A stretch of 64,000 nt of DNA, from the NCBI GenBank assembly GCA_902608115.1, contig CACLMT010000005.1, forward strand, positions 1 through 64,000, given 5' to 3'. Position 1 is the first letter of the stretch, and each line of letters starts with the position of its first letter. Source of the DNA: an uncultured SAR86 cluster bacterium (GTDB taxonomy: Bacteria > Pseudomonadota > Gammaproteobacteria > Magnimaribacterales > D2472). This document shows, piece by piece, positions 1 through 64,000 of this stretch. A program made the translations under genes and the position numbers. The notes under the pieces were generated by a model. That model was given only the letters and a program-made list of their open reading frames with translations. It made no database searches and was not told the DNA's origin.

Positions 1-1
1 A

Positions 2-1753
2 AAAATTGGGGTTACTGAGGTGGTCCTTAGGGATGCTCATCAATCTTTATTAGCTACAAGATTTAGATATAAGGACATGGAGGATTCTCTTAAGAAATTA
101 GATGATGTAGGTTTTTGGTCTGTTGAATCGTGGGGCGGGGCTATTTTTGATTCTTGCATTCGCTATTTAGGTGAAGACCCATGGGAAAGAATTAGAAAGA
201 TCAAATCAATGATGCCAAATACTCCTCAACAGATGTTATTAAGAGGTCAAAATTTACTTGGTTATAAGCATTACGCAGATGATGTTGTAGAAAAATTTGT
301 TGAATGCTCCAAAAAGAATGGTGTGGATGTTTTTAGAGTTTTTGATGCTATGAATGATCCACGAAATATGCATAAAGCTATGCAGGCTGTTATATCTATG
401 GATGGTCATGCTCAAGGAACAATTTCTTATACAACTAGTCCAGTTCATACGATAGATTCATGGCTAGATTTAGCTAAAAAACTTGAAGACATGGGTGCCC
501 ATTCTCTTGCTATTAAAGACATGGCAGGTTTGCTAAAACCTTATGTAGCATTTGAATTAGTGTCTAGATTAAAAGAGGATTTAGAGATTCCTATTCATTT
601 ACACTGTCATGCCACCACAGGAATGTCTGTTGCTACCGGAATTAAAGCTATTGAAGCTGGTTTAGACAATATTGATACCTCAGTCTCATCTATGAGTATG
701 ACTTATGGACATACGCCTACTGAAACAATGATTAGCATTCTTGATGGTACAAACAGAGAAACGGGATTAAATCTTGATAAATTAATTCCTGTTGCTAAGC
801 ATTTTCAATCAATTAGAAAAAAATATAAGTCTTTTGAAGGGTCTTTGCGAGGGGTTGATGCAAGAATTTTAGCGTCTCAGGTTCCTGGAGGTATGTTAAC
901 TAATCTTGAGAATCAACTTAAATCTCAAAACTCAATAGATAGATTTGATGAAGTGATTAAAGAAATTCCAAAAGTGAGGGAAGAATTAGGATACATTCCA
1001 TTAGTTACGCCCACTTCCCAAATTGTTGGGACTCAAGCAGTGATAAATGTTCTTTCTGGAACTAGGTATTCAACTATAACTAATGAAACAAAATCGCTTT
1101 TAAAGGGTGAATATGGTGCGACACCAGCACCAGTGGATAAGGATTTACAATTACGTGGAATTGGTGAAAGCGCTGTTATTTCTTGCAGACCTGCTGATCT
1201 ATTAGATGATAATTATAAAGATGTTAGTAATGAATTTAATAAAATAATTGAAGAGCGGAATATTAAAGTAGACATTTCTACAGAAAATATTCTTATTTAT
1301 GCTATGTTTCCTGAAATTGGAATGACATTTTTAGAAAATAAAGATAACTCAAGTTTTTTTGAATCTGAACCATCAGATATTACTCAAATATCTGATGAGT
1401 CATACGTAGTTACTGTTGATGATCAAGAGTATGCAGTCAACGTCAAAGCTAACGATTCTATTGAAATTAATGGAATGTCAAAATCTAAATCTGTTACTCC
1501 AGAACTTATAGAGAACGGAAATTCTTCTTCTAATGGGACGGTTGTGGAGGCCCCATTAGGAGGTAATATCTTTAGAATTCTTTCTAAAGAAGGAGAGAAA
1601 ATTAATCTAGATTCAGCAGTATTAATTTTAGAAGCAATGAAAATGGAAACTGAAATTAAAGCTCCTATTTCAGGCAGTATTTCAAGAATCTTTGTTAATC
1701 CTGGAAGTTCAGTACAACCTGGCGATCCACTCTTTGAGATAAACCCTTCATGA
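2..1753 (+). CDS. oadA: Oxaloacetate decarboxylase alpha subunit (5' end cut by window edge)
   Basis: Biotin-dependent carboxyltransferase subunit of the membrane Na+-pumping oxaloacetate decarboxylase; it moves CO2 from oxaloacetate to biotin. The reading frame is open from base 2, and the family's usual start lies a few residues further upstream: the codons before the in-frame GTG at base 20 already read as family sequence ([15 protein letters not shown]), so the GTG is internal and the gene is 5' partial. The LRDAHQS metal/substrate motif opens the TIM-barrel carboxyltransferase domain, HLHCHATTG carries the metal-binding histidines, a conserved carboxylase domain follows, and a C-terminal biotinyl domain has EAMKMET with the biotinylated Lys about 36 residues from the end. 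The stop overlaps oadB (ATGA), so the two are translationally coupled. The gamma subunit would normally lie upstream, outside the window. Confidence 0.95.
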
Positions 1754-3039
1754 ATTTTAATGAAATTTTCTTAAACCTAGGAATTTTTAGCGCCACTACT
1801 GGTCAATTCATAATGCTAGGAGTTGGCTTAGTAATTTTATTCTTAGCAATCAATAAAAAATTTGAGCCATTGTTATTGCTCCCAATAGGTTTTGGCGCCA
1901 TTTTAACTAATATTCCTGAGATAGGTTTGGCATTAAGCCCAATAGAAAAATTAATATATAGTGGAAATTCCAATGAATTATTTGAAGCTATATCGCTTGT
2001 ATCTCTTACTGAGATAGATCAACTTAATAGCTTTCTTAAATCAGCAACTCATTCACAAATATTATTGCTTAATGAGTACGCCCTTGAAGTAGGCTATAAG
2101 CCAGGAATCTTAAATACATTTTATCAAGTGGCTATTGGTTCAGGAGTTGCACCTTTAGTAATTTTTATGGGTGTTGGAGCAATGACAGATTTTGGTCCTA
2201 TGCTAGCAAATCCAAAAACATTAATATTAGGGGCAGCAGCACAGTTTGGAATTTTTGCCACTGTTATAGGCGCTTTGCTATTAAATAATTTTGGTTTAGT
2301 CTCATTTACTTTAAAGCAAGCTGCTGCAATAGGCATTATTGGTGGGGCAGATGGTCCAACTGCAATATATGTTTCATCAATTTTAGCCCCAGAACTATTA
2401 GGTGCTATAGCTGTTGCTGCATATTCGTATATGGCTCTAGTACCTTTAATACAGCCTCCTATTATGAAGTTGTTTACTACAAAATCTGAAAGAACAATTA
2501 GAATGACTCAACTGAGAGAAGTTTCTCAAAGAGAAAAAATTATCTTTCCAATTATTTTAGTTTTATTGGTTGGTATGCTTCTTCCAACTGCCGCCCCACT
2601 TATTGGCATGTTTTGTTTTGGAAATTTAATGCGTGAATCTTTAGTTGTAGAACGTCTCAATGAAGTTGTACAAAATTCTTTAATTAATATTGTTACTATT
2701 TTTTTAGGATTGGCAGTAGGGTCAAAATTAGCAGCTGAACAATTTTTAACAGCAGAAACACTTGGAATTTTATTATTAGGAGTTATAGCTTTTTCCATAG
2801 GCACCGCTGGCGGAATTTTGATGGCCAAGTTAATGAATATTTTTAGTACTAATAAGGTAAATCCCCTCATTGGTGCTGCCGGAGTCTCAGCAGTTCCAAT
2901 GGCGGCAAGAGTAGCAAATAAAGTAGGGCTAGAAAATGATTCACAAAATTTTCTTTTAATGCATGCTATGGGTCCTAATGTTGCAGGAGTTATAGGCTCT
3001 GCAGTTGCTGCTGGTGTGATGATTCAATTATTGAGCTGA
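1750..3039 (+). CDS. oadB: Oxaloacetate decarboxylase beta subunit, Na+ pump
   Basis: Integral membrane subunit that decarboxylates carboxybiotin and exports Na+. It is 429 residues with about ten hydrophobic segments. The signature [16 protein letters not shown] is present near residue 195, and a second conserved region near the C-terminus contains [18 protein letters not shown]. Length matches the family. It overlaps oadA by four bases (ATGA) and is followed closely by an acyltransferase gene on the same strand. Together with oadA it implies a sodium-motive force in this organism. The alternative family members, methylmalonyl-CoA and glutaconyl-CoA decarboxylase beta subunits, are less likely because of the oadA neighbour with its fused biotin domain. 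Confidence 0.95.
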
Positions 3040-3043
3040 TGCG

Positions 3044-4183
3044 ATGGATCAATTTTTGTCGATTAGACCTTATCAAGATCATGAAGTTGAAGATGTTCTT
3101 GAATCATTAATCAATAATTTTGATGTTTTAAAAGCCCTAATAGGCCTTCAATACCCAAAATATTTTACAAAGATTCCTTTGTTTAAATTTTATGTAAAAC
3201 AAAGACTGAAATATAAAGCGAGAAACATTAAAACAATTAACGATTATCAAGATATTTTTAAAGACTTAATGGATAGAGTTGTTGATGAATCAATTTCTAA
3301 TTTTTCAGTGAATGGAATTTCTAAGCTTGATAACGCTAATAGCTATTTATTTATTTCTAATCACAGAGATATTTCTTTGGACGCAGCTCTATTAAATTTA
3401 TCACTTTATAAATCTAATCATAAAACTTTTAATATTGCAGTTGGAAATAATCTAATGGAGGAAACGTGGGCTTCAGATCTTATGCGCTTAAATAAAAGTT
3501 TTATTATTCATAGATCTGGTGGAACAAAAAAAGAAATCTATAAAAGTCTTTTACTTGCCTCTCAGTTCATTCAGAAAACAATTTTTGAAATTAATGAATC
3601 AGTTTGGATAGCTCAAAAACAAGGCAGAGCAAAAGATGGACTTGATGAAACAGATCCAGCTTTATTAAAAATGATCCATCTCAATAAAAGGAAGTCTCAT
3701 TCAGTAGCTGAGCATTTTAATTCTTTAAATCTTGTAGCTGTTTCAATATCTTATGAATTGGATCCAAATGACCGTTTAAAAGCAATTGAGTTAAATGCCA
3801 CTGATGAAAATATAATCTATGAAAAAAAACGAAATGAGGATCTTAATAGTATTGCGAATGGTATAACAGGATTGAAAGGAAATGTTTCAATTAATCTTTC
3901 GGAGCCATTAAATTTTGAAGCAGAAGTAAATTATGATGATATAGCAGAAATAATTACAAATGTGATTATCAAAATGTATGAGTTACATCCAACAAACTAT
4001 GCTGCTGCTAGCATGCTTGGAGTTAATTATAAAAATAAATCTAAATTTTCTCTTGATGATATTAACAAATCAAAGCAGATATTAGAGAAGAGAATGAATG
4101 GTTTGGGGGAGGGCGCATGTTCTAAATTTTTAGAACAATACGCCAATCCTGTAATGCAAAAGATTAAATTAAATAAATCTTAA
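3044..4183 (+). CDS. Glycerolipid acyltransferase (PlsC-like domain)
   Basis: Probable membrane-associated acyltransferase of phospholipid or related lipid synthesis. The motif NHRDISLDA around residue 104 fits the family's NHx4D catalytic motif, and a later stretch with IIHRSGG (about residue 152) fits the arginine-bearing block II. At 379 residues it is longer than a minimal PlsC (about 240), with extra N- and C-terminal regions that I do not recognise. The ATG follows the oadB stop by four bases, which suggests co-transcription, although no functional link to oxaloacetate decarboxylase is evident. It converges with amtB, and the two stop codons overlap. The acceptor (glycerol-3-phosphate, lysophosphatidate or another) cannot be read from the sequence. 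Confidence 0.75.
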   Translation: MDQFLSIRPYQDHEVEDVLESLINNFDVLKALIGLQYPKYFTKIPLFKFYVKQRLKYKARNIKTINDYQDIFKDLMDRVVDESISNFSVNGISKLDNANSYLFISNHRDISLDAALLNLSLYKSNHKTFNIAVGNNLMEETWASDLMRLNKSFIIHRSGGTKKEIYKSLLLASQFIQKTIFEINESVWIAQKQGRAKDGLDETDPALLKMIHLNKRKSHSVAEHFNSLNLVAVSISYELDPNDRLKAIELNATDENIIYEKKRNEDLNSIANGITGLKGNVSINLSEPLNFEAEVNYDDIAEIITNVIIKMYELHPTNYAAASMLGVNYKNKSKFSLDDINKSKQILEKRMNGLGEGACSKFLEQYANPVMQKIKLNKS

Positions 4184-5469
4184 TTTTGGTAACCAGTTTC
4201 ATTATGTTCTATAAGGTCCAATCCTTCGCTTTCATCTTCTTCACCAACTCTAAGTGAAGTAATCAAAGATGTTGCCTTTATGGCAATCCACGTAAAGATC
4301 ACTGTCCATAAGACTATTACGCCAACGCCTTTCAGCTGAATTATAAATTGAGTTATTGGATTAAAATCTCCTGATGAACCGACACTTAGTATTCCTTTGG
4401 TCCCAAGAAAACTCAATAAAAGTATACCCATAATTCCGCCTACACCATGAACAGGGAATACATCTAATGAATCATCAATTTTTAAAGTTCCTTTTATAAG
4501 TTGTGTTGCATAGAAACAAACTGATCCAGCAAGAAAGCCAATCAACAATGCTCCTTGTGGTCCTACAGTTCCTGATGCTGGCGTTATGGTTGCAAGACCT
4601 GCTACCATTCCTGTTGCTATTCCAACAACAGTGGGTTTTCCAGTTTTAAACCACTCAGCAGTCATCCAAGTTAAGGCTCCAACTGCTGCACTTATATGCG
4701 TTACTAGCATAGCCATACCAGCATCAGTACCTGCAGTCCAAGCACTTCCAGCATTAAAGCCAAACCAACCAACCCACAAAAATGCCGCTCCCATTACTAC
4801 CATAGGTCTATTGTGAGGAACTAGTGAAGGTCCAGGAAAACCTTTTCTGGGTCCTAATACCATCGCAACAACTAGCGCAGCAACTCCACATGTTGCGTGA
4901 ACTACTAATCCACCAGCAAGATCAACTACACCCCAGTCAGTTAATAATCCTCCACCCCAAACCATATGGCATGCAGGAATATATACAAGGGTTAACCATA
5001 AAGCACTAAATAAGCACATTGCAGGAAATTTCATTCTTTCAGCAAATGCTCCAACCACTAATGCAGGAGTAATTATTGCAAAAGTCATTTGGAATATTAC
5101 AAACAATGACTCAGGTATTGAAGTAGCGTATCCAACCGATAATCCATCTCTAGCAACATTACTTAAGAATAATGCGTCACCATTACCGAAGAAATTTCCT
5201 TCCCCATAAAAAGATAAACTATATCCATACAGCACCCACAAAACGGAAACTATGCAAGCGATAGCAAAACATTGCATCAATACCGATAAAACATTTTTTG
5301 TTCTAACTAGACCACCGTAGAATAAGGCTAGGCCTGGTAAAGTCATTAATAAAACTAAGGCTGTGGAAGTGAGTATCCAAGCGGTATCTCCAGAATTAAT
5401 TTCTGAAGCAAATATCGCAGGCGATGATACAGTTGCAAGTAAAATTAAGCATAAATTTAATAATTTCAT
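4180..5469 (-). CDS. amtB: Ammonium transporter AmtB
   Basis: Inner-membrane ammonium channel. The 429-residue protein begins with a cleavable signal peptide ending near SSPAIFA and has eleven hydrophobic segments. The family signatures are present: the first pore histidine in ACHMVWGGGLL, the second in FPVHGVGGIMG, and GGLVVHATCGVAAL. A strong ribosome-binding site (AAGGAGAG) precedes the ATG. It is the last gene of a torF-like / glnK / amtB operon, 16 bases after glnK. Its conductance is expected to be gated by unmodified GlnK. Transcription most likely comes from the sigma-54 promoter upstream of the first gene, so expression should rise under nitrogen limitation. Confidence 0.96.
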   Translation of the reverse strand: MKLLNLCLILLATVSSPAIFASEINSGDTAWILTSTALVLLMTLPGLALFYGGLVRTKNVLSVLMQCFAIACIVSVLWVLYGYSLSFYGEGNFFGNGDALFLSNVARDGLSVGYATSIPESLFVIFQMTFAIITPALVVGAFAERMKFPAMCLFSALWLTLVYIPACHMVWGGGLLTDWGVVDLAGGLVVHATCGVAALVVAMVLGPRKGFPGPSLVPHNRPMVVMGAAFLWVGWFGFNAGSAWTAGTDAGMAMLVTHISAAVGALTWMTAEWFKTGKPTVVGIATGMVAGLATITPASGTVGPQGALLIGFLAGSVCFYATQLIKGTLKIDDSLDVFPVHGVGGIMGILLLSFLGTKGILSVGSSGDFNPITQFIIQLKGVGVIVLWTVIFTWIAIKATSLITSLRVGEEDESEGLDLIEHNETGYQN

Positions 5470-5485
5470 ATTTCTCTCCTTGTAA

Positions 5486-6443
<958 letters not shown>

Positions 6444-6483
6444 TATTTTCCCTTTCAATTAAGAATAGTTATATATTTTTATA

Positions 6484-6499
6484 TGCAATATGTGTGCCA
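6484..6499 (-). promoter_or_regulatory. Sigma-54 (RpoN) promoter for torF-like/glnK/amtB
   Basis: On the minus strand the sequence reads TGGCACACATATTGCA, which matches the sigma-54 core (TGGCAC, five bases, TTGCA). The -24 GG and -12 GC are ten bases apart, as the family requires. It sits about 40 bases upstream of the ATG of the first gene, and transcription should start near base 6473. The operon encodes nitrogen-control functions, so both site and context agree. The activator would be an NtrC-type enhancer-binding protein, which is not in this window. Confidence 0.85.
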
Positions 6500-6516
6500 A
6501 TGATAGATCTATCATT
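6499..6516. promoter_or_regulatory. Perfect 18-bp palindrome abutting the sigma-54 promoter
   Basis: AATGATAGATCTATCATT is its own reverse complement and directly adjoins the -24 element of the nitrogen promoter. It does not look like the usual NtrC box (GCAC...GTGC). It could be an operator for a dimeric regulator or the upstream half of an activator site. Function is not established. Confidence 0.5.
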
Positions 6517-6574
6517 AAAATTACAAGTATTTAAAGCCTTTTATTAATATTCAAATGTATAATTATCGATTTTA

Positions 6575-6592
6575 GGTTATAGGTTCATAACC
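6575..6592. repeat. Inverted repeat upstream of the TTG-started SDR gene
   Basis: GGTTAT and ATAACC are separated by six bases, just before the GGAGG ribosome-binding site of the SDR gene. It could be an operator or a small RNA hairpin in the leader. It lies in the divergent region shared with the nitrogen operon. Confidence 0.35.
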
Positions 6593-6608
6593 ATAGCGGA
6601 GGTTTAAA

Positions 6609-7379
6609 TTGAAATTAAAAGATAAAGTTATTGCCATTACAGGCGGTGCATCAGGATTAGGTGAGGCTTCAACAAGACATTTTTTATCTAAAGGAGCAAA
6701 GATTGTGATTTTAGATATTAATGATGATAACGCCAATGCAATTGTTGATGAATTAGGCAATGAAAATGTTAAGTATGTAAATACAAATATCATGGAAGAA
6801 CAACCTGTAATTGATGCTATGTCCTTTGTGGAAGAATCATTTGGACGACTTGATGTTGCCATTAATTGTGCTGGTACAGGATATGGAGCAAGAATTATTG
6901 GTAAGGATGCACCTCATCCATTAGATCATTTTAAATTTATTATAGATTTAAACTTAGTTGGAACTTTTAATGTTATGCGATTGGCAGCAGAGCTTATGGA
7001 TAAAAATGAACCAAATGAAGGTGGTGAGAAAGGAGTTATTATTAACACTGCATCAATTGCTGGATATGAAGGTCAAATTGGTCAATCTGCTTATAGCGCT
7101 TCAAAAGCGGGAGTGATTGGTTTAACTCTAACCGCTGCAAGAGATCTTGCTAGACACGCTATTAGAATTAATACAATTGCTCCTGGAATTTTTGATACGC
7201 CGTTAATGAAAATGGCGCCCGAGAAAATCAGAGATCCATTGCTTGAATCAACTCAATTCCCACATCGTTTTGGGGATCCCGCTGAATTTGCTTTATTAGC
7301 TGCTCATATAGTAGAAAATCCATATTTAAATGGAGAAACGATTCGTTTAGATTCAGCGATGAGAATGAAACCCAGATAA
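6609..7379 (+). CDS. Short-chain dehydrogenase, 3-hydroxyacyl-CoA dehydrogenase type 2-like
   Basis: NAD-dependent classical SDR of 256 residues. The N-terminal GGASGLGEA is the nucleotide-binding glycine motif, NCAG follows near residue 88, and the active site is a Ser (NTASIAG) plus YSASK. The motif pattern and the C-terminal [11 protein letters not shown] recall the human HSD10 / type 2 3-hydroxyacyl-CoA dehydrogenase group, which acts in beta-oxidation and branched-chain amino acid breakdown. The start is a TTG, chosen because a strong GGAGG lies six bases upstream and the fold begins immediately after it. It overlaps the next oxidoreductase gene by one base (TAATG), so they form an operon. 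Confidence 0.85.
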
Positions 7380-8362
7380 TGAAATATTCAGCTTATTACG
7401 TTGAAGAAATTAACGGATCTTTTGCTGCATCAGTTAAAAAATTAGATTTAAATCGTCCACAAAATGAGTTTGTTCAAATTAAAGTTTCTCACTCTTCATT
7501 AAATTATAAAGATGCTTTATCTGCATCAGGAAATAAAGGTGTTACAAGACAATATCCCTTTGTTCCTGGTATTGATGCAGTAGGCACAGTTAATGAAAGT
7601 GCTTCTAATAAATTCTCTGAAGGTGATGAAGTTATTGTGACTGGATATGATATGGGTATGAATACACCAGGAGGATTTGGAGAGTATATTTGTGTACCTG
7701 AATCATGGGTTGTAAATAAACCAAAAAACTTATCTCCACTTGAAGTTATGTCAATTGGAACTGCAGGTTTAACTGCAGCAGCTAGTGTTTTAAAAATTAC
7801 ACAATCTTCTTCGTTGCATGAATTATCAACTCTAGTATCTGGGGCCACAGGTGGCGTGGGTTCTATTTCAGTAATGCTTTTATCCAAACTTGGTTTTGAA
7901 GTTACTGCTCTTACAGGTAAATCATCTTCAGAAAATTTTTTAACTAATATAGGTGCAACTCACATTTTAATGAGAGATGAATATTTAGATACACCTAATA
8001 AAGCCATGAATCGACCTTTGTATTCAAATGCAATAGATACTGTTGGTGGAGATATTTTAAGTAAAATGCTGCCTCAAATACATCCTCATGGAGTGGTTGC
8101 CTGTTGTGGTAATGTAGCTGGAATTGAAATTAACACAACCGTTTTTCCGTTTATATTAAGAGGTATTAGTCTTTGTGGAATTGATTCAGCAGAAGCTCCA
8201 ATAGAATTTAAATCACACCTTTGGCAAAAATTCTCAGATGAATGGAAATTAGATCTTTCTTCTATAATAAAACTAACAACAAAAGATAATTTGAATGAGG
8301 AAATTCAATTAATTCTTAAAGGTGGTCAACAAGGTAGAGTAGTATTAACTCATGAGGAATAA
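7379..8362 (+). CDS. Acrylyl-CoA reductase-type MDR oxidoreductase (AcuI/YhdH family)
   Basis: Zinc-free medium-chain NADPH-dependent reductase of 327 residues. HSSLNYKDALSASG near the N-terminus and PGIDAVGTV are typical of AcuI/YhdH, and the cofactor-binding motif SGATGGVGSISVMLL lies near residue 155. The family reduces acrylyl-CoA to propionyl-CoA, which in marine bacteria protects against acrylate from DMSP breakdown; other members have less certain substrates. It is coupled to the upstream SDR by a one-base overlap and followed two bases later by a small membrane protein gene. No other DMSP gene is in the window, so the acrylate role is inference. Confidence 0.82.
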   Translation: MKYSAYYVEEINGSFAASVKKLDLNRPQNEFVQIKVSHSSLNYKDALSASGNKGVTRQYPFVPGIDAVGTVNESASNKFSEGDEVIVTGYDMGMNTPGGFGEYICVPESWVVNKPKNLSPLEVMSIGTAGLTAAASVLKITQSSSLHELSTLVSGATGGVGSISVMLLSKLGFEVTALTGKSSSENFLTNIGATHILMRDEYLDTPNKAMNRPLYSNAIDTVGGDILSKMLPQIHPHGVVACCGNVAGIEINTTVFPFILRGISLCGIDSAEAPIEFKSHLWQKFSDEWKLDLSSIIKLTTKDNLNEEIQLILKGGQQGRVVLTHEE

Positions 8363-8364
8363 TT

Positions 8365-8496
8365 ATGTCAGATAAGTATGATGAATTTTTTGAATCTAAG
8401 GAAGCTAATGAAGATAGCAAAAGTGATGCACAAATTGCTCTGATAGTAATAATTGTTTTTGTTATTGCTGCAGTTTATTGGGTCTCTGGTCAATAA
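8365..8496 (+). CDS. 43-residue single-pass membrane protein
   Basis: A small open frame starting ATG two bases after the reductase stop, preceded by GAGGAAT as a ribosome-binding site. The product has an acidic, lysine-containing N-terminal half (MSDKYDEFFESKEANEDSKS), then one hydrophobic helix (IALIVIIVFVIAAVYWV) and a three-residue tail. The tight spacing, the ribosome-binding site and the clean amphipathic-then-hydrophobic layout support a real gene. I do not recognise the family. It converges with trxB with only two bases between them. Confidence 0.6.
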   Translation: MSDKYDEFFESKEANEDSKSDAQIALIVIIVFVIAAVYWVSGQ

Positions 8497-8498
8497 TT

Positions 8499-9434
<936 letters not shown>

Positions 9435-9500
9435 CTATGAATTATAAGATAGAGATTAAAGAAATTGTGATCTTTTATGCTTAAATAAGATATATCTCAA

Positions 9501-9506
9501 TATAAT
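9501..9506 (+). promoter_or_regulatory. Sigma-70 -10 element for ftsK
   Basis: TATAAT is a perfect -10 hexamer. The start of transcription would fall near base 9513, right before the AAAGGAG ribosome-binding site of ftsK. The -35 region is poor (TGCTTA at 17-base spacing). The position argues that ftsK translation begins at the ATC just downstream rather than at a TTG 90 bases later. Confidence 0.5.
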
Positions 9507-9526
9507 AGTACTGAAAGGAGATTAGC

Positions 9527-11791
9527 ATCGCTAAAAAATTAAAAGATTCAAATATATCCACTGTAATCCTAAAAAATGTTTTAGCATTTTTATGTCTAGG
9601 TTTAGTTCTTTATATTTTGCTTTCATTGATTTCCTATTCAGGGCTTGATCAAAGTTTATCTACATCAAGCTCAATGTCGTCATCTGTCCAGAATCTAGGT
9701 GGTCCTTTCGGCGCTTATTTATCTGATTTTCTTTTTTCAATCACTGGTTTCGGAGCATATTTAATACTACTCATTTTATCATTTGTTGCTATAAGGCAGC
9801 TTTTCTTTTATCAACCCAAGCAAGTAAGTTACAAAATAATTAAAATATGTTCCGCACTTATATTAACGGTAACTTTCTCTAGTCTTTGTGACTATTACTT
9901 TCCAGGGGATTTATTTCCACAAGACTCATCTGGAGGAGTTATTGGTGCCTTTGTTTTTACCAATCTCGCTAGTGTTTTTGGAATTGTTGGATCATTAATT
10001 TTTATTTTTATTTTCTTTTTTGCATCGATTTCTATAACTTTTTCTTTTTCGTGGTTAGGAGTATTTGATGCTGTTGTTAAATATTCGTTTATAGGCATAT
10101 CAATAGCATTTAAAAAGACATCCCAATTTTTTTCAAAGATTGTTTCGTCAATAACTTCAATCGATTTTAAGGCTACAGTTAAATCAGAAGATAAAGATGA
10201 TGAAATTAAAATTATCAAAAATTCTACTACAGATTATTCTAAAGACCCAGAAGTTAAAACTTCACCACCAACAACAACATCAACTGTTTATAAACCAAAA
10301 CAAATGCCTGTTGAAGCAGAAATGCCATCAACAGATTTATTAGATAGGGTTTTAGATGATGGTTCTTCATTAAGCGATGAAGAGTTAAATAAAGTTGCAA
10401 AGCTGCTTAAAGAAACCTTAGAAGAATTTGGTGTTGAGGCTGAAGTTGTTCAAGTTATTCCGGGCCCAGTAGTTACAAGATTTGAGATTCAACCTGCACC
10501 TGGAACCAAGGCTAGTAAAATTACAAATATTGCTCAAGATATTGCAAGATCGCTTGCAGTGATAAGCGTAAGAGTAGTTGAGGTTATTGAGGGTAAATCA
10601 GTTGTTGGAATTGAGATACCAAATACAAATCGTAAAATCGTAAGATTGACGGAAATTTTATCTTCTGATCAATTTAATCAATCTCTCTCGCCGCTTTCTT
10701 TGGCTTTGGGGCATGATATTGCTGGTAAACCAATAGTTGTAGATTTAGAAAAAATGCCACATTTATTAGTTGCTGGGACTACAGGTTCTGGTAAATCTGT
10801 TGGAATTAATGCCATGGTTTTAAGTTTATTATTTAAGTCTGATCCAAAAGATGTTCGTTTAATTATGATTGATCCAAAGATGTTAGAGCTTTCTGTTTAT
10901 GAAGGTATCCCCCATTTGTTAACTCCAGTTATTACAGATATGACGGATGCTGCAAATGGTTTGCGTTGGTGTGTAGCTGAGATGGATAGAAGATATAAAA
11001 TAATGGCTGAATTAGGCGTTAGAGGATTAGCTGCTTTTAACAAAAAAATAGCTGAAGCAAATGCATCTGGACAACCTTTTTTAGACCCCTTTAAAGAAGA
11101 TGAAGATGTTATTTTAGAAGAGCTTCCTTCAATTGTGGTAGTAGTGGATGAGTTTGCAGATATGATGATGTTGGTAGGTAAAAAGGTTGAGCATTTAATT
11201 GCAAGAATTGCTCAAAAAGCTAGAGCAGCAGGTATCCATTTAATTTTAGCGACACAAAGGCCATCAGTAGATGTTATTACTGGTCTAATTAAAGCCAATG
11301 TTCCTACACGAATTGCATTTCAAGTTTCTTCAAAAATTGATTCAAGAACAATTTTAGATCAAGGAGGAGCAGAGCAACTTCTTGGAACTGGCGATATGTT
11401 GTATTTACCAGCTGGACAGGGTACACCAGTGAGAGTTCATGGTGCTTTTGTAGGCGATGATGAAGTTCATAGAGTGGTAGAAAGTTGGAGGGAAAGAGCT
11501 GAGCCAGACTACTTAGAAGAGATTACTTCAGAGCTTCAGGATACAGGTCCGATTCCTGGCTGGTCTTCAGTTGATACAGTAAACAGTTCAAATGCAGATG
11601 ATGAATTATATGATGAAGCCGTTAATTTTGTGATTGAATCTAGGAGAGCATCTATCTCTGCAGTGCAAAGAAAATTTCGAATTGGTTATAACAGAGCTGC
11701 AAGATTAATTGAGGCTATGGAGATGGTGGGTCTTGTTTCGGAAATGAGCAGCAATGGAAGTAGGGAAGTGCTCGTACCAAAACGACAATGA
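9527..11791 (+). CDS. ftsK: DNA translocase FtsK, apparent ATC start codon
   Basis: Septum-anchored double-stranded DNA pump that clears and resolves chromosomes at division. From the proposed start it is 754 residues: four N-terminal membrane helices, a short charged linker (about 100 residues, much shorter than in E. coli), the RecA-like motor with Walker A GTTGSGKS near residue 418 and Walker [12 protein letters not shown], and a C-terminal winged-helix gamma domain ([19 protein letters not shown]) that reads KOPS sites. Between an in-frame TGA at 9512 and a TTG at 9617 there is no ATG, GTG, TTG or CTG. Starting at the TTG would cut the first membrane helix. AAAGGAG lies six bases before ATC GCT AAA AAA, which reads as a normal N-terminus. 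The stop overlaps lolA (ATGA). Confidence 0.93.
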
Positions 11792-12297
11792 TATTAAGAT
11801 TAGTATTAATTATTTTTTTCTTTTCCCCATTTACTTCTGCGCAAAATCAAATATCTATTGATTATCTTAATAATGCTTTAAAACTAAACTATTTATTTAT
11901 TGAGCGCTCATTAAATAAATCTGCGCTTAACATTGAAGAATCATCAGGAAAAATTTTTTTTAACAAATCTCAACTGGTAGTTGAGATTTTGTCCCCTTAT
12001 AAGGAGCGCTACTTAATTAATAAGACCTCCATAGAGATTCATGATTTAGATTTAGATCAAAAAAGAATAATTGATTTAAATGAACTAAATAATTCATTTA
12101 TTAATGTTTTGATTCATGGAATAAAAGAAAATTCCCCTCATTACTCTGTTACGAATATTGAGGCTGAGACAATTGAACTTAGTTTTTATGATCAATCGAA
12201 TCCAATTAAATTCTTTTTTAAGTCAGGCCATTTAAAACTAATTCGTTATACTGATTCATTAGAAGTTGAGCATGGAATTGAATTATCTTTATTATGA
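11788..12297 (+). CDS. lolA: Outer-membrane lipoprotein carrier LolA (divergent)
   Basis: Periplasmic chaperone that carries lipoproteins from the LolCDE/LolDF complex to the outer membrane. The 169-residue protein has a signal peptide ending near FTSAQ, followed by a beta-rich body with the [20 protein letters not shown] stretch typical of LolA strands. Sequence similarity is weak to the eye, so the call rests strongly on position: ftsK-lolA is a conserved gammaproteobacterial pair, and the start overlaps the ftsK stop (ATGA). Length is slightly short (about 200 with signal peptide is usual). A lolC/E and lolD pair occurs further on in the window. Confidence 0.78.
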
Positions 12298-12440
12298 CTA
12301 AATTTATCCTTATTGGTTTAGGAGACATTGAAATGCTATACAATGGAAGGGATCTCAAAGCTTTGATGTATGTTTTAGTATCAATTGGTTCTTGTTTATT
12401 TGGGACGTTTATTGCTTATTCGTTATTTAAAACTTCGTAG
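12294..12440 (+). pseudogene. crcB: crcB relic with an in-frame internal deletion
   Basis: A 48-residue frame that overlaps the lolA stop (ATGA) and ends two bases before serS. Its first ten residues, [10 protein letters not shown], look like the start of a CrcB/Fluc fluoride channel. From about residue 12 onward (IEMLYNGRDLKALMYVLV and the following hydrophobic segment) it matches the last helix of CrcB, where E. coli has LLQEGRFGWALLNV. The roughly 75 middle residues, including the TTFSTF ion-pathway motif, are missing. Position supports this: crcB lies between rarA and serS in Pseudomonas and relatives. rarA is also absent here. A membrane microprotein may still be made, but it cannot form a normal fluoride channel. 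Confidence 0.7.
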
Positions 12441-12442
12441 TT

Positions 12443-13687
12443 ATGATAGATACAAATCTTCTTAAATCAGATCCAAAAAAAATTGCTAAACAGTTAATCT
12501 CAAGAAATTATCAGCTAGATATTCAACAATATGAGTCATTAGAGAAGAAAAGAAAGAAACATCAAACTGAGACTGAAGAACTACAAGCAAGGAGAAATCT
12601 TTTATCAAAAGAATATGGAGCATTAAAAAAAGAAGGAACCGAAGATAAGACCTTAAATAAAAAAATAGAAATATTAAAAAAAGATCTTGATAATTGCTCT
12701 AAAAAGCTTGCCGATATTCAATCTTCTTTAAAAGATTTTTTATTGGATATACCAAATATCCCAGCTGATTCAACGCCTATTGGAAAGAGTGAAGAAGATA
12801 ATATTAAGATTAGAGATTTTGGAAAACCTAATATCTCTGGCGGGAAGGACCATTTAGATATCACATCCCTTATAAATATTGACGTAGGAAATATTTTGGC
12901 TGGCTCAAGATTTGCAGTGTTAATTGGAAAAATTGCTAAACTGCATAGAGCATTGATTTGTTTTATGTTAGATAAAGCTGCAGAACATGGTTATGAAGAA
13001 TATTACTTACCTATGATTGCAAACACTCAATCACTTACATCTACTGGTCAACTACCTAAATTTTCTGAAGATTTGTTTCAATTAACTGATGATTATTATC
13101 TGATTCCAACTGCAGAAGTTCCTTTAACAAATATTTATAGAGATCAAATTATTCAACTTTCTGATCTACCATTTAAAATGACTGCTCATACTACTTGCTT
13201 TAGATCTGAGGCTGGTAGTTACGGTAAAGATACTAGGGGCTTAATTCGTCAACATCAATTTGAAAAGGTTGAATTAGTTCAAATTTGTCATCCTAATAAA
13301 TCTTTTGATGCTCTTGAAACTTTAACTTCTCATGCAGAAAGTATTTTACAAGAATTGAATTTACCATATCAGGTTGTAGAGTTATGCTCTAGTGATTTAG
13401 GCTTCAGTTCAGCAAAAACCTATGATTTAGAGGCTTGGATACCTAGCCAAGAAACATTTAGAGAGATTTCATCTTGTTCTAATTGTACTGATTTTCAGGC
13501 TAGGCGAGCTAAAATAAGATTCAAAGAGGATGGTATTTCTCATTTTGTTCATACATTAAATGGGTCTGCTTTAGCTGCAGGCCGAACTTTGATAGCTCTT
13601 ATAGAAAACTATTTTGATCAAAAAAACACTATTTCTATTCCCAATGTGTTACAAGACTACACAAAATTTAAAACAATAGAAGTTTAA
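12443..13687 (+). CDS. serS: Seryl-tRNA synthetase
   Basis: Class II synthetase charging tRNA-Ser. It is 414 residues, slightly shorter than usual (about 425-430). The N-terminal long coiled-coil arm that grips the tRNA spans about residues 30-105 (rich in Lys and Glu). The catalytic core shows motif 2 (CFRSEAGSYGKDTRGLIRQHQF) in part as FRSEAG and RGLIRQHQF, and motif 3 as NGSALAAGRTL near residue 376. It starts two bases after the crcB relic and ends the ftsK-lolA-serS run. A 97-base spacer with the next gene's promoter follows. Confidence 0.97.
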   Translation: MIDTNLLKSDPKKIAKQLISRNYQLDIQQYESLEKKRKKHQTETEELQARRNLLSKEYGALKKEGTEDKTLNKKIEILKKDLDNCSKKLADIQSSLKDFLLDIPNIPADSTPIGKSEEDNIKIRDFGKPNISGGKDHLDITSLINIDVGNILAGSRFAVLIGKIAKLHRALICFMLDKAAEHGYEEYYLPMIANTQSLTSTGQLPKFSEDLFQLTDDYYLIPTAEVPLTNIYRDQIIQLSDLPFKMTAHTTCFRSEAGSYGKDTRGLIRQHQFEKVELVQICHPNKSFDALETLTSHAESILQELNLPYQVVELCSSDLGFSSAKTYDLEAWIPSQETFREISSCSNCTDFQARRAKIRFKEDGISHFVHTLNGSALAAGRTLIALIENYFDQKNTISIPNVLQDYTKFKTIEV

Positions 13688-13784
13688 TATTTATTAAAAT
13701 CTTACTTAATTGCTCCTTTTAATAATGTAAAAAGAGGTATAAAATTATTTTAACGTCATTAAATTAGTTTTTTTAGGGGAAATT

Positions 13785-16700
13785 ATGAAATCATTACGTA
13801 ACTTATTCTTTGTTGCTGTGCTAATTGCTGTTCCAGCTTTTGCTCAGGAATTAACGTCTGATATAACTGGTACTGTAAGCAATTCTGCTGGTAATGCTAT
13901 TAGTGGAGCATCAGTTACCGTTACTTACACACCAACAAACTCATCATCTACGAAATCTACGAATTCAGATGGTAGATTCTCTGCTGGAGGTTTAAAACCT
14001 GGTGGTCCATACGAAATTCAAGTTAGATCGGGATCATATAACACAGAAACTATAGAAGGTTTAATTTTGATAGTTGGTGATACAAAACGTCTTACTTTTG
14101 TGCTTGAATCAATAGATGAAGTTGTGGTTGTTGCAGAAGCTGGTACGCAATTAGATACTGGTTATGGCTTTGGTACAGCTCTTACAGCAGATGATATTGA
14201 GAAAAGCGTCTCAGTAAATCGAGATTTAAAAGATTTTATTAGATTAAATCCAATGGTCTCTTTAGATGATGCTCAAGAAAATTATGAAGCTATTTCAATA
14301 GCTGGAGCTCACCCTAGAACTAATGACATTAGAGTTGATGGTGTATCTTTTAATGATGATTTTGGTCTGAATGATAATGGTTATCCAGCTCAAAGAAGCC
14401 CAATTTCTTTAAATGCTATTGAACAGCTTGCTGTAAAAGTTGCCCCAGCTTCTGTTGAATATTCAGGTTTTAGAGGCGGTGTTATTGAGATAATTACCAA
14501 GTCAGGAAGTAATGAATTTAAAGGAGAGGTCTTTAGTTATGATAGAGGCGATTCTTTAATGGGCGATGAATCCAATGGAGATGAATATAACTTTGATCTA
14601 GAAGATACTTCAGAAGGATTTTCATTTGGTGGACCAATCATAAAAGATAAAGCTTTTTTCTATGTTACTTATGAAGAAGCAACTATAGATAAGCCAATAA
14701 CCCATGGTCCTATTGGCGCAAATTTACCAAATGATATCGGTATAACACTTGCTGAGGTGGATCAAATTAGAGCTATCACAAAAGCTAAATATGGCTTTGA
14801 TTCTCTTGGTTACACAAGTAGTAATACTTCAGAGACAGAATATCTTACTTATAGATTTGATGTAGATCTTAATGATAACCACAGATTAACTTTAAATCAT
14901 AAAGAAGTAGAAAGTTCAAAATTAAATGGAGCTAATAGAAGTTACTCAAATTTTAATTTCTCATCTGCAGAGTATATTAAAGGCGAAGAAACAACTACTG
15001 ATAGCATGCTCTTAGTTTCAAATTGGACTGATAATCTTATTTCAGAGATAAGTTACTCAACAAAAGAGCAAAACACATCTCAAGCATCACCTATTGGACA
15101 AGATGCCCCTACATTTAGAATTAATAGTTGTGGTGCTGCAGGTATTCGTTGTTACATTGGTCCCGATAAATATAGAAGTGCTAACCAGTTAGCTACGGAA
15201 ACAGATTATTTTAAAGCCAAACTAACATACTATGATGGGAACCATAAATGGACCGCAGGTTATGAGAGTAAAACTTGGGATGTTTATAACGTTTTCATAG
15301 TTGCTCAAAATGGTGAATATCAATTTAATGGAATTGCTGGTTATGATAGTCAAACTGCTACTAGCTTTTCTCATAACAACTCAAGAGATTTAACTGAACA
15401 AGGCGGAGCCGCAGTTTTTGAATATGGATTAGATTCATTTTATATTCAAGATGAGATAGATGTATCTGATAAATTGAATGTCTTGATAGGTTTAAGGTAT
15501 GACCAATTTGATTCATCTGATTCACCTTCCTTGAACCAAGGCTTTAAAGATGCATATGGTTTTGCTAATGGAGGAATTGATGGTACTGATTTATTAAATT
15601 ATAGATTTAGTTTTGAATATGAAATTGATGATGTGAGCACTTTAAAAGGTTTATATGGTACTTTTTCATCAAAACTTCCAACTGTTTGGATTTCAAATGC
15701 TTATACAAATGATGGTGTAAGGATTGCAGCATATAGTCAATCTAATGCTCCTGCAGGTTGTGATCCTAAAGTAGGGGTTACAGGTACCTTGCCTGCTTGT
15801 GTGGGGCAAGCAATTCAAAATGCAGCTTTAACAGATGCAGTTGTTAACTTTATTGCTCCAAGCTTTGAATGGCCTGAAACCGAAACATTTAATTTAACTT
15901 ATGAAAGAGAGATAGGTGAATGGTTAATGACCACATCATATTTACTCTCAGATCAAGAGGAAGCTTTATATAAAATTGTTGATGGTTCTCCCTTGAAAGG
16001 TGATCAACCGCAAGTTCCAACACTAAAAGCTCCTGATGGAAGACCAATATATGATCAGACTGGTTTTTATACATATAAAGCTGGTCTTTATAATCAAGGT
16101 GGAGGTAGAAGAGAGGTCTTTTCTATAGGTTTTTCAAGATACTTTAATGATGGAGATGCATCATTTAGCATTGCATATACACAACAAGATATTGATGAAT
16201 TATGCGGAATGACATCGTCTACTGCAAACTCAAGTTATGGTAAATGTCCTGCTTCAGATTACAACAATAGAAAGCCGGCCCGTTCTATTTATGAAACTGA
16301 GCATCGCTTGATCGCTTCTTTATCATCTACTCATTATTTTTTCGGTGCTGATAAACCAACAACTTTCAATCTTTTCTTTGAAAGAAAATCAGGTTTACCA
16401 GGTACTGTATCTTTTGATACTTATTCAAGCTCATGGGCATATAAAACCCAAGCTTTTGGATATGAAAGAAATTTAAATGATGACAGTACACATCTGTTGT
16501 ATATCCCATCTGGTGTAAATGATCCAAATGTATGTTGGTACAGTTGTACTGCTCCAGATTTATCTATAGCTAATGAGACTTTAGACTTACTTTATAATGT
16601 TTATGGTCTCCAGAAATATGCAGGTCAAATTGTACCAATGGGTGCATTTGAATTCCCATATCAAACAACTTTGGATTTAAAGATTACCCAAGAGTTACCT

Positions 16701-16988
16701 GGATTTAGGAAAGATGACCTATTTATTATAACTCTTGGTATAGAAAATCTTCTTAACTTAATTGATAACAATGAAGGTGAAATTCTTTATGGTCCTTATC
16801 AAGGAAGAATTCCTGTATATGATCTTCTTTTAACCAATGATTATTCAAAATATATCTTTGGTAAGAGTGGATCAAGAGTAGATTATGCTTATGGTTATGA
16901 TAAAAGTAATCCATTTGATTTAAGTAAATCAGCTGTAAATAGTATATGGCGTGCTCAATTAGGACTAGTATATAAATTTAAGTTTTAA
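13785..16988 (+). CDS. TonB-dependent outer-membrane receptor with carboxypeptidase-regulatory-like domain
   Basis: Large (1067 residues) substrate importer of the Oar/SusC-like kind. In order: signal peptide ending PAFAQ, an immunoglobulin-like domain at about 24-110 (ITGTVSNSAGNAISGASVTV), a TonB-box-like EVVVVAEAG, a plug domain with TNDIRVDGVSFND and GGVIEIITKSGSNEFKG, and a long beta-barrel ending in YKFKF, a typical aromatic outer-membrane end. Eight cysteines occur as four close pairs (449/456, 659/672, 807/821, 917/921), all in the barrel region. The ATG has GGGGA eight bases upstream, and a TATAAA -10-like element lies at 13738. It is a single-gene unit with its own terminator. The substrate is not predictable; such receptors take up glycans, peptides or chelates. 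Confidence 0.9.
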   Translation: MKSLRNLFFVAVLIAVPAFAQELTSDITGTVSNSAGNAISGASVTVTYTPTNSSSTKSTNSDGRFSAGGLKPGGPYEIQVRSGSYNTETIEGLILIVGDTKRLTFVLESIDEVVVVAEAGTQLDTGYGFGTALTADDIEKSVSVNRDLKDFIRLNPMVSLDDAQENYEAISIAGAHPRTNDIRVDGVSFNDDFGLNDNGYPAQRSPISLNAIEQLAVKVAPASVEYSGFRGGVIEIITKSGSNEFKGEVFSYDRGDSLMGDESNGDEYNFDLEDTSEGFSFGGPIIKDKAFFYVTYEEATIDKPITHGPIGANLPNDIGITLAEVDQIRAITKAKYGFDSLGYTSSNTSETEYLTYRFDVDLNDNHRLTLNHKEVESSKLNGANRSYSNFNFSSAEYIKGEETTTDSMLLVSNWTDNLISEISYSTKEQNTSQASPIGQDAPTFRINSCGAAGIRCYIGPDKYRSANQLATETDYFKAKLTYYDGNHKWTAGYESKTWDVYNVFIVAQNGEYQFNGIAGYDSQTATSFSHNNSRDLTEQGGAAVFEYGLDSFYIQDEIDVSDKLNVLIGLRYDQFDSSDSPSLNQGFKDAYGFANGGIDGTDLLNYRFSFEYEIDDVSTLKGLYGTFSSKLPTVWISNAYTNDGVRIAAYSQSNAPAGCDPKVGVTGTLPACVGQAIQNAALTDAVVNFIAPSFEWPETETFNLTYEREIGEWLMTTSYLLSDQEEALYKIVDGSPLKGDQPQVPTLKAPDGRPIYDQTGFYTYKAGLYNQGGGRREVFSIGFSRYFNDGDASFSIAYTQQDIDELCGMTSSTANSSYGKCPASDYNNRKPARSIYETEHRLIASLSSTHYFFGADKPTTFNLFFERKSGLPGTVSFDTYSSSWAYKTQAFGYERNLNDDSTHLLYIPSGVNDPNVCWYSCTAPDLSIANETLDLLYNVYGLQKYAGQIVPMGAFEFPYQTTLDLKITQELPGFRKDDLFIITLGIENLLNLIDNNEGEILYGPYQGRIPVYDLLLTNDYSKYIFGKSGSRVDYAYGYDKSNPFDLSKSAVNSIWRAQLGLVYKFKF

Positions 16989-17000
16989 ATTTAACTAATC

Positions 17001-17031
17001 AAAAAGGGCGGTACTTACCGTCCTTTTTTTT
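17001..17031 (+). terminator. Intrinsic terminator of the TonB-receptor gene
   Basis: GGGCGGT and ACCGTCC (one G-U pair) form a seven-base-pair stem closed by an ACTT tetraloop, flanked by five A residues before and a run of eight T residues after. It lies 12 bases after the receptor stop codon and is the clearest rho-independent terminator in the window. Confidence 0.9.
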
Positions 17032-17044
17032 GCTAGAATTAACT

Positions 17045-17950
17045 ATGTCTTTTAATTCAATACCTTCTTTTTCTATGTCTAGAATAGAAGATCGCGATCA
17101 TGCAACAATTGAGGAACTTAAATTAGCTTTGATGACCCATGGTTTTTTTACAATTACCGATCATGGAATTTCAGATGATGTATTAACATCTAGTTATTCT
17201 GTAAGTAAAGAATTTTTTGCTTTACCTGATGACATTAAAAACTCTTATGCTCATCCCGAGAAAGCAGGTGCAAGAGGGTACACTCCTTATGGAAAAGAAA
17301 CTGCTCTTGGAGAAACGACTGCAGATTTAAAAGAATTTTGGCATCATGGCCCGATAGTTGATGAATTATTTGACTCAAGGATTGAAAAAAATATTGAAGT
17401 CAAAGAGATTAAAAATTTTAATTCTCAATTTGATATTCTTTTTTCGCAATTAAATAATCTAGGATTAAAAGTTCTTAGCTCTATAGCTTTAATTCTAGGA
17501 AAAAAAGATAACTTCTTTAATGATTGGGTTATTAAAGGTAATTCTCTTTTAAGATTAATTCATTATCCTCCAGTTTCTGATCCTTCTAATATCTTAAGAG
17601 CAAGGGCCCATGGAGATATTAACCTTGTTACTTTGTTGGTAGGAGCTGAAAAATCTGGTCTTGAGGTTAAAAATCCAAATGGAAAATGGATTCCAATTGC
17701 CGCTAAGAGTAAATCCATTGTTTGTAATATTGGTGACATGATGGAATTAGTGACGCGTTCAAAACTTAAAAGCACTTCGCATAGAGTTGTTGACCATAAT
17801 GTAAATGCTTCAACATCAAGATATAGTATGCCGTTTTTTCTTCACCCATCCCCTGATGTTATGCTTAGATCTATCGTTGATAACTCGTCAGAATCTGTTA
17901 GCGCACATGATTTTTTAGAAGAAAGGTTAAGGGCAATTAAGTTATACTAA
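17045..17950 (+). CDS. Fe(II)/2-oxoglutarate-dependent dioxygenase, isopenicillin N synthase family
   Basis: Non-haem iron oxygenase of 301 residues. The N-terminal DIOX_N region has FFTITDHGI, and the double-stranded beta helix carries the iron ligands as HGD (RAHGDINLVTLLVG, near residue 192) and a distal His in STSHRVVDH. The 2-oxoglutarate-anchoring Arg and Ser appear as SRYSMPFF. I chose the ATG over an in-frame TTG five codons upstream that lies within the preceding terminator. There is no clear ribosome-binding site. A TGCTAGAAT extended -10 ends five bases before the ATG, so the transcript could be leaderless. The substrate is unknown; relatives oxidise small metabolites, including nucleobases, and a nucleoside transporter gene follows three bases later. 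Confidence 0.82.
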   Translation: MSFNSIPSFSMSRIEDRDHATIEELKLALMTHGFFTITDHGISDDVLTSSYSVSKEFFALPDDIKNSYAHPEKAGARGYTPYGKETALGETTADLKEFWHHGPIVDELFDSRIEKNIEVKEIKNFNSQFDILFSQLNNLGLKVLSSIALILGKKDNFFNDWVIKGNSLLRLIHYPPVSDPSNILRARAHGDINLVTLLVGAEKSGLEVKNPNGKWIPIAAKSKSIVCNIGDMMELVTRSKLKSTSHRVVDHNVNASTSRYSMPFFLHPSPDVMLRSIVDNSSESVSAHDFLEERLRAIKLY

Positions 17951-17953
17951 TTT

Positions 17954-19219
17954 ATGGCTATGCCAACAATATTACAAATTATCATTGGCTTTATTGGGTT
18001 GGTATTAATTGCCATTCCTTTTTCTCAGAATAAATCTGCTATCAATTATAGACATATCTTAATAGCTATCATTTTTCAGGTATTACTAGCTTTTGCCTTA
18101 ATAAAAATACCATTCATTGTTCAAATATTTGCTTATCTTTCAGATGGAGTAACTGCTTTACAAGCTGCAACTCAGGAAGGATCAGAGTTTGTATTTGGCT
18201 ATCTTAGTAACCCTACGACAGCACCTTTTGAAAATTCAAGCACCGGTAATTCTATTATATTTGCATTTCAGATTTTACCTTTAATAGTTGTAATTTCTAG
18301 TCTTTCAGCTTTGTTATGGTTTTGGAACATTCTTCCTTTAATTATTAGAGCTATATCTAGGGTTTTTGAAAAATTATTTAATATTGGTGGGCCAATAGGT
18401 CTTGGTGCTACAGCTAATATTATTATGGGTCAAGTTGAAGCACCTCTGTTGGTTCGACCATATTTATCTACGATGAGCAAGAAAGAGTTATTGATACTTA
18501 TGACAGCTGGCATGTCTACTGTATCAGGCTCAATTATGATTGCATTAGTTTCAATGCTTCAACCTCAATTTCCGGAAGTAAATCTTATTCAACATTTAGT
18601 TTCTGCTTCGATACTTTCTATCCCAGCAGCAATCATGTATGCAAATATTATGATGCCTTCTTCAGAAGAGGTTACCAATTTTGTTGGGGATGAGGTGCCT
18701 AAAGTTTATGACAGTTCAATGGATGCAGTTACTAGGGGAACAAGAGATGGGTTAGAGATATGTTTAAATGTAGGCGCTATTCTAATTGCTTTTATTGCTT
18801 TGGTATCATTGTTTAATTCCATTTTAGGGATTGTTGGTGGTTGGGTTGGTTTCTCAAATTTATCCTTACAGTTAATTCTAGGATATATATTTTTTCCAAT
18901 TGTATGGTTGATGGGTGTGCCATTGGAAGAAACCTTTGCATCGGCAGAATTATTAGGATTAAAAACAGCTTTAAACGAATTTGTTGCCTATGGCGCGCTT
19001 GCTAATATTGATCCAGGAGTATTGTCTGATAGGTCAAAATTAATTACATTGTATGGACTTTGTGGATTTGCTAATTTTTCGTCTATTGGAATTTTGGTTT
19101 CGGGAATAGGTGCTATGGCTCCTGAAAGAAAAAATGACCTTATAAAGATGTCTATCAAAGCCTTAATTGGTGCAACACTAGCATCATGCATGACTGGTTT
19201 AGTAATAGGAATTTTTTAA
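17954..19219 (+). CDS. Concentrative nucleoside transporter (NupC/CNT family)
   Basis: Cation-coupled nucleoside importer in the inner membrane. The 421-residue protein starts with hydrophobic helices and shows the CNT signatures: GQVEAPLLVRPYL near residue 157 and MTAGMSTVSGSIMIALV just after, then a C-terminal conserved block containing EFVAYGAL and YGLCGFANFSSIGI. These regions form the nucleoside and sodium sites in known CNT structures. It starts three bases after the dioxygenase stop, so the pair is likely co-transcribed. Its stop overlaps the convergent ketoacyl synthase gene by four bases. Confidence 0.93.
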   Translation: MAMPTILQIIIGFIGLVLIAIPFSQNKSAINYRHILIAIIFQVLLAFALIKIPFIVQIFAYLSDGVTALQAATQEGSEFVFGYLSNPTTAPFENSSTGNSIIFAFQILPLIVVISSLSALLWFWNILPLIIRAISRVFEKLFNIGGPIGLGATANIIMGQVEAPLLVRPYLSTMSKKELLILMTAGMSTVSGSIMIALVSMLQPQFPEVNLIQHLVSASILSIPAAIMYANIMMPSSEEVTNFVGDEVPKVYDSSMDAVTRGTRDGLEICLNVGAILIAFIALVSLFNSILGIVGGWVGFSNLSLQLILGYIFFPIVWLMGVPLEETFASAELLGLKTALNEFVAYGALANIDPGVLSDRSKLITLYGLCGFANFSSIGILVSGIGAMAPERKNDLIKMSIKALIGATLASCMTGLVIGIF

Positions 19220-20328
19220 GCTTTTTCAACTAGTATCGAGCAAATTGAATATCCTGCTCCAAAGGAACAAATAATTCCTTTTTGACCTTTTTGAAGATGA
19301 TTGTACTTATGGAAAGAAATCATTGAACCGGCTGAACCAGTATTTCCATATTCATCTAGAACATTAGGCGCTCTTTCTGGAGGAAATTTGTCCCCAAGTA
19401 ATTTTTTTACGACATAGGTATTCATATTGATGTTTGCTTGATGCAACCAATATTGTTCTACCTCAAGAGGAGAAAGGTTATTTTCATCTAAATGTTCAGT
19501 AATTATCGATGCTACCATGGGCATTACTTCTTTGAAAACGCTTCGACCATTCTGAACAAAAAGGAGCTCTTCTTCAGTGTAATCTTTATTTTCAATAGCA
19601 TTCATAAAACCAAAATTATTTCTAATGTTATTTGAAAATTGGGTTTTTAATTTAGTGCTTAAGATTTTAAATTTGTTGCTTGATTTAGAATCTTTTTCTA
19701 GAACGGCTGCAGTACATACATCTCCAAATATAAAATGACTATCTCTATTTTTGTGATTGTTGTGTGCAGTTGTAATTTCTGGATTTATTACCAAAACCTT
19801 GGATGCTTTTCCAGATACTATATCTGCATACGCATTGCTAATACCAAAGGTGGTTGATGAGCATCCAACCATCATATCGTAAGCATAACCATTAATACCT
19901 AATTCATTCTGAACTTCTATTGCAATTGCAGGATATGCTCTTTGTAGGTTAGCGGTGGAAACTATTACAGCATCAATCTCAGAAGCATTAAGATTAGCAT
20001 TCTTTAAAGCTTCATTTGCTGCAATAACGCTTATTTCTGCGCAAACAGACAATTCGTTATCAGCTCTTGGTTCAATGATCGGTTTCATTATTTTAGGATT
20101 AAGCAAAGACTCTTTTTCGATTACATATCTGTTTTGAATACCAGATGCTTTTAAGATAAATTCAGTAGAAGAGGATTCTAATGGATTTAATGTTCCATTA
20201 TTTATTTCTGTTTTGTGTTCCTCATTATAAAGTTGTACGTATTCATTAAATGAATTCACAAGCTCTTCGTTCGAAACCTTATGTGGAGGCGTCCAAAGAC
20301 CAGTTCCAGAAATATATATATCTTGCAT
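19216..20328 (-). CDS. Beta-ketoacyl-ACP synthase III-like enzyme
   Basis: Thiolase-fold condensing enzyme of 370 residues, about 50 longer than FabH; extra sequence near the N-terminus (about residues 25-60) explains part of this. The catalytic triad is complete: Cys156 (MMVGCSSTTFG), His296 (YWLHQANINM) and Asn329 (YGNTGSAGS). The length resembles variant KAS III proteins such as Pseudomonas PA3286, which shunts beta-oxidation intermediates into fatty acid synthesis; that comparison is from memory. It is transcribed alone and is divergent from an alpha/beta hydrolase gene with a 16-base gap, too short for two separate full promoters without overlap. Confidence 0.85.
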   Translation of the reverse strand: MQDIYISGTGLWTPPHKVSNEELVNSFNEYVQLYNEEHKTEINNGTLNPLESSSTEFILKASGIQNRYVIEKESLLNPKIMKPIIEPRADNELSVCAEISVIAANEALKNANLNASEIDAVIVSTANLQRAYPAIAIEVQNELGINGYAYDMMVGCSSTTFGISNAYADIVSGKASKVLVINPEITTAHNNHKNRDSHFIFGDVCTAAVLEKDSKSSNKFKILSTKLKTQFSNNIRNNFGFMNAIENKDYTEEELLFVQNGRSVFKEVMPMVASIITEHLDENNLSPLEVEQYWLHQANINMNTYVVKKLLGDKFPPERAPNVLDEYGNTGSAGSMISFHKYNHLQKGQKGIICSFGAGYSICSILVEKA

Positions 20329-20344
20329 ATGTTTTCTCTATTAC

Positions 20345-21274
20345 ATGTTATTTTATATTCTTATGGAGATAATACCATTAGGTAAACATTCTGGCTTAAA
20401 TCTTGATTTTGAATTACATAAATCTATTTCAAGTGAAGTTCTTGGCGTTATACAAATATCTCATGGCATGGCAGAACATACAGGACGATATAGTTATTTT
20501 ATTGAATTCCTCAATAAAAATGGATTTCATGTATTAATTCATAATCATCGCGGTCATGGGGCTAGATTACTTGAACAAAGACTTGGGTTTTTTGGATCCT
20601 CAAATGGATGGGAGAAGGCTGTAGAGGATATAAAGATTATAAATAGCAAAAGTATTAACTTATTCCCTGATCTACCACAAATTCTATTAGGCCATAGCAT
20701 GGGTTCGTGGTTGGCAATGTCCTGTTTACAACAGGGAGGTAATTTTGATATTTTGCTATTATCTGGCTCCTCTAAACCTCGCCCTATTGAAACTTTTTTT
20801 CAAAAAATGCTTTTAAATTTTGAAATCATGAGATTAGGTAAAAAAGGTTACAGTCATTTTTTACATAAGATAATTTTTGGTGGATTTAACTCTAAATTTA
20901 AAAATACTAAAACTGATAATGATTGGTTGTCTAGAGATGCTAAGAGCGTTAAAGAATACGCTGAAGATCCATTATGTGGTTTTGTTGTATCTAATCAACT
21001 ATGGGCAGATGTTATTAATGGAATAAAAGAAGTTTTTAAATCTTCTCAGCTACAATTAATAAAAAAAGAAATACCTATATTAGTTTTTTCGGGATCTGAT
21101 GACCCGGTTGGAGGAATGGGTCAAGGAACATCTAGACTGCATGAAACCATAAAGAATATTGGTTGTAATTCTCACCTTTATTTAATTACAGGTGACCGTC
21201 ACGAAACTCTTAATGAAACAAATAAAATGAAGACTTATAATTACTTAGTTAATTTTTTAAAGGAAAATATATAA
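20345..21274 (+). CDS. Alpha/beta hydrolase, monoacylglycerol lipase / lysophospholipase type
   Basis: Serine hydrolase of the Hydrolase_4 (S33-like) group, 309 residues. HGMAEHTGRY is a family hallmark near the N-terminus, the nucleophile elbow is GHSMGSW, the Asp is in FSGSDDPVG, and the His is in GDRHETLNE. It therefore has a full catalytic triad and most likely cleaves monoglycerides or lysophospholipids. A second in-frame ATG six codons in (base 20363) directly precedes the conserved region and could be the true start; neither has a good ribosome-binding site. Two SDRs and a nuclease follow on the same strand. Confidence 0.8.
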   Translation: MLFYILMEIIPLGKHSGLNLDFELHKSISSEVLGVIQISHGMAEHTGRYSYFIEFLNKNGFHVLIHNHRGHGARLLEQRLGFFGSSNGWEKAVEDIKIINSKSINLFPDLPQILLGHSMGSWLAMSCLQQGGNFDILLLSGSSKPRPIETFFQKMLLNFEIMRLGKKGYSHFLHKIIFGGFNSKFKNTKTDNDWLSRDAKSVKEYAEDPLCGFVVSNQLWADVINGIKEVFKSSQLQLIKKEIPILVFSGSDDPVGGMGQGTSRLHETIKNIGCNSHLYLITGDRHETLNETNKMKTYNYLVNFLKENI

Positions 21275-21283
21275 AGATTTAAT

Positions 21284-22045
21284 ATGGATTTAGATAAAAA
21301 AATATCAATTGTTACTGGGGCAGGGCAAGGCATTGGAGAGGGCATAGCAAAGACTCTAGTTAGATATGGGTCAAAAGTGCTCCTTGTAGATCAAAACGGT
21401 AAATCTGTTAAAAAAGTAACAGATCAAATTAATTCTGAATTTGTTAATGCTGCATTAAGTTATGAAGCAGACTTAAGTAAATCAGATGAGATAGATAAAA
21501 TGCTTGGATATGCTATAGATCAATATGGTCATATTGATTGTATTTGCAATAATGCAGCTGCATCGAAAGGTATTGGTCCTGTGGAGGATTATTCGTTAGA
21601 TGATGTGCAAAACACATTAGATCTAACTTTTACTTCATTATGGAAATGTCTTCAAGGTGAGATCAAAATATTGAAAGGCCAGTCACGTCCTGGAAGCATA
21701 GTAAACATTTCATCAAATTCAGCAATCAAAGGGTATGCATTTAATTCGATTTATGCAGCCAGCAAGGCAGCAGTAAATAACTTAACTCAGTCAGTTGCGA
21801 AGGAGCTTGCAAGGAATGGGATTAGAGTTAATGCTGTTTCTCCAGGTACGATTAATACACCTGGAGTAAGACAATATTTTAAACAAGAACCTAAAGCTCA
21901 AGAGATGTTAGAAAATTCATCTTTATTGAGAAGGATTGGAGAACCAGAGGAAATTGGTGAAATGGTTGCATTCCTTTTATCTGATAGCTCATCTTATATT
22001 ACTGGGCAAATTATTTCAGTTGATGGTGGCGCATCAATTAATTAG
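21284..22045 (+). CDS. Short-chain dehydrogenase/reductase
   Basis: Classical NAD(P)-dependent SDR, 253 residues. GAGQGIGEG is the cofactor motif, NNAA lies near residue 89, the catalytic Ser is in NISSNSA, YAASK carries the Tyr and Lys, and the C-terminal ITGQIISVDGGASIN is the usual end of FabG-like enzymes. The acidic residue after beta-2 (LLVDQNG) suggests NAD preference. Substrate is not predictable. It lies nine bases after the hydrolase and its stop touches the possible GTG start of the following nuclease gene. Confidence 0.88.
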   Translation: MDLDKKISIVTGAGQGIGEGIAKTLVRYGSKVLLVDQNGKSVKKVTDQINSEFVNAALSYEADLSKSDEIDKMLGYAIDQYGHIDCICNNAAASKGIGPVEDYSLDDVQNTLDLTFTSLWKCLQGEIKILKGQSRPGSIVNISSNSAIKGYAFNSIYAASKAAVNNLTQSVAKELARNGIRVNAVSPGTINTPGVRQYFKQEPKAQEMLENSSLLRRIGEPEEIGEMVAFLLSDSSSYITGQIISVDGGASIN

Positions 22046-22053
22046 TGCTCCAT

Positions 22054-22743
22054 ATGGTTAATCAAAAATTTCAATATCCTGAACTCGTACGAGTTGAAAA
22101 AAATGATGTTCGATATTACCAGGACTCTAATGATCATTTAGTTCCATCGGTCACAACTATTTTATCTGCTACAGGAGATAAATCTGGAATTAATGCTTGG
22201 AAGCGAAGAGTAGGAAAAAAGGTTGCAAAACAAGTTGTAGATGAAGCAATCACAATTGGTACAGCAGTACATTTAGCAATAGAAAATTATCTAAACGATT
22301 GTGAATGGAAGAATTTTTCAGATGATAGGTTAGGTCTATTGGCGTATCAAATATCTAAAAGGTTTGTAGAAGATTGTCTATCTGATATTGATGAAGTTTG
22401 GGGTCTTGAATCCGGTCTTGTAGTTGAGGGATTATATGCTGGGACTGCAGATTGTATTGGTATCTATAAAGGAAATCCTACTATTATTGATTTTAAAACT
22501 GCTAAAAAAATCAAACCAAAAGATTGGATCGAAGATTATTTTTTACAAGGAGCTGCATATGCAAATGCTCACAATGTAATGTTTAATACAGAAATTAGAT
22601 CAATTGCAATTTTAATGGTTGATAGAGATTTGTTATTTAAGGAATTTCTAGTTGAAAAAAAAGAATTTGAAAGCTTTACAAATACTTGGAAGCAACGAAT
22701 TATTAGCTATTATAAAATTAATAAAGCTTTAGGGAGAGAATAA
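22054..22743 (+). CDS. PD-(D/E)XK exonuclease-like protein (MGME1-like)
   Basis: Probable DNA exonuclease of 229 residues. The motif series of the RecB-type nuclease fold is visible: GTAVHLAIE, a Glu in WGLESGLV, the metal-binding Asp in AGTADCIG, the Asp and Lys of IIDFKTAKK, and the Gln and Tyr of FLQGAAYA. The order and spacing recall human mitochondrial exonuclease MGME1 and phage-encoded relatives. An in-frame GTG three codons upstream overlaps the previous stop; the ATG is given here, without a good ribosome-binding site for either. It sits between two SDR genes with no phage or repair genes near, so neighbours do not explain its job. The following SDR starts right after its stop. Confidence 0.72.
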   Translation: MVNQKFQYPELVRVEKNDVRYYQDSNDHLVPSVTTILSATGDKSGINAWKRRVGKKVAKQVVDEAITIGTAVHLAIENYLNDCEWKNFSDDRLGLLAYQISKRFVEDCLSDIDEVWGLESGLVVEGLYAGTADCIGIYKGNPTIIDFKTAKKIKPKDWIEDYFLQGAAYANAHNVMFNTEIRSIAILMVDRDLLFKEFLVEKKEFESFTNTWKQRIISYYKINKALGRE

Positions 22744-23481
22744 ATGGTTGATATAAAAGATAAAGTTATTTTGATTACTGGAGCCAGTTCTGGGTTTGGA
22801 AGAGTGACAGCAAAAATGTGTATTGAATTAGGTGCAAAAGTAATACTAGGCGCTAGAAGAGAAAAAAATCTTAAAGACTTATGTGATGAATTGGGATCAG
22901 ATGTTTCAACTTATTTGGTAACAGATGTTACTTCAAAAGAGCAAATGCATGCACTAGCCCAGCATGGGATTAAAAAATTTGGTCACATAGATTCTTTGGT
23001 TAATAATGCCGGTGTAATGCCTCTTTCTCTTTTAGAAAAGGGCAGAACGGATGAATGGGATCAAATGATCGATGTAAACATTAAGGGTGTTTTGTATGGT
23101 ATAGATTCAGTTTATTCTCATATGCTTGAAAGAGAATCAGGTCAGATAATAAATATTTCATCTGTGGCTGGTAAAAGAGTTATGCCTGGAAGTGCTGTAT
23201 ATTCAGGAACTAAATATGCAGTTAGGGCTATTTCAGAGGGATTGCGTGTAGAGTCAGCTGGAAAAATTCAAGTCACCTGCATTTATCCAGGCGCTTTTAT
23301 GACTGAACTTGCATTTACCATAAAAGATGAATCAATGATGGAAGCGTTAATGAGCAGAGGGCTCGGTGCTATTGCACAACCAGCCGAGAGAGTGGCTGAA
23401 TCAATAATTTATGCTTTGCAGCAAGATCCAGGTGTATCAGTTAATGAAATTGTAATACGTCCAACTGCACAAGACGCATAA
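22744..23481 (+). CDS. NADP-dependent SDR, clavaldehyde-dehydrogenase/YdfG-like
   Basis: SDR of 245 residues. GASSGFGRVTA is the cofactor motif, followed by GARRE after beta-2, where the arginines indicate NADP. NNAG lies near residue 87, the catalytic residues are in NISSVAG and YSGTK, and the C-terminal IVIRPTAQ is typical of the group annotated as YdfG or clavulanate dehydrogenase-like. These usually reduce small aldehydes or oxidise hydroxy acids. It starts directly after the nuclease stop and is followed eight bases later by the amidohydrolase, so it belongs to one run of at least five plus-strand genes. Confidence 0.87.
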   Translation: MVDIKDKVILITGASSGFGRVTAKMCIELGAKVILGARREKNLKDLCDELGSDVSTYLVTDVTSKEQMHALAQHGIKKFGHIDSLVNNAGVMPLSLLEKGRTDEWDQMIDVNIKGVLYGIDSVYSHMLERESGQIINISSVAGKRVMPGSAVYSGTKYAVRAISEGLRVESAGKIQVTCIYPGAFMTELAFTIKDESMMEALMSRGLGAIAQPAERVAESIIYALQQDPGVSVNEIVIRPTAQDA

Positions 23482-23492
23482 TAAATACATTG

Positions 23493-25169
23493 ATGAATTA
23501 TAAAAAAATCCTGTCTCCTTTGGCATTGTATTTACTATCCTTTTCAGTAAATGGTAATTGTATAGATGCAAATTTAGTCCTCATTAATGGAAAAGTCTAT
23601 ACAGGCAACCTTAACCAACCCATCGCTAGAACAATTGCAATTAAAGATCAATATATAGTTTATGTAGACAATAAAGAATATTCTCATGAGTTAATTTGTG
23701 AAAATCCCCAAATTCTTGATTTAAAAGGACAATACATATTTCCAGGATTCACTGATGCTCATGGTCATCTAAAAGGTATTGGATATCGAGAGCTTACTTT
23801 AAATCTTCAGGGCATCAATTCCTTAAAAGAAACATTAACAAAAGTAAAGCTTTACATTAAAGATAAAAAACCTGGCGATTGGATTATTGGTAGAGGATGG
23901 ATCGATAAAGTTTGGCCAGAGAAAAGATTTCCTAATAAATTTGATTTGGATGAATTCTCACCTCTAAATCCTGTGGTTCTTGAAAGGGCAGATGGACATG
24001 CAGTTGTAGTTAACAGTTTGGCATTAGGCTTAGCAAATATTAATTCTGATACCCCTAATCCACATGGAGGATTTATTGAAAAAAATAAAAAGGGTGAACC
24101 AACTGGTTTATTAGTTGATATGGCTGCAAATTTAATCTTAGATTTAATACCAAAGCAGTCACTGGAAATGGATAAAGAAGCCTTCATTAAAGGGTTGGAA
24201 AGAAATGTCAGCATAGGTTGGACTCAAATTCATGTTCCTGGGGGAACATATCAAGATATTGCTATATTGAACAATATTAAGGCTGAAGGTAATTTGTTAC
24301 AAAGAATATATTTTATGGTAGATGATGGAGGCCCTGCTAAAAGATTACTTGATGAAGGACCAATAATAGATCCTGATCATTTTCTAACAGTTAGAACAAT
24401 TAAAATGTATTCTGATGGAGCGCTTGGCTCTAGAGGAGCTGCCCTTTTAGATAAATATAATGATTATGATGGTTATGGACATTTTATTTTTATTGAAGAT
24501 GAAACTAAGCCTAAATTAATAAAAGCATTAAAAATTGGAATTCAAATTGCTACACATGCTATTGGAGATCATGCTAATAGGGTTGTATTAGACTGGTATG
24601 AAGAAGCTTTTAATCAAGTGAATATCAACGAAAGGGCGGTAAGTGATCCTAGGTGGAGAATTGAGCACTCACAAAATATTACGCCTATTGACCAAGGAAG
24701 ATTTTTTGAATTAGGCGTTATTCCTTCAATGCAACCATCACATGCAATCGGAGATTTGCATTTTGCAATTGATCGATTGGGTTTTGAAAGAATCAATAAT
24801 GCATATGCATGGAGAGATTTAATTGACAAAGGGTTAATTATTTCTGGTGGCACTGATGCGCCTGTTGAGATCGGTGATCCTAGAATAGAATTCTATGCAG
24901 CTGTAACAAGAAAAGATCTTGATGGATATCATTCAAAAGGATGGAACCTTCATCAAGCTTTAACAAGGGAAGAAGCCATTAAATTATTTACTATATGGCC
25001 AGCTATAGCAGCATTTCAAGATAATATAAAAGGCACTATTGAAAAAGGAAAATTAGCAGATTTCACAGTTTTTAATAAAGATCTTATGGCTATACCGGTT
25101 GAAGAAATCTTAAATTCAAAAAATATCCTAACTATAGTAGGTGGGAAAATAGTTTATAAAGATTTATAA
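23493..25169 (+). CDS. Secreted YtcJ-like amidohydrolase
   Basis: Metal-dependent hydrolase of the amidohydrolase_3 family, 558 residues. It has an N-terminal signal peptide (hydrophobic up to about SVNG, with Cys at about residue 22), then the HxH metal motif in FTDAHGHLKG, a His in THAIGDHANR, the HSQ block (RIEHSQNITP) and an Asp in SGGTDAPVE. These match YtcJ-like enzymes, which hydrolyse N-acyl or carbamoyl bonds. The signal peptide points to a periplasmic location. I chose the ATG over the adjoining upstream TTG. It is tightly linked to the SDR before and the Ddn-like gene after (no gap). The substrate is not predictable. Confidence 0.85.
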   Translation: MNYKKILSPLALYLLSFSVNGNCIDANLVLINGKVYTGNLNQPIARTIAIKDQYIVYVDNKEYSHELICENPQILDLKGQYIFPGFTDAHGHLKGIGYRELTLNLQGINSLKETLTKVKLYIKDKKPGDWIIGRGWIDKVWPEKRFPNKFDLDEFSPLNPVVLERADGHAVVVNSLALGLANINSDTPNPHGGFIEKNKKGEPTGLLVDMAANLILDLIPKQSLEMDKEAFIKGLERNVSIGWTQIHVPGGTYQDIAILNNIKAEGNLLQRIYFMVDDGGPAKRLLDEGPIIDPDHFLTVRTIKMYSDGALGSRGAALLDKYNDYDGYGHFIFIEDETKPKLIKALKIGIQIATHAIGDHANRVVLDWYEEAFNQVNINERAVSDPRWRIEHSQNITPIDQGRFFELGVIPSMQPSHAIGDLHFAIDRLGFERINNAYAWRDLIDKGLIISGGTDAPVEIGDPRIEFYAAVTRKDLDGYHSKGWNLHQALTREEAIKLFTIWPAIAAFQDNIKGTIEKGKLADFTVFNKDLMAIPVEEILNSKNILTIVGGKIVYKDL

Positions 25170-25604
25170 ATGACCGCCTGGCGTTTTATTAATCCACTTA
25201 CTTCATTTATTGCTCGCTCACCCATTCATTTTTTAATAACTAATAATATTTTGGTAATTAATTTTAAGGGAAGAAGAAGTGAAAAGAACTACTTGATCCC
25301 CGTAAGTTATCATAAACATGAAAATCAACTTACTTGTGTTACGCTCAGGTCTAATCTTTGGTGGAAAAATTTAAAAGAAATTTCTCAAACTAATATATGG
25401 TTTAAAGGTAAATTAGTTAAAGTTGGGGTTCATCTGGAGTATACAGATGATGAAAATGTTAGAGAAAATTTAACGAAATTAGTTACGGATAATCCCATTG
25501 ATGCATTTTTTGCAAATATAAAATTAAATAAAGATGGAATTCCGAATAACGAAGATTTAATCCATGCATCAAAACTACACATGGTTTTAAAGTTTATTCT
25601 CTGA
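25170..25604 (+). CDS. Ddn/DUF385-like nitroreductase-family protein
   Basis: Small split-barrel protein of 144 residues. RFINPLTSFIARSPIH, then FKGRRSEKNYLIPVSY, and later SNLWWKNL correspond to the conserved blocks of the deazaflavin-dependent nitroreductase (Ddn, DUF385) family. Many proteobacterial members have no F420 and unknown function, so I do not assign a reaction. It starts right after the amidohydrolase stop. Its 3' end overlaps the convergent OB-fold gene by 11 bases. Confidence 0.65.
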   Translation: MTAWRFINPLTSFIARSPIHFLITNNILVINFKGRRSEKNYLIPVSYHKHENQLTCVTLRSNLWWKNLKEISQTNIWFKGKLVKVGVHLEYTDDENVRENLTKLVTDNPIDAFFANIKLNKDGIPNNEDLIHASKLHMVLKFIL

Positions 25605-25980
25605 TTTTGATCTGTTTTTCTGTTCTTATTTCTAATTGTGTTCTGCCGTCGTAATCTGATATTAGACCTTTTACACAAACAGACTTTCTTTTCAGAAATT
25701 TATCTGGTCTATAAGAAAAGTATTTAGAATATCTCCCATACCAAATCACCCCAGTCATTTGCTGATTTGGATAATCTCTACCAAAGTTTAGAAAAATTGG
25801 ACCTCCAGAGGAGTTCTTTAGATATTTTGTAGATACAATTCTTCCACAAACAATTTTTGTTTCTCCTAGATATTTGTATGCTTCACTTGCTTTTATTGGT
25901 TGCTCTTCTTGGGAAAAGATATTGGTAGTTAAACCAGATAAAGCTACAAAAAAGAGTGTTGATATAATTAGTTTATTCAT
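25594..25980 (-). CDS. Exported small OB-fold-like protein
   Basis: A 128-residue protein with a signal peptide ending at NIFSQ. The mature part has YLGETKIVCGRIVSTKY and later VCVKGLISDYDGRTQLEI, a beta-barrel pattern seen in periplasmic OB-fold proteins related to nucleic-acid- or ligand-binding domains. Two Cys (about 45 and 104) could form a disulfide in the periplasm. Function unknown. It stands alone on the minus strand, divergent from the HD-domain gene. Confidence 0.6.
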   Translation of the reverse strand: MNKLIISTLFFVALSGLTTNIFSQEEQPIKASEAYKYLGETKIVCGRIVSTKYLKNSSGGPIFLNFGRDYPNQQMTGVIWYGRYSKYFSYRPDKFLKRKSVCVKGLISDYDGRTQLEIRTEKQIKIRE

Positions 25981-26006
25981 TAGTTAATATTAATATATAT
26001 TGAGAT

Positions 26007-26036
26007 TTTACTCTGAATCAAGTAATTTTATATAAT
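26007..26036 (+). promoter_or_regulatory. Sigma-70 promoter for the HD-domain gene
   Basis: TATAAT at 26031-26036 is a perfect -10, with TTTACT eighteen bases upstream as a moderate -35. Transcription would start near 26043, twenty bases before the ATG, leaving room for the CGGAAG ribosome-binding site. Confidence 0.5.
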
Positions 26037-26063
26037 AACTTAAATAAATTACGGAAGAACCTT

Positions 26064-26606
26064 ATGTTTACAAGAATGGATCAAAGTACAAAAGAAGAAT
26101 GGCAGCACATTAGTGATCAACATATGCCCCATATTTTTGATATGCCTAAAAGAATTATTTCAATGTTAAAACAAACTAAAGATTTAACATTAGGTTTTGC
26201 AACAGACCAACTACATCATGCTCTCCAAACAGCTACTATGGCTAGAAGAGCTGGAGCAGAAGATGAAATGATTCTTATAAGTTTAATTCATGATATTGGT
26301 AAAGTTATTAATGTTCCCAATCATGGTCAAATAGCTGCAGAAATGATCAAGCCATATGTCAGTGAAGATGCTTATCATATTATTCGCACCCATCAAGATT
26401 TCCAAGGAGAACACTATTATCACTATATGGGAAAACCCCAAGATTTAAGAAAACAATATAAAAATGAATCATGGTATAAGAAAGCAACTGAATTTACTGA
26501 TGATTGGGATCAAGCTGCTTTTGACCCTGAATACGAACTAGATTCATTGGAATCTTTTGAGCCTCTAATAAATAAATTTTTTGCTGCTCCTCATTCAGTA
26601 ATTTAG
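26064..26606 (+). CDS. HD-domain protein, PhnZ/MIOX-like fold
   Basis: A 180-residue single HD domain. Metal ligands are visible as His in LHHALQTA, the HD pair in LIHDIGKV, His in PNHGQIAA, His in RTHQDFQG and Asp in DDWDQAAFDP. This six-ligand layout fits a two-metal centre like those of PhnZ (phosphonate oxygenase) and myo-inositol oxygenase. The C-terminal AFDPEYELDSLESFEPL is typical of PhnZ-like proteins. The Tyr and Glu that I recall PhnZ using to hold its substrate (Tyr24, Glu27) align to Thr and Phe here, so a phosphonate substrate is not supported. It could be an oxygenase or a phosphohydrolase. It converges with the Rieske operon and stands alone. Confidence 0.75.
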   Translation: MFTRMDQSTKEEWQHISDQHMPHIFDMPKRIISMLKQTKDLTLGFATDQLHHALQTATMARRAGAEDEMILISLIHDIGKVINVPNHGQIAAEMIKPYVSEDAYHIIRTHQDFQGEHYYHYMGKPQDLRKQYKNESWYKKATEFTDDWDQAAFDPEYELDSLESFEPLINKFFAAPHSVI

Positions 26607-26685
26607 ATCATTTATGATCCTTTGAAAGAATATTAATTGAGTTACAGCTCAAGGTTCAAAAACTTAGGTTGTCTATTTAAAAAGA

Positions 26686-27858
26686 TTAATTTTCAATTAA
26701 CAGATCTGAGTTAATCTTACTTATAGACTTTTCGTTTGGTTTGTTATCTATATTTGAAACAGGAATATATTTTCTAATTTTATTTGCGCTATCTATAAGG
26801 CATATTTCAGATTCTGCTAAAGGACCAGTTACAAACCCTGAAGTACTCATACCTTCTTGAACTAAATTAATAAGCTTTGTATCTTCTTTATTAACTTGTC
26901 TATTGATCCTCCAATTTAAATAACGGGCAATTTTCATTTCTCTTCTATGATCTGGAAGAGCATAAGGAATTTCTCTTATCATTGTCGTAGTGGAGTTAAG
27001 TGGAATAAATTGCATAAAATCCATTTGTTCTGGATAGACATCAAATGCAAGATTAGGCCACATCCGATAGTAAAGCCACAATCTTTGCTTATCTTCATCT
27101 AAGTGTTCTATCTTGGGAATAAATTTATTATATAGTTTATTTGATAAGTTGTTCTTTCTTATTTTTCTTCCATCTCCCCACATTTTATGGATTAAACCAC
27201 CATTTGGACTTACCTCCAATCCATAGCTTTTACCTACCAAAGCTGACAGGCCGGCATGGGCAACAGGGATATGGAGGGCATCCACATAGTTATCTGCTAT
27301 TTGTTTCCAGTTAACTAATCTGTGACGCATAGTAACTCGTCCAAGTGGTTCAAGCTCTTCAAAACGATAAGGTTTAATTTCTTCTAAATACGGACTAAAT
27401 TGATTTGCAACGCTTGGGCCATCTGTTGAAATTAATCTAACAAATATAAATCCTTGAAAGATTTCCATCTCGATGGGTTTTAAACTATGTTTTGACTTAT
27501 CAAGTTCTTTGAACTCATCTTGGTGTGGCACTTTAATTAAATTTCCCTGAAGGTCATACCCCCAAGCATGATAAGGACAAGAAATTCTTTTTTTGCAATT
27601 CCCTGAATTTTTATCAATTAATTTAGTAGCTCGATGTGAGCAGACGTTATGAAATGCGCGGATAACATTATCATTACCCTTAATAACAAGAATGCGTTCA
27701 TGAAATATATTTAAAGTAAAATAATCCCCAATATTAGGGATGTTAGATGTATGACAAATAAGTTGCCAATTGCAAAGAAATAAACTGTTTTTTTCTAATT
27801 CAAAGAACTCATTACTAGTATAAGTCCATGCAGGTAAACTTTTTGATAACGTCATCAT
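26686..27858 (-). CDS. Rieske non-haem iron oxygenase, alpha subunit
   Basis: Ring-hydroxylating-type oxygenase of 390 residues. The Rieske [2Fe-2S] cluster is bound by CSH and CPYH (NVCSHRATK and ISCPYHAWGYDL). The mononuclear iron site is the N-x-x-D-x-x-H pattern in DNYVDALHIPVAHAGL, near residue 190. The start follows the guanidine-hydrolase stop with no gap (TAG ATG ATG), so translation is coupled. No ferredoxin or reductase gene is adjacent, so electrons must come from elsewhere. Relatives include N-demethylating oxygenases for betaine and carnitine as well as aromatic hydroxylases; the operon suggests a nitrogen-containing substrate. Confidence 0.88.
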   Translation of the reverse strand: MMTLSKSLPAWTYTSNEFFELEKNSLFLCNWQLICHTSNIPNIGDYFTLNIFHERILVIKGNDNVIRAFHNVCSHRATKLIDKNSGNCKKRISCPYHAWGYDLQGNLIKVPHQDEFKELDKSKHSLKPIEMEIFQGFIFVRLISTDGPSVANQFSPYLEEIKPYRFEELEPLGRVTMRHRLVNWKQIADNYVDALHIPVAHAGLSALVGKSYGLEVSPNGGLIHKMWGDGRKIRKNNLSNKLYNKFIPKIEHLDEDKQRLWLYYRMWPNLAFDVYPEQMDFMQFIPLNSTTTMIREIPYALPDHRREMKIARYLNWRINRQVNKEDTKLINLVQEGMSTSGFVTGPLAESEICLIDSANKIRKYIPVSNIDNKPNEKSISKINSDLLIEN

Positions 27859-28719
27859 CTAAGATCTAAGTAAGGGTCTAGTTAAACACGTAGGTCCACC
27901 TTCACCCTTTTTACTTATTTCATCTCCTTTATAAGTCCTAACAGTACAGCCTGATTTTTTTAAATCATTTTCTACATTAGGAATATTTTCTAGCATGATA
28001 ATTGATCTAGGTGCAGTTGCCAAAACATTGCACCCCATCAATGAATATTCTTTGCTTGAAACCTTCACAAATTCCATGCCTAAATTAACTAGCCAATTTA
28101 TAAATGATTTAGGCATAAGTGGCTTATATATTAGAGCTAAATTTTTATCGAAAGGTGAGATAATTGACATCAAATGAAGAACATCTTCAGGATGATCTGG
28201 CTCAGGAAGCTTCACAATATGAAGATCAATGCCAGGACCTAATATTTTCTTTAATTGATTTATCCCTTCAAGATTAGTTCTCGATCCAAGACCAACTGCT
28301 GCATGGTTATTATCAATCCATATAAAGTCACCACCTTCAAGTGTTCCAGGCGGTTTAATTTGTCCTGCAACCCTGTGACCCATTTTAGATAATGTATGGA
28401 AATTATCTATGGCTTCTGGCGTTCTAGAAGCTCTTCCCATATTACACAAAATCAAGCCTTTTGGAGATATCAAAACGCTATCTCTAGCATAAATACTATC
28501 TATGGTTAGATTATCAGAGGTAGGTAAATCAATGATTTTAATATCATCATCTTCAAGCAATTCTCTAAATTTAGTAAATTCTATAACCGCGTCTTTGAAA
28601 TTAGGTTTTGAATGAAATCTTAATCTCTTCCATTCACTGGCTAGCTTTTTGTCATTTACAAAGCCAGATTCAGGATTTCTAATAGCAACCTGAGCAATCT
28701 TTGAGTATTCATTAAACAT
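27859..28719 (-). CDS. Guanidine-modifying hydrolase (DDAH / arginine deiminase superfamily)
   Basis: A 286-residue pentein-fold enzyme of the amidinotransferase superfamily (COG1834 type). The catalytic Cys is in GGPTCLTRPLL at the C-terminus, the His in DVLHLMSI (about residue 180), and acidic residues in TLEGGDFIW. An N-terminal asparagine/aspartate block (YARDSV) is also conserved. Family members cleave the guanidine group of arginine, dimethylarginine or agmatine, giving citrulline-type products. Full arginine deiminase is about 400 residues because of an extra helical domain, so dimethylarginine dimethylaminohydrolase or a related enzyme fits the length better. It sits between an amino-acid permease and the Rieske oxygenase. 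Confidence 0.78.
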   Translation of the reverse strand: MFNEYSKIAQVAIRNPESGFVNDKKLASEWKRLRFHSKPNFKDAVIEFTKFRELLEDDDIKIIDLPTSDNLTIDSIYARDSVLISPKGLILCNMGRASRTPEAIDNFHTLSKMGHRVAGQIKPPGTLEGGDFIWIDNNHAAVGLGSRTNLEGINQLKKILGPGIDLHIVKLPEPDHPEDVLHLMSIISPFDKNLALIYKPLMPKSFINWLVNLGMEFVKVSSKEYSLMGCNVLATAPRSIIMLENIPNVENDLKKSGCTVRTYKGDEISKKGEGGPTCLTRPLLRS

Positions 28720-28726
28720 AGTTATG

Positions 28727-30016
28727 TTAATTTTTTAAGTAGGCATATATAGGCATGCCAATTAAGATCAACAAGAAGGAGTAAAAGACTATTTCCATTC
28801 CAGCACCCCAAATAGCAAAAAAAGCATATAAGAAGGTTCCAAGTGATAACAAAATAGCATTAGTTCTTTGTTTATTTTTAACATCATTTTGTAGAAACTT
28901 AAATTCTGCAATTGCGCAAAAAGCATAGGCAATTAAAGTTGAAAGTGTTGAAAGCATTGCCAGAAATACAAAAGCATTAATTAGCCCTTTTGTATAGTTC
29001 ATAATTAAAAGGAAGCTAACAAATATTCCTGCTAGTATGAATGAAAAAATTGGTGTTCCTGTCTTAGAAAGTATTAAAAATTTTTTTGGTAGCAATCCGT
29101 CTCTTGCTGCTGCAAGGGAAAGGTTACCAGCTGTTAAAGTATTTGCATTTAGTGAACCAAGAGTGGAAATGAGAGCCCCAATACTAATCACTGTTCCTCC
29201 AACAACTCCTAATATCTTTGTTGCGGCTAATGCAAAAGGAGCTGATGAATTTATTAGTTCATTTGCAGGAACAATTACTGCTATTGAAATACTTACTAAG
29301 ATATAAAGACACAGAATAGTTAAGACTGATGCGATTAAAACTTTTGGAATAGTTTCTTTTGGATTAATGACATTATCAGCTGGTACAGTAGCGGTTTCAA
29401 TTCCAATGAATGACCACATTACTAATGTTGTAACAGTTGCTATTAATGTAAATGGGTGTATGTTGCTTGGATTTAAGGCTGGCAAATTTGCAACATTAAA
29501 ATTTGTAACTCCTAAAGCAATGATAAAAATTAACGGTAGTAGTTTTAATAGAGTAGAGATAACCTGAAATTTTGAGCTATTTTCTAGACTGCGAATATTG
29601 AGCATAACGATTGCCCAGACAAGTATTAGAGATGATATCAAAGAGAGGATAGATGAGTCTGTTATAGATGGGATGAAAAAACCCAAATAACCAACGAAAG
29701 CAATTGATATGCCTGCTATTGCAGAAATGCATGCAACCCAATAGGTCCAGGCAATTATAAATCCTGCAAAATTTCCAAGTCCTTCATTGGCATATACATA
29801 AGGTCCACCTGTTTTTGGAATGCGTCTTACCAACCTAGACATAGTCAGAGCCACAAGTATTGATCCACCTCCAGCTATTAACCAGCCACTCAATCCTAGC
29901 ATTCCATATGGCGCAAGCAGAGTCGGCATCATAAAAATACCTGAGCCAATTGCACAGCCTACGGCAATTGACCAACCCCGCCAAAAACCAATAACTTTAT
30001 TATTTCCTGAATTCAT
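28727..30016 (-). CDS. APC-family amino acid permease (AdiC/ArcD-like)
   Basis: Inner-membrane transporter with about twelve helices, 429 residues. GCAIGSGIFMMP in the first helix is the substrate-binding GSG motif of the APC superfamily, and TGGPYVYANEGLGNFAGF matches arginine/agmatine or lysine exchangers such as AdiC. I chose the ATG rather than a GTG five codons upstream, as the conserved region starts soon after. It is the first gene of a three-gene minus-strand operon and is separated from the guanidine hydrolase by seven bases, so a guanidino compound or arginine is the likely cargo, possibly by exchange for ornithine or citrulline; this is inference. Confidence 0.87.
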   Translation of the reverse strand: MNSGNNKVIGFWRGWSIAVGCAIGSGIFMMPTLLAPYGMLGLSGWLIAGGGSILVALTMSRLVRRIPKTGGPYVYANEGLGNFAGFIIAWTYWVACISAIAGISIAFVGYLGFFIPSITDSSILSLISSLILVWAIVMLNIRSLENSSKFQVISTLLKLLPLIFIIALGVTNFNVANLPALNPSNIHPFTLIATVTTLVMWSFIGIETATVPADNVINPKETIPKVLIASVLTILCLYILVSISIAVIVPANELINSSAPFALAATKILGVVGGTVISIGALISTLGSLNANTLTAGNLSLAAARDGLLPKKFLILSKTGTPIFSFILAGIFVSFLLIMNYTKGLINAFVFLAMLSTLSTLIAYAFCAIAEFKFLQNDVKNKQRTNAILLSLGTFLYAFFAIWGAGMEIVFYSFLLILIGMPIYAYLKN

Positions 30017-30070
30017 TGATTGATAATACACTTATATCATTATATTTTTATAGACTTATAAGTAGGCAAC

Positions 30071-31483
30071 ATGATAGCAACTAAATTAAAAGTATTAACT
30101 ATTATTGGTTTATTGATACCAACCAATGCCTTCTCGCAAGTTGTAGATGAGAATATGCCTTTTGGTGATAAGGCGTTAGAAATATATACAACCGCTGTTG
30201 AGTTAAGAACAGCAAAAGGCCATAAACAAGTTCCAGTTTTAGCAGAATATTTGGCATCCGAATTTAAAAAAGGGGGCTTTGATGATAAAGATATTCATGT
30301 ATTACCTATGGCTGATACTGCTGCATTAGTTGTCAAATATAAAGGCGATGGATCATTAAATAAAAAACCAATTAGTATCTCTGCTCATATGGATGTTGTG
30401 GATGCATTTAGATCAGATTGGAGCAGGGACCCTTTTAAATTAATTAAAGAAAATGGTTATTTTTTTGGTCGAGGGACTGGTGATGATAAGTTGGGGATGA
30501 CAGCAGTGGTTATAGCTTTTTTAAGACTTAAATCAGAAGGATGGGTTCCTGGTAGAGATTTAATTATAGCTTTTTCAGGCGATGAAGAGACGGGCATGGT
30601 AACAACGCAAGCCTTAGTAAATGAATATAGATACCTTACAGATAGTGAATTTGTATTGAATGCGGATTCAGGCGGAGCGAGAATTCCTGAAGATGGTGGA
30701 AGACCATCAAGCTTTAGTATGCAGGCTGCAGAAAAAACATATGTTACATGGGAGATGACCATTCGAAATCCAGGAGGGCATAGTAGCCGACCTAGAAAAG
30801 ATAATGCTATTTACGATTTAGCAGATGGACTTACAGCAATTCAGAATTATAAATTTCCAATCAATCATAATGAATTAACATTAAAATATTTTAGATCTAC
30901 CGGAAATAAACGAAAGGATAATGTTGGCAAGGCAATGAGAGACTTTGCTAATAATCCAAAGAATCAGAATGCAATTAGTGTCTTGTATTCAAATGGATAT
31001 GCTGGAACTTTGGGAACTACCTGCGTTGCCACTATGTTAAGAGGAGGGCATGCAGAAAATGCATTGTCACAATCTGCAACGGCAACAATTAATTGCAGAA
31101 TCTTTCCTGGTACTGGTATTCAGAATACTCTAACTCAACTTAAAAATGTTGTTAATAATTCGCAAATAGAGTTTTTAATGCTTGGTATTCCAACTGAAAC
31201 GGATCCGTCTCCATTGAGGGATGATGTTATTGCGGCCCTTCAGGAAGCAGTTGATATTAAATATCCTGGCTTAGAAATTATACCCGGCATGTCATCAGGT
31301 GGAACAGATGGAATGCATTTTAGAGCAGCTGGGATTCCAAGCTACGGTGTGAACGGCGGTTATGGTAAAGCAAGTGATAGTTTTGCTCATGGTTTGAATG
31401 AAAGAATATTGGTACAAAGTTTTTATGATAACCTGGCTCACTGGTATGTTTTGCTAAAAGCTATAGCAAGCCCTAAATCCTAA
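30071..31483 (+). CDS. Secreted M20-family metallopeptidase
   Basis: Zinc-dependent aminoacylase/carboxypeptidase of 470 residues with a signal peptide ending at NAFSQ. The dizinc ligands are in SAHMDVVDA, GRGTGDDKLG, the catalytic GDEETGM, NADSGG and the C-terminal SFAHGLNER. The lid (dimerisation) domain with HSSRPRKDNAIY is in the usual place. The enzyme probably trims peptides or N-acyl amino acids in the periplasm. It is divergent from the amino-acid permease operon, which may share an amino-acid supply role. Confidence 0.92.
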   Translation: MIATKLKVLTIIGLLIPTNAFSQVVDENMPFGDKALEIYTTAVELRTAKGHKQVPVLAEYLASEFKKGGFDDKDIHVLPMADTAALVVKYKGDGSLNKKPISISAHMDVVDAFRSDWSRDPFKLIKENGYFFGRGTGDDKLGMTAVVIAFLRLKSEGWVPGRDLIIAFSGDEETGMVTTQALVNEYRYLTDSEFVLNADSGGARIPEDGGRPSSFSMQAAEKTYVTWEMTIRNPGGHSSRPRKDNAIYDLADGLTAIQNYKFPINHNELTLKYFRSTGNKRKDNVGKAMRDFANNPKNQNAISVLYSNGYAGTLGTTCVATMLRGGHAENALSQSATATINCRIFPGTGIQNTLTQLKNVVNNSQIEFLMLGIPTETDPSPLRDDVIAALQEAVDIKYPGLEIIPGMSSGGTDGMHFRAAGIPSYGVNGGYGKASDSFAHGLNERILVQSFYDNLAHWYVLLKAIASPKS

Positions 31484-31538
31484 GAGTGTCACATTTACTT
31501 ATTTTTAAAAGGCTATAAAATGCCTTACCTATAGGAAC

Positions 31539-31628
31539 GGAGAGATGGCAGAGCGGTTGAATGCACTGGTCTTGAAAACCAGCAAGGGGGCAACTCCTTC
31601 CAGGGTTCGAATCCCTGTCTCTCCGCCA
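31539..31628 (+). tRNA. tRNA-Ser (anticodon UGA), CCA encoded
   Basis: Acceptor arms GGAGAGA and TCTCTCC pair fully, with G as discriminator and an encoded CCA. The anticodon stem CTGGT/ACCAG encloses CTTGAAA, giving TGA at 31573-31575. The long variable arm (about AGGGGG ... CTCCTT) and the T-loop GGTTCGAATCC confirm a class II serine tRNA. A TATAAAAT -10-like element at 31514 lies at a suitable distance upstream. The convergent ABC permease gene ends one base after the CCA. Confidence 0.97.
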
Positions 31629-31629
31629 T

Positions 31630-32718
31630 TTAACCAGCTACTTCTTTCCAAACAAATAACTTTGTTGATACTAAAGTTCCAATAACTGCCCATATTCCTA
31701 TACCTACAAGATCTAGATAGGTTTGAAATAAAGTTAATCCGTCGCTTGCTATTGACCTCATTGCATCAGCTACTAAAGTTAAAGGTAAAATTTTTGCAAT
31801 AGGTTGAATATATTCAGGGAGAGTTTCTAAAGGAAAAAATACACCAGACATTACTAATTGAGGGTATATAAAAATACTAGCTAAAATTCCAACCGATTCT
31901 TGGGTTTTGGCTAAACTGCCTATCGAGAATCCTAAAGTTAAGAACATTAAGATTCCTATTATGATCACAAGATATAGATGCATGATACTACCAATAATAT
32001 GAGCATCTAAAATAAGCAACGCAAAACCAAAAATGGCTGTCAGCTGACCTAAAACTATAATCATTCTAGCTACAACAATTGCAGAAACAAAATCTATAGG
32101 CTTTATGGGTGTGACAAACAAGCGTTTTAATATACCTTTTCTTCTAAACTCAACCACATTAAAACCACTGCCTGCAATACTAAGATTCATTAGCATAAAT
32201 GCCATAATGCCAGGAAGAAGAAAATCTAAGTAATTTTGAGATCTAGATTTAACATCTTCTATAGTTAAATCAAACATAGCATCTTCTTTTGTTATCTCTC
32301 TTTCAATATTTAATAATGCTTGATTAAGAACCGGTTTTATACTTTCGATAAATTGAATTTGAGATTTATCAACTAATAACTTTATATTGGTAGTCTGATC
32401 ATGAGATTCCATATCCTCAGGAATTACTAAAATAAGCATTAGATCACCCTTAATCAGATCTTTCCTAAGGGTTTCTTCATCACTTTCAATAATATTAAAT
32501 AAATGATTGGTAGAAAGTTTAGTTTTAAAATTATCAGATATAACTGAAGATGAGTTATCAACCAAACCAATTTCAATTGGATTAGATTCACCATCATTCA
32601 GACCAACAATACCTAGAATGACAATAGGTAATAAAAGACTAAAAAATATATATTGTCTATTTCTTAAAAAGATTTGAATAAAAACTTTTGTTAAATATAA
32701 TCTTGGGCTTCTAAACAT
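31630..32718 (-). CDS. ABC-2 type exporter permease
   Basis: Membrane subunit of an ABC exporter, 362 residues. One N-terminal helix is followed by a periplasmic domain of roughly 150 residues and then five helices toward the C-terminus, the layout of the YhhJ/DrrB-like ABC-2 permeases. It carries the family's FxPLxxLPxxxQ-type stretch as VFFPLETLPEYIQPI. The ATP-binding partner is directly upstream, one base apart. Cargo could be a drug, lipid or polysaccharide; the sequence does not decide. Confidence 0.87.
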   Translation of the reverse strand: MFRSPRLYLTKVFIQIFLRNRQYIFFSLLLPIVILGIVGLNDGESNPIEIGLVDNSSSVISDNFKTKLSTNHLFNIIESDEETLRKDLIKGDLMLILVIPEDMESHDQTTNIKLLVDKSQIQFIESIKPVLNQALLNIEREITKEDAMFDLTIEDVKSRSQNYLDFLLPGIMAFMLMNLSIAGSGFNVVEFRRKGILKRLFVTPIKPIDFVSAIVVARMIIVLGQLTAIFGFALLILDAHIIGSIMHLYLVIIIGILMFLTLGFSIGSLAKTQESVGILASIFIYPQLVMSGVFFPLETLPEYIQPIAKILPLTLVADAMRSIASDGLTLFQTYLDLVGIGIWAVIGTLVSTKLFVWKEVAG

Positions 32719-32719
32719 C

Positions 32720-33481
32720 TTAATCTCTCAGCCCATGACCTGTTAAAGCTATAAAAACATCTTCCATATTTCCTTGAACTGGTTCTCTTACTTTATTTGG
32801 AGCATGCTTTAAAATTAAATTATTTGGAGAATCTTCTGCAATCAGTTTTCCATAATCCATAATTGCAATTCTATGACATAAATGTTCAGCCTCTTCCATA
32901 TTGTGAGTTGTTAATACAATTGTCATTCCCGATTTATTTAGATCTAATATTAAATCCCAAAGACTTCTTTTAGCTTGAGGATCTAATCCTGTAGTTGGTT
33001 CATCTAGAAATAGAATAAGGGGGTCATTCACTAATGCGCATGCTATAGAAAATCTTTGCTTCTGACCACCAGATAATTCATTAGTATTAGCCTTTGCTTT
33101 TTCTACTAAATTAACTTTTTTAAGGAGATTTACAGGATCATTCGTTTTATTGTATAAAGCGGTAAATAACCTTAAGAGTTCAACCAAATTCATATTGTCA
33201 AAAAATTCATTTGCTTGAAGTTGAACGCCTATGATTTCTTTTACTTTATACGGATCTTGTTTTACATCAATTGTATTAATAAAAGCAGATCCCTCATCTA
33301 TATCTTTAAGTCCTTCGAGCATTTCAAGAGTTGTAGTTTTGCCAGCTCCATTTGGACCTAAAATCCCATAAATTTCTCCAGCTCCTATAGAGAGAGAAAT
33401 TCCATCTACAGCATTAAAACTTTTTGATTTATCATCTGGATCTTTATATCTTTTTACAAGATTAGATGCGTTAATTATCAC
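32720..33481 (-). CDS. ABC exporter ATP-binding protein
   Basis: 253-residue ATPase. Walker A is GPNGAGKTT, the signature is LSGGQKQR, Walker B is LILFLDEPTTGLD, and the switch His is in LTTHNMEEA. It is of the DrrA/NatA class that pairs with ABC-2 permeases. The gene lies between the serine hydrolase and the permease in a three-gene minus-strand set, with gaps of 13 and 1 bases, which suggests joint expression. Confidence 0.93.
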   Translation of the reverse strand: MIINASNLVKRYKDPDDKSKSFNAVDGISLSIGAGEIYGILGPNGAGKTTTLEMLEGLKDIDEGSAFINTIDVKQDPYKVKEIIGVQLQANEFFDNMNLVELLRLFTALYNKTNDPVNLLKKVNLVEKAKANTNELSGGQKQRFSIACALVNDPLILFLDEPTTGLDPQAKRSLWDLILDLNKSGMTIVLTTHNMEEAEHLCHRIAIMDYGKLIAEDSPNNLILKHAPNKVREPVQGNMEDVFIALTGHGLRD

Positions 33482-33494
33482 TAGATGATGCTAT

Positions 33495-34808
33495 TTAATT
33501 AGTAATACCTGAATATAATAGCGCTCTTAAGTCTTCTCTAAGAGGGTATTTATCTGATGGCATATATTGAGTCATCAATACGGCTGTAATTTTTTTCTTA
33601 GGATCTACCCAGAAAACAGTACTTGCCGCTCCTCCCCAAAAAAATTCGCCATCTGAACCAATTAATCCTGCCAGACCTGCATCCTCTACAACACCAACGG
33701 TAAGACCAAAACCTAAACCATCTAGATCAAAAAAACCAGTTTGGTCAATAATACCAAGATGATTCCTCGACATTAAATCAATCGAGGCTTTACTCAGGAT
33801 TCGAACCCCATTTAGCTCACCATCATTTAATAACATTTCTGAAAATTTACTGTAATCGTCTATATTAGAAACAAGCCCTGAGCCACCATCAAATAATTTA
33901 CTTTGAGAAAGATATGGAGATTTATCAAATAAATCTATTGATCGAAGTTCTTTTGAAAACATTAAGTCTCTTGGGTTTAATCCTTTAGGTCCAACAATTT
34001 CTCCATCTCTACTAAATGCACCAGAGGTATATAAAGTAGTAAAGGATTTTTTTTCACTAGAATCGACCGAAAACCCGGTACTTGTCATATTTAATGGATC
34101 GAATATATATTTTTGAAGATAGTTTTCAAATGTTAATCCACTGATAACTTCTACTACACATCCTAAAATATCCATATTAATCCCATAAGACCATTTTTCA
34201 CCCGGCTCATGAAGTATTGGTGCTAAAGCTGCTGCATTTGCAAATGCACACGTATCACCAGGAAATTTAGTTATTTCAGAATCTATTGATCCAAAAAAGT
34301 ATGGACGAATATTATATTTTCTATAAAAGTGCTGTACTGGACCTTCGCCAGCCCAGCTATAGGTCAATCCACTTGTGTGTGTTAAAAGATCTCTTATAGT
34401 AATTTCTCTTTTGGGTTTAACAGTAAAATCTTTATATTCTGTGTTCAGTACTTTGGTATCTTTAAATGCTGGGATATATTTTGAAACATTATCGTTTAAA
34501 TGTAATTTAGCATTTTCTAAAAGTTGCATTATTGCAACGCCAGTTATAGGTTTGGACATAGAATATATTCTATAAATAGTATTTTTATTAACTTTAGTTT
34601 TACTGTCTATATCTGCATATCCATATGCATGTCTAAATATTTCCTTATTATCTTTTTTTATTAAAATAGAGACATTAGGAATATTTCCTTTATCTACATA
34701 AGCATTAAAGTGAGAAATAATTTTATTTTTATCTACAGTGCTTAATGCTTCAGCAAAAGCAAAAGGCGTAATAAATACAATTAACAATAATCCTTTTAAG
34801 ATATTCAT
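33495..34808 (-). CDS. Exported serine beta-lactamase-like hydrolase (family VIII esterase type)
   Basis: A 437-residue penicillin-binding-fold enzyme with a signal peptide ending FAFA. The nucleophile motif SxxK is SMSK in RIYSMSKPITG near residue 83, and the Tyr motif is in GEKWSYGINMDILG, as in EstB-like class C esterases. A WGGAAST block near the C-terminus takes the place of the KTG motif. Such proteins are usually esterases or peptidases rather than true beta-lactamases. It is upstream of and likely co-transcribed with the ABC exporter genes. Confidence 0.87.
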   Translation of the reverse strand: MNILKGLLLIVFITPFAFAEALSTVDKNKIISHFNAYVDKGNIPNVSILIKKDNKEIFRHAYGYADIDSKTKVNKNTIYRIYSMSKPITGVAIMQLLENAKLHLNDNVSKYIPAFKDTKVLNTEYKDFTVKPKREITIRDLLTHTSGLTYSWAGEGPVQHFYRKYNIRPYFFGSIDSEITKFPGDTCAFANAAALAPILHEPGEKWSYGINMDILGCVVEVISGLTFENYLQKYIFDPLNMTSTGFSVDSSEKKSFTTLYTSGAFSRDGEIVGPKGLNPRDLMFSKELRSIDLFDKSPYLSQSKLFDGGSGLVSNIDDYSKFSEMLLNDGELNGVRILSKASIDLMSRNHLGIIDQTGFFDLDGLGFGLTVGVVEDAGLAGLIGSDGEFFWGGAASTVFWVDPKKKITAVLMTQYMPSDKYPLREDLRALLYSGITN

Positions 34809-34921
34809 AACTTTCCCTTTATAATTACATTCATATATATAACAAGGTCATCATAATAAATTATAAGTTGCACAATTAAAACTAACAGATGATTTTTGAT
34901 ACATTTAAATAAGAAATATTC

Positions 34922-35329
34922 ATGTCATCATTTAATCCTTTATCTATGCATAAACCAAAATTCTTATCTATTCTTGGATCTCAGGGGTTTGAATATAATA
35001 AAAAAAATGACTCAGCAATAATGAAATTTGATATTAGTCCTGATCTGACTCATTCAAATGGAACTATTGTCCAAGGCGGGTTTATAACAGCAATGTTAGA
35101 TACATCCATGGCCCATCTAATTATTTTAAAAAGTGAAGGCAAATTGAATTCATTATCTCTTAATATTAATGTTAATTTTATTTCTCCAGGTTCCCCAGGA
35201 GAGTTTAATGCTGTATCTAGAATAACTAAAATGGGAAATAAGATTGCGTTTGCTGAAGCTGATTTATTTCAAAATAATAAATTAATAGCTTCTGCTAGCT
35301 CAACAAACAAATTAGTTCCTTTCAAATAA
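34922..35329 (+). CDS. PaaI-type acyl-CoA thioesterase (hotdog fold)
   Basis: 135-residue hotdog protein. THSNGTIVQGGFITAMLDTSMAHLI matches the conserved helix and active-site loop of PaaI/YdiI thioesterases, with Asp in the helix as the likely catalytic residue; the matching stretch spans about residues 40-64. It would hydrolyse a CoA thioester. It leads a plus-strand run with two alpha/beta hydrolase genes, the next one base after its stop. Confidence 0.85.
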   Translation: MSSFNPLSMHKPKFLSILGSQGFEYNKKNDSAIMKFDISPDLTHSNGTIVQGGFITAMLDTSMAHLIILKSEGKLNSLSLNINVNFISPGSPGEFNAVSRITKMGNKIAFAEADLFQNNKLIASASSTNKLVPFK

Positions 35330-35330
35330 A

Positions 35331-36419
35331 ATGCAAGCAAAGGGTAAATATTTAGAATTTATAAATAGTATTAAGCCTTTAAAATCATTCAAGGAAGAAA
35401 TACCTCCACCAGAAATTGATTATTTAAAAAAAGACTCTTGGGCAGCATTTCCTGGAGTAGAAGGATTTCATAATCTTTCACCAGATATTTCCCCGCCTAA
35501 TAAATTAAAAAAATTTGATGTATTTTATATTCATCCAACAGGTTTTTTTGGAACAAAATGGAATGAAGATATAGATTCAGAGTCAGCATCATTTGAAAGA
35601 ACAGGTAGCCATATGGCAACACAAGCCTCTGTTTTTTCTCAAACTTGCAATGTTTATGCTCCTCAATACAGACAAGCAACATATTATTCTTTTTTTGATC
35701 TTGAAGGTAACGGAGAAGCTGCTCAAGATTTAGCCTATCAAGATTTATCTAAAGCATTTCAAACCTATTTAAGAAAATATAATAAAGGAAGACCTTTTTT
35801 TGTTGCAGGACATAGTCAAGGTGCTTTGCATGGTCAACGGTTAGTTCATGAACATATCTCTAATCAATCTATTAAAGAATTATTTATTTCGGCATATTTA
35901 ATTGGTTATATTTTACCTTTGAAGCACTTTGATGATTTATATCCAGATCTTAAAATCTCTAGATCTCCAAAGGATGTACAAACAATTATTTCATGGTGTA
36001 CTGGAATAAAAGGATTTCAAAGAGGTAGGGCACATTCAATGTTTTGGACCCCTGATGGATGGCGTAGAGAATCAATGGAACAACCATTAGTATGTCAAAA
36101 TCCCATGACTTGGACCGAAGCTAAAAATTGGCAAACAAATAATGACAATATAGCTATTAGACTTAAATCTACCAACCTATTTTTAACAGATTATTACGCA
36201 ACAAAGCATACTCATTCAAAATTAAGCATTGAAAAAATTGATAAATTATCATTTCAATCAAGATATTCAAAAAACTTTATGATTGAAACTAAAGGATCAT
36301 TAATTGATAAGATGAAATCATTTACGATTGGTGGAGATTTGCATAATTTTGACATGACATTGTTTTGGGGTTCTATTAGAAAAAATGTGCAGGATAGGGC
36401 AAATGCATATTCTAAATAA
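35331..36419 (+). CDS. DUF3089 alpha/beta hydrolase-like protein
   Basis: 362 residues with no evident signal peptide. DVFYIHPTGFFG, YAPQYRQATYYSF, and the nucleophile elbow GHSQGALHGQRL are typical of the DUF3089 family, which has an alpha/beta hydrolase fold and an uncharacterised reaction. The later AYLIGYILP and a cysteine-containing ISWCTGI stretch are also conserved in the family. Coupled to the thioesterase before it and to a second, unrelated alpha/beta hydrolase after it (17-base overlap). Confidence 0.8.
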   Translation: MQAKGKYLEFINSIKPLKSFKEEIPPPEIDYLKKDSWAAFPGVEGFHNLSPDISPPNKLKKFDVFYIHPTGFFGTKWNEDIDSESASFERTGSHMATQASVFSQTCNVYAPQYRQATYYSFFDLEGNGEAAQDLAYQDLSKAFQTYLRKYNKGRPFFVAGHSQGALHGQRLVHEHISNQSIKELFISAYLIGYILPLKHFDDLYPDLKISRSPKDVQTIISWCTGIKGFQRGRAHSMFWTPDGWRRESMEQPLVCQNPMTWTEAKNWQTNNDNIAIRLKSTNLFLTDYYATKHTHSKLSIEKIDKLSFQSRYSKNFMIETKGSLIDKMKSFTIGGDLHNFDMTLFWGSIRKNVQDRANAYSK

Positions 36420-37353
36420 ATTTTTTCTTCTCATTGTGATTTCTGGAAGTGGGATCTTGTATAGCTATCAAGAAGGTTTTGCTAATAATGGTGAAGTAAG
36501 GATTGCTTACAGAGATTATGGCCCAAAAGACGGCAAACCAATCTTATTAGTTACTGGACTTGGAGCTCAACTAACATTGTGGCCGCAGTTTTTAATAAAC
36601 AATTTACAAGAAAATAATTTTCGTCCCATAGCTTTTGATAATAGAGATGTTGGGTTATCTACACGCTTTAGTTCTGAGCCTTCTCAATTTATTAATTACT
36701 TAAAATATTATTTATTTATACAAGTTGAATCTGAGTACACTATTGAAGATATGGCTGTAGACGGCATATCTGTATTGGATGAATTAAATATTAAGAAAGC
36801 TCACATCCTAGGTATGTCAATGGGCGGTATGATTTCACAAGTTATGGTTGCAAACTTTCCCACCAGATTTCATACATTTACAATGATCTCTTCAACAAGC
36901 TCAACACCAACTCCATTTAATGGACCGAAGCTTAAAGTAACTCGTCAGATGTTAAAAAGAGTAAAGAACAAAGATGATATTGACGGTCGCATTAATCAAT
37001 CAATTAAACTTTTTGAGTTAATTGGAACCCCTGGAAAAAATTATGATACACCTGAATTTAGAAAAAAAATGAGAGCTTATATTAAACGTGGAGGTGATGA
37101 TAGCGGTTTCTTAAGACAAATAGCTGCAATAATTGGATCAAAAAATAGGAAAGATGCCTTAAAGTCAATCAAGACACCTACATTGATAATACATGGAGAC
37201 GTAGATCCTTTAATAAATGTTAACAATGCTTTTAAATCAAATAAACTTATTGATAATAGTTATCTTATTATCGTTGAAGATATGGGTCATTTGCTTGATC
37301 TAAATTCTTATAATAAATTTCAATCCGATCTTATAATTTTTTTAAAAAGTTAA
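36403..37353 (+). CDS. Alpha/beta hydrolase (exported)
   Basis: Serine hydrolase of 316 residues. Oxyanion region LLVTGLGAQLTLWP, nucleophile GMSMGGM, acid Asp in IIHGDVDPLI and His in DMGHLLDL complete the triad. The ATG chosen is preceded by AGGG at good spacing; an in-frame ATG six codons upstream lies deeper inside the previous gene. The N-terminal ILNKFFLLIVISGSGILY is a likely signal peptide or anchor. Similar proteins are called 3-oxoadipate enol-lactonase or esterase, but the substrate is open. Confidence 0.85.
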   Translation: MHILNKFFLLIVISGSGILYSYQEGFANNGEVRIAYRDYGPKDGKPILLVTGLGAQLTLWPQFLINNLQENNFRPIAFDNRDVGLSTRFSSEPSQFINYLKYYLFIQVESEYTIEDMAVDGISVLDELNIKKAHILGMSMGGMISQVMVANFPTRFHTFTMISSTSSTPTPFNGPKLKVTRQMLKRVKNKDDIDGRINQSIKLFELIGTPGKNYDTPEFRKKMRAYIKRGGDDSGFLRQIAAIIGSKNRKDALKSIKTPTLIIHGDVDPLINVNNAFKSNKLIDNSYLIIVEDMGHLLDLNSYNKFQSDLIIFLKS

Positions 37354-37368
37354 TTATCAATTGATTTT

Positions 37369-38775
37369 ATGAGTATTACAGCAAAAGAAAAATTTTATTA
37401 TTCATCTGGTGCAATTGCCAATGGGGTTAAATCTGATGCTTTTACTTTTTTCTTATTATTTTTTTATTCTAATGTAATAGGGTTAACGCCAGGTTTAGCA
37501 AGTTTAGCTATTTTCATTGCTTTAATTATTGATGCTTTTACAGACCCTCTTATGGGGGTTATCTCAGATAGAACTAAACATAAATTAGGTAGACGTCATC
37601 CATATTTCTTATTGGGCATGATTCCAATGTCGCTGTCTTACTTTATGTTGTTTTCTATACAGGCATCATGGGAATTTTCCCAACAATTATTATTTATTTG
37701 GATGTTAACTTTTACATTGCTGACAAGGCTTGGTATGACAATCTTTGATGTTCCGCATAAATCTCTTGGAAGTGAAATGTCTCGTTCATATGTTGAAAGA
37801 ACGTCAATTTTCGCATCAAGGGAATTATTGGGCTGGTTAGGCGGACTGACAAATGCTTTTATTGCTTACGCTATTTTTTTTCAAGATACAGCTGAATATA
37901 TACCTGGAACCAAAAACCCTGAACCTTGGATTTTTTATGGAATGACAGGAGCATCAATAATGTGCGTTTCGGTTTTATTAACCTATTTCGGAACACTTAA
38001 ATATAAATATAAACAAACTGAAGATTTAAATGTATTTAACATTCAGCTAATTTTTAAACAAATTCTTATTGCTCTAAAAAATAAATCCTTTCTTATTTTC
38101 TTTTTTGGTTATTTAGGTATTGCAATGAGCTGGGGAATGGGTAGTTCCTTGCAAATCTATATGACTACTTATTTTTGGGAATTTAAATCAATTATGCTTG
38201 TATCATTTTTGGGTATATATGTTCTTGCTACTTTTACTGCTTTTTTGATTGTCCCTTATGTTGTTAAATTTTTTGAAAAGAGATCTATTCTTCTATTTTC
38301 TATATGTTTTGCATCATTAATACCTCCCATACCAATTTTTTTATTTATTACTAATTTAATGCCAGAAAAGGGTACTTGGGATCTATTTTTAGCAACCACA
38401 CCATTCGTTTATATAGCTAATACAGCTTTAGCATCAAGTGCGATTATGAGAGAGTCAATGTTAGGTGATATCAGTGATGAAGTAGAATTGGAAAGCCAAA
38501 TTGGCCAACAGGGTTTAATGTACGCTTCTAGTTCTTTGATTGGAAAATTAAATAATGGTTTAGGTATATTAATGGCTGGCATGGCATTAGAATTTATTAA
38601 TTTTCCTCAAGGATCAATTGTTGAACCATCTGCTGATCAAATTTTTAATTTAGCTATGATCCAGGGCCCATTAGTTGCTTTATTAATGGCTATACCTTTC
38701 TTTATATTTTCTTTATATAAGATTGATAGAAATCGTCACAATGAAATAATTTCTGAATTGAAAATTAGACTTTGA
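37369..38775 (+). CDS. GPH-family (MelB-like) cation symporter
   Basis: Twelve-helix MFS transporter of the glycoside-pentoside-hexuronide group, 468 residues. The family's first-loop pattern is clear in DAFTDPLMGVISDRTKHKLGRRHPY, where the Asp residues bind the cation in MelB. It starts 15 bases after the hydrolase stop. Cargo may be a sugar or another small organic compound; marine relatives are many and untested. Confidence 0.87.
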   Translation: MSITAKEKFYYSSGAIANGVKSDAFTFFLLFFYSNVIGLTPGLASLAIFIALIIDAFTDPLMGVISDRTKHKLGRRHPYFLLGMIPMSLSYFMLFSIQASWEFSQQLLFIWMLTFTLLTRLGMTIFDVPHKSLGSEMSRSYVERTSIFASRELLGWLGGLTNAFIAYAIFFQDTAEYIPGTKNPEPWIFYGMTGASIMCVSVLLTYFGTLKYKYKQTEDLNVFNIQLIFKQILIALKNKSFLIFFFGYLGIAMSWGMGSSLQIYMTTYFWEFKSIMLVSFLGIYVLATFTAFLIVPYVVKFFEKRSILLFSICFASLIPPIPIFLFITNLMPEKGTWDLFLATTPFVYIANTALASSAIMRESMLGDISDEVELESQIGQQGLMYASSSLIGKLNNGLGILMAGMALEFINFPQGSIVEPSADQIFNLAMIQGPLVALLMAIPFFIFSLYKIDRNRHNEIISELKIRL

Positions 38776-38810
38776 TAGAATAGGTTTTAATATACTTTTA
38801 AACTGATGTT

Positions 38811-39413
38811 GTGGATTTAAATATTAAAAATACCCCGAAAAGAGCCAGAAAAAAGGATTTAATTCTTGATTCAGCAGCTAATATTTTTTCTCAGTATGGA
38901 TACCAAAATACTAAGCTAGAACAAATTACAAATTCTCTGAAATTAACTGATAAATCAATTTATTATTATTTTACTAGTAAAGGCGATTTATTTATTGAAG
39001 TTATTCTTAGAATCCAAGATCATCTAGAAGAATTAATTACTAATGTAGAGTCTATGGAATGCGATCATCTGTCAAAAATAAAGTTTTATACCAATAAAGC
39101 TATGAGCATTAATGGTTTAATATTGTTATTACAATTTCCAAAATCTATATTAGATTTTGCTAAATATGATCAAATAAAGATTAATGAAACAAATCAATAT
39201 GTTCATTGGACTAATTGGTTTCTAGCTGGCCAATTGGATGGTTCTATTATTAAAGGAAATCCTGAAGAACAAAGAAACTTTTTATTTGGATCTTTATTTT
39301 ATTTACATCACTGGTCCACCATTAAAGATAATGACAACTATGAGCAAATTCAGCCTTTTATTGAAACCATGATTGATAGAATGTTTTCTACTAAATATAT
39401 TATGTCCTCATGA
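38811..39413 (+). CDS. TetR-family transcriptional regulator
   Basis: 200-residue repressor with an N-terminal helix-turn-helix: ILDSAANIFSQYGY, then TKLEQITNSLKLTDKSIYYYF, which is the TetR recognition helix region. The C-terminal ligand domain is not recognisable. The start is a GTG; no in-frame ATG is near. It is the first gene of a unit with a small membrane protein and a MATE pump (ATGA overlap and two-base gap), so it probably controls that pump. Confidence 0.9.
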   Translation: MDLNIKNTPKRARKKDLILDSAANIFSQYGYQNTKLEQITNSLKLTDKSIYYYFTSKGDLFIEVILRIQDHLEELITNVESMECDHLSKIKFYTNKAMSINGLILLLQFPKSILDFAKYDQIKINETNQYVHWTNWFLAGQLDGSIIKGNPEEQRNFLFGSLFYLHHWSTIKDNDNYEQIQPFIETMIDRMFSTKYIMSS

Positions 39414-39655
39414 AATTAATTTATTTAATTACATTAATTCTTTGGGCGTTTGGATTGGTAAATTTATTTGAACCATTTAATGGTATTACATTTTATTTAG
39501 CTTCTATTATTTTTTATGGTTTGTTAATTGCTCATCTTATTGAATGTATTGTTTATAGAGATAAAATTCTCCAATCAAAAGATACACCAATTATTGCATT
39601 TGGAATGACTATTCTATTTGGTGTCATTTATTTGAGCTCTATTAAAGATTCCTAG
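39410..39655 (+). CDS. Small membrane protein, DUF1145-like
   Basis: 81 residues with three hydrophobic helices. The N-terminal ILWAFGLVNLFEPFNG resembles the DUF1145 (YhhL) family, which has no known function. It overlaps the TetR stop (ATGA) and ends two bases before the MATE pump gene, so it is translated with them. A helper role for the pump is possible but untested. Confidence 0.6.
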   Translation: MKLIYLITLILWAFGLVNLFEPFNGITFYLASIIFYGLLIAHLIECIVYRDKILQSKDTPIIAFGMTILFGVIYLSSIKDS

Positions 39656-39657
39656 TC

Positions 39658-41019
39658 ATGGAAGTTTTAACTGAGGGATCAAAGATTCCAAGGGGTTCAC
39701 TTGGTGTTTGGAAATTAGCTTGGCCTTCAATTATAACGAATCTCTTTTATGCAACAAGTTCAATCATTGCTATAAAAGTTGTAGGTAATTTAGGCCCAGA
39801 TGCAATTGCGGCTGCAGTAACAGGACAAAGAGTTACTTTTATTGTACAAGCAATTTTAACGGGTGTTTTAGCTGGTTCTACAGCACTAATAGCCAGAAAC
39901 TGGGGCGCAAAGAATTATGCTGAAGTATCAATTTATTTTACAAGAACCATTCAACTTGTATTGTTTATTTCTTTTATAACAGCAATTTTAATTTGGCAAT
40001 TTGCAGAACCACTAGTTAGATTTTTTGGATTAAAAGGTAATGCGTTATATCTTTCAACAGAATATTTAAAAGCCATCTCGCCATTTTTTATCGGCTTTGG
40101 TTGTGTTATGGGATTAACTACTGGTTTAAGAGGTGTTGGCGATGTAATAACTCCTTTATTTATAGGAATTATCATGAATATTTTTGCTGTTTTTTTTATG
40201 TTTGTTTTCGTAAATGGGTGGTTAGGATTTCCAGAATATGGTGTTAAAGGAGCTGCATTAGGTAATGGTCTATCTTTTGTCATTGGTGCTTTATTATTAG
40301 CGGTGTTTTGGTTATCTAATCAACTCTTAGTTTCTTATTCATCTATATTTAAATTAGATATTATTAGAGTGCGGAACATATTTAAAGTTGGATTACCCTC
40401 AGCTCTAGAACAAATTGTTTTTCAAATTGGCATAACAGCATTTCTTATTTTGGTTGCTTTGTATGGCACAGAAGCTTATGCAGCATATGGCATAGGAGTT
40501 CAAATACTATCTTTCTCGATTGTTATAGGTTTTGGATTTTCTATTGCTGGCGCAACTCTTGTTGGCCAACATTTGGGTGCTGATGATCAGAGTCAAGCTA
40601 AAAGAGCAGGTTGGGGCGCAATGAGATTATCAATAATATCAATGACATTTTTTGGAATTTTAATAGCGTTATTTGCTGAAACTTTGTCTAGATTTATGAT
40701 TGATAATGATGAGGTTGTTCGCTTATCGGTTATCTTTATCTGGTTGTTAGGTTCTATGCAACCTTTAATGGCAATAGAATTTTCTCTTGGAGGATCTCTT
40801 AGAGGAGCAGGTGATACCAAAACTCCACTGGTTATTACATTAACTTGCTTATTATTTATAAGAGTGCTTTTAGCTCTTATTTTTTATTCTTTAAACGCAA
40901 GTATTGAAATTATATTTTCAACACTTGTTGCAGATTATGTGGTTAAAGGATTCCTATATATTGCAAGGTTTAGGTCAGACAGATGGATGAATTCACTTAA
41001 ATTTAAGGGAGATCATTAA
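39658..41019 (+). CDS. MATE-family multidrug/Na+ efflux pump
   Basis: 453-residue, twelve-helix antiporter. LAWPSIITNLFYATSSI opens the first lobe, and GLPSALEQIVFQIG opens the second, as in the NorM/DinF family; the repeat of two six-helix halves is visible (for example GLRGVGD and SLRGAGDTKTP). It exports cationic compounds in exchange for Na+ or H+. It follows a TetR regulator, and its 3' end overlaps the convergent DUF349 gene by 17 bases. Confidence 0.92.
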   Translation: MEVLTEGSKIPRGSLGVWKLAWPSIITNLFYATSSIIAIKVVGNLGPDAIAAAVTGQRVTFIVQAILTGVLAGSTALIARNWGAKNYAEVSIYFTRTIQLVLFISFITAILIWQFAEPLVRFFGLKGNALYLSTEYLKAISPFFIGFGCVMGLTTGLRGVGDVITPLFIGIIMNIFAVFFMFVFVNGWLGFPEYGVKGAALGNGLSFVIGALLLAVFWLSNQLLVSYSSIFKLDIIRVRNIFKVGLPSALEQIVFQIGITAFLILVALYGTEAYAAYGIGVQILSFSIVIGFGFSIAGATLVGQHLGADDQSQAKRAGWGAMRLSIISMTFFGILIALFAETLSRFMIDNDEVVRLSVIFIWLLGSMQPLMAIEFSLGGSLRGAGDTKTPLVITLTCLLFIRVLLALIFYSLNASIEIIFSTLVADYVVKGFLYIARFRSDRWMNSLKFKGDH

Positions 41020-42433
41020 TGATGTTTGGGATAAGGGTTTGAACTCTTTTCCATAACTTTTTTTCTTTCGCCTTAATTTTTTTAGAATTTAAATTATTTA
41101 TAAAGGAAATTATTAATTCTTTTAATTTATTTGAATTAATTTCAACACCAGAAAACTTGTTCTGAAGTAACTCTATGGATGCTACTTGTCTGATAGATTT
41201 ATTTGATGCTGGTGATTCTGTTCCAGAAATTAACTCTATCATTACAACTGATTTAGTTAACTCTTCATTATTTGCTAGATACGAAGGTTTTTGTAGGACT
41301 TTTTTAATATCTTTAGAAAGTTCTAAATGGTTTATTTCATCAGATTCTAAATAATCAAGAATATTTATATATGCTTCAACTTTTTTTAAATTCTTTATTT
41401 CAAGGTTTTTCTTTTCAAGGGTTTTAATAGAATTAATTAGTTTTTTAAATTCCTTTGTTCTTTTTGATTTATTGAGATTGGTTATTTGAGATTTAATTTT
41501 AGTTAAATCATAATCTTTCTTTTTAAGTTCCTTCGTTAAAGAATCAATAGTTACTAACTCATCTTTTAATAAAGATTTTTCAGCTTCAAAGAATCTATCT
41601 GCATTTTTGTTTAATTTGATCCATAATATTCTTTCTTGTTTTTTTCCTGCAGACCCAATATTTTGATAATCATTTTTTAATTTTTTAAATTTTCGTATAC
41701 ATATAATATTATCTTCATCATTTATTAATTTAACTTTTGTGATAACTTCCTCTTTTAATTTATAATTTTTATTTTCTTGTTTTCTAATTTCATTATTAAT
41801 TGCTTTTCTTGCATTGCTATAGTCTGATTTTAATTTTGAATAACTTTCATCGAGTACGGGTGCATAATTTTGCCATAATTTAAAAGTTTTATTTAAGTGC
41901 TTGGTTAGTTCAATTAGATTTGGCCAATTTTTGGAATTAGTTTCTGCATAATTATTTAGATCTTCAATTATTTTCTTTCTTTCTTTTGCATTGTTAATTT
42001 TAATTTTTTTAAGTTCTTCGTAATATTGAGCACATGGCTCCCAGGCTTTATTTGTAAGATCTTTGAAGGCTACCCATTGATTTTTTTTAGCAGGCTTTGA
42101 AGATTGATCCAAAAGTTGCCATTTTGTTTGAAGTGAATGAATTGTATTTGCTTGTTTTTTCGGATCATCTAAAGGACTTGAAATTAATTTTTCTAGTTTT
42201 TGAACAATTTCATTTCTTTTTGGGTTGGTAGCAAATAAAGATATATCATCAAAGTACCTAGATTGTGCCGACATGAAATTAAATCTATGTCTAAGCTTGT
42301 TTGAGATTTTTTTATTCGATCTCATAGCCCTTGATACTTCATTGATTATTTTTTGGGCAGCACGAATTTCACCAGCTTCAAAATGCATTTCAGCTTTATC
42401 TAGTGAATCAAATAAAATTTTATGAGTTTCCAC
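41003..42433 (-). CDS. DUF349-domain coiled-coil protein
   Basis: 476 residues, very rich in Lys, Asn and Glu and almost entirely helical. Repeated segments such as LQTKWQLLDQ...WVAFKDLTNKAW and LWIKLNKNADRFFEAEK are DUF349 units, which in other gammaproteobacteria occur in a large cytosolic protein of unknown role. The protein is shorter than relatives of 800 or more residues. It is divergent from trpS with a 34-base gap. Confidence 0.8.
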   Translation of the reverse strand: METHKILFDSLDKAEMHFEAGEIRAAQKIINEVSRAMRSNKKISNKLRHRFNFMSAQSRYFDDISLFATNPKRNEIVQKLEKLISSPLDDPKKQANTIHSLQTKWQLLDQSSKPAKKNQWVAFKDLTNKAWEPCAQYYEELKKIKINNAKERKKIIEDLNNYAETNSKNWPNLIELTKHLNKTFKLWQNYAPVLDESYSKLKSDYSNARKAINNEIRKQENKNYKLKEEVITKVKLINDEDNIICIRKFKKLKNDYQNIGSAGKKQERILWIKLNKNADRFFEAEKSLLKDELVTIDSLTKELKKKDYDLTKIKSQITNLNKSKRTKEFKKLINSIKTLEKKNLEIKNLKKVEAYINILDYLESDEINHLELSKDIKKVLQKPSYLANNEELTKSVVMIELISGTESPASNKSIRQVASIELLQNKFSGVEINSNKLKELIISFINNLNSKKIKAKEKKLWKRVQTLIPNIINDLP

Positions 42434-42467
42434 AATAGTTTCTATATGAAGTTTATAATTATCTTAA

Positions 42468-43466
42468 ATGAGAAAAAGAATTTTAACAGGAATTACAACA
42501 ACTGGAACTCCTCATATAGGAAATTATTTAGGAGCAATAAAACCTGCATTAAATTTAGCAGGTCCTGATTGTGATTCTTATTTTTTTCTAGCTGATTATC
42601 ATGCGCTGATAAAACAAACTAATGCTGAATTAATTAAAGATTCAGTAAAAAATGTTGCTTTAGCGTGGTTAGCTTCTGGCTTAGATACAAATCATTCTTT
42701 TTTTTATCGTCAATCAGATATACCTGAAGTGCACGAACTTACATGGATTCTTAATTGTAGCGCCGCGAAAGGGTTGCTTAATCGTGCTCATGCCTATAAG
42801 ACCATTACGGCAGAAAATATTGAAAATAAGGATGATGAAGATAAAGCCATTAATATGGGTTTATTTTCTTACCCAATATTAATGGCAGCAGACATTTTAA
42901 TATTTAATGCCAGTCATGTTCCTGTTGGTCCTGATCAAGCACAACATCTTGAAATGACTAGAGATATAGCCGGTAAATTTAATCATATTTATGAAGAAGT
43001 TTTTACTTTACCGGAAGCAATTATTCAACATGAAATCTCAGTTCCCGGAACTGATGGAAAAAAAATGAGTAAATCTTATAACAATATTATTCCATTTTTA
43101 TGTGACGAGAAGACTTTACAAAAATCTATATCAAAAATAATTACAAATTCATTAGAACCAGGGGATCCCAAAGATTTTACTAATTGTAATCTCTTTAATC
43201 TTTATTCTTTATTTGCAGATGAACAAAAAATTAATAATTTAAAAGAAGCATATGCTAAAGGTATAGGATGGGGAGATGTTAAAAAACAACTATTTAATTT
43301 GGTTAATAATGAAATTACTCCTATAAGAGATAAATACTTTGAATTATCTCAAAAACCAAATCTATTGAATGATCTATTTCATGAAGGTGCGAATAAAGTT
43401 AGACCTCAAGCCAAGGAGCTTATTACAAAACTTAGAGATATAGTTGGCATTTCAGAAATTGGATAA
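42468..43466 (+). CDS. trpS: Tryptophanyl-tRNA synthetase
   Basis: Class I synthetase charging tRNA-Trp, 332 residues (usual length 325-345). The HIGH-type motif is TPHIGNYLG and the KMSKS loop is KKMSKSYNN. HVPVGPDQAQHLEMTRDIA is the conserved tryptophan-binding region. Its 3' end overlaps the following MFS gene, whose start codon is uncertain. Confidence 0.97.
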   Translation: MRKRILTGITTTGTPHIGNYLGAIKPALNLAGPDCDSYFFLADYHALIKQTNAELIKDSVKNVALAWLASGLDTNHSFFYRQSDIPEVHELTWILNCSAAKGLLNRAHAYKTITAENIENKDDEDKAINMGLFSYPILMAADILIFNASHVPVGPDQAQHLEMTRDIAGKFNHIYEEVFTLPEAIIQHEISVPGTDGKKMSKSYNNIIPFLCDEKTLQKSISKIITNSLEPGDPKDFTNCNLFNLYSLFADEQKINNLKEAYAKGIGWGDVKKQLFNLVNNEITPIRDKYFELSQKPNLLNDLFHEGANKVRPQAKELITKLRDIVGISEIG

Positions 43467-44661
43467 TCCTACAGGCTGGTTAAAATTTGGTTTATTTTCT
43501 GTTGGTTTGGGTCAATCTTTTGCATTTGTACTTGTTCCTCCATTAGCTCGAGATCTTGGATTAAGCGTCGTAGAGACATCAAGTATTTTTGCAGTTTCTG
43601 CAATTGCATGGGCTTTAACAAGCGCATCATGGGGTAGGGCATCTGATAAATATGGAAGGAGGAATATTGCAACAATAGGTTTGATTGGATATTCAATTTC
43701 AATCATTGCATTAATAACACCCTTATTTTTGGTTGAAAAAAATGTTTTAGACTTTGTTTATTTACTACCTCTATTAGTAATGGGTAGATTGATAAATGGA
43801 TTAATAGGTTCAGCAACAAGACCTGCGGCATTTGCTTATATAGCAGATATTACTGACAGGTCAAAACGAACAAAGAAATTTGCTAGATTGGAGTCAAGTT
43901 TTTTAGTAGGAACAATTATGGGTCCAATGATAGGAGGTTTTTTATTTCTATACTCTAAAATGTTACCTTTTTACTTATTTGCATTTTGTGGTGGAATAGC
44001 TGCAATTGGTATATTTTTATCATTTCCAAATATCTCTCCTAAAAGATCATTAGAAAAAATCAAATCAAAACTTTCATATACAGACAGATTAGTCTTTCCT
44101 TTTTTATTGCTTGCTTCAATCTTTTCTTTATGTCAAGCATCATTACTTCAGTCAATAGGTTTTTTTATAACTGATATATTTTCAAATGAAAAAGATCTAC
44201 CATTATTGATTAGTTTAACATTTGGATTGTTATCAATTTCTACAGTCGTAAGTCAATATATATTTACAGACTTGAGACCTATTAGTAATAATAAATTATT
44301 GATTTACGGATCCTTTTTATTATCAATTTCTTATATTCAAGCAGCTACAGCTTCTTCTATTGCATTGTTTTATCTTGCTATGATCATTAATGGAATGGGT
44401 TCAGGCATGGTTAGACCAGCAAACTCATCTGCTTTATCTCTTGCTCAAACACCAGACAACCAAGGAACAGCTGCTGGTTTTTTAGGGTCAGTTATCCCGA
44501 TTGGGCATATCTTAACGCCATTGATTGCTATGCCAATTTATCAATACAATCCAACTTATTTATATTATTTTAGTTCAGCTTTATGTTTTATGGCCTTATT
44601 CTTTATAATAGTTCACCCAGTACTGAGAGATCATGAACAAACCAGCATTAATATTAATTAA
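43444..44661 (+). CDS. MFS exporter, TetA-like
   Basis: Twelve-helix major facilitator, 405 residues. The motif-A loop is WGRASDKYGRRNI between helices two and three, and a TetA-like motif C lies near VGTIMGPMIGGFL. The start is uncertain: TTG at the given position overlaps trpS by 23 bases, and a TTG five codons later (43459) overlaps it by 8; neither has a good ribosome-binding site. The C-terminus overlaps hemH by 29 bases. Cargo unknown; an exported porphyrin or drug is possible from context. Confidence 0.82.
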   Translation: MAFQKLDNPTGWLKFGLFSVGLGQSFAFVLVPPLARDLGLSVVETSSIFAVSAIAWALTSASWGRASDKYGRRNIATIGLIGYSISIIALITPLFLVEKNVLDFVYLLPLLVMGRLINGLIGSATRPAAFAYIADITDRSKRTKKFARLESSFLVGTIMGPMIGGFLFLYSKMLPFYLFAFCGGIAAIGIFLSFPNISPKRSLEKIKSKLSYTDRLVFPFLLLASIFSLCQASLLQSIGFFITDIFSNEKDLPLLISLTFGLLSISTVVSQYIFTDLRPISNNKLLIYGSFLLSISYIQAATASSIALFYLAMIINGMGSGMVRPANSSALSLAQTPDNQGTAAGFLGSVIPIGHILTPLIAMPIYQYNPTYLYYFSSALCFMALFFIIVHPVLRDHEQTSININ

Positions 44662-45643
44662 TTTAGGAACTCCAAATTCTCCTTCTTATTTCAATGTTTT
44701 TAAATATTTATATGAATTTCTAATGGATCCTAGAGTCATTGATATTCCTTTATTTTTTAGATTTTTTCTTGTTACTTTAATTATTTGTCCATTTCGTTCA
44801 TTTACTTCTAGCAAGATATACAAGAAATTATGGGATTTATCTGCAGGTGAATCACCTTTATTAAAAAATACTAAAGAATTAACTTTAAAGTTAAATCAAG
44901 CTCAAGATCGGTATAATGTTTTTTTCGCTATGCGATATCAAAATCCTAGTATTAAATTAATTCTTAGTGAAATAAAAAAAACTAATCCATCAGAGATTAT
45001 TATATTTCCTCTTTTCCCTCATTACGCATCAGCGACAAGTGGTAGCGTTTATGAAGATGTAACTAAAAAATTATCCAAAGAATGGGTCATACCTAATATT
45101 AGATTTATTTCACAATATTATAATCACCCTGCTTTTATTGGATCTTGGGTTGATGCAGCTAAAAAATATGAACTAAGTGAATACGATCTAATATTATTTA
45201 GTTATCACGGACTCCCAATATCACAAGTTAATAAAGTCCATGGAGATATGCAATGTCATGATAAGGATTGTGAACATAAAATTACACCAGAAAATCAATT
45301 TTGTTATAAGGCTACCGTTTATGAAACATCTAAACTTATTGCAAAGAGTCTAAAGATTCCATCTGATAAATATCTTGTATCTTTTCAGTCAAGACTAACT
45401 AATAATTGGCTTGAGCCATTTTCTGATCAAGTTATAAAAGAATTACCTAAAAAAGGGGTAAAAAAAGTTCTAGTTTTTTCACCATCATTTACATCAGATT
45501 GCTTAGAGACAATTATAGAGATTGGATACGAATATAAAGAACTTTTTATTAACTCAGGAGGTCTAAAGCTTGATTATGTTGAGTCACTAAATTTTTCAGA
45601 TTCGTGGGTTCAAGCTATTATAAATATCTTGAAATCTAAATAG
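44633..45643 (+). CDS. hemH: Ferrochelatase
   Basis: Inserts Fe2+ into protoporphyrin IX, the last step of haem synthesis, at the inner membrane. The 336-residue protein starts with the family's LILINLGTP. The metal-binding His is in LFSYHGLP, and SFQSRLTNNWLEP and the C-terminal Glu pair (CLETIIEIGYEY) are conserved. A cysteine-rich loop (MQCHDKDCEH, then a Cys in NQFCYKA) is like that in a gammaproteobacterial subset and might bind metal. It begins inside the end of the MFS gene. Confidence 0.95.
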   Translation: MNKPALILINLGTPNSPSYFNVFKYLYEFLMDPRVIDIPLFFRFFLVTLIICPFRSFTSSKIYKKLWDLSAGESPLLKNTKELTLKLNQAQDRYNVFFAMRYQNPSIKLILSEIKKTNPSEIIIFPLFPHYASATSGSVYEDVTKKLSKEWVIPNIRFISQYYNHPAFIGSWVDAAKKYELSEYDLILFSYHGLPISQVNKVHGDMQCHDKDCEHKITPENQFCYKATVYETSKLIAKSLKIPSDKYLVSFQSRLTNNWLEPFSDQVIKELPKKGVKKVLVFSPSFTSDCLETIIEIGYEYKELFINSGGLKLDYVESLNFSDSWVQAIINILKSK

Positions 45644-45651
45644 GTAAATAA

Positions 45652-46530
45652 ATGTTTAAAGATAATTTATTAAAAGGGAAAAAAATTCTTGTTACAGGAG
45701 GCGGTACTGGTTTAGGCAAAGAAATGTCTGAACATTATATTCAACATGGTGCTGAAGTTGTTATTTGTGGAAGAAGAGAAAGCGTTCTTGAGGAAACAGC
45801 TAAAGAATTTAAAGATAAATACGATTCATTGGTTCGTTATGAATCTTTAGATATTAGATCTCCTCAAGACGTTCAAGATTTTATAGAGAGAATTTTTCAA
45901 GAGGGACCTTTACATGGTCTTGTAAATAATGCAGCAGGCAATTTTATATCTCCAACAAAGGATTTATCTTCAAGAGGCTTTGATGCAATTGCTAATATAG
46001 TTTTTCATGGAACTTTTTATGTTACACATGCTGTAGGAAAAAAATGGTTAGAAAATGATCTTAAAGGATCAATTATTTCGATTTTAGCAACATGGGTTTG
46101 GACAGGATCACCATTTGTAGTTCCATCAGCTATGTCAAAGTCTGCTTTGCATGCAATGACGAAATCTTTAGCAGTTGAGTGGGGTCCACATGGAATTAGA
46201 GTTAATGCAATCGCACCAGGACCTTTCCCTACTGAAGGAGCATGGGCACGTCTTAGCCCAAAAGGACAATTAGATGATAATAATCCAATGGGTAGCATTC
46301 CCATGGGAAGAACAGGAGAAATGAGCGAACTACAAAATTTAGCAACTTTCTTAATGGCTGATGGTTGTGAGTACCTAACAGGTCAAACAATTGCAATTGA
46401 TGGTGCACAATATCTTTCTGGCGGCGGGACATTTTCACAATTATCAAAAATGTCTGAAGATGATTGGTCTGAGATTAGAGATATGATTAAGAAAACTAAT
46501 GATGCCGATAAGAAAAAAAGATCAATATAG
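45652..46530 (+). CDS. 2,4-dienoyl-CoA reductase-like SDR
   Basis: SDR of 292 residues. GGGTGLGKEMS is the cofactor motif and CGRRE after beta-2 favours NADP. NNAAGNFISP and the C-terminal PGPFPTEGAWARL are hallmarks of the peroxisomal/mitochondrial 2,4-dienoyl-CoA reductase group, in which the usual YxxxK is replaced; here the catalytic region reads SAMSK with no Tyr, consistent with that group. It would help degrade unsaturated fatty acids. It starts eight bases after hemH. Confidence 0.85.
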   Translation: MFKDNLLKGKKILVTGGGTGLGKEMSEHYIQHGAEVVICGRRESVLEETAKEFKDKYDSLVRYESLDIRSPQDVQDFIERIFQEGPLHGLVNNAAGNFISPTKDLSSRGFDAIANIVFHGTFYVTHAVGKKWLENDLKGSIISILATWVWTGSPFVVPSAMSKSALHAMTKSLAVEWGPHGIRVNAIAPGPFPTEGAWARLSPKGQLDDNNPMGSIPMGRTGEMSELQNLATFLMADGCEYLTGQTIAIDGAQYLSGGGTFSQLSKMSEDDWSEIRDMIKKTNDADKKKRSI

Positions 46531-46554
46531 TGTAAATAATATAGAGGAATAATT

Positions 46555-47979
46555 ATGGAAGAAAAAAATATGCAAAAAATCTTAAATAAACAGAAAGAAC
46601 ATTTTATTAAAAATGGCCCACCTTCATATAAATTAAGAATAGATAGATTAGAACGAATGAAATCACTAATTATGGAAAATCGATATAAATTTGTTGATGC
46701 ATTGAATGAAGATTTTGGTGTTAGATCAAAAAATCAATCAATGATAACTGATGCATATACAATTGTTCCAACAATTGAATATTGTAAGAAAAATTTAAAA
46801 AAATGGATGTCGCCATCTAAAAGAAAAGCAAATTTTCCTTTTGGTTTAATTGGGGCTAAGGCTCAGGTTCAGTATGAGCCTGTGGGGACTGTTGGTATGA
46901 TTTCACCTTGGAATTTTCCAGTAAATTTAACTTTTGCTCCGCTTGCATCTATCTTTTCTGCAGGAAATCAAGTGATGCATAAGCCAAGTGAATATACAGA
47001 AAACACATCTAATTTGCTTAAAGAACTTTGTGACGCTTCATATGATGAAGAAGAGTTTGCAACAATTTTAGGTGGTCCAGATGTCGGTTCTACTTTTTCA
47101 AGTCTTAAATTTGACCATTTGTTATATACAGGTAGTGGTGCTGTGGGTAAATATATTATGAAAGCTGCAGCAGAAAATTTAGTTCCCGTTACATTAGAGC
47201 TTGGAGGAAAATCACCAGTAATTGTTAGTAATTCTGCTGAATCTACAACAGCTGCAAAAAGAATTATGTTGGGTAAAACACTTAATGCTGGTCAAATATG
47301 CTTAGCACCAGATTATGTGATGGTGCATTCAGAAAAAAAGGATGAGCTGGTATCTGATATGAAATCTGCAGTTGCTGAATATTATCCAGACATAAAACAT
47401 AACGATGATTACACATCCATTGTTAATGAAAAACATTACGATAGACTGCAAAGTCTTCTAAATGATGCGAAACAAAAAGGTGCAGAAATTGATGAAATCA
47501 ATCCATCGAATGAAGATTTTTCACAACAAGAATCCTTTAAAATACCCCCAACTTTAGTAATGAATCCAACTGAAGAAATGAAAATTATGCAAGAAGAAAT
47601 ATTTGGACCTTTATTACCTATTAAAGAATTTACTGATATTGATGATACTGTTGGTTATGTTAATTCAAAAGATAGACCTTTGGGATTGTATTATTTTGGA
47701 AATAACTCCGAAGAAGAGAATAAAGTAATCTCTCGAACAAGTTCGGGTGGCGTCTCTGTGAATGATGTTATCGGCCATTTACAACAAGAAGATCTTCCAT
47801 TTGGAGGGGTTGGACCATCTGGCTCAGGTAGATACAAGGGTGAGGAAGGCTTTAAAAACTTTAGCAATGCTCGAGCTGTGTATAAACAAATTGGACCTCG
47901 TTTTGATAAACTACTTTCAGCAATTAGACCTCCATACAAAGGAGACATTGAAAAAATTCTGAAGCAAATAGCAAAATAA
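46555..47979 (+). CDS. Aldehyde dehydrogenase, coniferyl-aldehyde-dehydrogenase-like
   Basis: NAD(P)-dependent ALDH, 474 residues, which is the short length of the coniferyl aldehyde dehydrogenase/fatty aldehyde dehydrogenase group. The conserved Asn is in SPWNFPVN, the catalytic Glu in LELGGKSP, and the Cys in NAGQICLAPDY (about residue 250). The long, basic C-terminus (IGPRFDKLLSAIRPPYKG) matches membrane-associated fatty aldehyde dehydrogenases. It follows the dienoyl-CoA reductase-like SDR by 24 bases with a GAGGAA ribosome-binding site. Confidence 0.9.
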   Translation: MEEKNMQKILNKQKEHFIKNGPPSYKLRIDRLERMKSLIMENRYKFVDALNEDFGVRSKNQSMITDAYTIVPTIEYCKKNLKKWMSPSKRKANFPFGLIGAKAQVQYEPVGTVGMISPWNFPVNLTFAPLASIFSAGNQVMHKPSEYTENTSNLLKELCDASYDEEEFATILGGPDVGSTFSSLKFDHLLYTGSGAVGKYIMKAAAENLVPVTLELGGKSPVIVSNSAESTTAAKRIMLGKTLNAGQICLAPDYVMVHSEKKDELVSDMKSAVAEYYPDIKHNDDYTSIVNEKHYDRLQSLLNDAKQKGAEIDEINPSNEDFSQQESFKIPPTLVMNPTEEMKIMQEEIFGPLLPIKEFTDIDDTVGYVNSKDRPLGLYYFGNNSEEENKVISRTSSGGVSVNDVIGHLQQEDLPFGGVGPSGSGRYKGEEGFKNFSNARAVYKQIGPRFDKLLSAIRPPYKGDIEKILKQIAK

Positions 47980-47981
47980 AA

Positions 47982-49220
47982 ATGTCTTCTTTGCCTATTT
48001 TCTTGGGCTATAAGTATTTCCGTTCTAAAAAGGGCGCATTTGCTTCGTTTACTTCTGTTATGGCAATTGCTGGTCTTAGTTTAGGCGTTGCAGCCTTGGT
48101 AATTGTTTTATCTGTAATGAATGGATTTGAAAGAGAATTACAAACAAGAATTTTAGGCGTAGTTCCTCAATTGATAATTAGAAACGATGCGAACATACAA
48201 GATTATGATGAATTAATATCACAACTAACTCAGTTTGAAGATGTAGTATCAGCTACTCCTTATATAGAAACCCAAGGATTACTGAGCGCAAACAATAGAG
48301 CTAGAGGAGTTTTTTTAACAGGAATTATGCCTGATTTAGAATCATCAATTTCAATTTTACCAAAACATGTTTATAGCGGGTCGCTTGAGAAATTAAATTC
48401 AACCGGAGGCATTGTTATAGGAGCATGGCTTAGTAGATATTTAGGGATTGATTTAGGAGATTCTATATCTATTACAACCACTAATCTTCGAACTTCTATA
48501 CTAGGTTCATTTCCTCGTACCCTTGAATTAAAGGTTGTAGGGATTTTTGAATTGAAAGCAGAATTAGATCAATCCCTCGCTTTAATTCACCATGATTTAG
48601 CATCAAATTTACTTAACTTTGTACCTAATGAAACTCAAGGAGTTAGATTAAAAACAACTGATTTATTTAAAGCTGACTTAATAGGTTTCAACCTTATGAA
48701 ATCTAAAGCATTGGCAAACGATAACTATTATTTTACTTCTTGGCAAAAAACTCATGGAACTCTTTTTAGTGCAATTAAATTAGAAAAAAGATTAATTAGT
48801 TTGATGTTATTTTTAATTATAACGGTTGCAGCTTTTAATATTCTTTCAACGCTTGTGATGACCGTAAAATCAAAAGAAAGAGAAATTGCAATACTAAAAA
48901 CAATGGGTTGCAGTAGGCTAGAATTAACGTTTATTTTTTTAACTTTGGGTATGATTATTGGGATATTAGGAATATTAATTGGATTAATCCTAGGTTTATT
49001 TATTACTCCAAATATTAATTTTTTAATTTTATTTATTGAGGGCTTAATTGATAGATCTCTTATGGAAAATTATTTTATTAATTATTTTCCTTATGAGTTT
49101 AGACCTATTCAAATAATTCAAATTATTATTAGTATTATGTTCTTAACTATAATTTTTTCTTATTTTCCAGCAGCAAGAGCTTCAAAGTTAAAGCCAGCAA
49201 CAATATTACGTCATGAATAG
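47982..49220 (+). CDS. Lipoprotein-releasing ABC transporter permease (LolC/E family, possibly LolF)
   Basis: Inner-membrane permease that, with LolD, extracts lipoproteins and hands them to LolA. 412 residues: helix one at about 25-50, a large periplasmic domain, and three C-terminal helices. The first helix region contains GLSLGVAALVIVLSVMNGFERELQTR, of which SLGVAALVIVLSVMNGF is the family signature. Only one permease gene accompanies lolD, whereas E. coli has lolC, lolD and lolE. A single permease working as a homodimer is called LolF. It overlaps lolD by eight bases. Confidence 0.9.
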   Translation: MSSLPIFLGYKYFRSKKGAFASFTSVMAIAGLSLGVAALVIVLSVMNGFERELQTRILGVVPQLIIRNDANIQDYDELISQLTQFEDVVSATPYIETQGLLSANNRARGVFLTGIMPDLESSISILPKHVYSGSLEKLNSTGGIVIGAWLSRYLGIDLGDSISITTTNLRTSILGSFPRTLELKVVGIFELKAELDQSLALIHHDLASNLLNFVPNETQGVRLKTTDLFKADLIGFNLMKSKALANDNYYFTSWQKTHGTLFSAIKLEKRLISLMLFLIITVAAFNILSTLVMTVKSKEREIAILKTMGCSRLELTFIFLTLGMIIGILGILIGLILGLFITPNINFLILFIEGLIDRSLMENYFINYFPYEFRPIQIIQIIISIMFLTIIFSYFPAARASKLKPATILRHE

Positions 49221-49896
49221 ATTACAAGCTTTAAATATTTGTATGACTTATCAGAATTTAAATCATCATGTTCAGGTTCTAGATAATGCATCACTTGATA
49301 TCGATGAAGGCAAATCAATTGGTATTATTGGACCATCTGGATGTGGTAAAACAACCTTTTTGCATATATTAGCTGGCCTTGAAACCCCCTCATCAGGATC
49401 AATTATATTTAATGATGCCAACCTCTTAACTAAAGATGATAATGAATTTACTAGAATCCGTTCTCAGCTTTTTGGATTTGCCTATCAATTTCATTATTTA
49501 TTAGAAGATTTAACAATTTATGAAAATTGTTCAATAGTTTTTCAGATTTCAAAATCCACAAATAAGACTAATCATGAAACAATAATCTCGACACTTGATG
49601 AATTAGGGATATTAAATATAAAAGATTCTTATCCATATATGTTATCCGGTGGAGAGAGGCAGCGTGCAGCTATTGCAAGAGCTATAGTTAATCGACCTTC
49701 ATTTCTTTTAATGGATGAACCAACAGGTAATCTTGATGTTGATAATGCATCAATAATACAAGAACTAACTTTAAATCTATCAAAAAAGTTTAATATGGGC
49801 ATATTGGTTGCAACTCATGATATGAGTTATGCAAATAAATTAGATGAAGTGTATAAAATAGAACATGGAACATTAAAATTTCAAAAAAATGGATAA
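49213..49896 (+). CDS. lolD: Lipoprotein-releasing ABC ATPase LolD
   Basis: 227-residue ATPase, the normal LolD length. Walker A is GPSGCGKTTF, the signature is LSGGERQRAA, Walker B is FLLMDEPTGNLD and the switch His is in VATHDMSYA. The LolD-type FGFAYQFHYLLEDLT region is present. It overlaps both neighbours (eight bases each), so it is in one coupled run with the permease and exbB-like gene. Confidence 0.95.
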   Translation: MNRLQALNICMTYQNLNHHVQVLDNASLDIDEGKSIGIIGPSGCGKTTFLHILAGLETPSSGSIIFNDANLLTKDDNEFTRIRSQLFGFAYQFHYLLEDLTIYENCSIVFQISKSTNKTNHETIISTLDELGILNIKDSYPYMLSGGERQRAAIARAIVNRPSFLLMDEPTGNLDVDNASIIQELTLNLSKKFNMGILVATHDMSYANKLDEVYKIEHGTLKFQKNG

Positions 49897-50491
49897 TATT
49901 TTATTTGCAGGTGGTTGGTTTATTTGGCCTTTATTGGTTTGCTCTGTTCTTTTAATATCTATAGTTTTTGAGAGACTATGGTTTTTACAAAGAAGATTGG
50001 TTGCTCCAAAAGGGTTACACAGACAAGTTCAAAATCTTATATCAAAGAATGCATTAACCGCAGAACTTCAAGATGAAATAGCCACGACTTCTCAGCTTGG
50101 AGATCTACTAATATATTGTTATCAATATCATTCACATCCAAGAAATTTTGTTGAAACAAAAGCAGAAGAAAAAGCTTCTGAAATTTCTCTTATATTAGAA
50201 AGAAATCTTTCTATGTTAAGTACCATAGCAAGCATCAGCCCTTTACTGGGTTTATTGGGTACCGTTGTTGGAATGATAACTGTCTTTGCAAATATTAATA
50301 TAAATGGATCGGCAAATACAGATTTACTTGCAACAGGAATATCTGAAGCTTTAATTACAACTGCATTTGGATTGATAATTGCTGTACCTGCTTTAATTTT
50401 TTATAGATATTTTGAACAAAAAACTGTAAATCTACTTTCTATTCTTCAAGCAAATGCTTCTTTATTCTTAGATTTTATTTATAAAAAATGA
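49889..50491 (+). CDS. exbB: ExbB/TolQ-family proton-channel subunit
   Basis: 200-residue inner-membrane protein with three helices and a cytoplasmic loop. PLLVCSVLLISIVFERLWFL is helix one; the conserved SISPLLGLLGTVVGMITVF and the TTAFGLIIAVPALIFYRYF blocks are the MotA/TolQ/ExbB core that forms the proton channel with ExbD. Together with ExbD it energises TonB-type transport, relevant to the TonB receptor in this window. No tonB gene is adjacent. This position, before msbA and lpxK, is usual in gammaproteobacteria. Confidence 0.9.
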   Translation: MDNILFAGGWFIWPLLVCSVLLISIVFERLWFLQRRLVAPKGLHRQVQNLISKNALTAELQDEIATTSQLGDLLIYCYQYHSHPRNFVETKAEEKASEISLILERNLSMLSTIASISPLLGLLGTVVGMITVFANININGSANTDLLATGISEALITTAFGLIIAVPALIFYRYFEQKTVNLLSILQANASLFLDFIYKK

Positions 50492-50892
50492 AATTTTATA
50501 CAACTAAAGAACGTAATCTTAGTGTTGAAATTACACCATTAATTGATATTGTTTTTTTATTAGTTATTTTTTTTGTAGTTACTTCTAAAATTGAAAATAA
50601 TCAATATTTAAATTTAGATCTTCCAACAACTTCAGCTTTTTCATCTTCAATCTCTAATGTCGATCAAAATATCATTTTATTAGATTCAGGGATATTGGTT
50701 ATCAAAAATCAAGAATTCTCTATATCTTCTATTAATGAAGTAATGAAAGGCATTAATCAAAGTTTTACAAAAACCCAACCAGTTATTTTATCTATTGAAA
50801 ACAAGGCATACCATGAGTGGGTTATAGCTATCATGGAATCGTTGCAAGAGTCTGGATTTCAAAACATACAGATTAAAACTTATACTGATTAG
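50488..50892 (+). CDS. exbD: ExbD/TolR-family proton-channel subunit
   Basis: 134 residues with a short cytoplasmic start, one helix, and a periplasmic domain. The helix segment EITPLIDIVFLLVIFFVV contains the protonatable Asp (ID) that drives the motor. It overlaps the exbB-like gene by four bases (ATGA) and ends two bases before the msbA-lpxK fusion. A TolR role is possible, but no tolA or tolB is near. Confidence 0.92.
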   Translation: MKFYTTKERNLSVEITPLIDIVFLLVIFFVVTSKIENNQYLNLDLPTTSAFSSSISNVDQNIILLDSGILVIKNQEFSISSINEVMKGINQSFTKTQPVILSIENKAYHEWVIAIMESLQESGFQNIQIKTYTD

Positions 50893-50894
50893 TT

Positions 50895-53648
50895 ATGAAT
50901 CCACTTAAAAGATTATTTTCTTATACATTAAGATTTAAATTCTCATTTTTTTTGAGTATTTTAGGTTTTATTTTATTTGCTTCAGCGGATATAGCTGCAG
51001 TTGAATGGATTAGACAAATAATCGCATACATAAACTCAGATAAAACTGACTTTAGTATTTATTTAGTTTTAGCACTAATTTTTATTGCCATAGGAAGAGG
51101 CATAGGTTTTTTTTCAGGAAACTATTTTATGTCTAGAGTAGGGTTTGGAATTGTTCATGATCTACGTTCAGAATTATTTATTAAATTAATAAAACTTCCA
51201 AAAATTTATTTTGACCAAAATCAATCTGGTCAGTTAATAAATAGAATAACCTTTACAACGACCCAAGTTTCTGGAGCTGCTTCTAATGCCATTAAAACTC
51301 TTGTAAGAGAAGGTTTCCTATTAGTTGGTCTTATGGTTTATATGTTTTCATTGAACTGGAAACTAACTTTATTATTATTAATTACAACCCCATTTATAGC
51401 TATTATTGTTTACATTGCTGGTCGTAGACTGAGAAAGTTAGCCAAAACAATTCAAACAGCTATGGGAGATGTAACTCATGTAGCTTCTGAAGCTGTTGAT
51501 GGAAATGCTGAGATTAAATCATTTAATGCAGAAAAGTATGAAACAGATCGTTTTATTGATGCAAATGCAGCCAATAAAAGCCAAAACTTAAAGCTTGAAG
51601 CTACTAGCAATCTTGCAACACCAGTAATTCAATTACTTGTATCAGTATCATTATCGATTGTTGCTTATTTTGCGCTTGGCTCACAATTAGGAATTCAACT
51701 AAGCGCCGAAAATTTTGTTGCATTTATAACAGCTGCTGGTCTTATGGCAAGACCAATAAGACAACTTTCTAATATTAATGCAGTAATTCAAAAAGGTTTA
51801 GCCGCTGCAGTAGAAATATTCGATCAGCTTGACTCCTCTGAAGAAGAAGATTCGGGCGATAGCGTATCTCCTATTATAGGTAATGTTGAATTTAACAATG
51901 TAAGTTTTTCATATAACCCCAATGAAATCGTTTTGAATAACTTAAACTTTTCAATAAATAAATATGAAACAATAGCAATCGTAGGTAAATCTGGCTCAGG
52001 CAAATCTACAATTGCAAATCTTCTATCTAGGTTTTATTCCAACTATTCTGGTGAGATTCTAATTGATGGGGTTTCTATAAAGGATTATCAACTAAATCAT
52101 TTGCGCCAATCAATATCTATTGTGAATCAATCACCTACATTATTTAACGATACTATTGAAAAGAATATTGCTTATGGAGAAGTTGAAGTAAATCAAGATA
52201 AGTTAAAAGAATCCGCAGAGATATCAGGTTGTTTAGAGTTTATTGAAAAATTACCTGAAGGATATCAATCTGAAATTGGTGATGATGGTGTACTTCTGTC
52301 TGGTGGTCAAAGACAAAGAATTGCCATAGCAAGAGCTTTTTATAAAGATTCTCCAATAATTATTTTAGATGAAGCAACATCTGCATTGGACAATGAATCT
52401 GAATTGATTGTCCAAGAATCAATAGAAAAATTAATTAACAATAGAACAACAATTGTTATAGCTCACCGTTTATCCACTATAGAAAATGCAAACACTATTT
52501 TAGTATTAGATAATGGTTTAGTAGCAGAGTCTGGTACACATTCAGAATTATTGAATAATGATGGAATATATAAAAATTTATATCAAAATAAATTTGAAGA
52601 CCAAGATAAATCATCTTCTAAAACAAAGACAAAAAGGCTCCAAGAGTATTTACCAGCATTTACAGAAGAACCATCTCAACAAGGTTATCTTATAGATGCT
52701 TGGTATAAAAAAAGTATCTGGCTTTATTTGTTATCACCTTTCACTATTTTATTTAGTGCGCTAGTAAGATGGAGAAGAAATTCATATATTAAAAATCCAA
52801 AGAAAATTTGGATTTCTTCTGTACCCATAATAGTTGTTGGAAATATTTCTATGGGTGGAACTGGAAAAACTCCACTTGTTAAACATATTGCATCAGAACT
52901 TAAGGATCGTGGATTTAAACCGGGATTAATCAGCAGGGGCTATGGAGGCAAATTTTCTGGAACTCTTGAGGTAACATCTGATATAACATATAAACAAACT
53001 GGCGATGAAGCCCAATTACTTGCAAAACTTCAGTTGCCATTTTTTATAGATAGGAATAGATCTCGTGCAGCAAAAAAACTTCAAGAGTCTTATAAATGCG
53101 ATGTAATAATATCGGATGATGGATTGCAACACTATGCCATGGGTCGGGAGATTGAAATAGCTGTAATTGATGGATTTAGAAGACTGGGAAATGGTTTAGT
53201 ATTTCCTGCTGGACCATTAAGAGAGCCTAAAAGTCGCTTAAAAGAAGTAGATTTTATTGTTAATAATGGGGGCCCTACAGAAGCTAATGAAATTTTAATG
53301 ACCTTAAAACCTGGTAAATTTGTTCATTTAAAATCTGGTAAACAATATTCAATTGATAATTGGCCCATGCATAAACAAGTTCACGCTGTAGCTGGAGTTG
53401 GTAATCCTAATCGTTTTTTCGATTTATTATCGCAACTTGGTTTTGAATTCGATAAAAACCCATTTCCAGATCATCATAAATACAATAAAAGAGATTTATA
53501 TTACTTAGATCATCTTCCAATTTTAATGACTGAAAAAGATGCGTCTAAATGCATACATTTTAATAATTCAAAGATTTGGTATTTAAGTATTGAAGCTAGT
53601 ATAGAATCGCAATTTATAGATAGACTTGAGGAAAAATTAAATGATTGA
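50895..53648 (+). CDS. msbA-lpxK: Fused lipid A flippase / tetraacyldisaccharide 4'-kinase (MsbA-LpxK)
   Basis: A single 917-residue frame joining two lipid A enzymes. Residues 1 to about 565 are MsbA: six helices, Walker A GKSGSGKST near 363, signature LSGGQRQR near 468, Walker B IIILDEATSALD and AHRLSTI. A polar linker of about 35 residues follows (KSSSKTKTKRLQEYLPAF and on). From about 600 it is LpxK: WYKKSIWLYLLSP at the usual LpxK N-terminus, P-loop GNISMGGTGKTP near 652, SRGYGG, and DDGLQH near 741, to the normal C-terminus. The linker codons contain no ATG, GTG or TTG before the LpxK domain, so the kinase cannot be made separately from a usual start. The stop overlaps ycaR by eight bases. 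Confidence 0.93.
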   Translation: MNPLKRLFSYTLRFKFSFFLSILGFILFASADIAAVEWIRQIIAYINSDKTDFSIYLVLALIFIAIGRGIGFFSGNYFMSRVGFGIVHDLRSELFIKLIKLPKIYFDQNQSGQLINRITFTTTQVSGAASNAIKTLVREGFLLVGLMVYMFSLNWKLTLLLLITTPFIAIIVYIAGRRLRKLAKTIQTAMGDVTHVASEAVDGNAEIKSFNAEKYETDRFIDANAANKSQNLKLEATSNLATPVIQLLVSVSLSIVAYFALGSQLGIQLSAENFVAFITAAGLMARPIRQLSNINAVIQKGLAAAVEIFDQLDSSEEEDSGDSVSPIIGNVEFNNVSFSYNPNEIVLNNLNFSINKYETIAIVGKSGSGKSTIANLLSRFYSNYSGEILIDGVSIKDYQLNHLRQSISIVNQSPTLFNDTIEKNIAYGEVEVNQDKLKESAEISGCLEFIEKLPEGYQSEIGDDGVLLSGGQRQRIAIARAFYKDSPIIILDEATSALDNESELIVQESIEKLINNRTTIVIAHRLSTIENANTILVLDNGLVAESGTHSELLNNDGIYKNLYQNKFEDQDKSSSKTKTKRLQEYLPAFTEEPSQQGYLIDAWYKKSIWLYLLSPFTILFSALVRWRRNSYIKNPKKIWISSVPIIVVGNISMGGTGKTPLVKHIASELKDRGFKPGLISRGYGGKFSGTLEVTSDITYKQTGDEAQLLAKLQLPFFIDRNRSRAAKKLQESYKCDVIISDDGLQHYAMGREIEIAVIDGFRRLGNGLVFPAGPLREPKSRLKEVDFIVNNGGPTEANEILMTLKPGKFVHLKSGKQYSIDNWPMHKQVHAVAGVGNPNRFFDLLSQLGFEFDKNPFPDHHKYNKRDLYYLDHLPILMTEKDASKCIHFNNSKIWYLSIEASIESQFIDRLEEKLND

Positions 53649-53808
53649 TAAAGAAATCCTTAATCTTATGGCATGTCTAAAATGTAAATCTGAGTTAATA
53701 GATGAAGGAGATTACTTAAAGTGTTCTAAGTGTAATATTGGATACCCTATAGTAGACGATATTCCTCACATGCTTGAAGAAAGTATATTTTCCTTGGATG
53801 AAAAGTAA
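53641..53808 (+). CDS. ycaR: Trm112/YcaR family zinc-ribbon-like protein
   Basis: A 55-residue protein with the family's four cysteines (ACLKC and KCSKC) and the closing GYPIVDDIPHML. Found between lpxK and kdsB in E. coli and Pseudomonas as well, so position and sequence agree. It overlaps the end of lpxK by eight bases and the start of kdsB by eleven. Trm112-type proteins stabilise methyltransferases; the bacterial partner is not settled. Confidence 0.93.
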   Translation: MIDKEILNLMACLKCKSELIDEGDYLKCSKCNIGYPIVDDIPHMLEESIFSLDEK

Positions 53809-54535
53809 TTTTATAATTATTATTCCTGCACGTGCAGGCTCTGTTAGGCTTCCAAATAAACCATTGACTATGATTCACGGTAAATCTTTGATATCACGTG
53901 TATTTGAATTAGCAAAGAAATCAAATGCTTCAGCCATATATATAGCTACAGATTCAGAACATATTAATGACCATGCAAAATCATTTGGAGCTGATGTCGT
54001 TATGACATCTTCAAATCATAAATCAGGCATGGATCGGATAGCTGAAGCTGCGAAAATTCTTAATTTAGATCCAGAAACTTTAATAATAAACTTGCAAGGT
54101 GATGAGCCTTTTATGCCATTAGAGGTTATAAATACACTTTCAACATTTGTTAATTCAGATAATCAAATTGCAACTGCTTGCATTCCTCTTAAAGATAAAA
54201 AAATTCTCAATAATCTAAATGAAGTAAAAGCAGTAAGATCTCTTTCTAAGCGCGCAATGTATTTTTCTAGATCTGTTATTCCTTACGAATTCATAAATAA
54301 TTTTGATGGTTATTTTAAACATTTAGGAATTTATGCATATTCATTTAAAACTTTACAAGAACTGACTCAACTTGAACAAAGTGATAATGAGATAATTGAA
54401 AAATTAGAACAATTAAGATTTTTAGACAATGGATTTAATATATTTATTCAAAACTATGATTATGAATCAGTGATCGGTATAGACACATCAGAAGATTTAA
54501 AATTGGCTAATAAATTAATTCGACCTAATGATTAA
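53798..54535 (+). CDS. kdsB: CMP-Kdo synthetase
   Basis: 3-deoxy-manno-octulosonate cytidylyltransferase, 245 residues, which activates Kdo for addition to lipid A. IPARAGSVRLPNKPL is the nucleotide-binding start and LQGDEPFMP the second signature; the sugar-binding RAMYFSRSVIPY follows. The ATG within the end of ycaR was chosen; an in-frame TTG eight codons upstream adds residues that do not match the family. It overlaps murB by eight bases. Confidence 0.95.
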   Translation: MKSNFIIIIPARAGSVRLPNKPLTMIHGKSLISRVFELAKKSNASAIYIATDSEHINDHAKSFGADVVMTSSNHKSGMDRIAEAAKILNLDPETLIINLQGDEPFMPLEVINTLSTFVNSDNQIATACIPLKDKKILNNLNEVKAVRSLSKRAMYFSRSVIPYEFINNFDGYFKHLGIYAYSFKTLQELTQLEQSDNEIIEKLEQLRFLDNGFNIFIQNYDYESVIGIDTSEDLKLANKLIRPND

Positions 54536-55505
54536 ATCAAGCGCTATCAAAATTTTAAACTCTTTTGATTTGAAAGTATGTGCAAAGCAATTAATTGTTA
54601 TTGATCATATCGATGATATAAAAAAGCTAAATAATCAGGATTGTAAGAATTTTTTCATTATTGGTGAAGCAACAAATCTGATTATGAACGAATATTATGA
54701 TGGTTCAATAATAAAAGTTGCTATTGATGACATTGTTAAGATTGACAACCAAACGCTTTCAATTGGAGCAGGTTTAAATTGGTTTAAACTTATAGATTAT
54801 TGCCTTAATCATAAATTCTATGGAATTGAAAATTTAACTTCAATACCAGGCACAGTGGGTGCAGCTCCAGTACAAAATATAGGAGCATATGGTGTAGAGA
54901 TATCATCCTTTGTTGACAGTGTGACTTGTTATGATTTTGATACAAAACAAATTCAAGTAATGTCAAATAAGGAGTGTAAATTTAATTATAGGGAATCAAT
55001 TTTTCAATTAAAAAATTCTTTAATTCTTAGAGTTAATTTAAAATTTTCTAAAGAATTCTCACCAATACTTTCTTATCCATCTTTAAGTGATTACATAGTA
55101 ACTAATAATATTAATCCTTCTTCAATAACACCAAAAGCATTATCTAATTTAATAAAAACCATTAGAGAATTTAAACTTCCTGATCCTTCAACATATCCAA
55201 ATGTTGGAAGTATTTTTAAAAATCCAATTGTTAAGACTAACTCTATTGATTCTGATTTTTTATCTGGACACAAATGGAAAGTATCTACCGGATTGATTAA
55301 ATTAAGTGCTGCTAAATTGATTGAATTAATAATTGATAAAATTTCAATTCCACCAACATTAGCAATTTATGAAAATCATTCATTGGTTATTATCAATCTA
55401 GGAGATGCAACATATTCTGAGCTAAAAAATTTGATATCTGATATTCAAAATCTTGTTAAATTATCATTTAATATAAATTTAGAAATAGAACCAAAGATTT
55501 TATAA
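54528..55505 (+). CDS. murB: UDP-N-acetylenolpyruvoylglucosamine reductase
   Basis: FAD/NADPH enzyme of the second committed step of peptidoglycan precursor synthesis, 325 residues. SIPGTVGAAPVQNIGAYG is the FAD-binding signature, YRESIFQ gives the catalytic Arg, NVGSIFKNP the proton-donor Ser, and IYENHSLVI the Glu. Length and order are those of the E. coli (type I) form, though shorter than E. coli's 342. It overlaps kdsB by eight bases and is followed by a LysE-type gene three bases after its stop. Confidence 0.94.
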   Translation: MIKSSAIKILNSFDLKVCAKQLIVIDHIDDIKKLNNQDCKNFFIIGEATNLIMNEYYDGSIIKVAIDDIVKIDNQTLSIGAGLNWFKLIDYCLNHKFYGIENLTSIPGTVGAAPVQNIGAYGVEISSFVDSVTCYDFDTKQIQVMSNKECKFNYRESIFQLKNSLILRVNLKFSKEFSPILSYPSLSDYIVTNNINPSSITPKALSNLIKTIREFKLPDPSTYPNVGSIFKNPIVKTNSIDSDFLSGHKWKVSTGLIKLSAAKLIELIIDKISIPPTLAIYENHSLVIINLGDATYSELKNLISDIQNLVKLSFNINLEIEPKIL

Positions 55506-55508
55506 CAT

Positions 55509-56111
55509 ATGTTTTTTTCTGTTGCTATAGCTCATTTACTTGCTGTCATGTCCCCAGGACCTGACACAGCAATCACATTCCAACAGTCTTTAAATCACGG
55601 TCGATTAGCTGGGGTATATACAGCAGCCGGAATTGGGCTTGGTCTTTTTATGCATTGTTTATTGGCAATTTCAGGAATTTCCTTATTAATTTACAATACA
55701 GATGAAGCTAGATTTTTTATCAAATGTTTAGGCGCTTCTTATTTAATATTTTTAGGAATAACATATTTCATTGGAAATAATTCAAACCCTATAAACAAAA
55801 ATATTATCTTTAATAATCCTTTCATAATAGGTCTTGTCACAAACATTCTGAACGTAAAAGCATTTATGTTTATTGTTTCATTATTTACATTTATTGATCT
55901 ACAACCCAATTCATTTATGTCTTTGATCTATTTATTTTATTTTCCTTTGATTACTTTTATTTGGTTTGCTTTTGTTTCATTTGCTTTAACTCATGAGACT
56001 TTAGGAGTTAGATTTAATAAATATACGAATAAAATTCAGATTGCTTCTTCATTATTTATAATAATACTTGGAGTAATAATTCTCATAGAGACAATTTATG
56101 AAATTTTCTGA
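55509..56111 (+). CDS. LysE/RhtB-family exporter
   Basis: 200-residue inner-membrane protein with six hydrophobic segments. AVMSPGPDTAITFQQSL near the N-terminus is the LysE/RhtB family signature (PGP). Family members export amino acids such as lysine, homoserine or threonine. It overlaps the DUF1285 gene by 14 bases. Substrate unknown. Confidence 0.92.
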   Translation: MFFSVAIAHLLAVMSPGPDTAITFQQSLNHGRLAGVYTAAGIGLGLFMHCLLAISGISLLIYNTDEARFFIKCLGASYLIFLGITYFIGNNSNPINKNIIFNNPFIIGLVTNILNVKAFMFIVSLFTFIDLQPNSFMSLIYLFYFPLITFIWFAFVSFALTHETLGVRFNKYTNKIQIASSLFIIILGVIILIETIYEIF

Positions 56112-56643
56112 GTTATTAAAATCAGTTAATGATATTAAGGAACCATTTCCTCCAGTTAACTTATGGAATCCAGATTTATGTCAAGACGTAGAAATGAGAA
56201 TTGATCGTGATGGAAATTGGTATTATCAAAACTCTATTATTGGAAGAGATAAATTAAAAATCCTTTTTTCTCGAATTTTAAAACATGAAAATGGTAAATA
56301 TTTTCTTGTTACACCTGTTGAAAAGGTTTTAGTTAATGTTGATATTGCTCCATATATGATTATTGATTATGAAATTGATCCAACTTTTAAAAATATTATT
56401 CTTAAAACTAATTTAGATTATTCATTTTCATTAGACGTCGATCATCCTTTGAAAATAAAAAGTCTTAATAATGAAACTATACCAATAGTAAAAGTTAGAG
56501 ATAATTTAGAGGGTTTTTTATCTAGATCTGTTTTCTACGGATTAATTGATGTGGCATTGAAACAAGAACAGCCTAAATCTAATACCTCTAATTTAATTCT
56601 AAGAAGTTTTGATCAAGAATTTAGCTTAGGCTCAATTAATTAG
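56098..56643 (+). CDS. DUF1285 protein
   Basis: 181 residues. PPVNLWNPDLCQDVEMRIDRDGNWYYQ matches the start of the DUF1285 family (the key part is WNPDLCQDVEMRIDRDG), which has no assigned role. No signal peptide or membrane segment. It overlaps the LysE-type gene by 14 bases and converges with the DUF885 gene, sharing eight bases at the ends. Confidence 0.82.
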   Translation: MKFSELLKSVNDIKEPFPPVNLWNPDLCQDVEMRIDRDGNWYYQNSIIGRDKLKILFSRILKHENGKYFLVTPVEKVLVNVDIAPYMIIDYEIDPTFKNIILKTNLDYSFSLDVDHPLKIKSLNNETIPIVKVRDNLEGFLSRSVFYGLIDVALKQEQPKSNTSNLILRSFDQEFSLGSIN

Positions 56644-58396
56644 ACTCAGACTTTGTTTCAGCTATCCATTGATTGATATATTCTTCAAGTATATCTAAGG
56701 GTAGGGCGCCCCTTTTTAAAATCTCATGATGAAAGTCTTTAATATCGAATCTTGCTCCTAATTCATCTTTAGATTTATCTTTAAGTTCTTGAATCTTCAA
56801 TTGACCGATTTTGTATGCAAGAGCTTGTCCTGGCCAGTTTATATATCTATCAACTTCATTCATAACATCTTGCTTTGTTTTAGCAGAGTTATTTAAGAAA
56901 TAATTAATTGCATCTTGTCTAGTCCAATCGAAATAATGCATTCCTGTATCTACTACAAGTCTAATTGCTCTCCACATATCATAAGTAAGTTGACCAAACC
57001 TAGAATATGGATCTTTGTACAGACCAATATCATAACCAAGACTTTCACTATAAAGTCCCCATCCTTCAACAAATGCAGTAATCCCGCCATATTTTCTAAA
57101 ATTTGGAAGATCTAATTCCATTGCTAAAGCAATTTGTAAATGATGGCCAGGAACTGCCTCATGAACACTTAAAACCTCAATTTCATACTTTGGTCTGACT
57201 TCTGGTCTATATAGATTTACATAGTAATAACCAGCTCTAGAACCATCAGCAGCCGGTCGTTGATAGTATGCTGTTGTAGTATCAGGCGCACTTTCGATAG
57301 GAATAGGTTTTAGTCCGTATGGCATTGAAGGTAGTACTTTAAAAATTTTAACTAATTCTGGGTCAATTCTTTTAGAGGTTGCTAAGTAGGCTTCAAATAA
57401 TTCTTCTGAAGTTTCATAATAGAATTTAGGATTAGATCGAAGATCATCTAAAAACTCCTTAAATGTTCCTTGCCACTTTACTTCTTTGATAATATCTTGC
57501 ATTTCAGATTTAATTCTTTTGACCTCAGATAAACCTATGTTATGAATTTCGGTTGGAGTTAATGACGTGGTCGTAAACTTTTTTGCAAGAAACTTATAAT
57601 ATAATCTACCATTTGGAATATTTTTTATTCCAATAGAATCTCTACAATTTGGCAGATATTCATTATTAAAAAAGTTATATAATTTTAGATATGAGGGTAT
57701 AACATTATCTTTAATTGCTGCAATAGCTTTATCTTGAATTAATTTTTTATCTTCTAATGATATAGAATTATCTATTTCTAAAAATGTTCTATAAAAGGGG
57801 CTATTTTCTGGGGATACAAAAATTTGTAATTTTATTTGATCAAAAACTTTTTGCATTAAAAATCTAGGTGGGACAATTCCAAGCTTTATTCCCACTTTAG
57901 CTTTTTCAATATCAGCATTAATTAATTGTTCAATTTTAATTAATCTTTCTATCCAATCTAAATAGTGTTGAGTTTTTCGTAAAGGTAAAATACTTGTAGT
58001 TTCATGTTGTAGCTGAATGCCACCTCTATGACTAAATGGCATTAAATATGTTTCATAACTATGTGATTCTATAGAATTTTCATATTGTTTTTTAAACAAT
58101 TTATAATTTATGCGATTTTCATAATTTAAATCATTAATATCGATATTATTTAGTTTTTCTAAAATCTTTAAATTATGTTCATAATTTAATTTAATTTTCT
58201 TTATAGAGTTATCAGACCATTCTGTATTAAATCTTAGGTCTCCCATACTGGAAGCATAAACTGGATTGTCCGAGATTATTTTTAACCATTCAGAGTCAAT
58301 TATTGAATTAAATGATGAATTAGACGTTACAGCTGATGACTGAGAAGAACAGCTTAATATTAATATAAAACTAATTATTAGGGTGTTTTTATTCAT
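56636..58396 (-). CDS. DUF885-family lipoprotein, probable metallopeptidase
   Basis: 586 residues. The N-terminal ISFILILSCSSQSS is a lipoprotein signal with Cys16 as the lipid-bearing residue. A HEAVPGHHLQIA zinc-like motif near residue 425 is the DUF885 hallmark. Relatives are thought to be secreted metallopeptidases, unproven. The ATG used overlaps the ETF-QO stop by one base (TAATG); a longer in-frame start inside ETF-QO would not begin with the lipobox. Confidence 0.85.
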   Translation of the reverse strand: MNKNTLIISFILILSCSSQSSAVTSNSSFNSIIDSEWLKIISDNPVYASSMGDLRFNTEWSDNSIKKIKLNYEHNLKILEKLNNIDINDLNYENRINYKLFKKQYENSIESHSYETYLMPFSHRGGIQLQHETTSILPLRKTQHYLDWIERLIKIEQLINADIEKAKVGIKLGIVPPRFLMQKVFDQIKLQIFVSPENSPFYRTFLEIDNSISLEDKKLIQDKAIAAIKDNVIPSYLKLYNFFNNEYLPNCRDSIGIKNIPNGRLYYKFLAKKFTTTSLTPTEIHNIGLSEVKRIKSEMQDIIKEVKWQGTFKEFLDDLRSNPKFYYETSEELFEAYLATSKRIDPELVKIFKVLPSMPYGLKPIPIESAPDTTTAYYQRPAADGSRAGYYYVNLYRPEVRPKYEIEVLSVHEAVPGHHLQIALAMELDLPNFRKYGGITAFVEGWGLYSESLGYDIGLYKDPYSRFGQLTYDMWRAIRLVVDTGMHYFDWTRQDAINYFLNNSAKTKQDVMNEVDRYINWPGQALAYKIGQLKIQELKDKSKDELGARFDIKDFHHEILKRGALPLDILEEYINQWIAETKSESN

Positions 58397-60021
58397 TACA
58401 TATTTGGATAATTCGGGCCGCCAGTTCCTTCTGGAGTAACCCATGTAATATTTTGAGCTGGGTCTTTAATATCACAAGTTTTACAATGTACACAGTTTTG
58501 AGCATTGATCACAAATGTTGAATCTGAATTATTTTCAATAACTTCATACACTCCAGCAGGGCAATATCTTTGAGCGGGTTCATCGTACATAGGTAAATTT
58601 TTTAAAATCGGTATATCAGAATCTTTAAGAATTAGGTGACATGGTTGGTCTTCTTCGTGAGAAGTATTAGATAAATAAACAGAACTTAGTTTATCAAAGG
58701 TGATTATGCCGTCAGGTTTGGGGTATTTAATTTTTGGCATGTTATATGCAGGTTTTAAGCAGGCATGATCTGGAGTTCTGTGATGTAATGTAATGGGCAG
58801 ATTTCCTCTAAAGATAAATTGATCAATTGCATTGAAAATCGCTCCTAACAAAGATCCAAATTTGTGAAAGATTGGACCAAAATTTCTAGATTTATAAAGT
58901 TCTTTATATATCCAACTCGAATGTACTAGTTTGTCAAAGTTTAAATCATCATTTGAATTTATATTTTTATGAATAGCTTCTGCTGCCAAAATTCCTGATT
59001 TCATTGCAGTATGCGATCCTTTAATTTTAGAAAAATTTAATGTACCAGCATTGTCGCCAGCTAAAAGACCACCAGGGAATTCCATGCTTGGCAGAGATTG
59101 TAAACCACCTTTAATTAAAGCTCTTGCACCATAACTTATTCTTTCGCCGCCTTCTAGATAATGTTTAATAGATGAATGTGTTTTCCATGTTTGAAATTCA
59201 TCGAATGGGCTTAAGTGAGGGTTTTCATAATCTAGAGGTATCACATATCCCAAATAAACTTCATTATTAGATCCATGGTATAGATATGATCCTGATGCAG
59301 TCTTTTTTGCACTTGGCCATCCATTTGTATGAATAACTAAACCTTCCTGATGTTTTTGGTTACTTATTTTCCAAACTTCTTTGAAGCCTATCCCATAATG
59401 TTGAGGGTCTTTATTTTTATCTAACTCATATTTTAAAATTAATTCTTTACCTAAATGACCATGACAGCCTTCTGCAAAAACTGTGTATTTTGCTTTAATA
59501 TCTATACCTGCTTCAAAACCTTGTTTTTTCTCTCCATCTAAAGCAATACCCATGTCACCTGTTCTGACTCCAACAACTTTATTATTTTTATATAGAATCT
59601 TGCTTGCCGGAAATCCAGGAAATATTTCAATTCCTAAATCTTCAGCTTGAGATGCAAGCCATCTACATAAATTCCCTAAGCTAATAACATAATTTCCATG
59701 ATTGTTCATTGGTGGCATGACAAATGATGGTATTGAGAGACCAAATTTTTTAAATAGAAACATCAATTTGTCTTTTTTCACAGGCACATTTAAAGGGCAG
59801 TTTTTATCTTTCCAATCTGGAATAAGTTCGTCTAGTGCTGTTGTTTGAAAAACATTACCTGAAAGAATGTGAGCACCAATTTCTGAGCCTTTTTCTAATA
59901 AGCATATTTCAAGTGGCTTGTTATTAATATTTGATAATTGAGCAAGTTTTATTGCCGCACTTAGTCCTGCTGGACCTCCACCCACAATAACTACGTCGTA
60001 TTCCATGATTTCTCTATCCAT
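58396..60021 (-). CDS. Electron-transfer flavoprotein:ubiquinone oxidoreductase
   Basis: Passes electrons from reduced EtfAB to the ubiquinone pool at the inner membrane. 541 residues: N-terminal FAD motif VVIVGGGPAGLSAAIKLAQ, ubiquinone/FAD regions through the middle, and a C-terminal [4Fe-4S] cluster with CPAGVYEV and CVHCKTCDIKDP. The start is the first ATG, with GAGGAG some ten bases upstream; a second ATG five codons in is possible. It is divergent from etfBA, and two acyl-CoA dehydrogenases lie beyond, so the full electron path is encoded here. Confidence 0.96.
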   Translation of the reverse strand: MDREIMEYDVVIVGGGPAGLSAAIKLAQLSNINNKPLEICLLEKGSEIGAHILSGNVFQTTALDELIPDWKDKNCPLNVPVKKDKLMFLFKKFGLSIPSFVMPPMNNHGNYVISLGNLCRWLASQAEDLGIEIFPGFPASKILYKNNKVVGVRTGDMGIALDGEKKQGFEAGIDIKAKYTVFAEGCHGHLGKELILKYELDKNKDPQHYGIGFKEVWKISNQKHQEGLVIHTNGWPSAKKTASGSYLYHGSNNEVYLGYVIPLDYENPHLSPFDEFQTWKTHSSIKHYLEGGERISYGARALIKGGLQSLPSMEFPGGLLAGDNAGTLNFSKIKGSHTAMKSGILAAEAIHKNINSNDDLNFDKLVHSSWIYKELYKSRNFGPIFHKFGSLLGAIFNAIDQFIFRGNLPITLHHRTPDHACLKPAYNMPKIKYPKPDGIITFDKLSSVYLSNTSHEEDQPCHLILKDSDIPILKNLPMYDEPAQRYCPAGVYEVIENNSDSTFVINAQNCVHCKTCDIKDPAQNITWVTPEGTGGPNYPNM

Positions 60022-60094
60022 ATTTTAATAGCTCCTCTTTTTTTACAACTAAAAAAACATTACAATTATAGCCCTTACAAAATGATCAAACTAA

Positions 60095-60112
60095 TTTATA
60101 CACTGATATAAA
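60095..60112. repeat. Inverted repeat next to the etfB promoter
   Basis: TTTATA and TATAAA flank six bases (CACTGA). It lies just upstream of the etfB -35 element, in the divergent region shared with ETF-QO, and could be an operator for a fatty-acid or acyl-CoA-responsive regulator. The short AT-rich arms may also be chance. Confidence 0.3.
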
Positions 60113-60115
60113 TCA

Positions 60116-60143
60116 TTGATAACAAATTATAAATTAATATAAT
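60116..60143 (+). promoter_or_regulatory. Sigma-70 promoter for etfBA
   Basis: TTGATA (five of six to consensus) and TATAAT (perfect) are separated by 16 bases. Transcription should start near 60150, about twenty bases before the etfB ATG. Confidence 0.65.
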
Positions 60144-60169
60144 AATTCAAACTTAAATCGAGCCTAAAT

Positions 60170-60922
60170 ATGAAAATTGTAGTACCTATTAAACGTGTGG
60201 TTGATTATAACGTTAAAGTTAGACCTCTAGGAGATCAATCTGACGTTGACCTTAATAATGTCAAAATGTCAATGAACCCATTTTGTGAAATCGCAATTGA
60301 AGAGGCAGTAAGATTAAAAGAAGCAGGCACAGCTACAGAAGTTATTGCCGTTACCGTTGGCAAAAAAGATTCTCAAGAACAGCTTAGAACAGCATTAGCA
60401 TTGGGAGCTGATAGGGCAATTTTAATCGAATGTGAAGAATTGTTGGAGCCACTATCTATAGCTAAAGTTTTGTCTAAGGTTATAGAAGAAGAGGATCCAA
60501 AACTTGTAATTTTAGGAAAACAAGCAATTGATGGTGATAATAATCAAACAGGTCAAATGTTGGCTGCACTTTTAAATTTTGCTCAAGCTACTTTTGCTTC
60601 AAAAGTAATCATTGAAGATGATGTTGCTGTAGTTACTAGAGAAATAGATGGAGGGTTACAAACCATCAAAATTAAATTACCAGCTATAGTGACGACTGAT
60701 TTAAGATTGAACGAACCACGTTATGCTTCTTTGCCTAATATTATGAAGGCTAAGAAGAAGGAATTAGATATTAGGCCTATTGAAGATCTAGAAATTGATG
60801 TAAGTTCTCGAACTGAATTATTGTCTGTTGAATTGCCTCCGGAAAGACAAGCAGGTATTAAAGTTGAATCAGTTGAGGAATTACTAAATAAATTAAAAAC
60901 AGAAGCAAAGGTGATCTCATGA
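60170..60922 (+). CDS. etfB: Electron-transfer flavoprotein beta subunit
   Basis: 250 residues, the usual length. [18 protein letters not shown] opens the protein (first 18 residues), and the AMP-binding region with GADRAILIE and [18 protein letters not shown] is the family signature. It pairs with EtfA to accept electrons from acyl-CoA dehydrogenases. It overlaps etfA by four bases (ATGA). Confidence 0.97.
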
Positions 60923-61848
60923 GTATATTAGTTATAGCAGAGCATGATAATTCCAATCTTAAACCAGCAACTCTCAATACGGTTGCTGCAGCTAGTGAAA
61001 TTAGCCCATTAGTACATTTGCTTGTTGCAGGTAACTCTTGTCAATCAGTTACGGATGAATGTTCTGCAGTGGAAGGGGTTGAGAAAGTTCTATTGGCTGA
61101 TGATGTAGCTTATGAGAATCAATTAGCTGAAAGTATAGCCAATTTAATTAAATCAGTTTCCTCTGATTACACTCATATTCTAGCTCCAGCAACCACTTTT
61201 GGTAAAAATATTTTGCCTAGATTAAGTGCATTGCTTGATGTTCAACAAATATCAGAGATCATAGAGATTATTTCTGAGGATACTTTTAAAAGACCTATTT
61301 ATGCTGGAAGCTGCATTGCAACTGTTAAATCTAATGATTCAATCAAAGTAATTACAGTTAGAGCAACAGCTTTTGATCCTGTGAATACTTCTGGTGGGTC
61401 GGCTACAGTTGATTCAATTTCTGCTGAAGGTGTATCAGACCTATCATCATTCGTTGGTGAAGAGATTGCAAAAACCGATAGACCTGAACTTACTGCAGCC
61501 AGTATTGTTATTTCAGGCGGAAGAGGCATGCAGTCAGGTGATAATTTCCATTTATTAGAAACTATTGCTGATAAACTGGGTGCTGCAGTTGGTGCTTCTA
61601 GAGCAGCTGTTGATGCAGGTTTTGTTCCGAATGATTATCAAGTAGGTCAGACAGGTAAAATAGTTGCTCCTGATTTATATATTGCCGTAGGAATAAGTGG
61701 AGCCATCCAACATTTAGCTGGAATGAAGGATTCAAAAGTAATTGTTGCTATTAATAAAGATGAAGACGCACCAATATTCCAAGTTGCAGACTATGGACTA
61801 GTTGCTGATCTATTTGATGCTTTACCTGAACTATCAGAAAAGCTCTAA
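60919..61848 (+). CDS. etfA: Electron-transfer flavoprotein alpha subunit
   Basis: 309 residues. The FAD-binding C-terminal half shows [28 protein letters not shown], and the signature [17 protein letters not shown]. It forms the EtfAB heterodimer with the gene before it and converges with the acyl-CoA dehydrogenase genes with a one-base gap. Confidence 0.97.
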
Positions 61849-61849
61849 T

Positions 61850-62956
61850 CTACTGATTTGAAGTTATATTTAATCCGAGCCTTTCAATATTTTGACTAGA
61901 TGATCCATTAATAAGTTCACATTCTTTAGCTAGCAAACAATATCTCCAAAGTAAATAATCCTTATCTGCGCCTATGCCACCATGAAGATGTTGTGCAGAA
62001 TAGCTAATTTTATGAGCAGCATTGCTGGCCCAAATCTTTGCTACCAAAGCATCATTTTCGCAATCAAGGTTAGAGTTTAGATTAATAGCTGCTTGCTGAT
62101 TGACTAATCTTAAACATTCAAGATCAATAAAACAGTCTGCTGCTCTATGCGAGACAGCTTGAAAAGAAGCAATAACTCTATCGAATTGTTTTCTTTCTGA
62201 TGTATAGGCAGCAATTAATGAAGTCATTTTTTCAGTAACACCAAGTGCTAAATAACTTCTCATAACCATGTTAATTTGAATTAAATATCTTAATGCCTCC
62301 AAGCCTCGACCTTCCGTATGGATTATTGAAGACCGATCAACGCATACAGAATTTAAATCTACTTTAAAAGAAGGGGAGTTAGCTGTGGTTCTGAGTTCAG
62401 AGATGTCTGTTTTATTGGAATCTACAAGAACCAAGAGTACTCCTTCATGTGAATTAACTGATACTAAAATGTTCTTAGATTTTGATGCTAATTCTGAAAG
62501 ATATTTTGTTCCTGTAATAGTTAATTGATTTCCAGTAATCTCTGCTTTGGTTCTGGGATTTTCTGGATCTTGATTTAGTGGTTCTAAAATTGCTGAAGTA
62601 TGTATATTACCCTCAATGATTGAAGTGATTAAACTTAGATGCCTTTCATCATCACTAAATTTTTGAATTGTCTGGGCAACATCTACCAGACAACCAATCA
62701 AACTTAACGGTGCGGCATGATATCCAAGTTTCTCAAAGAGTATTCCAAGATCATAAAGATTCTCCCCAGTACCACCATATTTTTCTTTGATACCAAGACC
62801 AAGATAGCCATTGGTTGCAAGTAAGGATAGGAGCTCCTCGTCATGTTTAAATTTATCATCAAATTTTTTAAGATTCTCTGTTATACATTGTTCAATTAAT
62901 ATCTTGTCCAAAGAGTCTCTTATTTCACTTTGATGACTAAGTTCTGAAAAATCCAT
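61850..62956 (-). CDS. Acyl-CoA dehydrogenase, second of an adjacent pair
   Basis: 368 residues of the ACAD fold. The N-terminal helical domain has EKYGGTGENLYD, and the C-terminal domain has the FAD-binding RKQFDRVIASFQAVSHR and the QHLHGGIGADKDYLLWR block. It lacks the EGT-type region near the end. The neighbouring acyl-CoA dehydrogenase shows the opposite set of motifs, so the two may form a heterotetramer. Its ATG overlaps the stop of the upstream gene by one base (TAATG). Electrons go to the EtfAB encoded next to it. Confidence 0.9.
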   Translation of the reverse strand: MDFSELSHQSEIRDSLDKILIEQCITENLKKFDDKFKHDEELLSLLATNGYLGLGIKEKYGGTGENLYDLGILFEKLGYHAAPLSLIGCLVDVAQTIQKFSDDERHLSLITSIIEGNIHTSAILEPLNQDPENPRTKAEITGNQLTITGTKYLSELASKSKNILVSVNSHEGVLLVLVDSNKTDISELRTTANSPSFKVDLNSVCVDRSSIIHTEGRGLEALRYLIQINMVMRSYLALGVTEKMTSLIAAYTSERKQFDRVIASFQAVSHRAADCFIDLECLRLVNQQAAINLNSNLDCENDALVAKIWASNAAHKISYSAQHLHGGIGADKDYLLWRYCLLAKECELINGSSSQNIERLGLNITSNQ

Positions 62957-63999
62957 TATCTAGTCCTCGGCATAAGTAAACCTGCCATAGCAATGATGTC
63001 TCTTTGTACTTCATTTGTTCCACCACCAAAAGTTAGGATAGATGCGGTTCTGTACATTCGTTCTAGTTTTGCATTAAGAATTGATAACTCAGATTCATTT
63101 TTTAAAAGACTTAGTTCACCCATGATTTCCATAAGGAGTCTGTATGCTTCAATAAAAAATTCAGAACCATAGACCTTTGCAACAGAAGCTTCTGCCATAT
63201 TTAATTGATCTGATTCCATGATCCAAGTTTGTTTCCAGCAAATAAGTTTTAAGGCTTCAATCCCAGAATATACTTGAGCTAAATTATGTTTAACCCATGA
63301 AAGATCTGTTAAATATTGATCTTTATTAATTTTTGTTTGATGAGCAAGGTTTAGTACATTGTTGTAAAGTTCCTCAACTGGACCATGGTTTACTAACGCT
63401 AAGCGTTCTAAGTTCAGTTGGCTAGTTATCAAAGACCATCCTTCGTTGAGTTTTCCAACGAGATATGAATCAGGTACTAGAATGTTGTCATAAAATGTAG
63501 CGTTTGTTCTTACATCTCCTAAAGTATTTATTGCCGACATTGAGAAACCTTGATCATCCGTTGGAACTATAAATATTGAAATACCTTTATGATTTTTAAC
63601 TTCAAAGTCTGTTCTTGTAGCCAACCAAATGTAATCAGAGAAATTAGCAAGACTTGTCCACATTTTTTGTCCATTGATTAAATAGCCATCTTTTTCCTTG
63701 ATTGCTTTAGTTTTAAGTGAAGCTAAATCTGTTCCTGAGTTAGGTTCTGAGTAACCAATGGCAAAAATAAGTTTGCCTTGAAGAATCTTGGTGGCTATTT
63801 CTTCTTTGGCCCAATCAGATCCGTTCTCAGCAATCATAGGACCTACTGATTCGGTAGTTAAAAACGGGAAGGGGAAACCAGTTCTCATGACAGTCTCAAC
63901 AAAAATGTATTGCTCCATGGGAGATAATTCTTTACCACCTAATTCTTTTTTCCAACTCAAGCCAATCCAACCATCGGCTCCCATGGTTTGCATGGCATT
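62956..63999 (-). CDS. Acyl-CoA dehydrogenase, first of an adjacent pair (5' end cut by window edge)
   Basis: At least 345 residues visible. The frame continues beyond the first in-frame ATG to the window edge, and family proteins have about 40-50 more N-terminal residues, so the gene is 5' partial. YSEPNSGTDLASLKTKA and GYLINGQKMWTSLA are the FAD/substrate region of the family. The C-terminal LTFGGGTNEVQRDIIA is conserved, but the stretch where the R-x-Q-F motif should lie is not recognisable. The EGT Glu of medium-chain enzymes is a Gly (GGGT). Stop and next start overlap (TAATG). Confidence 0.9.
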   Translation of the reverse strand, partial: NAMQTMGADGWIGLSWKKELGGKELSPMEQYIFVETVMRTGFPFPFLTTESVGPMIAENGSDWAKEEIATKILQGKLIFAIGYSEPNSGTDLASLKTKAIKEKDGYLINGQKMWTSLANFSDYIWLATRTDFEVKNHKGISIFIVPTDDQGFSMSAINTLGDVRTNATFYDNILVPDSYLVGKLNEGWSLITSQLNLERLALVNHGPVEELYNNVLNLAHQTKINKDQYLTDLSWVKHNLAQVYSGIEALKLICWKQTWIMESDQLNMAEASVAKVYGSEFFIEAYRLLMEIMGELSLLKNESELSILNAKLERMYRTASILTFGGGTNEVQRDIIAMAGLLMPRTR

Positions 64000-64000
64000 T

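Follow-up and report, generated by a model that had tools for sequence, protein, structure and literature searches.

A conserved permease–hydrolase–Rieske gene cassette in SAR86 bacteria, with a putative role in the breakdown of an arginine-type guanidino amino acid

Introduction

In DDAH and in arginine deiminase (ADI), two arginines (R85 and R132 in DDAH) hold the carboxylate of the substrate, and a cysteine, a histidine and acidic residues act on the guanidino group. In Pseudomonas aeruginosa, the permease gene PA1194 presumably adjoins PA1195, which encodes DDAH; we know of no Rieske gene in the methylarginine cluster of this organism. Methylarginine catabolism in P. aeruginosa has been described with DDAH (PA1195) and a regulator, DdaR (PA1196) (PMC8657755). 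MgdH/MgdL have recently set a precedent for removing a methyl group oxidatively from a guanidino nitrogen, methylguanidine and N,N-dimethylguanidine being the only tested compounds acted upon (PMC12508155). Among Rieske oxygenases, some members of Group V carry a Cys-x-x-Cys at the mononuclear iron (PMC10952381); in CntA the bridging residue is Glu205 and Tyr203 contacts the ammonium, an aromatic residue being a trait of Group Va (PMC7948474).

Here we describe a locus of a SAR86-cluster gammaproteobacterium in which a permease, a hydrolase and a Rieske gene stand together. The trio builds on a known kind of permease–hydrolase pair, of which the added Rieske gene is a variation. In P. aeruginosa too an APC permease gene presumably lies next to the hydrolase gene, and the hydrolase has the same DDAH-fold catalytic residues; however, the two hydrolases are only ~22–24% identical, and whereas P. 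aeruginosa has DdaR, no regulator was matched among the neighbouring ORFs scanned beside the SAR86 cassette. ArcA shares with the SAR86 hydrolase its fold and the RD and GGPxC motifs, but is ~410 aa long (against 286 aa) and has Asp280 where the hydrolase has Met. The best sequence and structure matches of the Rieske enzyme are CntA, GbcA and Stc2 of Group V, at ~25% identity; the cassette enzyme shares Tyr203 of CntA, but lacks the Cys-x-x-Cys, has Asp for the bridging Glu and falls in a separate clade. MgdH/MgdL are a 2-oxoglutarate dioxygenase and a lyase, unlike the Rieske enzyme of the cassette. AdiC and the cassette permease have a GSG motif and Trp202 in common, but AdiC Trp293 is replaced by Asn. 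The original prediction knew of no described pathway with these three genes, and the open-access literature that we searched, a scope outside which most subscription journals lie, holds no description of the set.

Results

The source genome of the window is 1.25 Mb long and ~78% complete. All three ORFs are complete, without internal stops, and are transcribed from the minus strand in the order permease, hydrolase, Rieske (Table 1). The adjacency first proposed for the genes, with gaps of seven and zero bases, is confirmed, and Pfam bears out the family names given to them: an AdiC-like permease, a DDAH/arginine-deiminase-type enzyme and a Rieske oxygenase. On the opposite strand the cassette is flanked by genes for a PhnZ/MIOX-like HD-domain protein and an M20 peptidase. 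Beside the Rieske gene there is no beta-subunit gene, and an Rfam search of the window detected no guanidine riboswitch, a single tRNA being the only match.

Table 1. Features of the cassette region in the window (the whole stretch of 64,000 nucleotides that was analysed).
Feature	Position	Strand	Remarks
APC-superfamily permease, distantly AdiC-like	28727..30016	-	429 aa from ATG; PF13520 (AA_permease_2) 1.5e-45
Alternative permease start, GTG	30031	-	would give 434 aa
Permease–hydrolase intergenic gap	28720..28726	-	7 bases
Putative compact guanidine-modifying hydrolase, arginine deiminase/DDAH fold	27859..28719	-	286 aa; PF02274/PF19420; Pfam matches ADI 5.9e-18, DDAH_eukar 1.4e-13
Rieske oxygenase alpha subunit, distinct clade	26686..27858	-	390 aa; PF00848/PF00355; Pfam matches Ring_hydroxyl_A 2.7e-32, Rieske 2e-20
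PhnZ/TmpB/MIOX-like HD-domain putative oxygenase	26064-26606	+	
tRNA gene	31539-31625	+	adjoins the variable slot holding the cassette

Within the SAR86 genus the hydrolase is present in 15 of 25 relatives of the window genome, and all 16 genomes that carry it (the window genome and these 15) show the same three-gene order and strand. Despite the constancy of the trio, the surroundings of the 15 loci differ: downstream lies an 874-aa gene that, judged by eye, looks TonB-dependent-receptor-like, a cysteine-synthase/acetyltransferase-like pair, or nothing. In three genomes without the cassette (G003, G005 and G021) the two flanking genes are ~240 bases apart and the remaining region is colinear, from which it follows that the whole block, together with a 198-aa gene, is missing as one piece; in G010 and G018 the cassette is missing and the slot has other contents. 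The ten genomes without the hydrolase include very incomplete ones, and not every absence is secure. The permease–hydrolase–Rieske block is a true cassette.

The ~198-aa gene, which apparently encodes a membrane protein, lies directly upstream of the permease gene in most SAR86 relatives (L064 7016-7612 and equivalents) and is missing with the cassette at empty sites; it was not seen in the window. The PhnZ/TmpB/MIOX-like protein of cassette-bearing relatives is 87–91% identical to that of the window, the genes around it being mostly less conserved, and its gene is retained also at sites without the cassette. The content of the slot varies among genus-mates and in this resembles an integration hotspot.

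Scanning ~85,000 species genomes with the hydrolase profile, a procedure that detects only relatives sharing one of two conserved peptides, yielded 56 loci, including those of the SAR86 genus. A permease gene lies immediately upstream of the hydrolase gene in 51 of these (in SAR86, SAR92, Kordiimonas, Algoriphagus and an acidobacterium), and a Rieske gene follows the hydrolase gene in 25 (in SAR86, part of Porticoccaceae/SAR92 and Kordiimonadales). The identical trio order recurs in SAR92/Porticoccaceae and in the alphaproteobacterial Kordiimonas; the Proteobacteria that bear it are, judged by their names, marine lineages. Given the same order and strand in 15 genus-mates, in other families and in a second class, the arrangement is not a matter of chance, and the neighbourhood, whose lack of conservation in relatives would have spoken against the original prediction, is conserved far beyond the genus (in Porticoccaceae and Kordiimonas). 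That prediction had also joined the genes into a three-step pathway. The conserved trio upholds this in part; yet 26 of the 51 permease–hydrolase loci show no Rieske gene beside the pair, and the gene was lost repeatedly in SAR92, so the Rieske enzyme is dispensable rather than a required step.

Five changes are required to place the loci with a Rieske gene on the hydrolase tree, in which Kordiimonas, mostly bearing that gene, is basal in the proteobacterial part. This fits one ancestral association followed by several losses, mainly in SAR92: the Rieske gene is apparently ancestral in the proteobacterial branch. The permease–hydrolase pair is older and wider than the trio. Elsewhere, plasmid homologues are at most 37% identical, and the one annotated neighbourhood inspected, that in Rhizobium, contains genes for an aminotransferase and for an amine ABC transporter, with no Rieske gene.

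The losses in SAR92, where the pair stays behind, could be taken to mean that the Rieske gene is a mere neighbour with an unrelated substrate, carried on a variable island, as could the varying content of the slot and the adjoining tRNA gene. We consider this highly improbable: alpha- and gammaproteobacterial cassettes have the trio in common at 58–63% Rieske identity, the hydrolase stop and the Rieske start are no more than a few bases apart in the majority of loci, and no Rieske orthologue (58–69% identity) was found outside the cassette in 31 hydrolase-bearing genomes, nor without the hydrolase among the genus-mates searched. From its distribution, and from the occurrence of the Rieske gene only in the cassette, we regard the pair as the core and the Rieske gene as an accessory bound to it.

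Three further neighbourhoods deserve description. In many SAR92 loci without the Rieske gene (L081-L108) the pair is followed by genes for a ~428-aa protein, a metallo-beta-lactamase-fold protein and a beta-lactamase-family protein, and this set is itself conserved. In Algoriphagus a different Rieske oxygenase, with the motif DNYLEGFHIPFVH, is encoded divergently from the permease–hydrolase pair (L110 977-2083 (-); also L112, L113 and L115), which suggests that genes of these kinds became associated a second time. In Kordiimonas sediminis (L103 2684-7625) the genes directly preceding the cassette, which share its strand, encode an OPT-family peptide transporter, an Xaa-Pro dipeptidase and an M24 peptidase; their presence hints that the substrates may stem from peptides.

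The hydrolase profile and P. aeruginosa DDAH align over almost their whole lengths. The DDAH residues D60, D66, R85, E114, R132, H162 and C249 correspond to D74, D80, R99, E128, R147, H182 and C278, each of them invariant in 28 homologues from SAR86 to Rhizobium. Because both carboxylate-binding arginines are conserved, an arginine-type amino acid is favoured as substrate. Met184, also invariant in the 28 homologues, takes the position of DDAH K164 and of ADI Asp280, the second guanidinium-binding aspartate; a methionine here fits a substituted guanidinium better than a free one. R79 stands at the position of DDAH Glu65, as in ADI. The AlphaFold model (pLDDT 94) gave arginine deiminase as its VIA fold match with Z 32.5 (rmsd 2.1, 276 aligned), followed by nnhA (Z 29.9), DDAH (29.7) and ArgZ (29.6). 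In the ~78%-complete window genome the protein is the sole PF02274 enzyme.

Membership of the named families was rejected: the hydrolase scores 74 and 58 bits against NCBIfam dimethylargininase cut-offs of 340 and 450 bits, and 49 bits against the 489 of the arginine deiminase family TIGR01078, Asp280 of which is Met184 here. Residues and predicted fold nonetheless suggest a hydrolase that modifies the guanidine group of an arginine-type amino acid, in neither named family by the tests made, and the retained catalytic set and arginine pair agree with the C–N cleavage originally proposed. DDAH-type hydrolysis of mono- or asymmetric dimethylarginine is a candidate activity.

The closest solved relative of the permease is AdiC (PDB 1.9e-54), the GSG motif and Trp202 of which are kept. 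As a member of the AdiC family proper it was rejected, with 228 bits against the 574 of the NF007929 equivalog and a score below the subfamily cut-off as well. At the position of AdiC Trp293, which stacks on the guanidinium, Asn is found in 43 of 51 homologues, that of the window included, and Trp in six; among the sequences inspected, those of Algoriphagus and Acidobacteria have the Trp. The replacement hints at a shift of substrate in the proteobacterial branch, the one with the Rieske gene.

These data bear on a simpler account, by which the pair serves plain arginine uptake and deiminase-like, citrulline-yielding nitrogen scavenging, while the Rieske enzyme modifies the product, for example as a hydroxylase of citrulline or of an amino acid formed further downstream, with no role for methylation. 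Arginine deiminase is the top structural match (Z 32.5), R79–D80 and GGPTC resemble ADI motifs, and of the 14 SAR86 genomes searched for ArgG, which would recycle citrulline, 11 have it above cut-off (the incomplete window genome does not). The invariant Met in place of ADI Asp280, the distance from the curated ADI cut-off (49 of 489 bits) and the Asn of the SAR86-type permease (43/51) all speak against it, and we hold plain arginine scavenging to be unlikely.

The Rieske ligands (C73, H75, C94 and H97) and the mononuclear iron site (H196, H201 and D326) of the oxygenase are all invariant, as are the bridging residue D193, where Group V has Glu205, and Tyr191, the equivalent of CntA Tyr203. 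In place of the Group V Cys-x-x-Cys at the iron site are Ala or Thr194 and Ile197. By sequence the nearest solved relative is the carnitine monooxygenase CntA (PDB 2.1e-38), and the best matches overall are CntA, stachydrine demethylase and GbcA. The AlphaFold model is poor (pLDDT 59), probably because the alignment is shallow; a fold search with this weak model placed stachydrine demethylase and CntA on top, with ring-hydroxylating dioxygenases nearly tied. In the tree, cassette oxygenases are monophyletic, on a long branch apart from SAR92-clade paralogues; the latter do carry the E-C-x-H-C motif. Two assignments were rejected: to the GbcA/CntA type, on account of the missing Cys pair and bridging Glu, and to glycine betaine monooxygenase GbcA (NF058607, 128 of 670 bits). 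By these sequence comparisons the cassette oxygenase is a separate Rieske clade without a described close relative. The motif of the known quaternary-ammonium N-demethylases is missing from it, and oxidative N-demethylation, as originally put forward, is a plausible candidate activity.

A divergent oxygenase clade is also what might be expected if the substrate of the hydrolase were a marine guanidino or amidino amino acid other than arginine, of algal or invertebrate origin, the side chain or ring of which is oxidised by the Rieske enzyme before or after hydrolysis. The trio-bearing Proteobacteria are marine by name, and the fold family takes unusual substrates such as 2-nitroimidazole (nnhA, VIA Z 29.9). 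Conservation of the carboxylate-binding arginine pair and of the full DDAH/ADI set points instead to arginine-like length and head group, which leaves this account improbable. By sequence, a methylarginine, arginine and a marine guanidino compound are all candidate substrates.

As the original prediction had it, the cassette has no ferredoxin partner: neither a ferredoxin nor a reductase gene, nor any other redox gene, is adjacent. The ~78%-complete window genome yielded no Fer2 domain, and the Fer2 search in relatives returned only a stand-alone, ferredoxin-sized protein of ~112 aa and a ~411-aa protein; no dedicated reductase for the Rieske enzyme was identified by this search in the window genome and genus-mates. 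Glutathione-dependent formaldehyde dehydrogenase is above cut-off in 6 of 16 cassette-bearing SAR86 genomes versus 0 of 10 without the cassette, a co-occurrence that is no more than suggestive, the genomes being incomplete and the link weak. No glutamate-methylamide synthetase scored above cut-off in the SAR86 genomes searched, hence there is no evident use of released methylamine by that route.

Discussion

In the reading that we prefer, to which we give an even chance, the cassette serves to take up and break down an arginine-type guanidino amino acid, and the role of the Rieske enzyme is to turn a related compound into a substrate of the hydrolase by oxidation, probably N-demethylation. The AdiC-like permease would import the amino acid. 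C278 and H182 of the hydrolase, residues found in a protein of predicted fold, would then attack the guanidino carbon, giving an amine or ammonia and a ureido amino acid; from arginine or an N-omega-substituted arginine the latter would be citrulline. On the accessory branch the Rieske enzyme would oxidise a related compound of the same pool and so make it cleavable by the hydrolase; the simplest such reaction would be the loss of an N-methyl group as formaldehyde. With no dedicated reductase encoded beside the Rieske gene, we propose that the enzyme would draw electrons from a ferredoxin that also serves other enzymes of the cell.

Counting for the import and dismantling of such an amino acid are the unity of the cassette, the residues and fold of the hydrolase, M184, the matches of the Rieske enzyme and its Y191, and the lone PF02274 enzyme. 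Counting against it are the missing Group V Cys pair and Glu, the persistence of the pair without the Rieske gene, the weak formaldehyde and methylamine links and the poor Rieske model. As to the substrate, N-omega-methylated arginines are our leading guess. A more specific proposal, that a new Rieske family N-demethylates a methylarginine resistant to the hydrolase, such as symmetric dimethylarginine, and so feeds a DDAH-like hydrolase, we think rather improbable; it is a guess, one in keeping with the accessory role of the Rieske enzyme.

If our preferred reading is right, free methylated or otherwise substituted arginines from degraded eukaryotic proteins would supply nitrogen to streamlined ocean bacteria, and a Rieske clade with a putative, probably non-aromatic nitrogenous substrate would be added to those known. 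Culturable Kordiimonas (K. gwangyangensis DSM 19435 and K. sediminis KCTC 42590) carry the cassette and are open to direct experiments. SAR92 provides a natural, built-in comparison, since some of its members, such as H921, have the full trio and others, such as H231, show no Rieske gene beside the pair. Should the symmetric-dimethylarginine proposal be true, some of the most abundant bacteria of the surface ocean would possess a complete oxidative and hydrolytic pathway for methylarginines.
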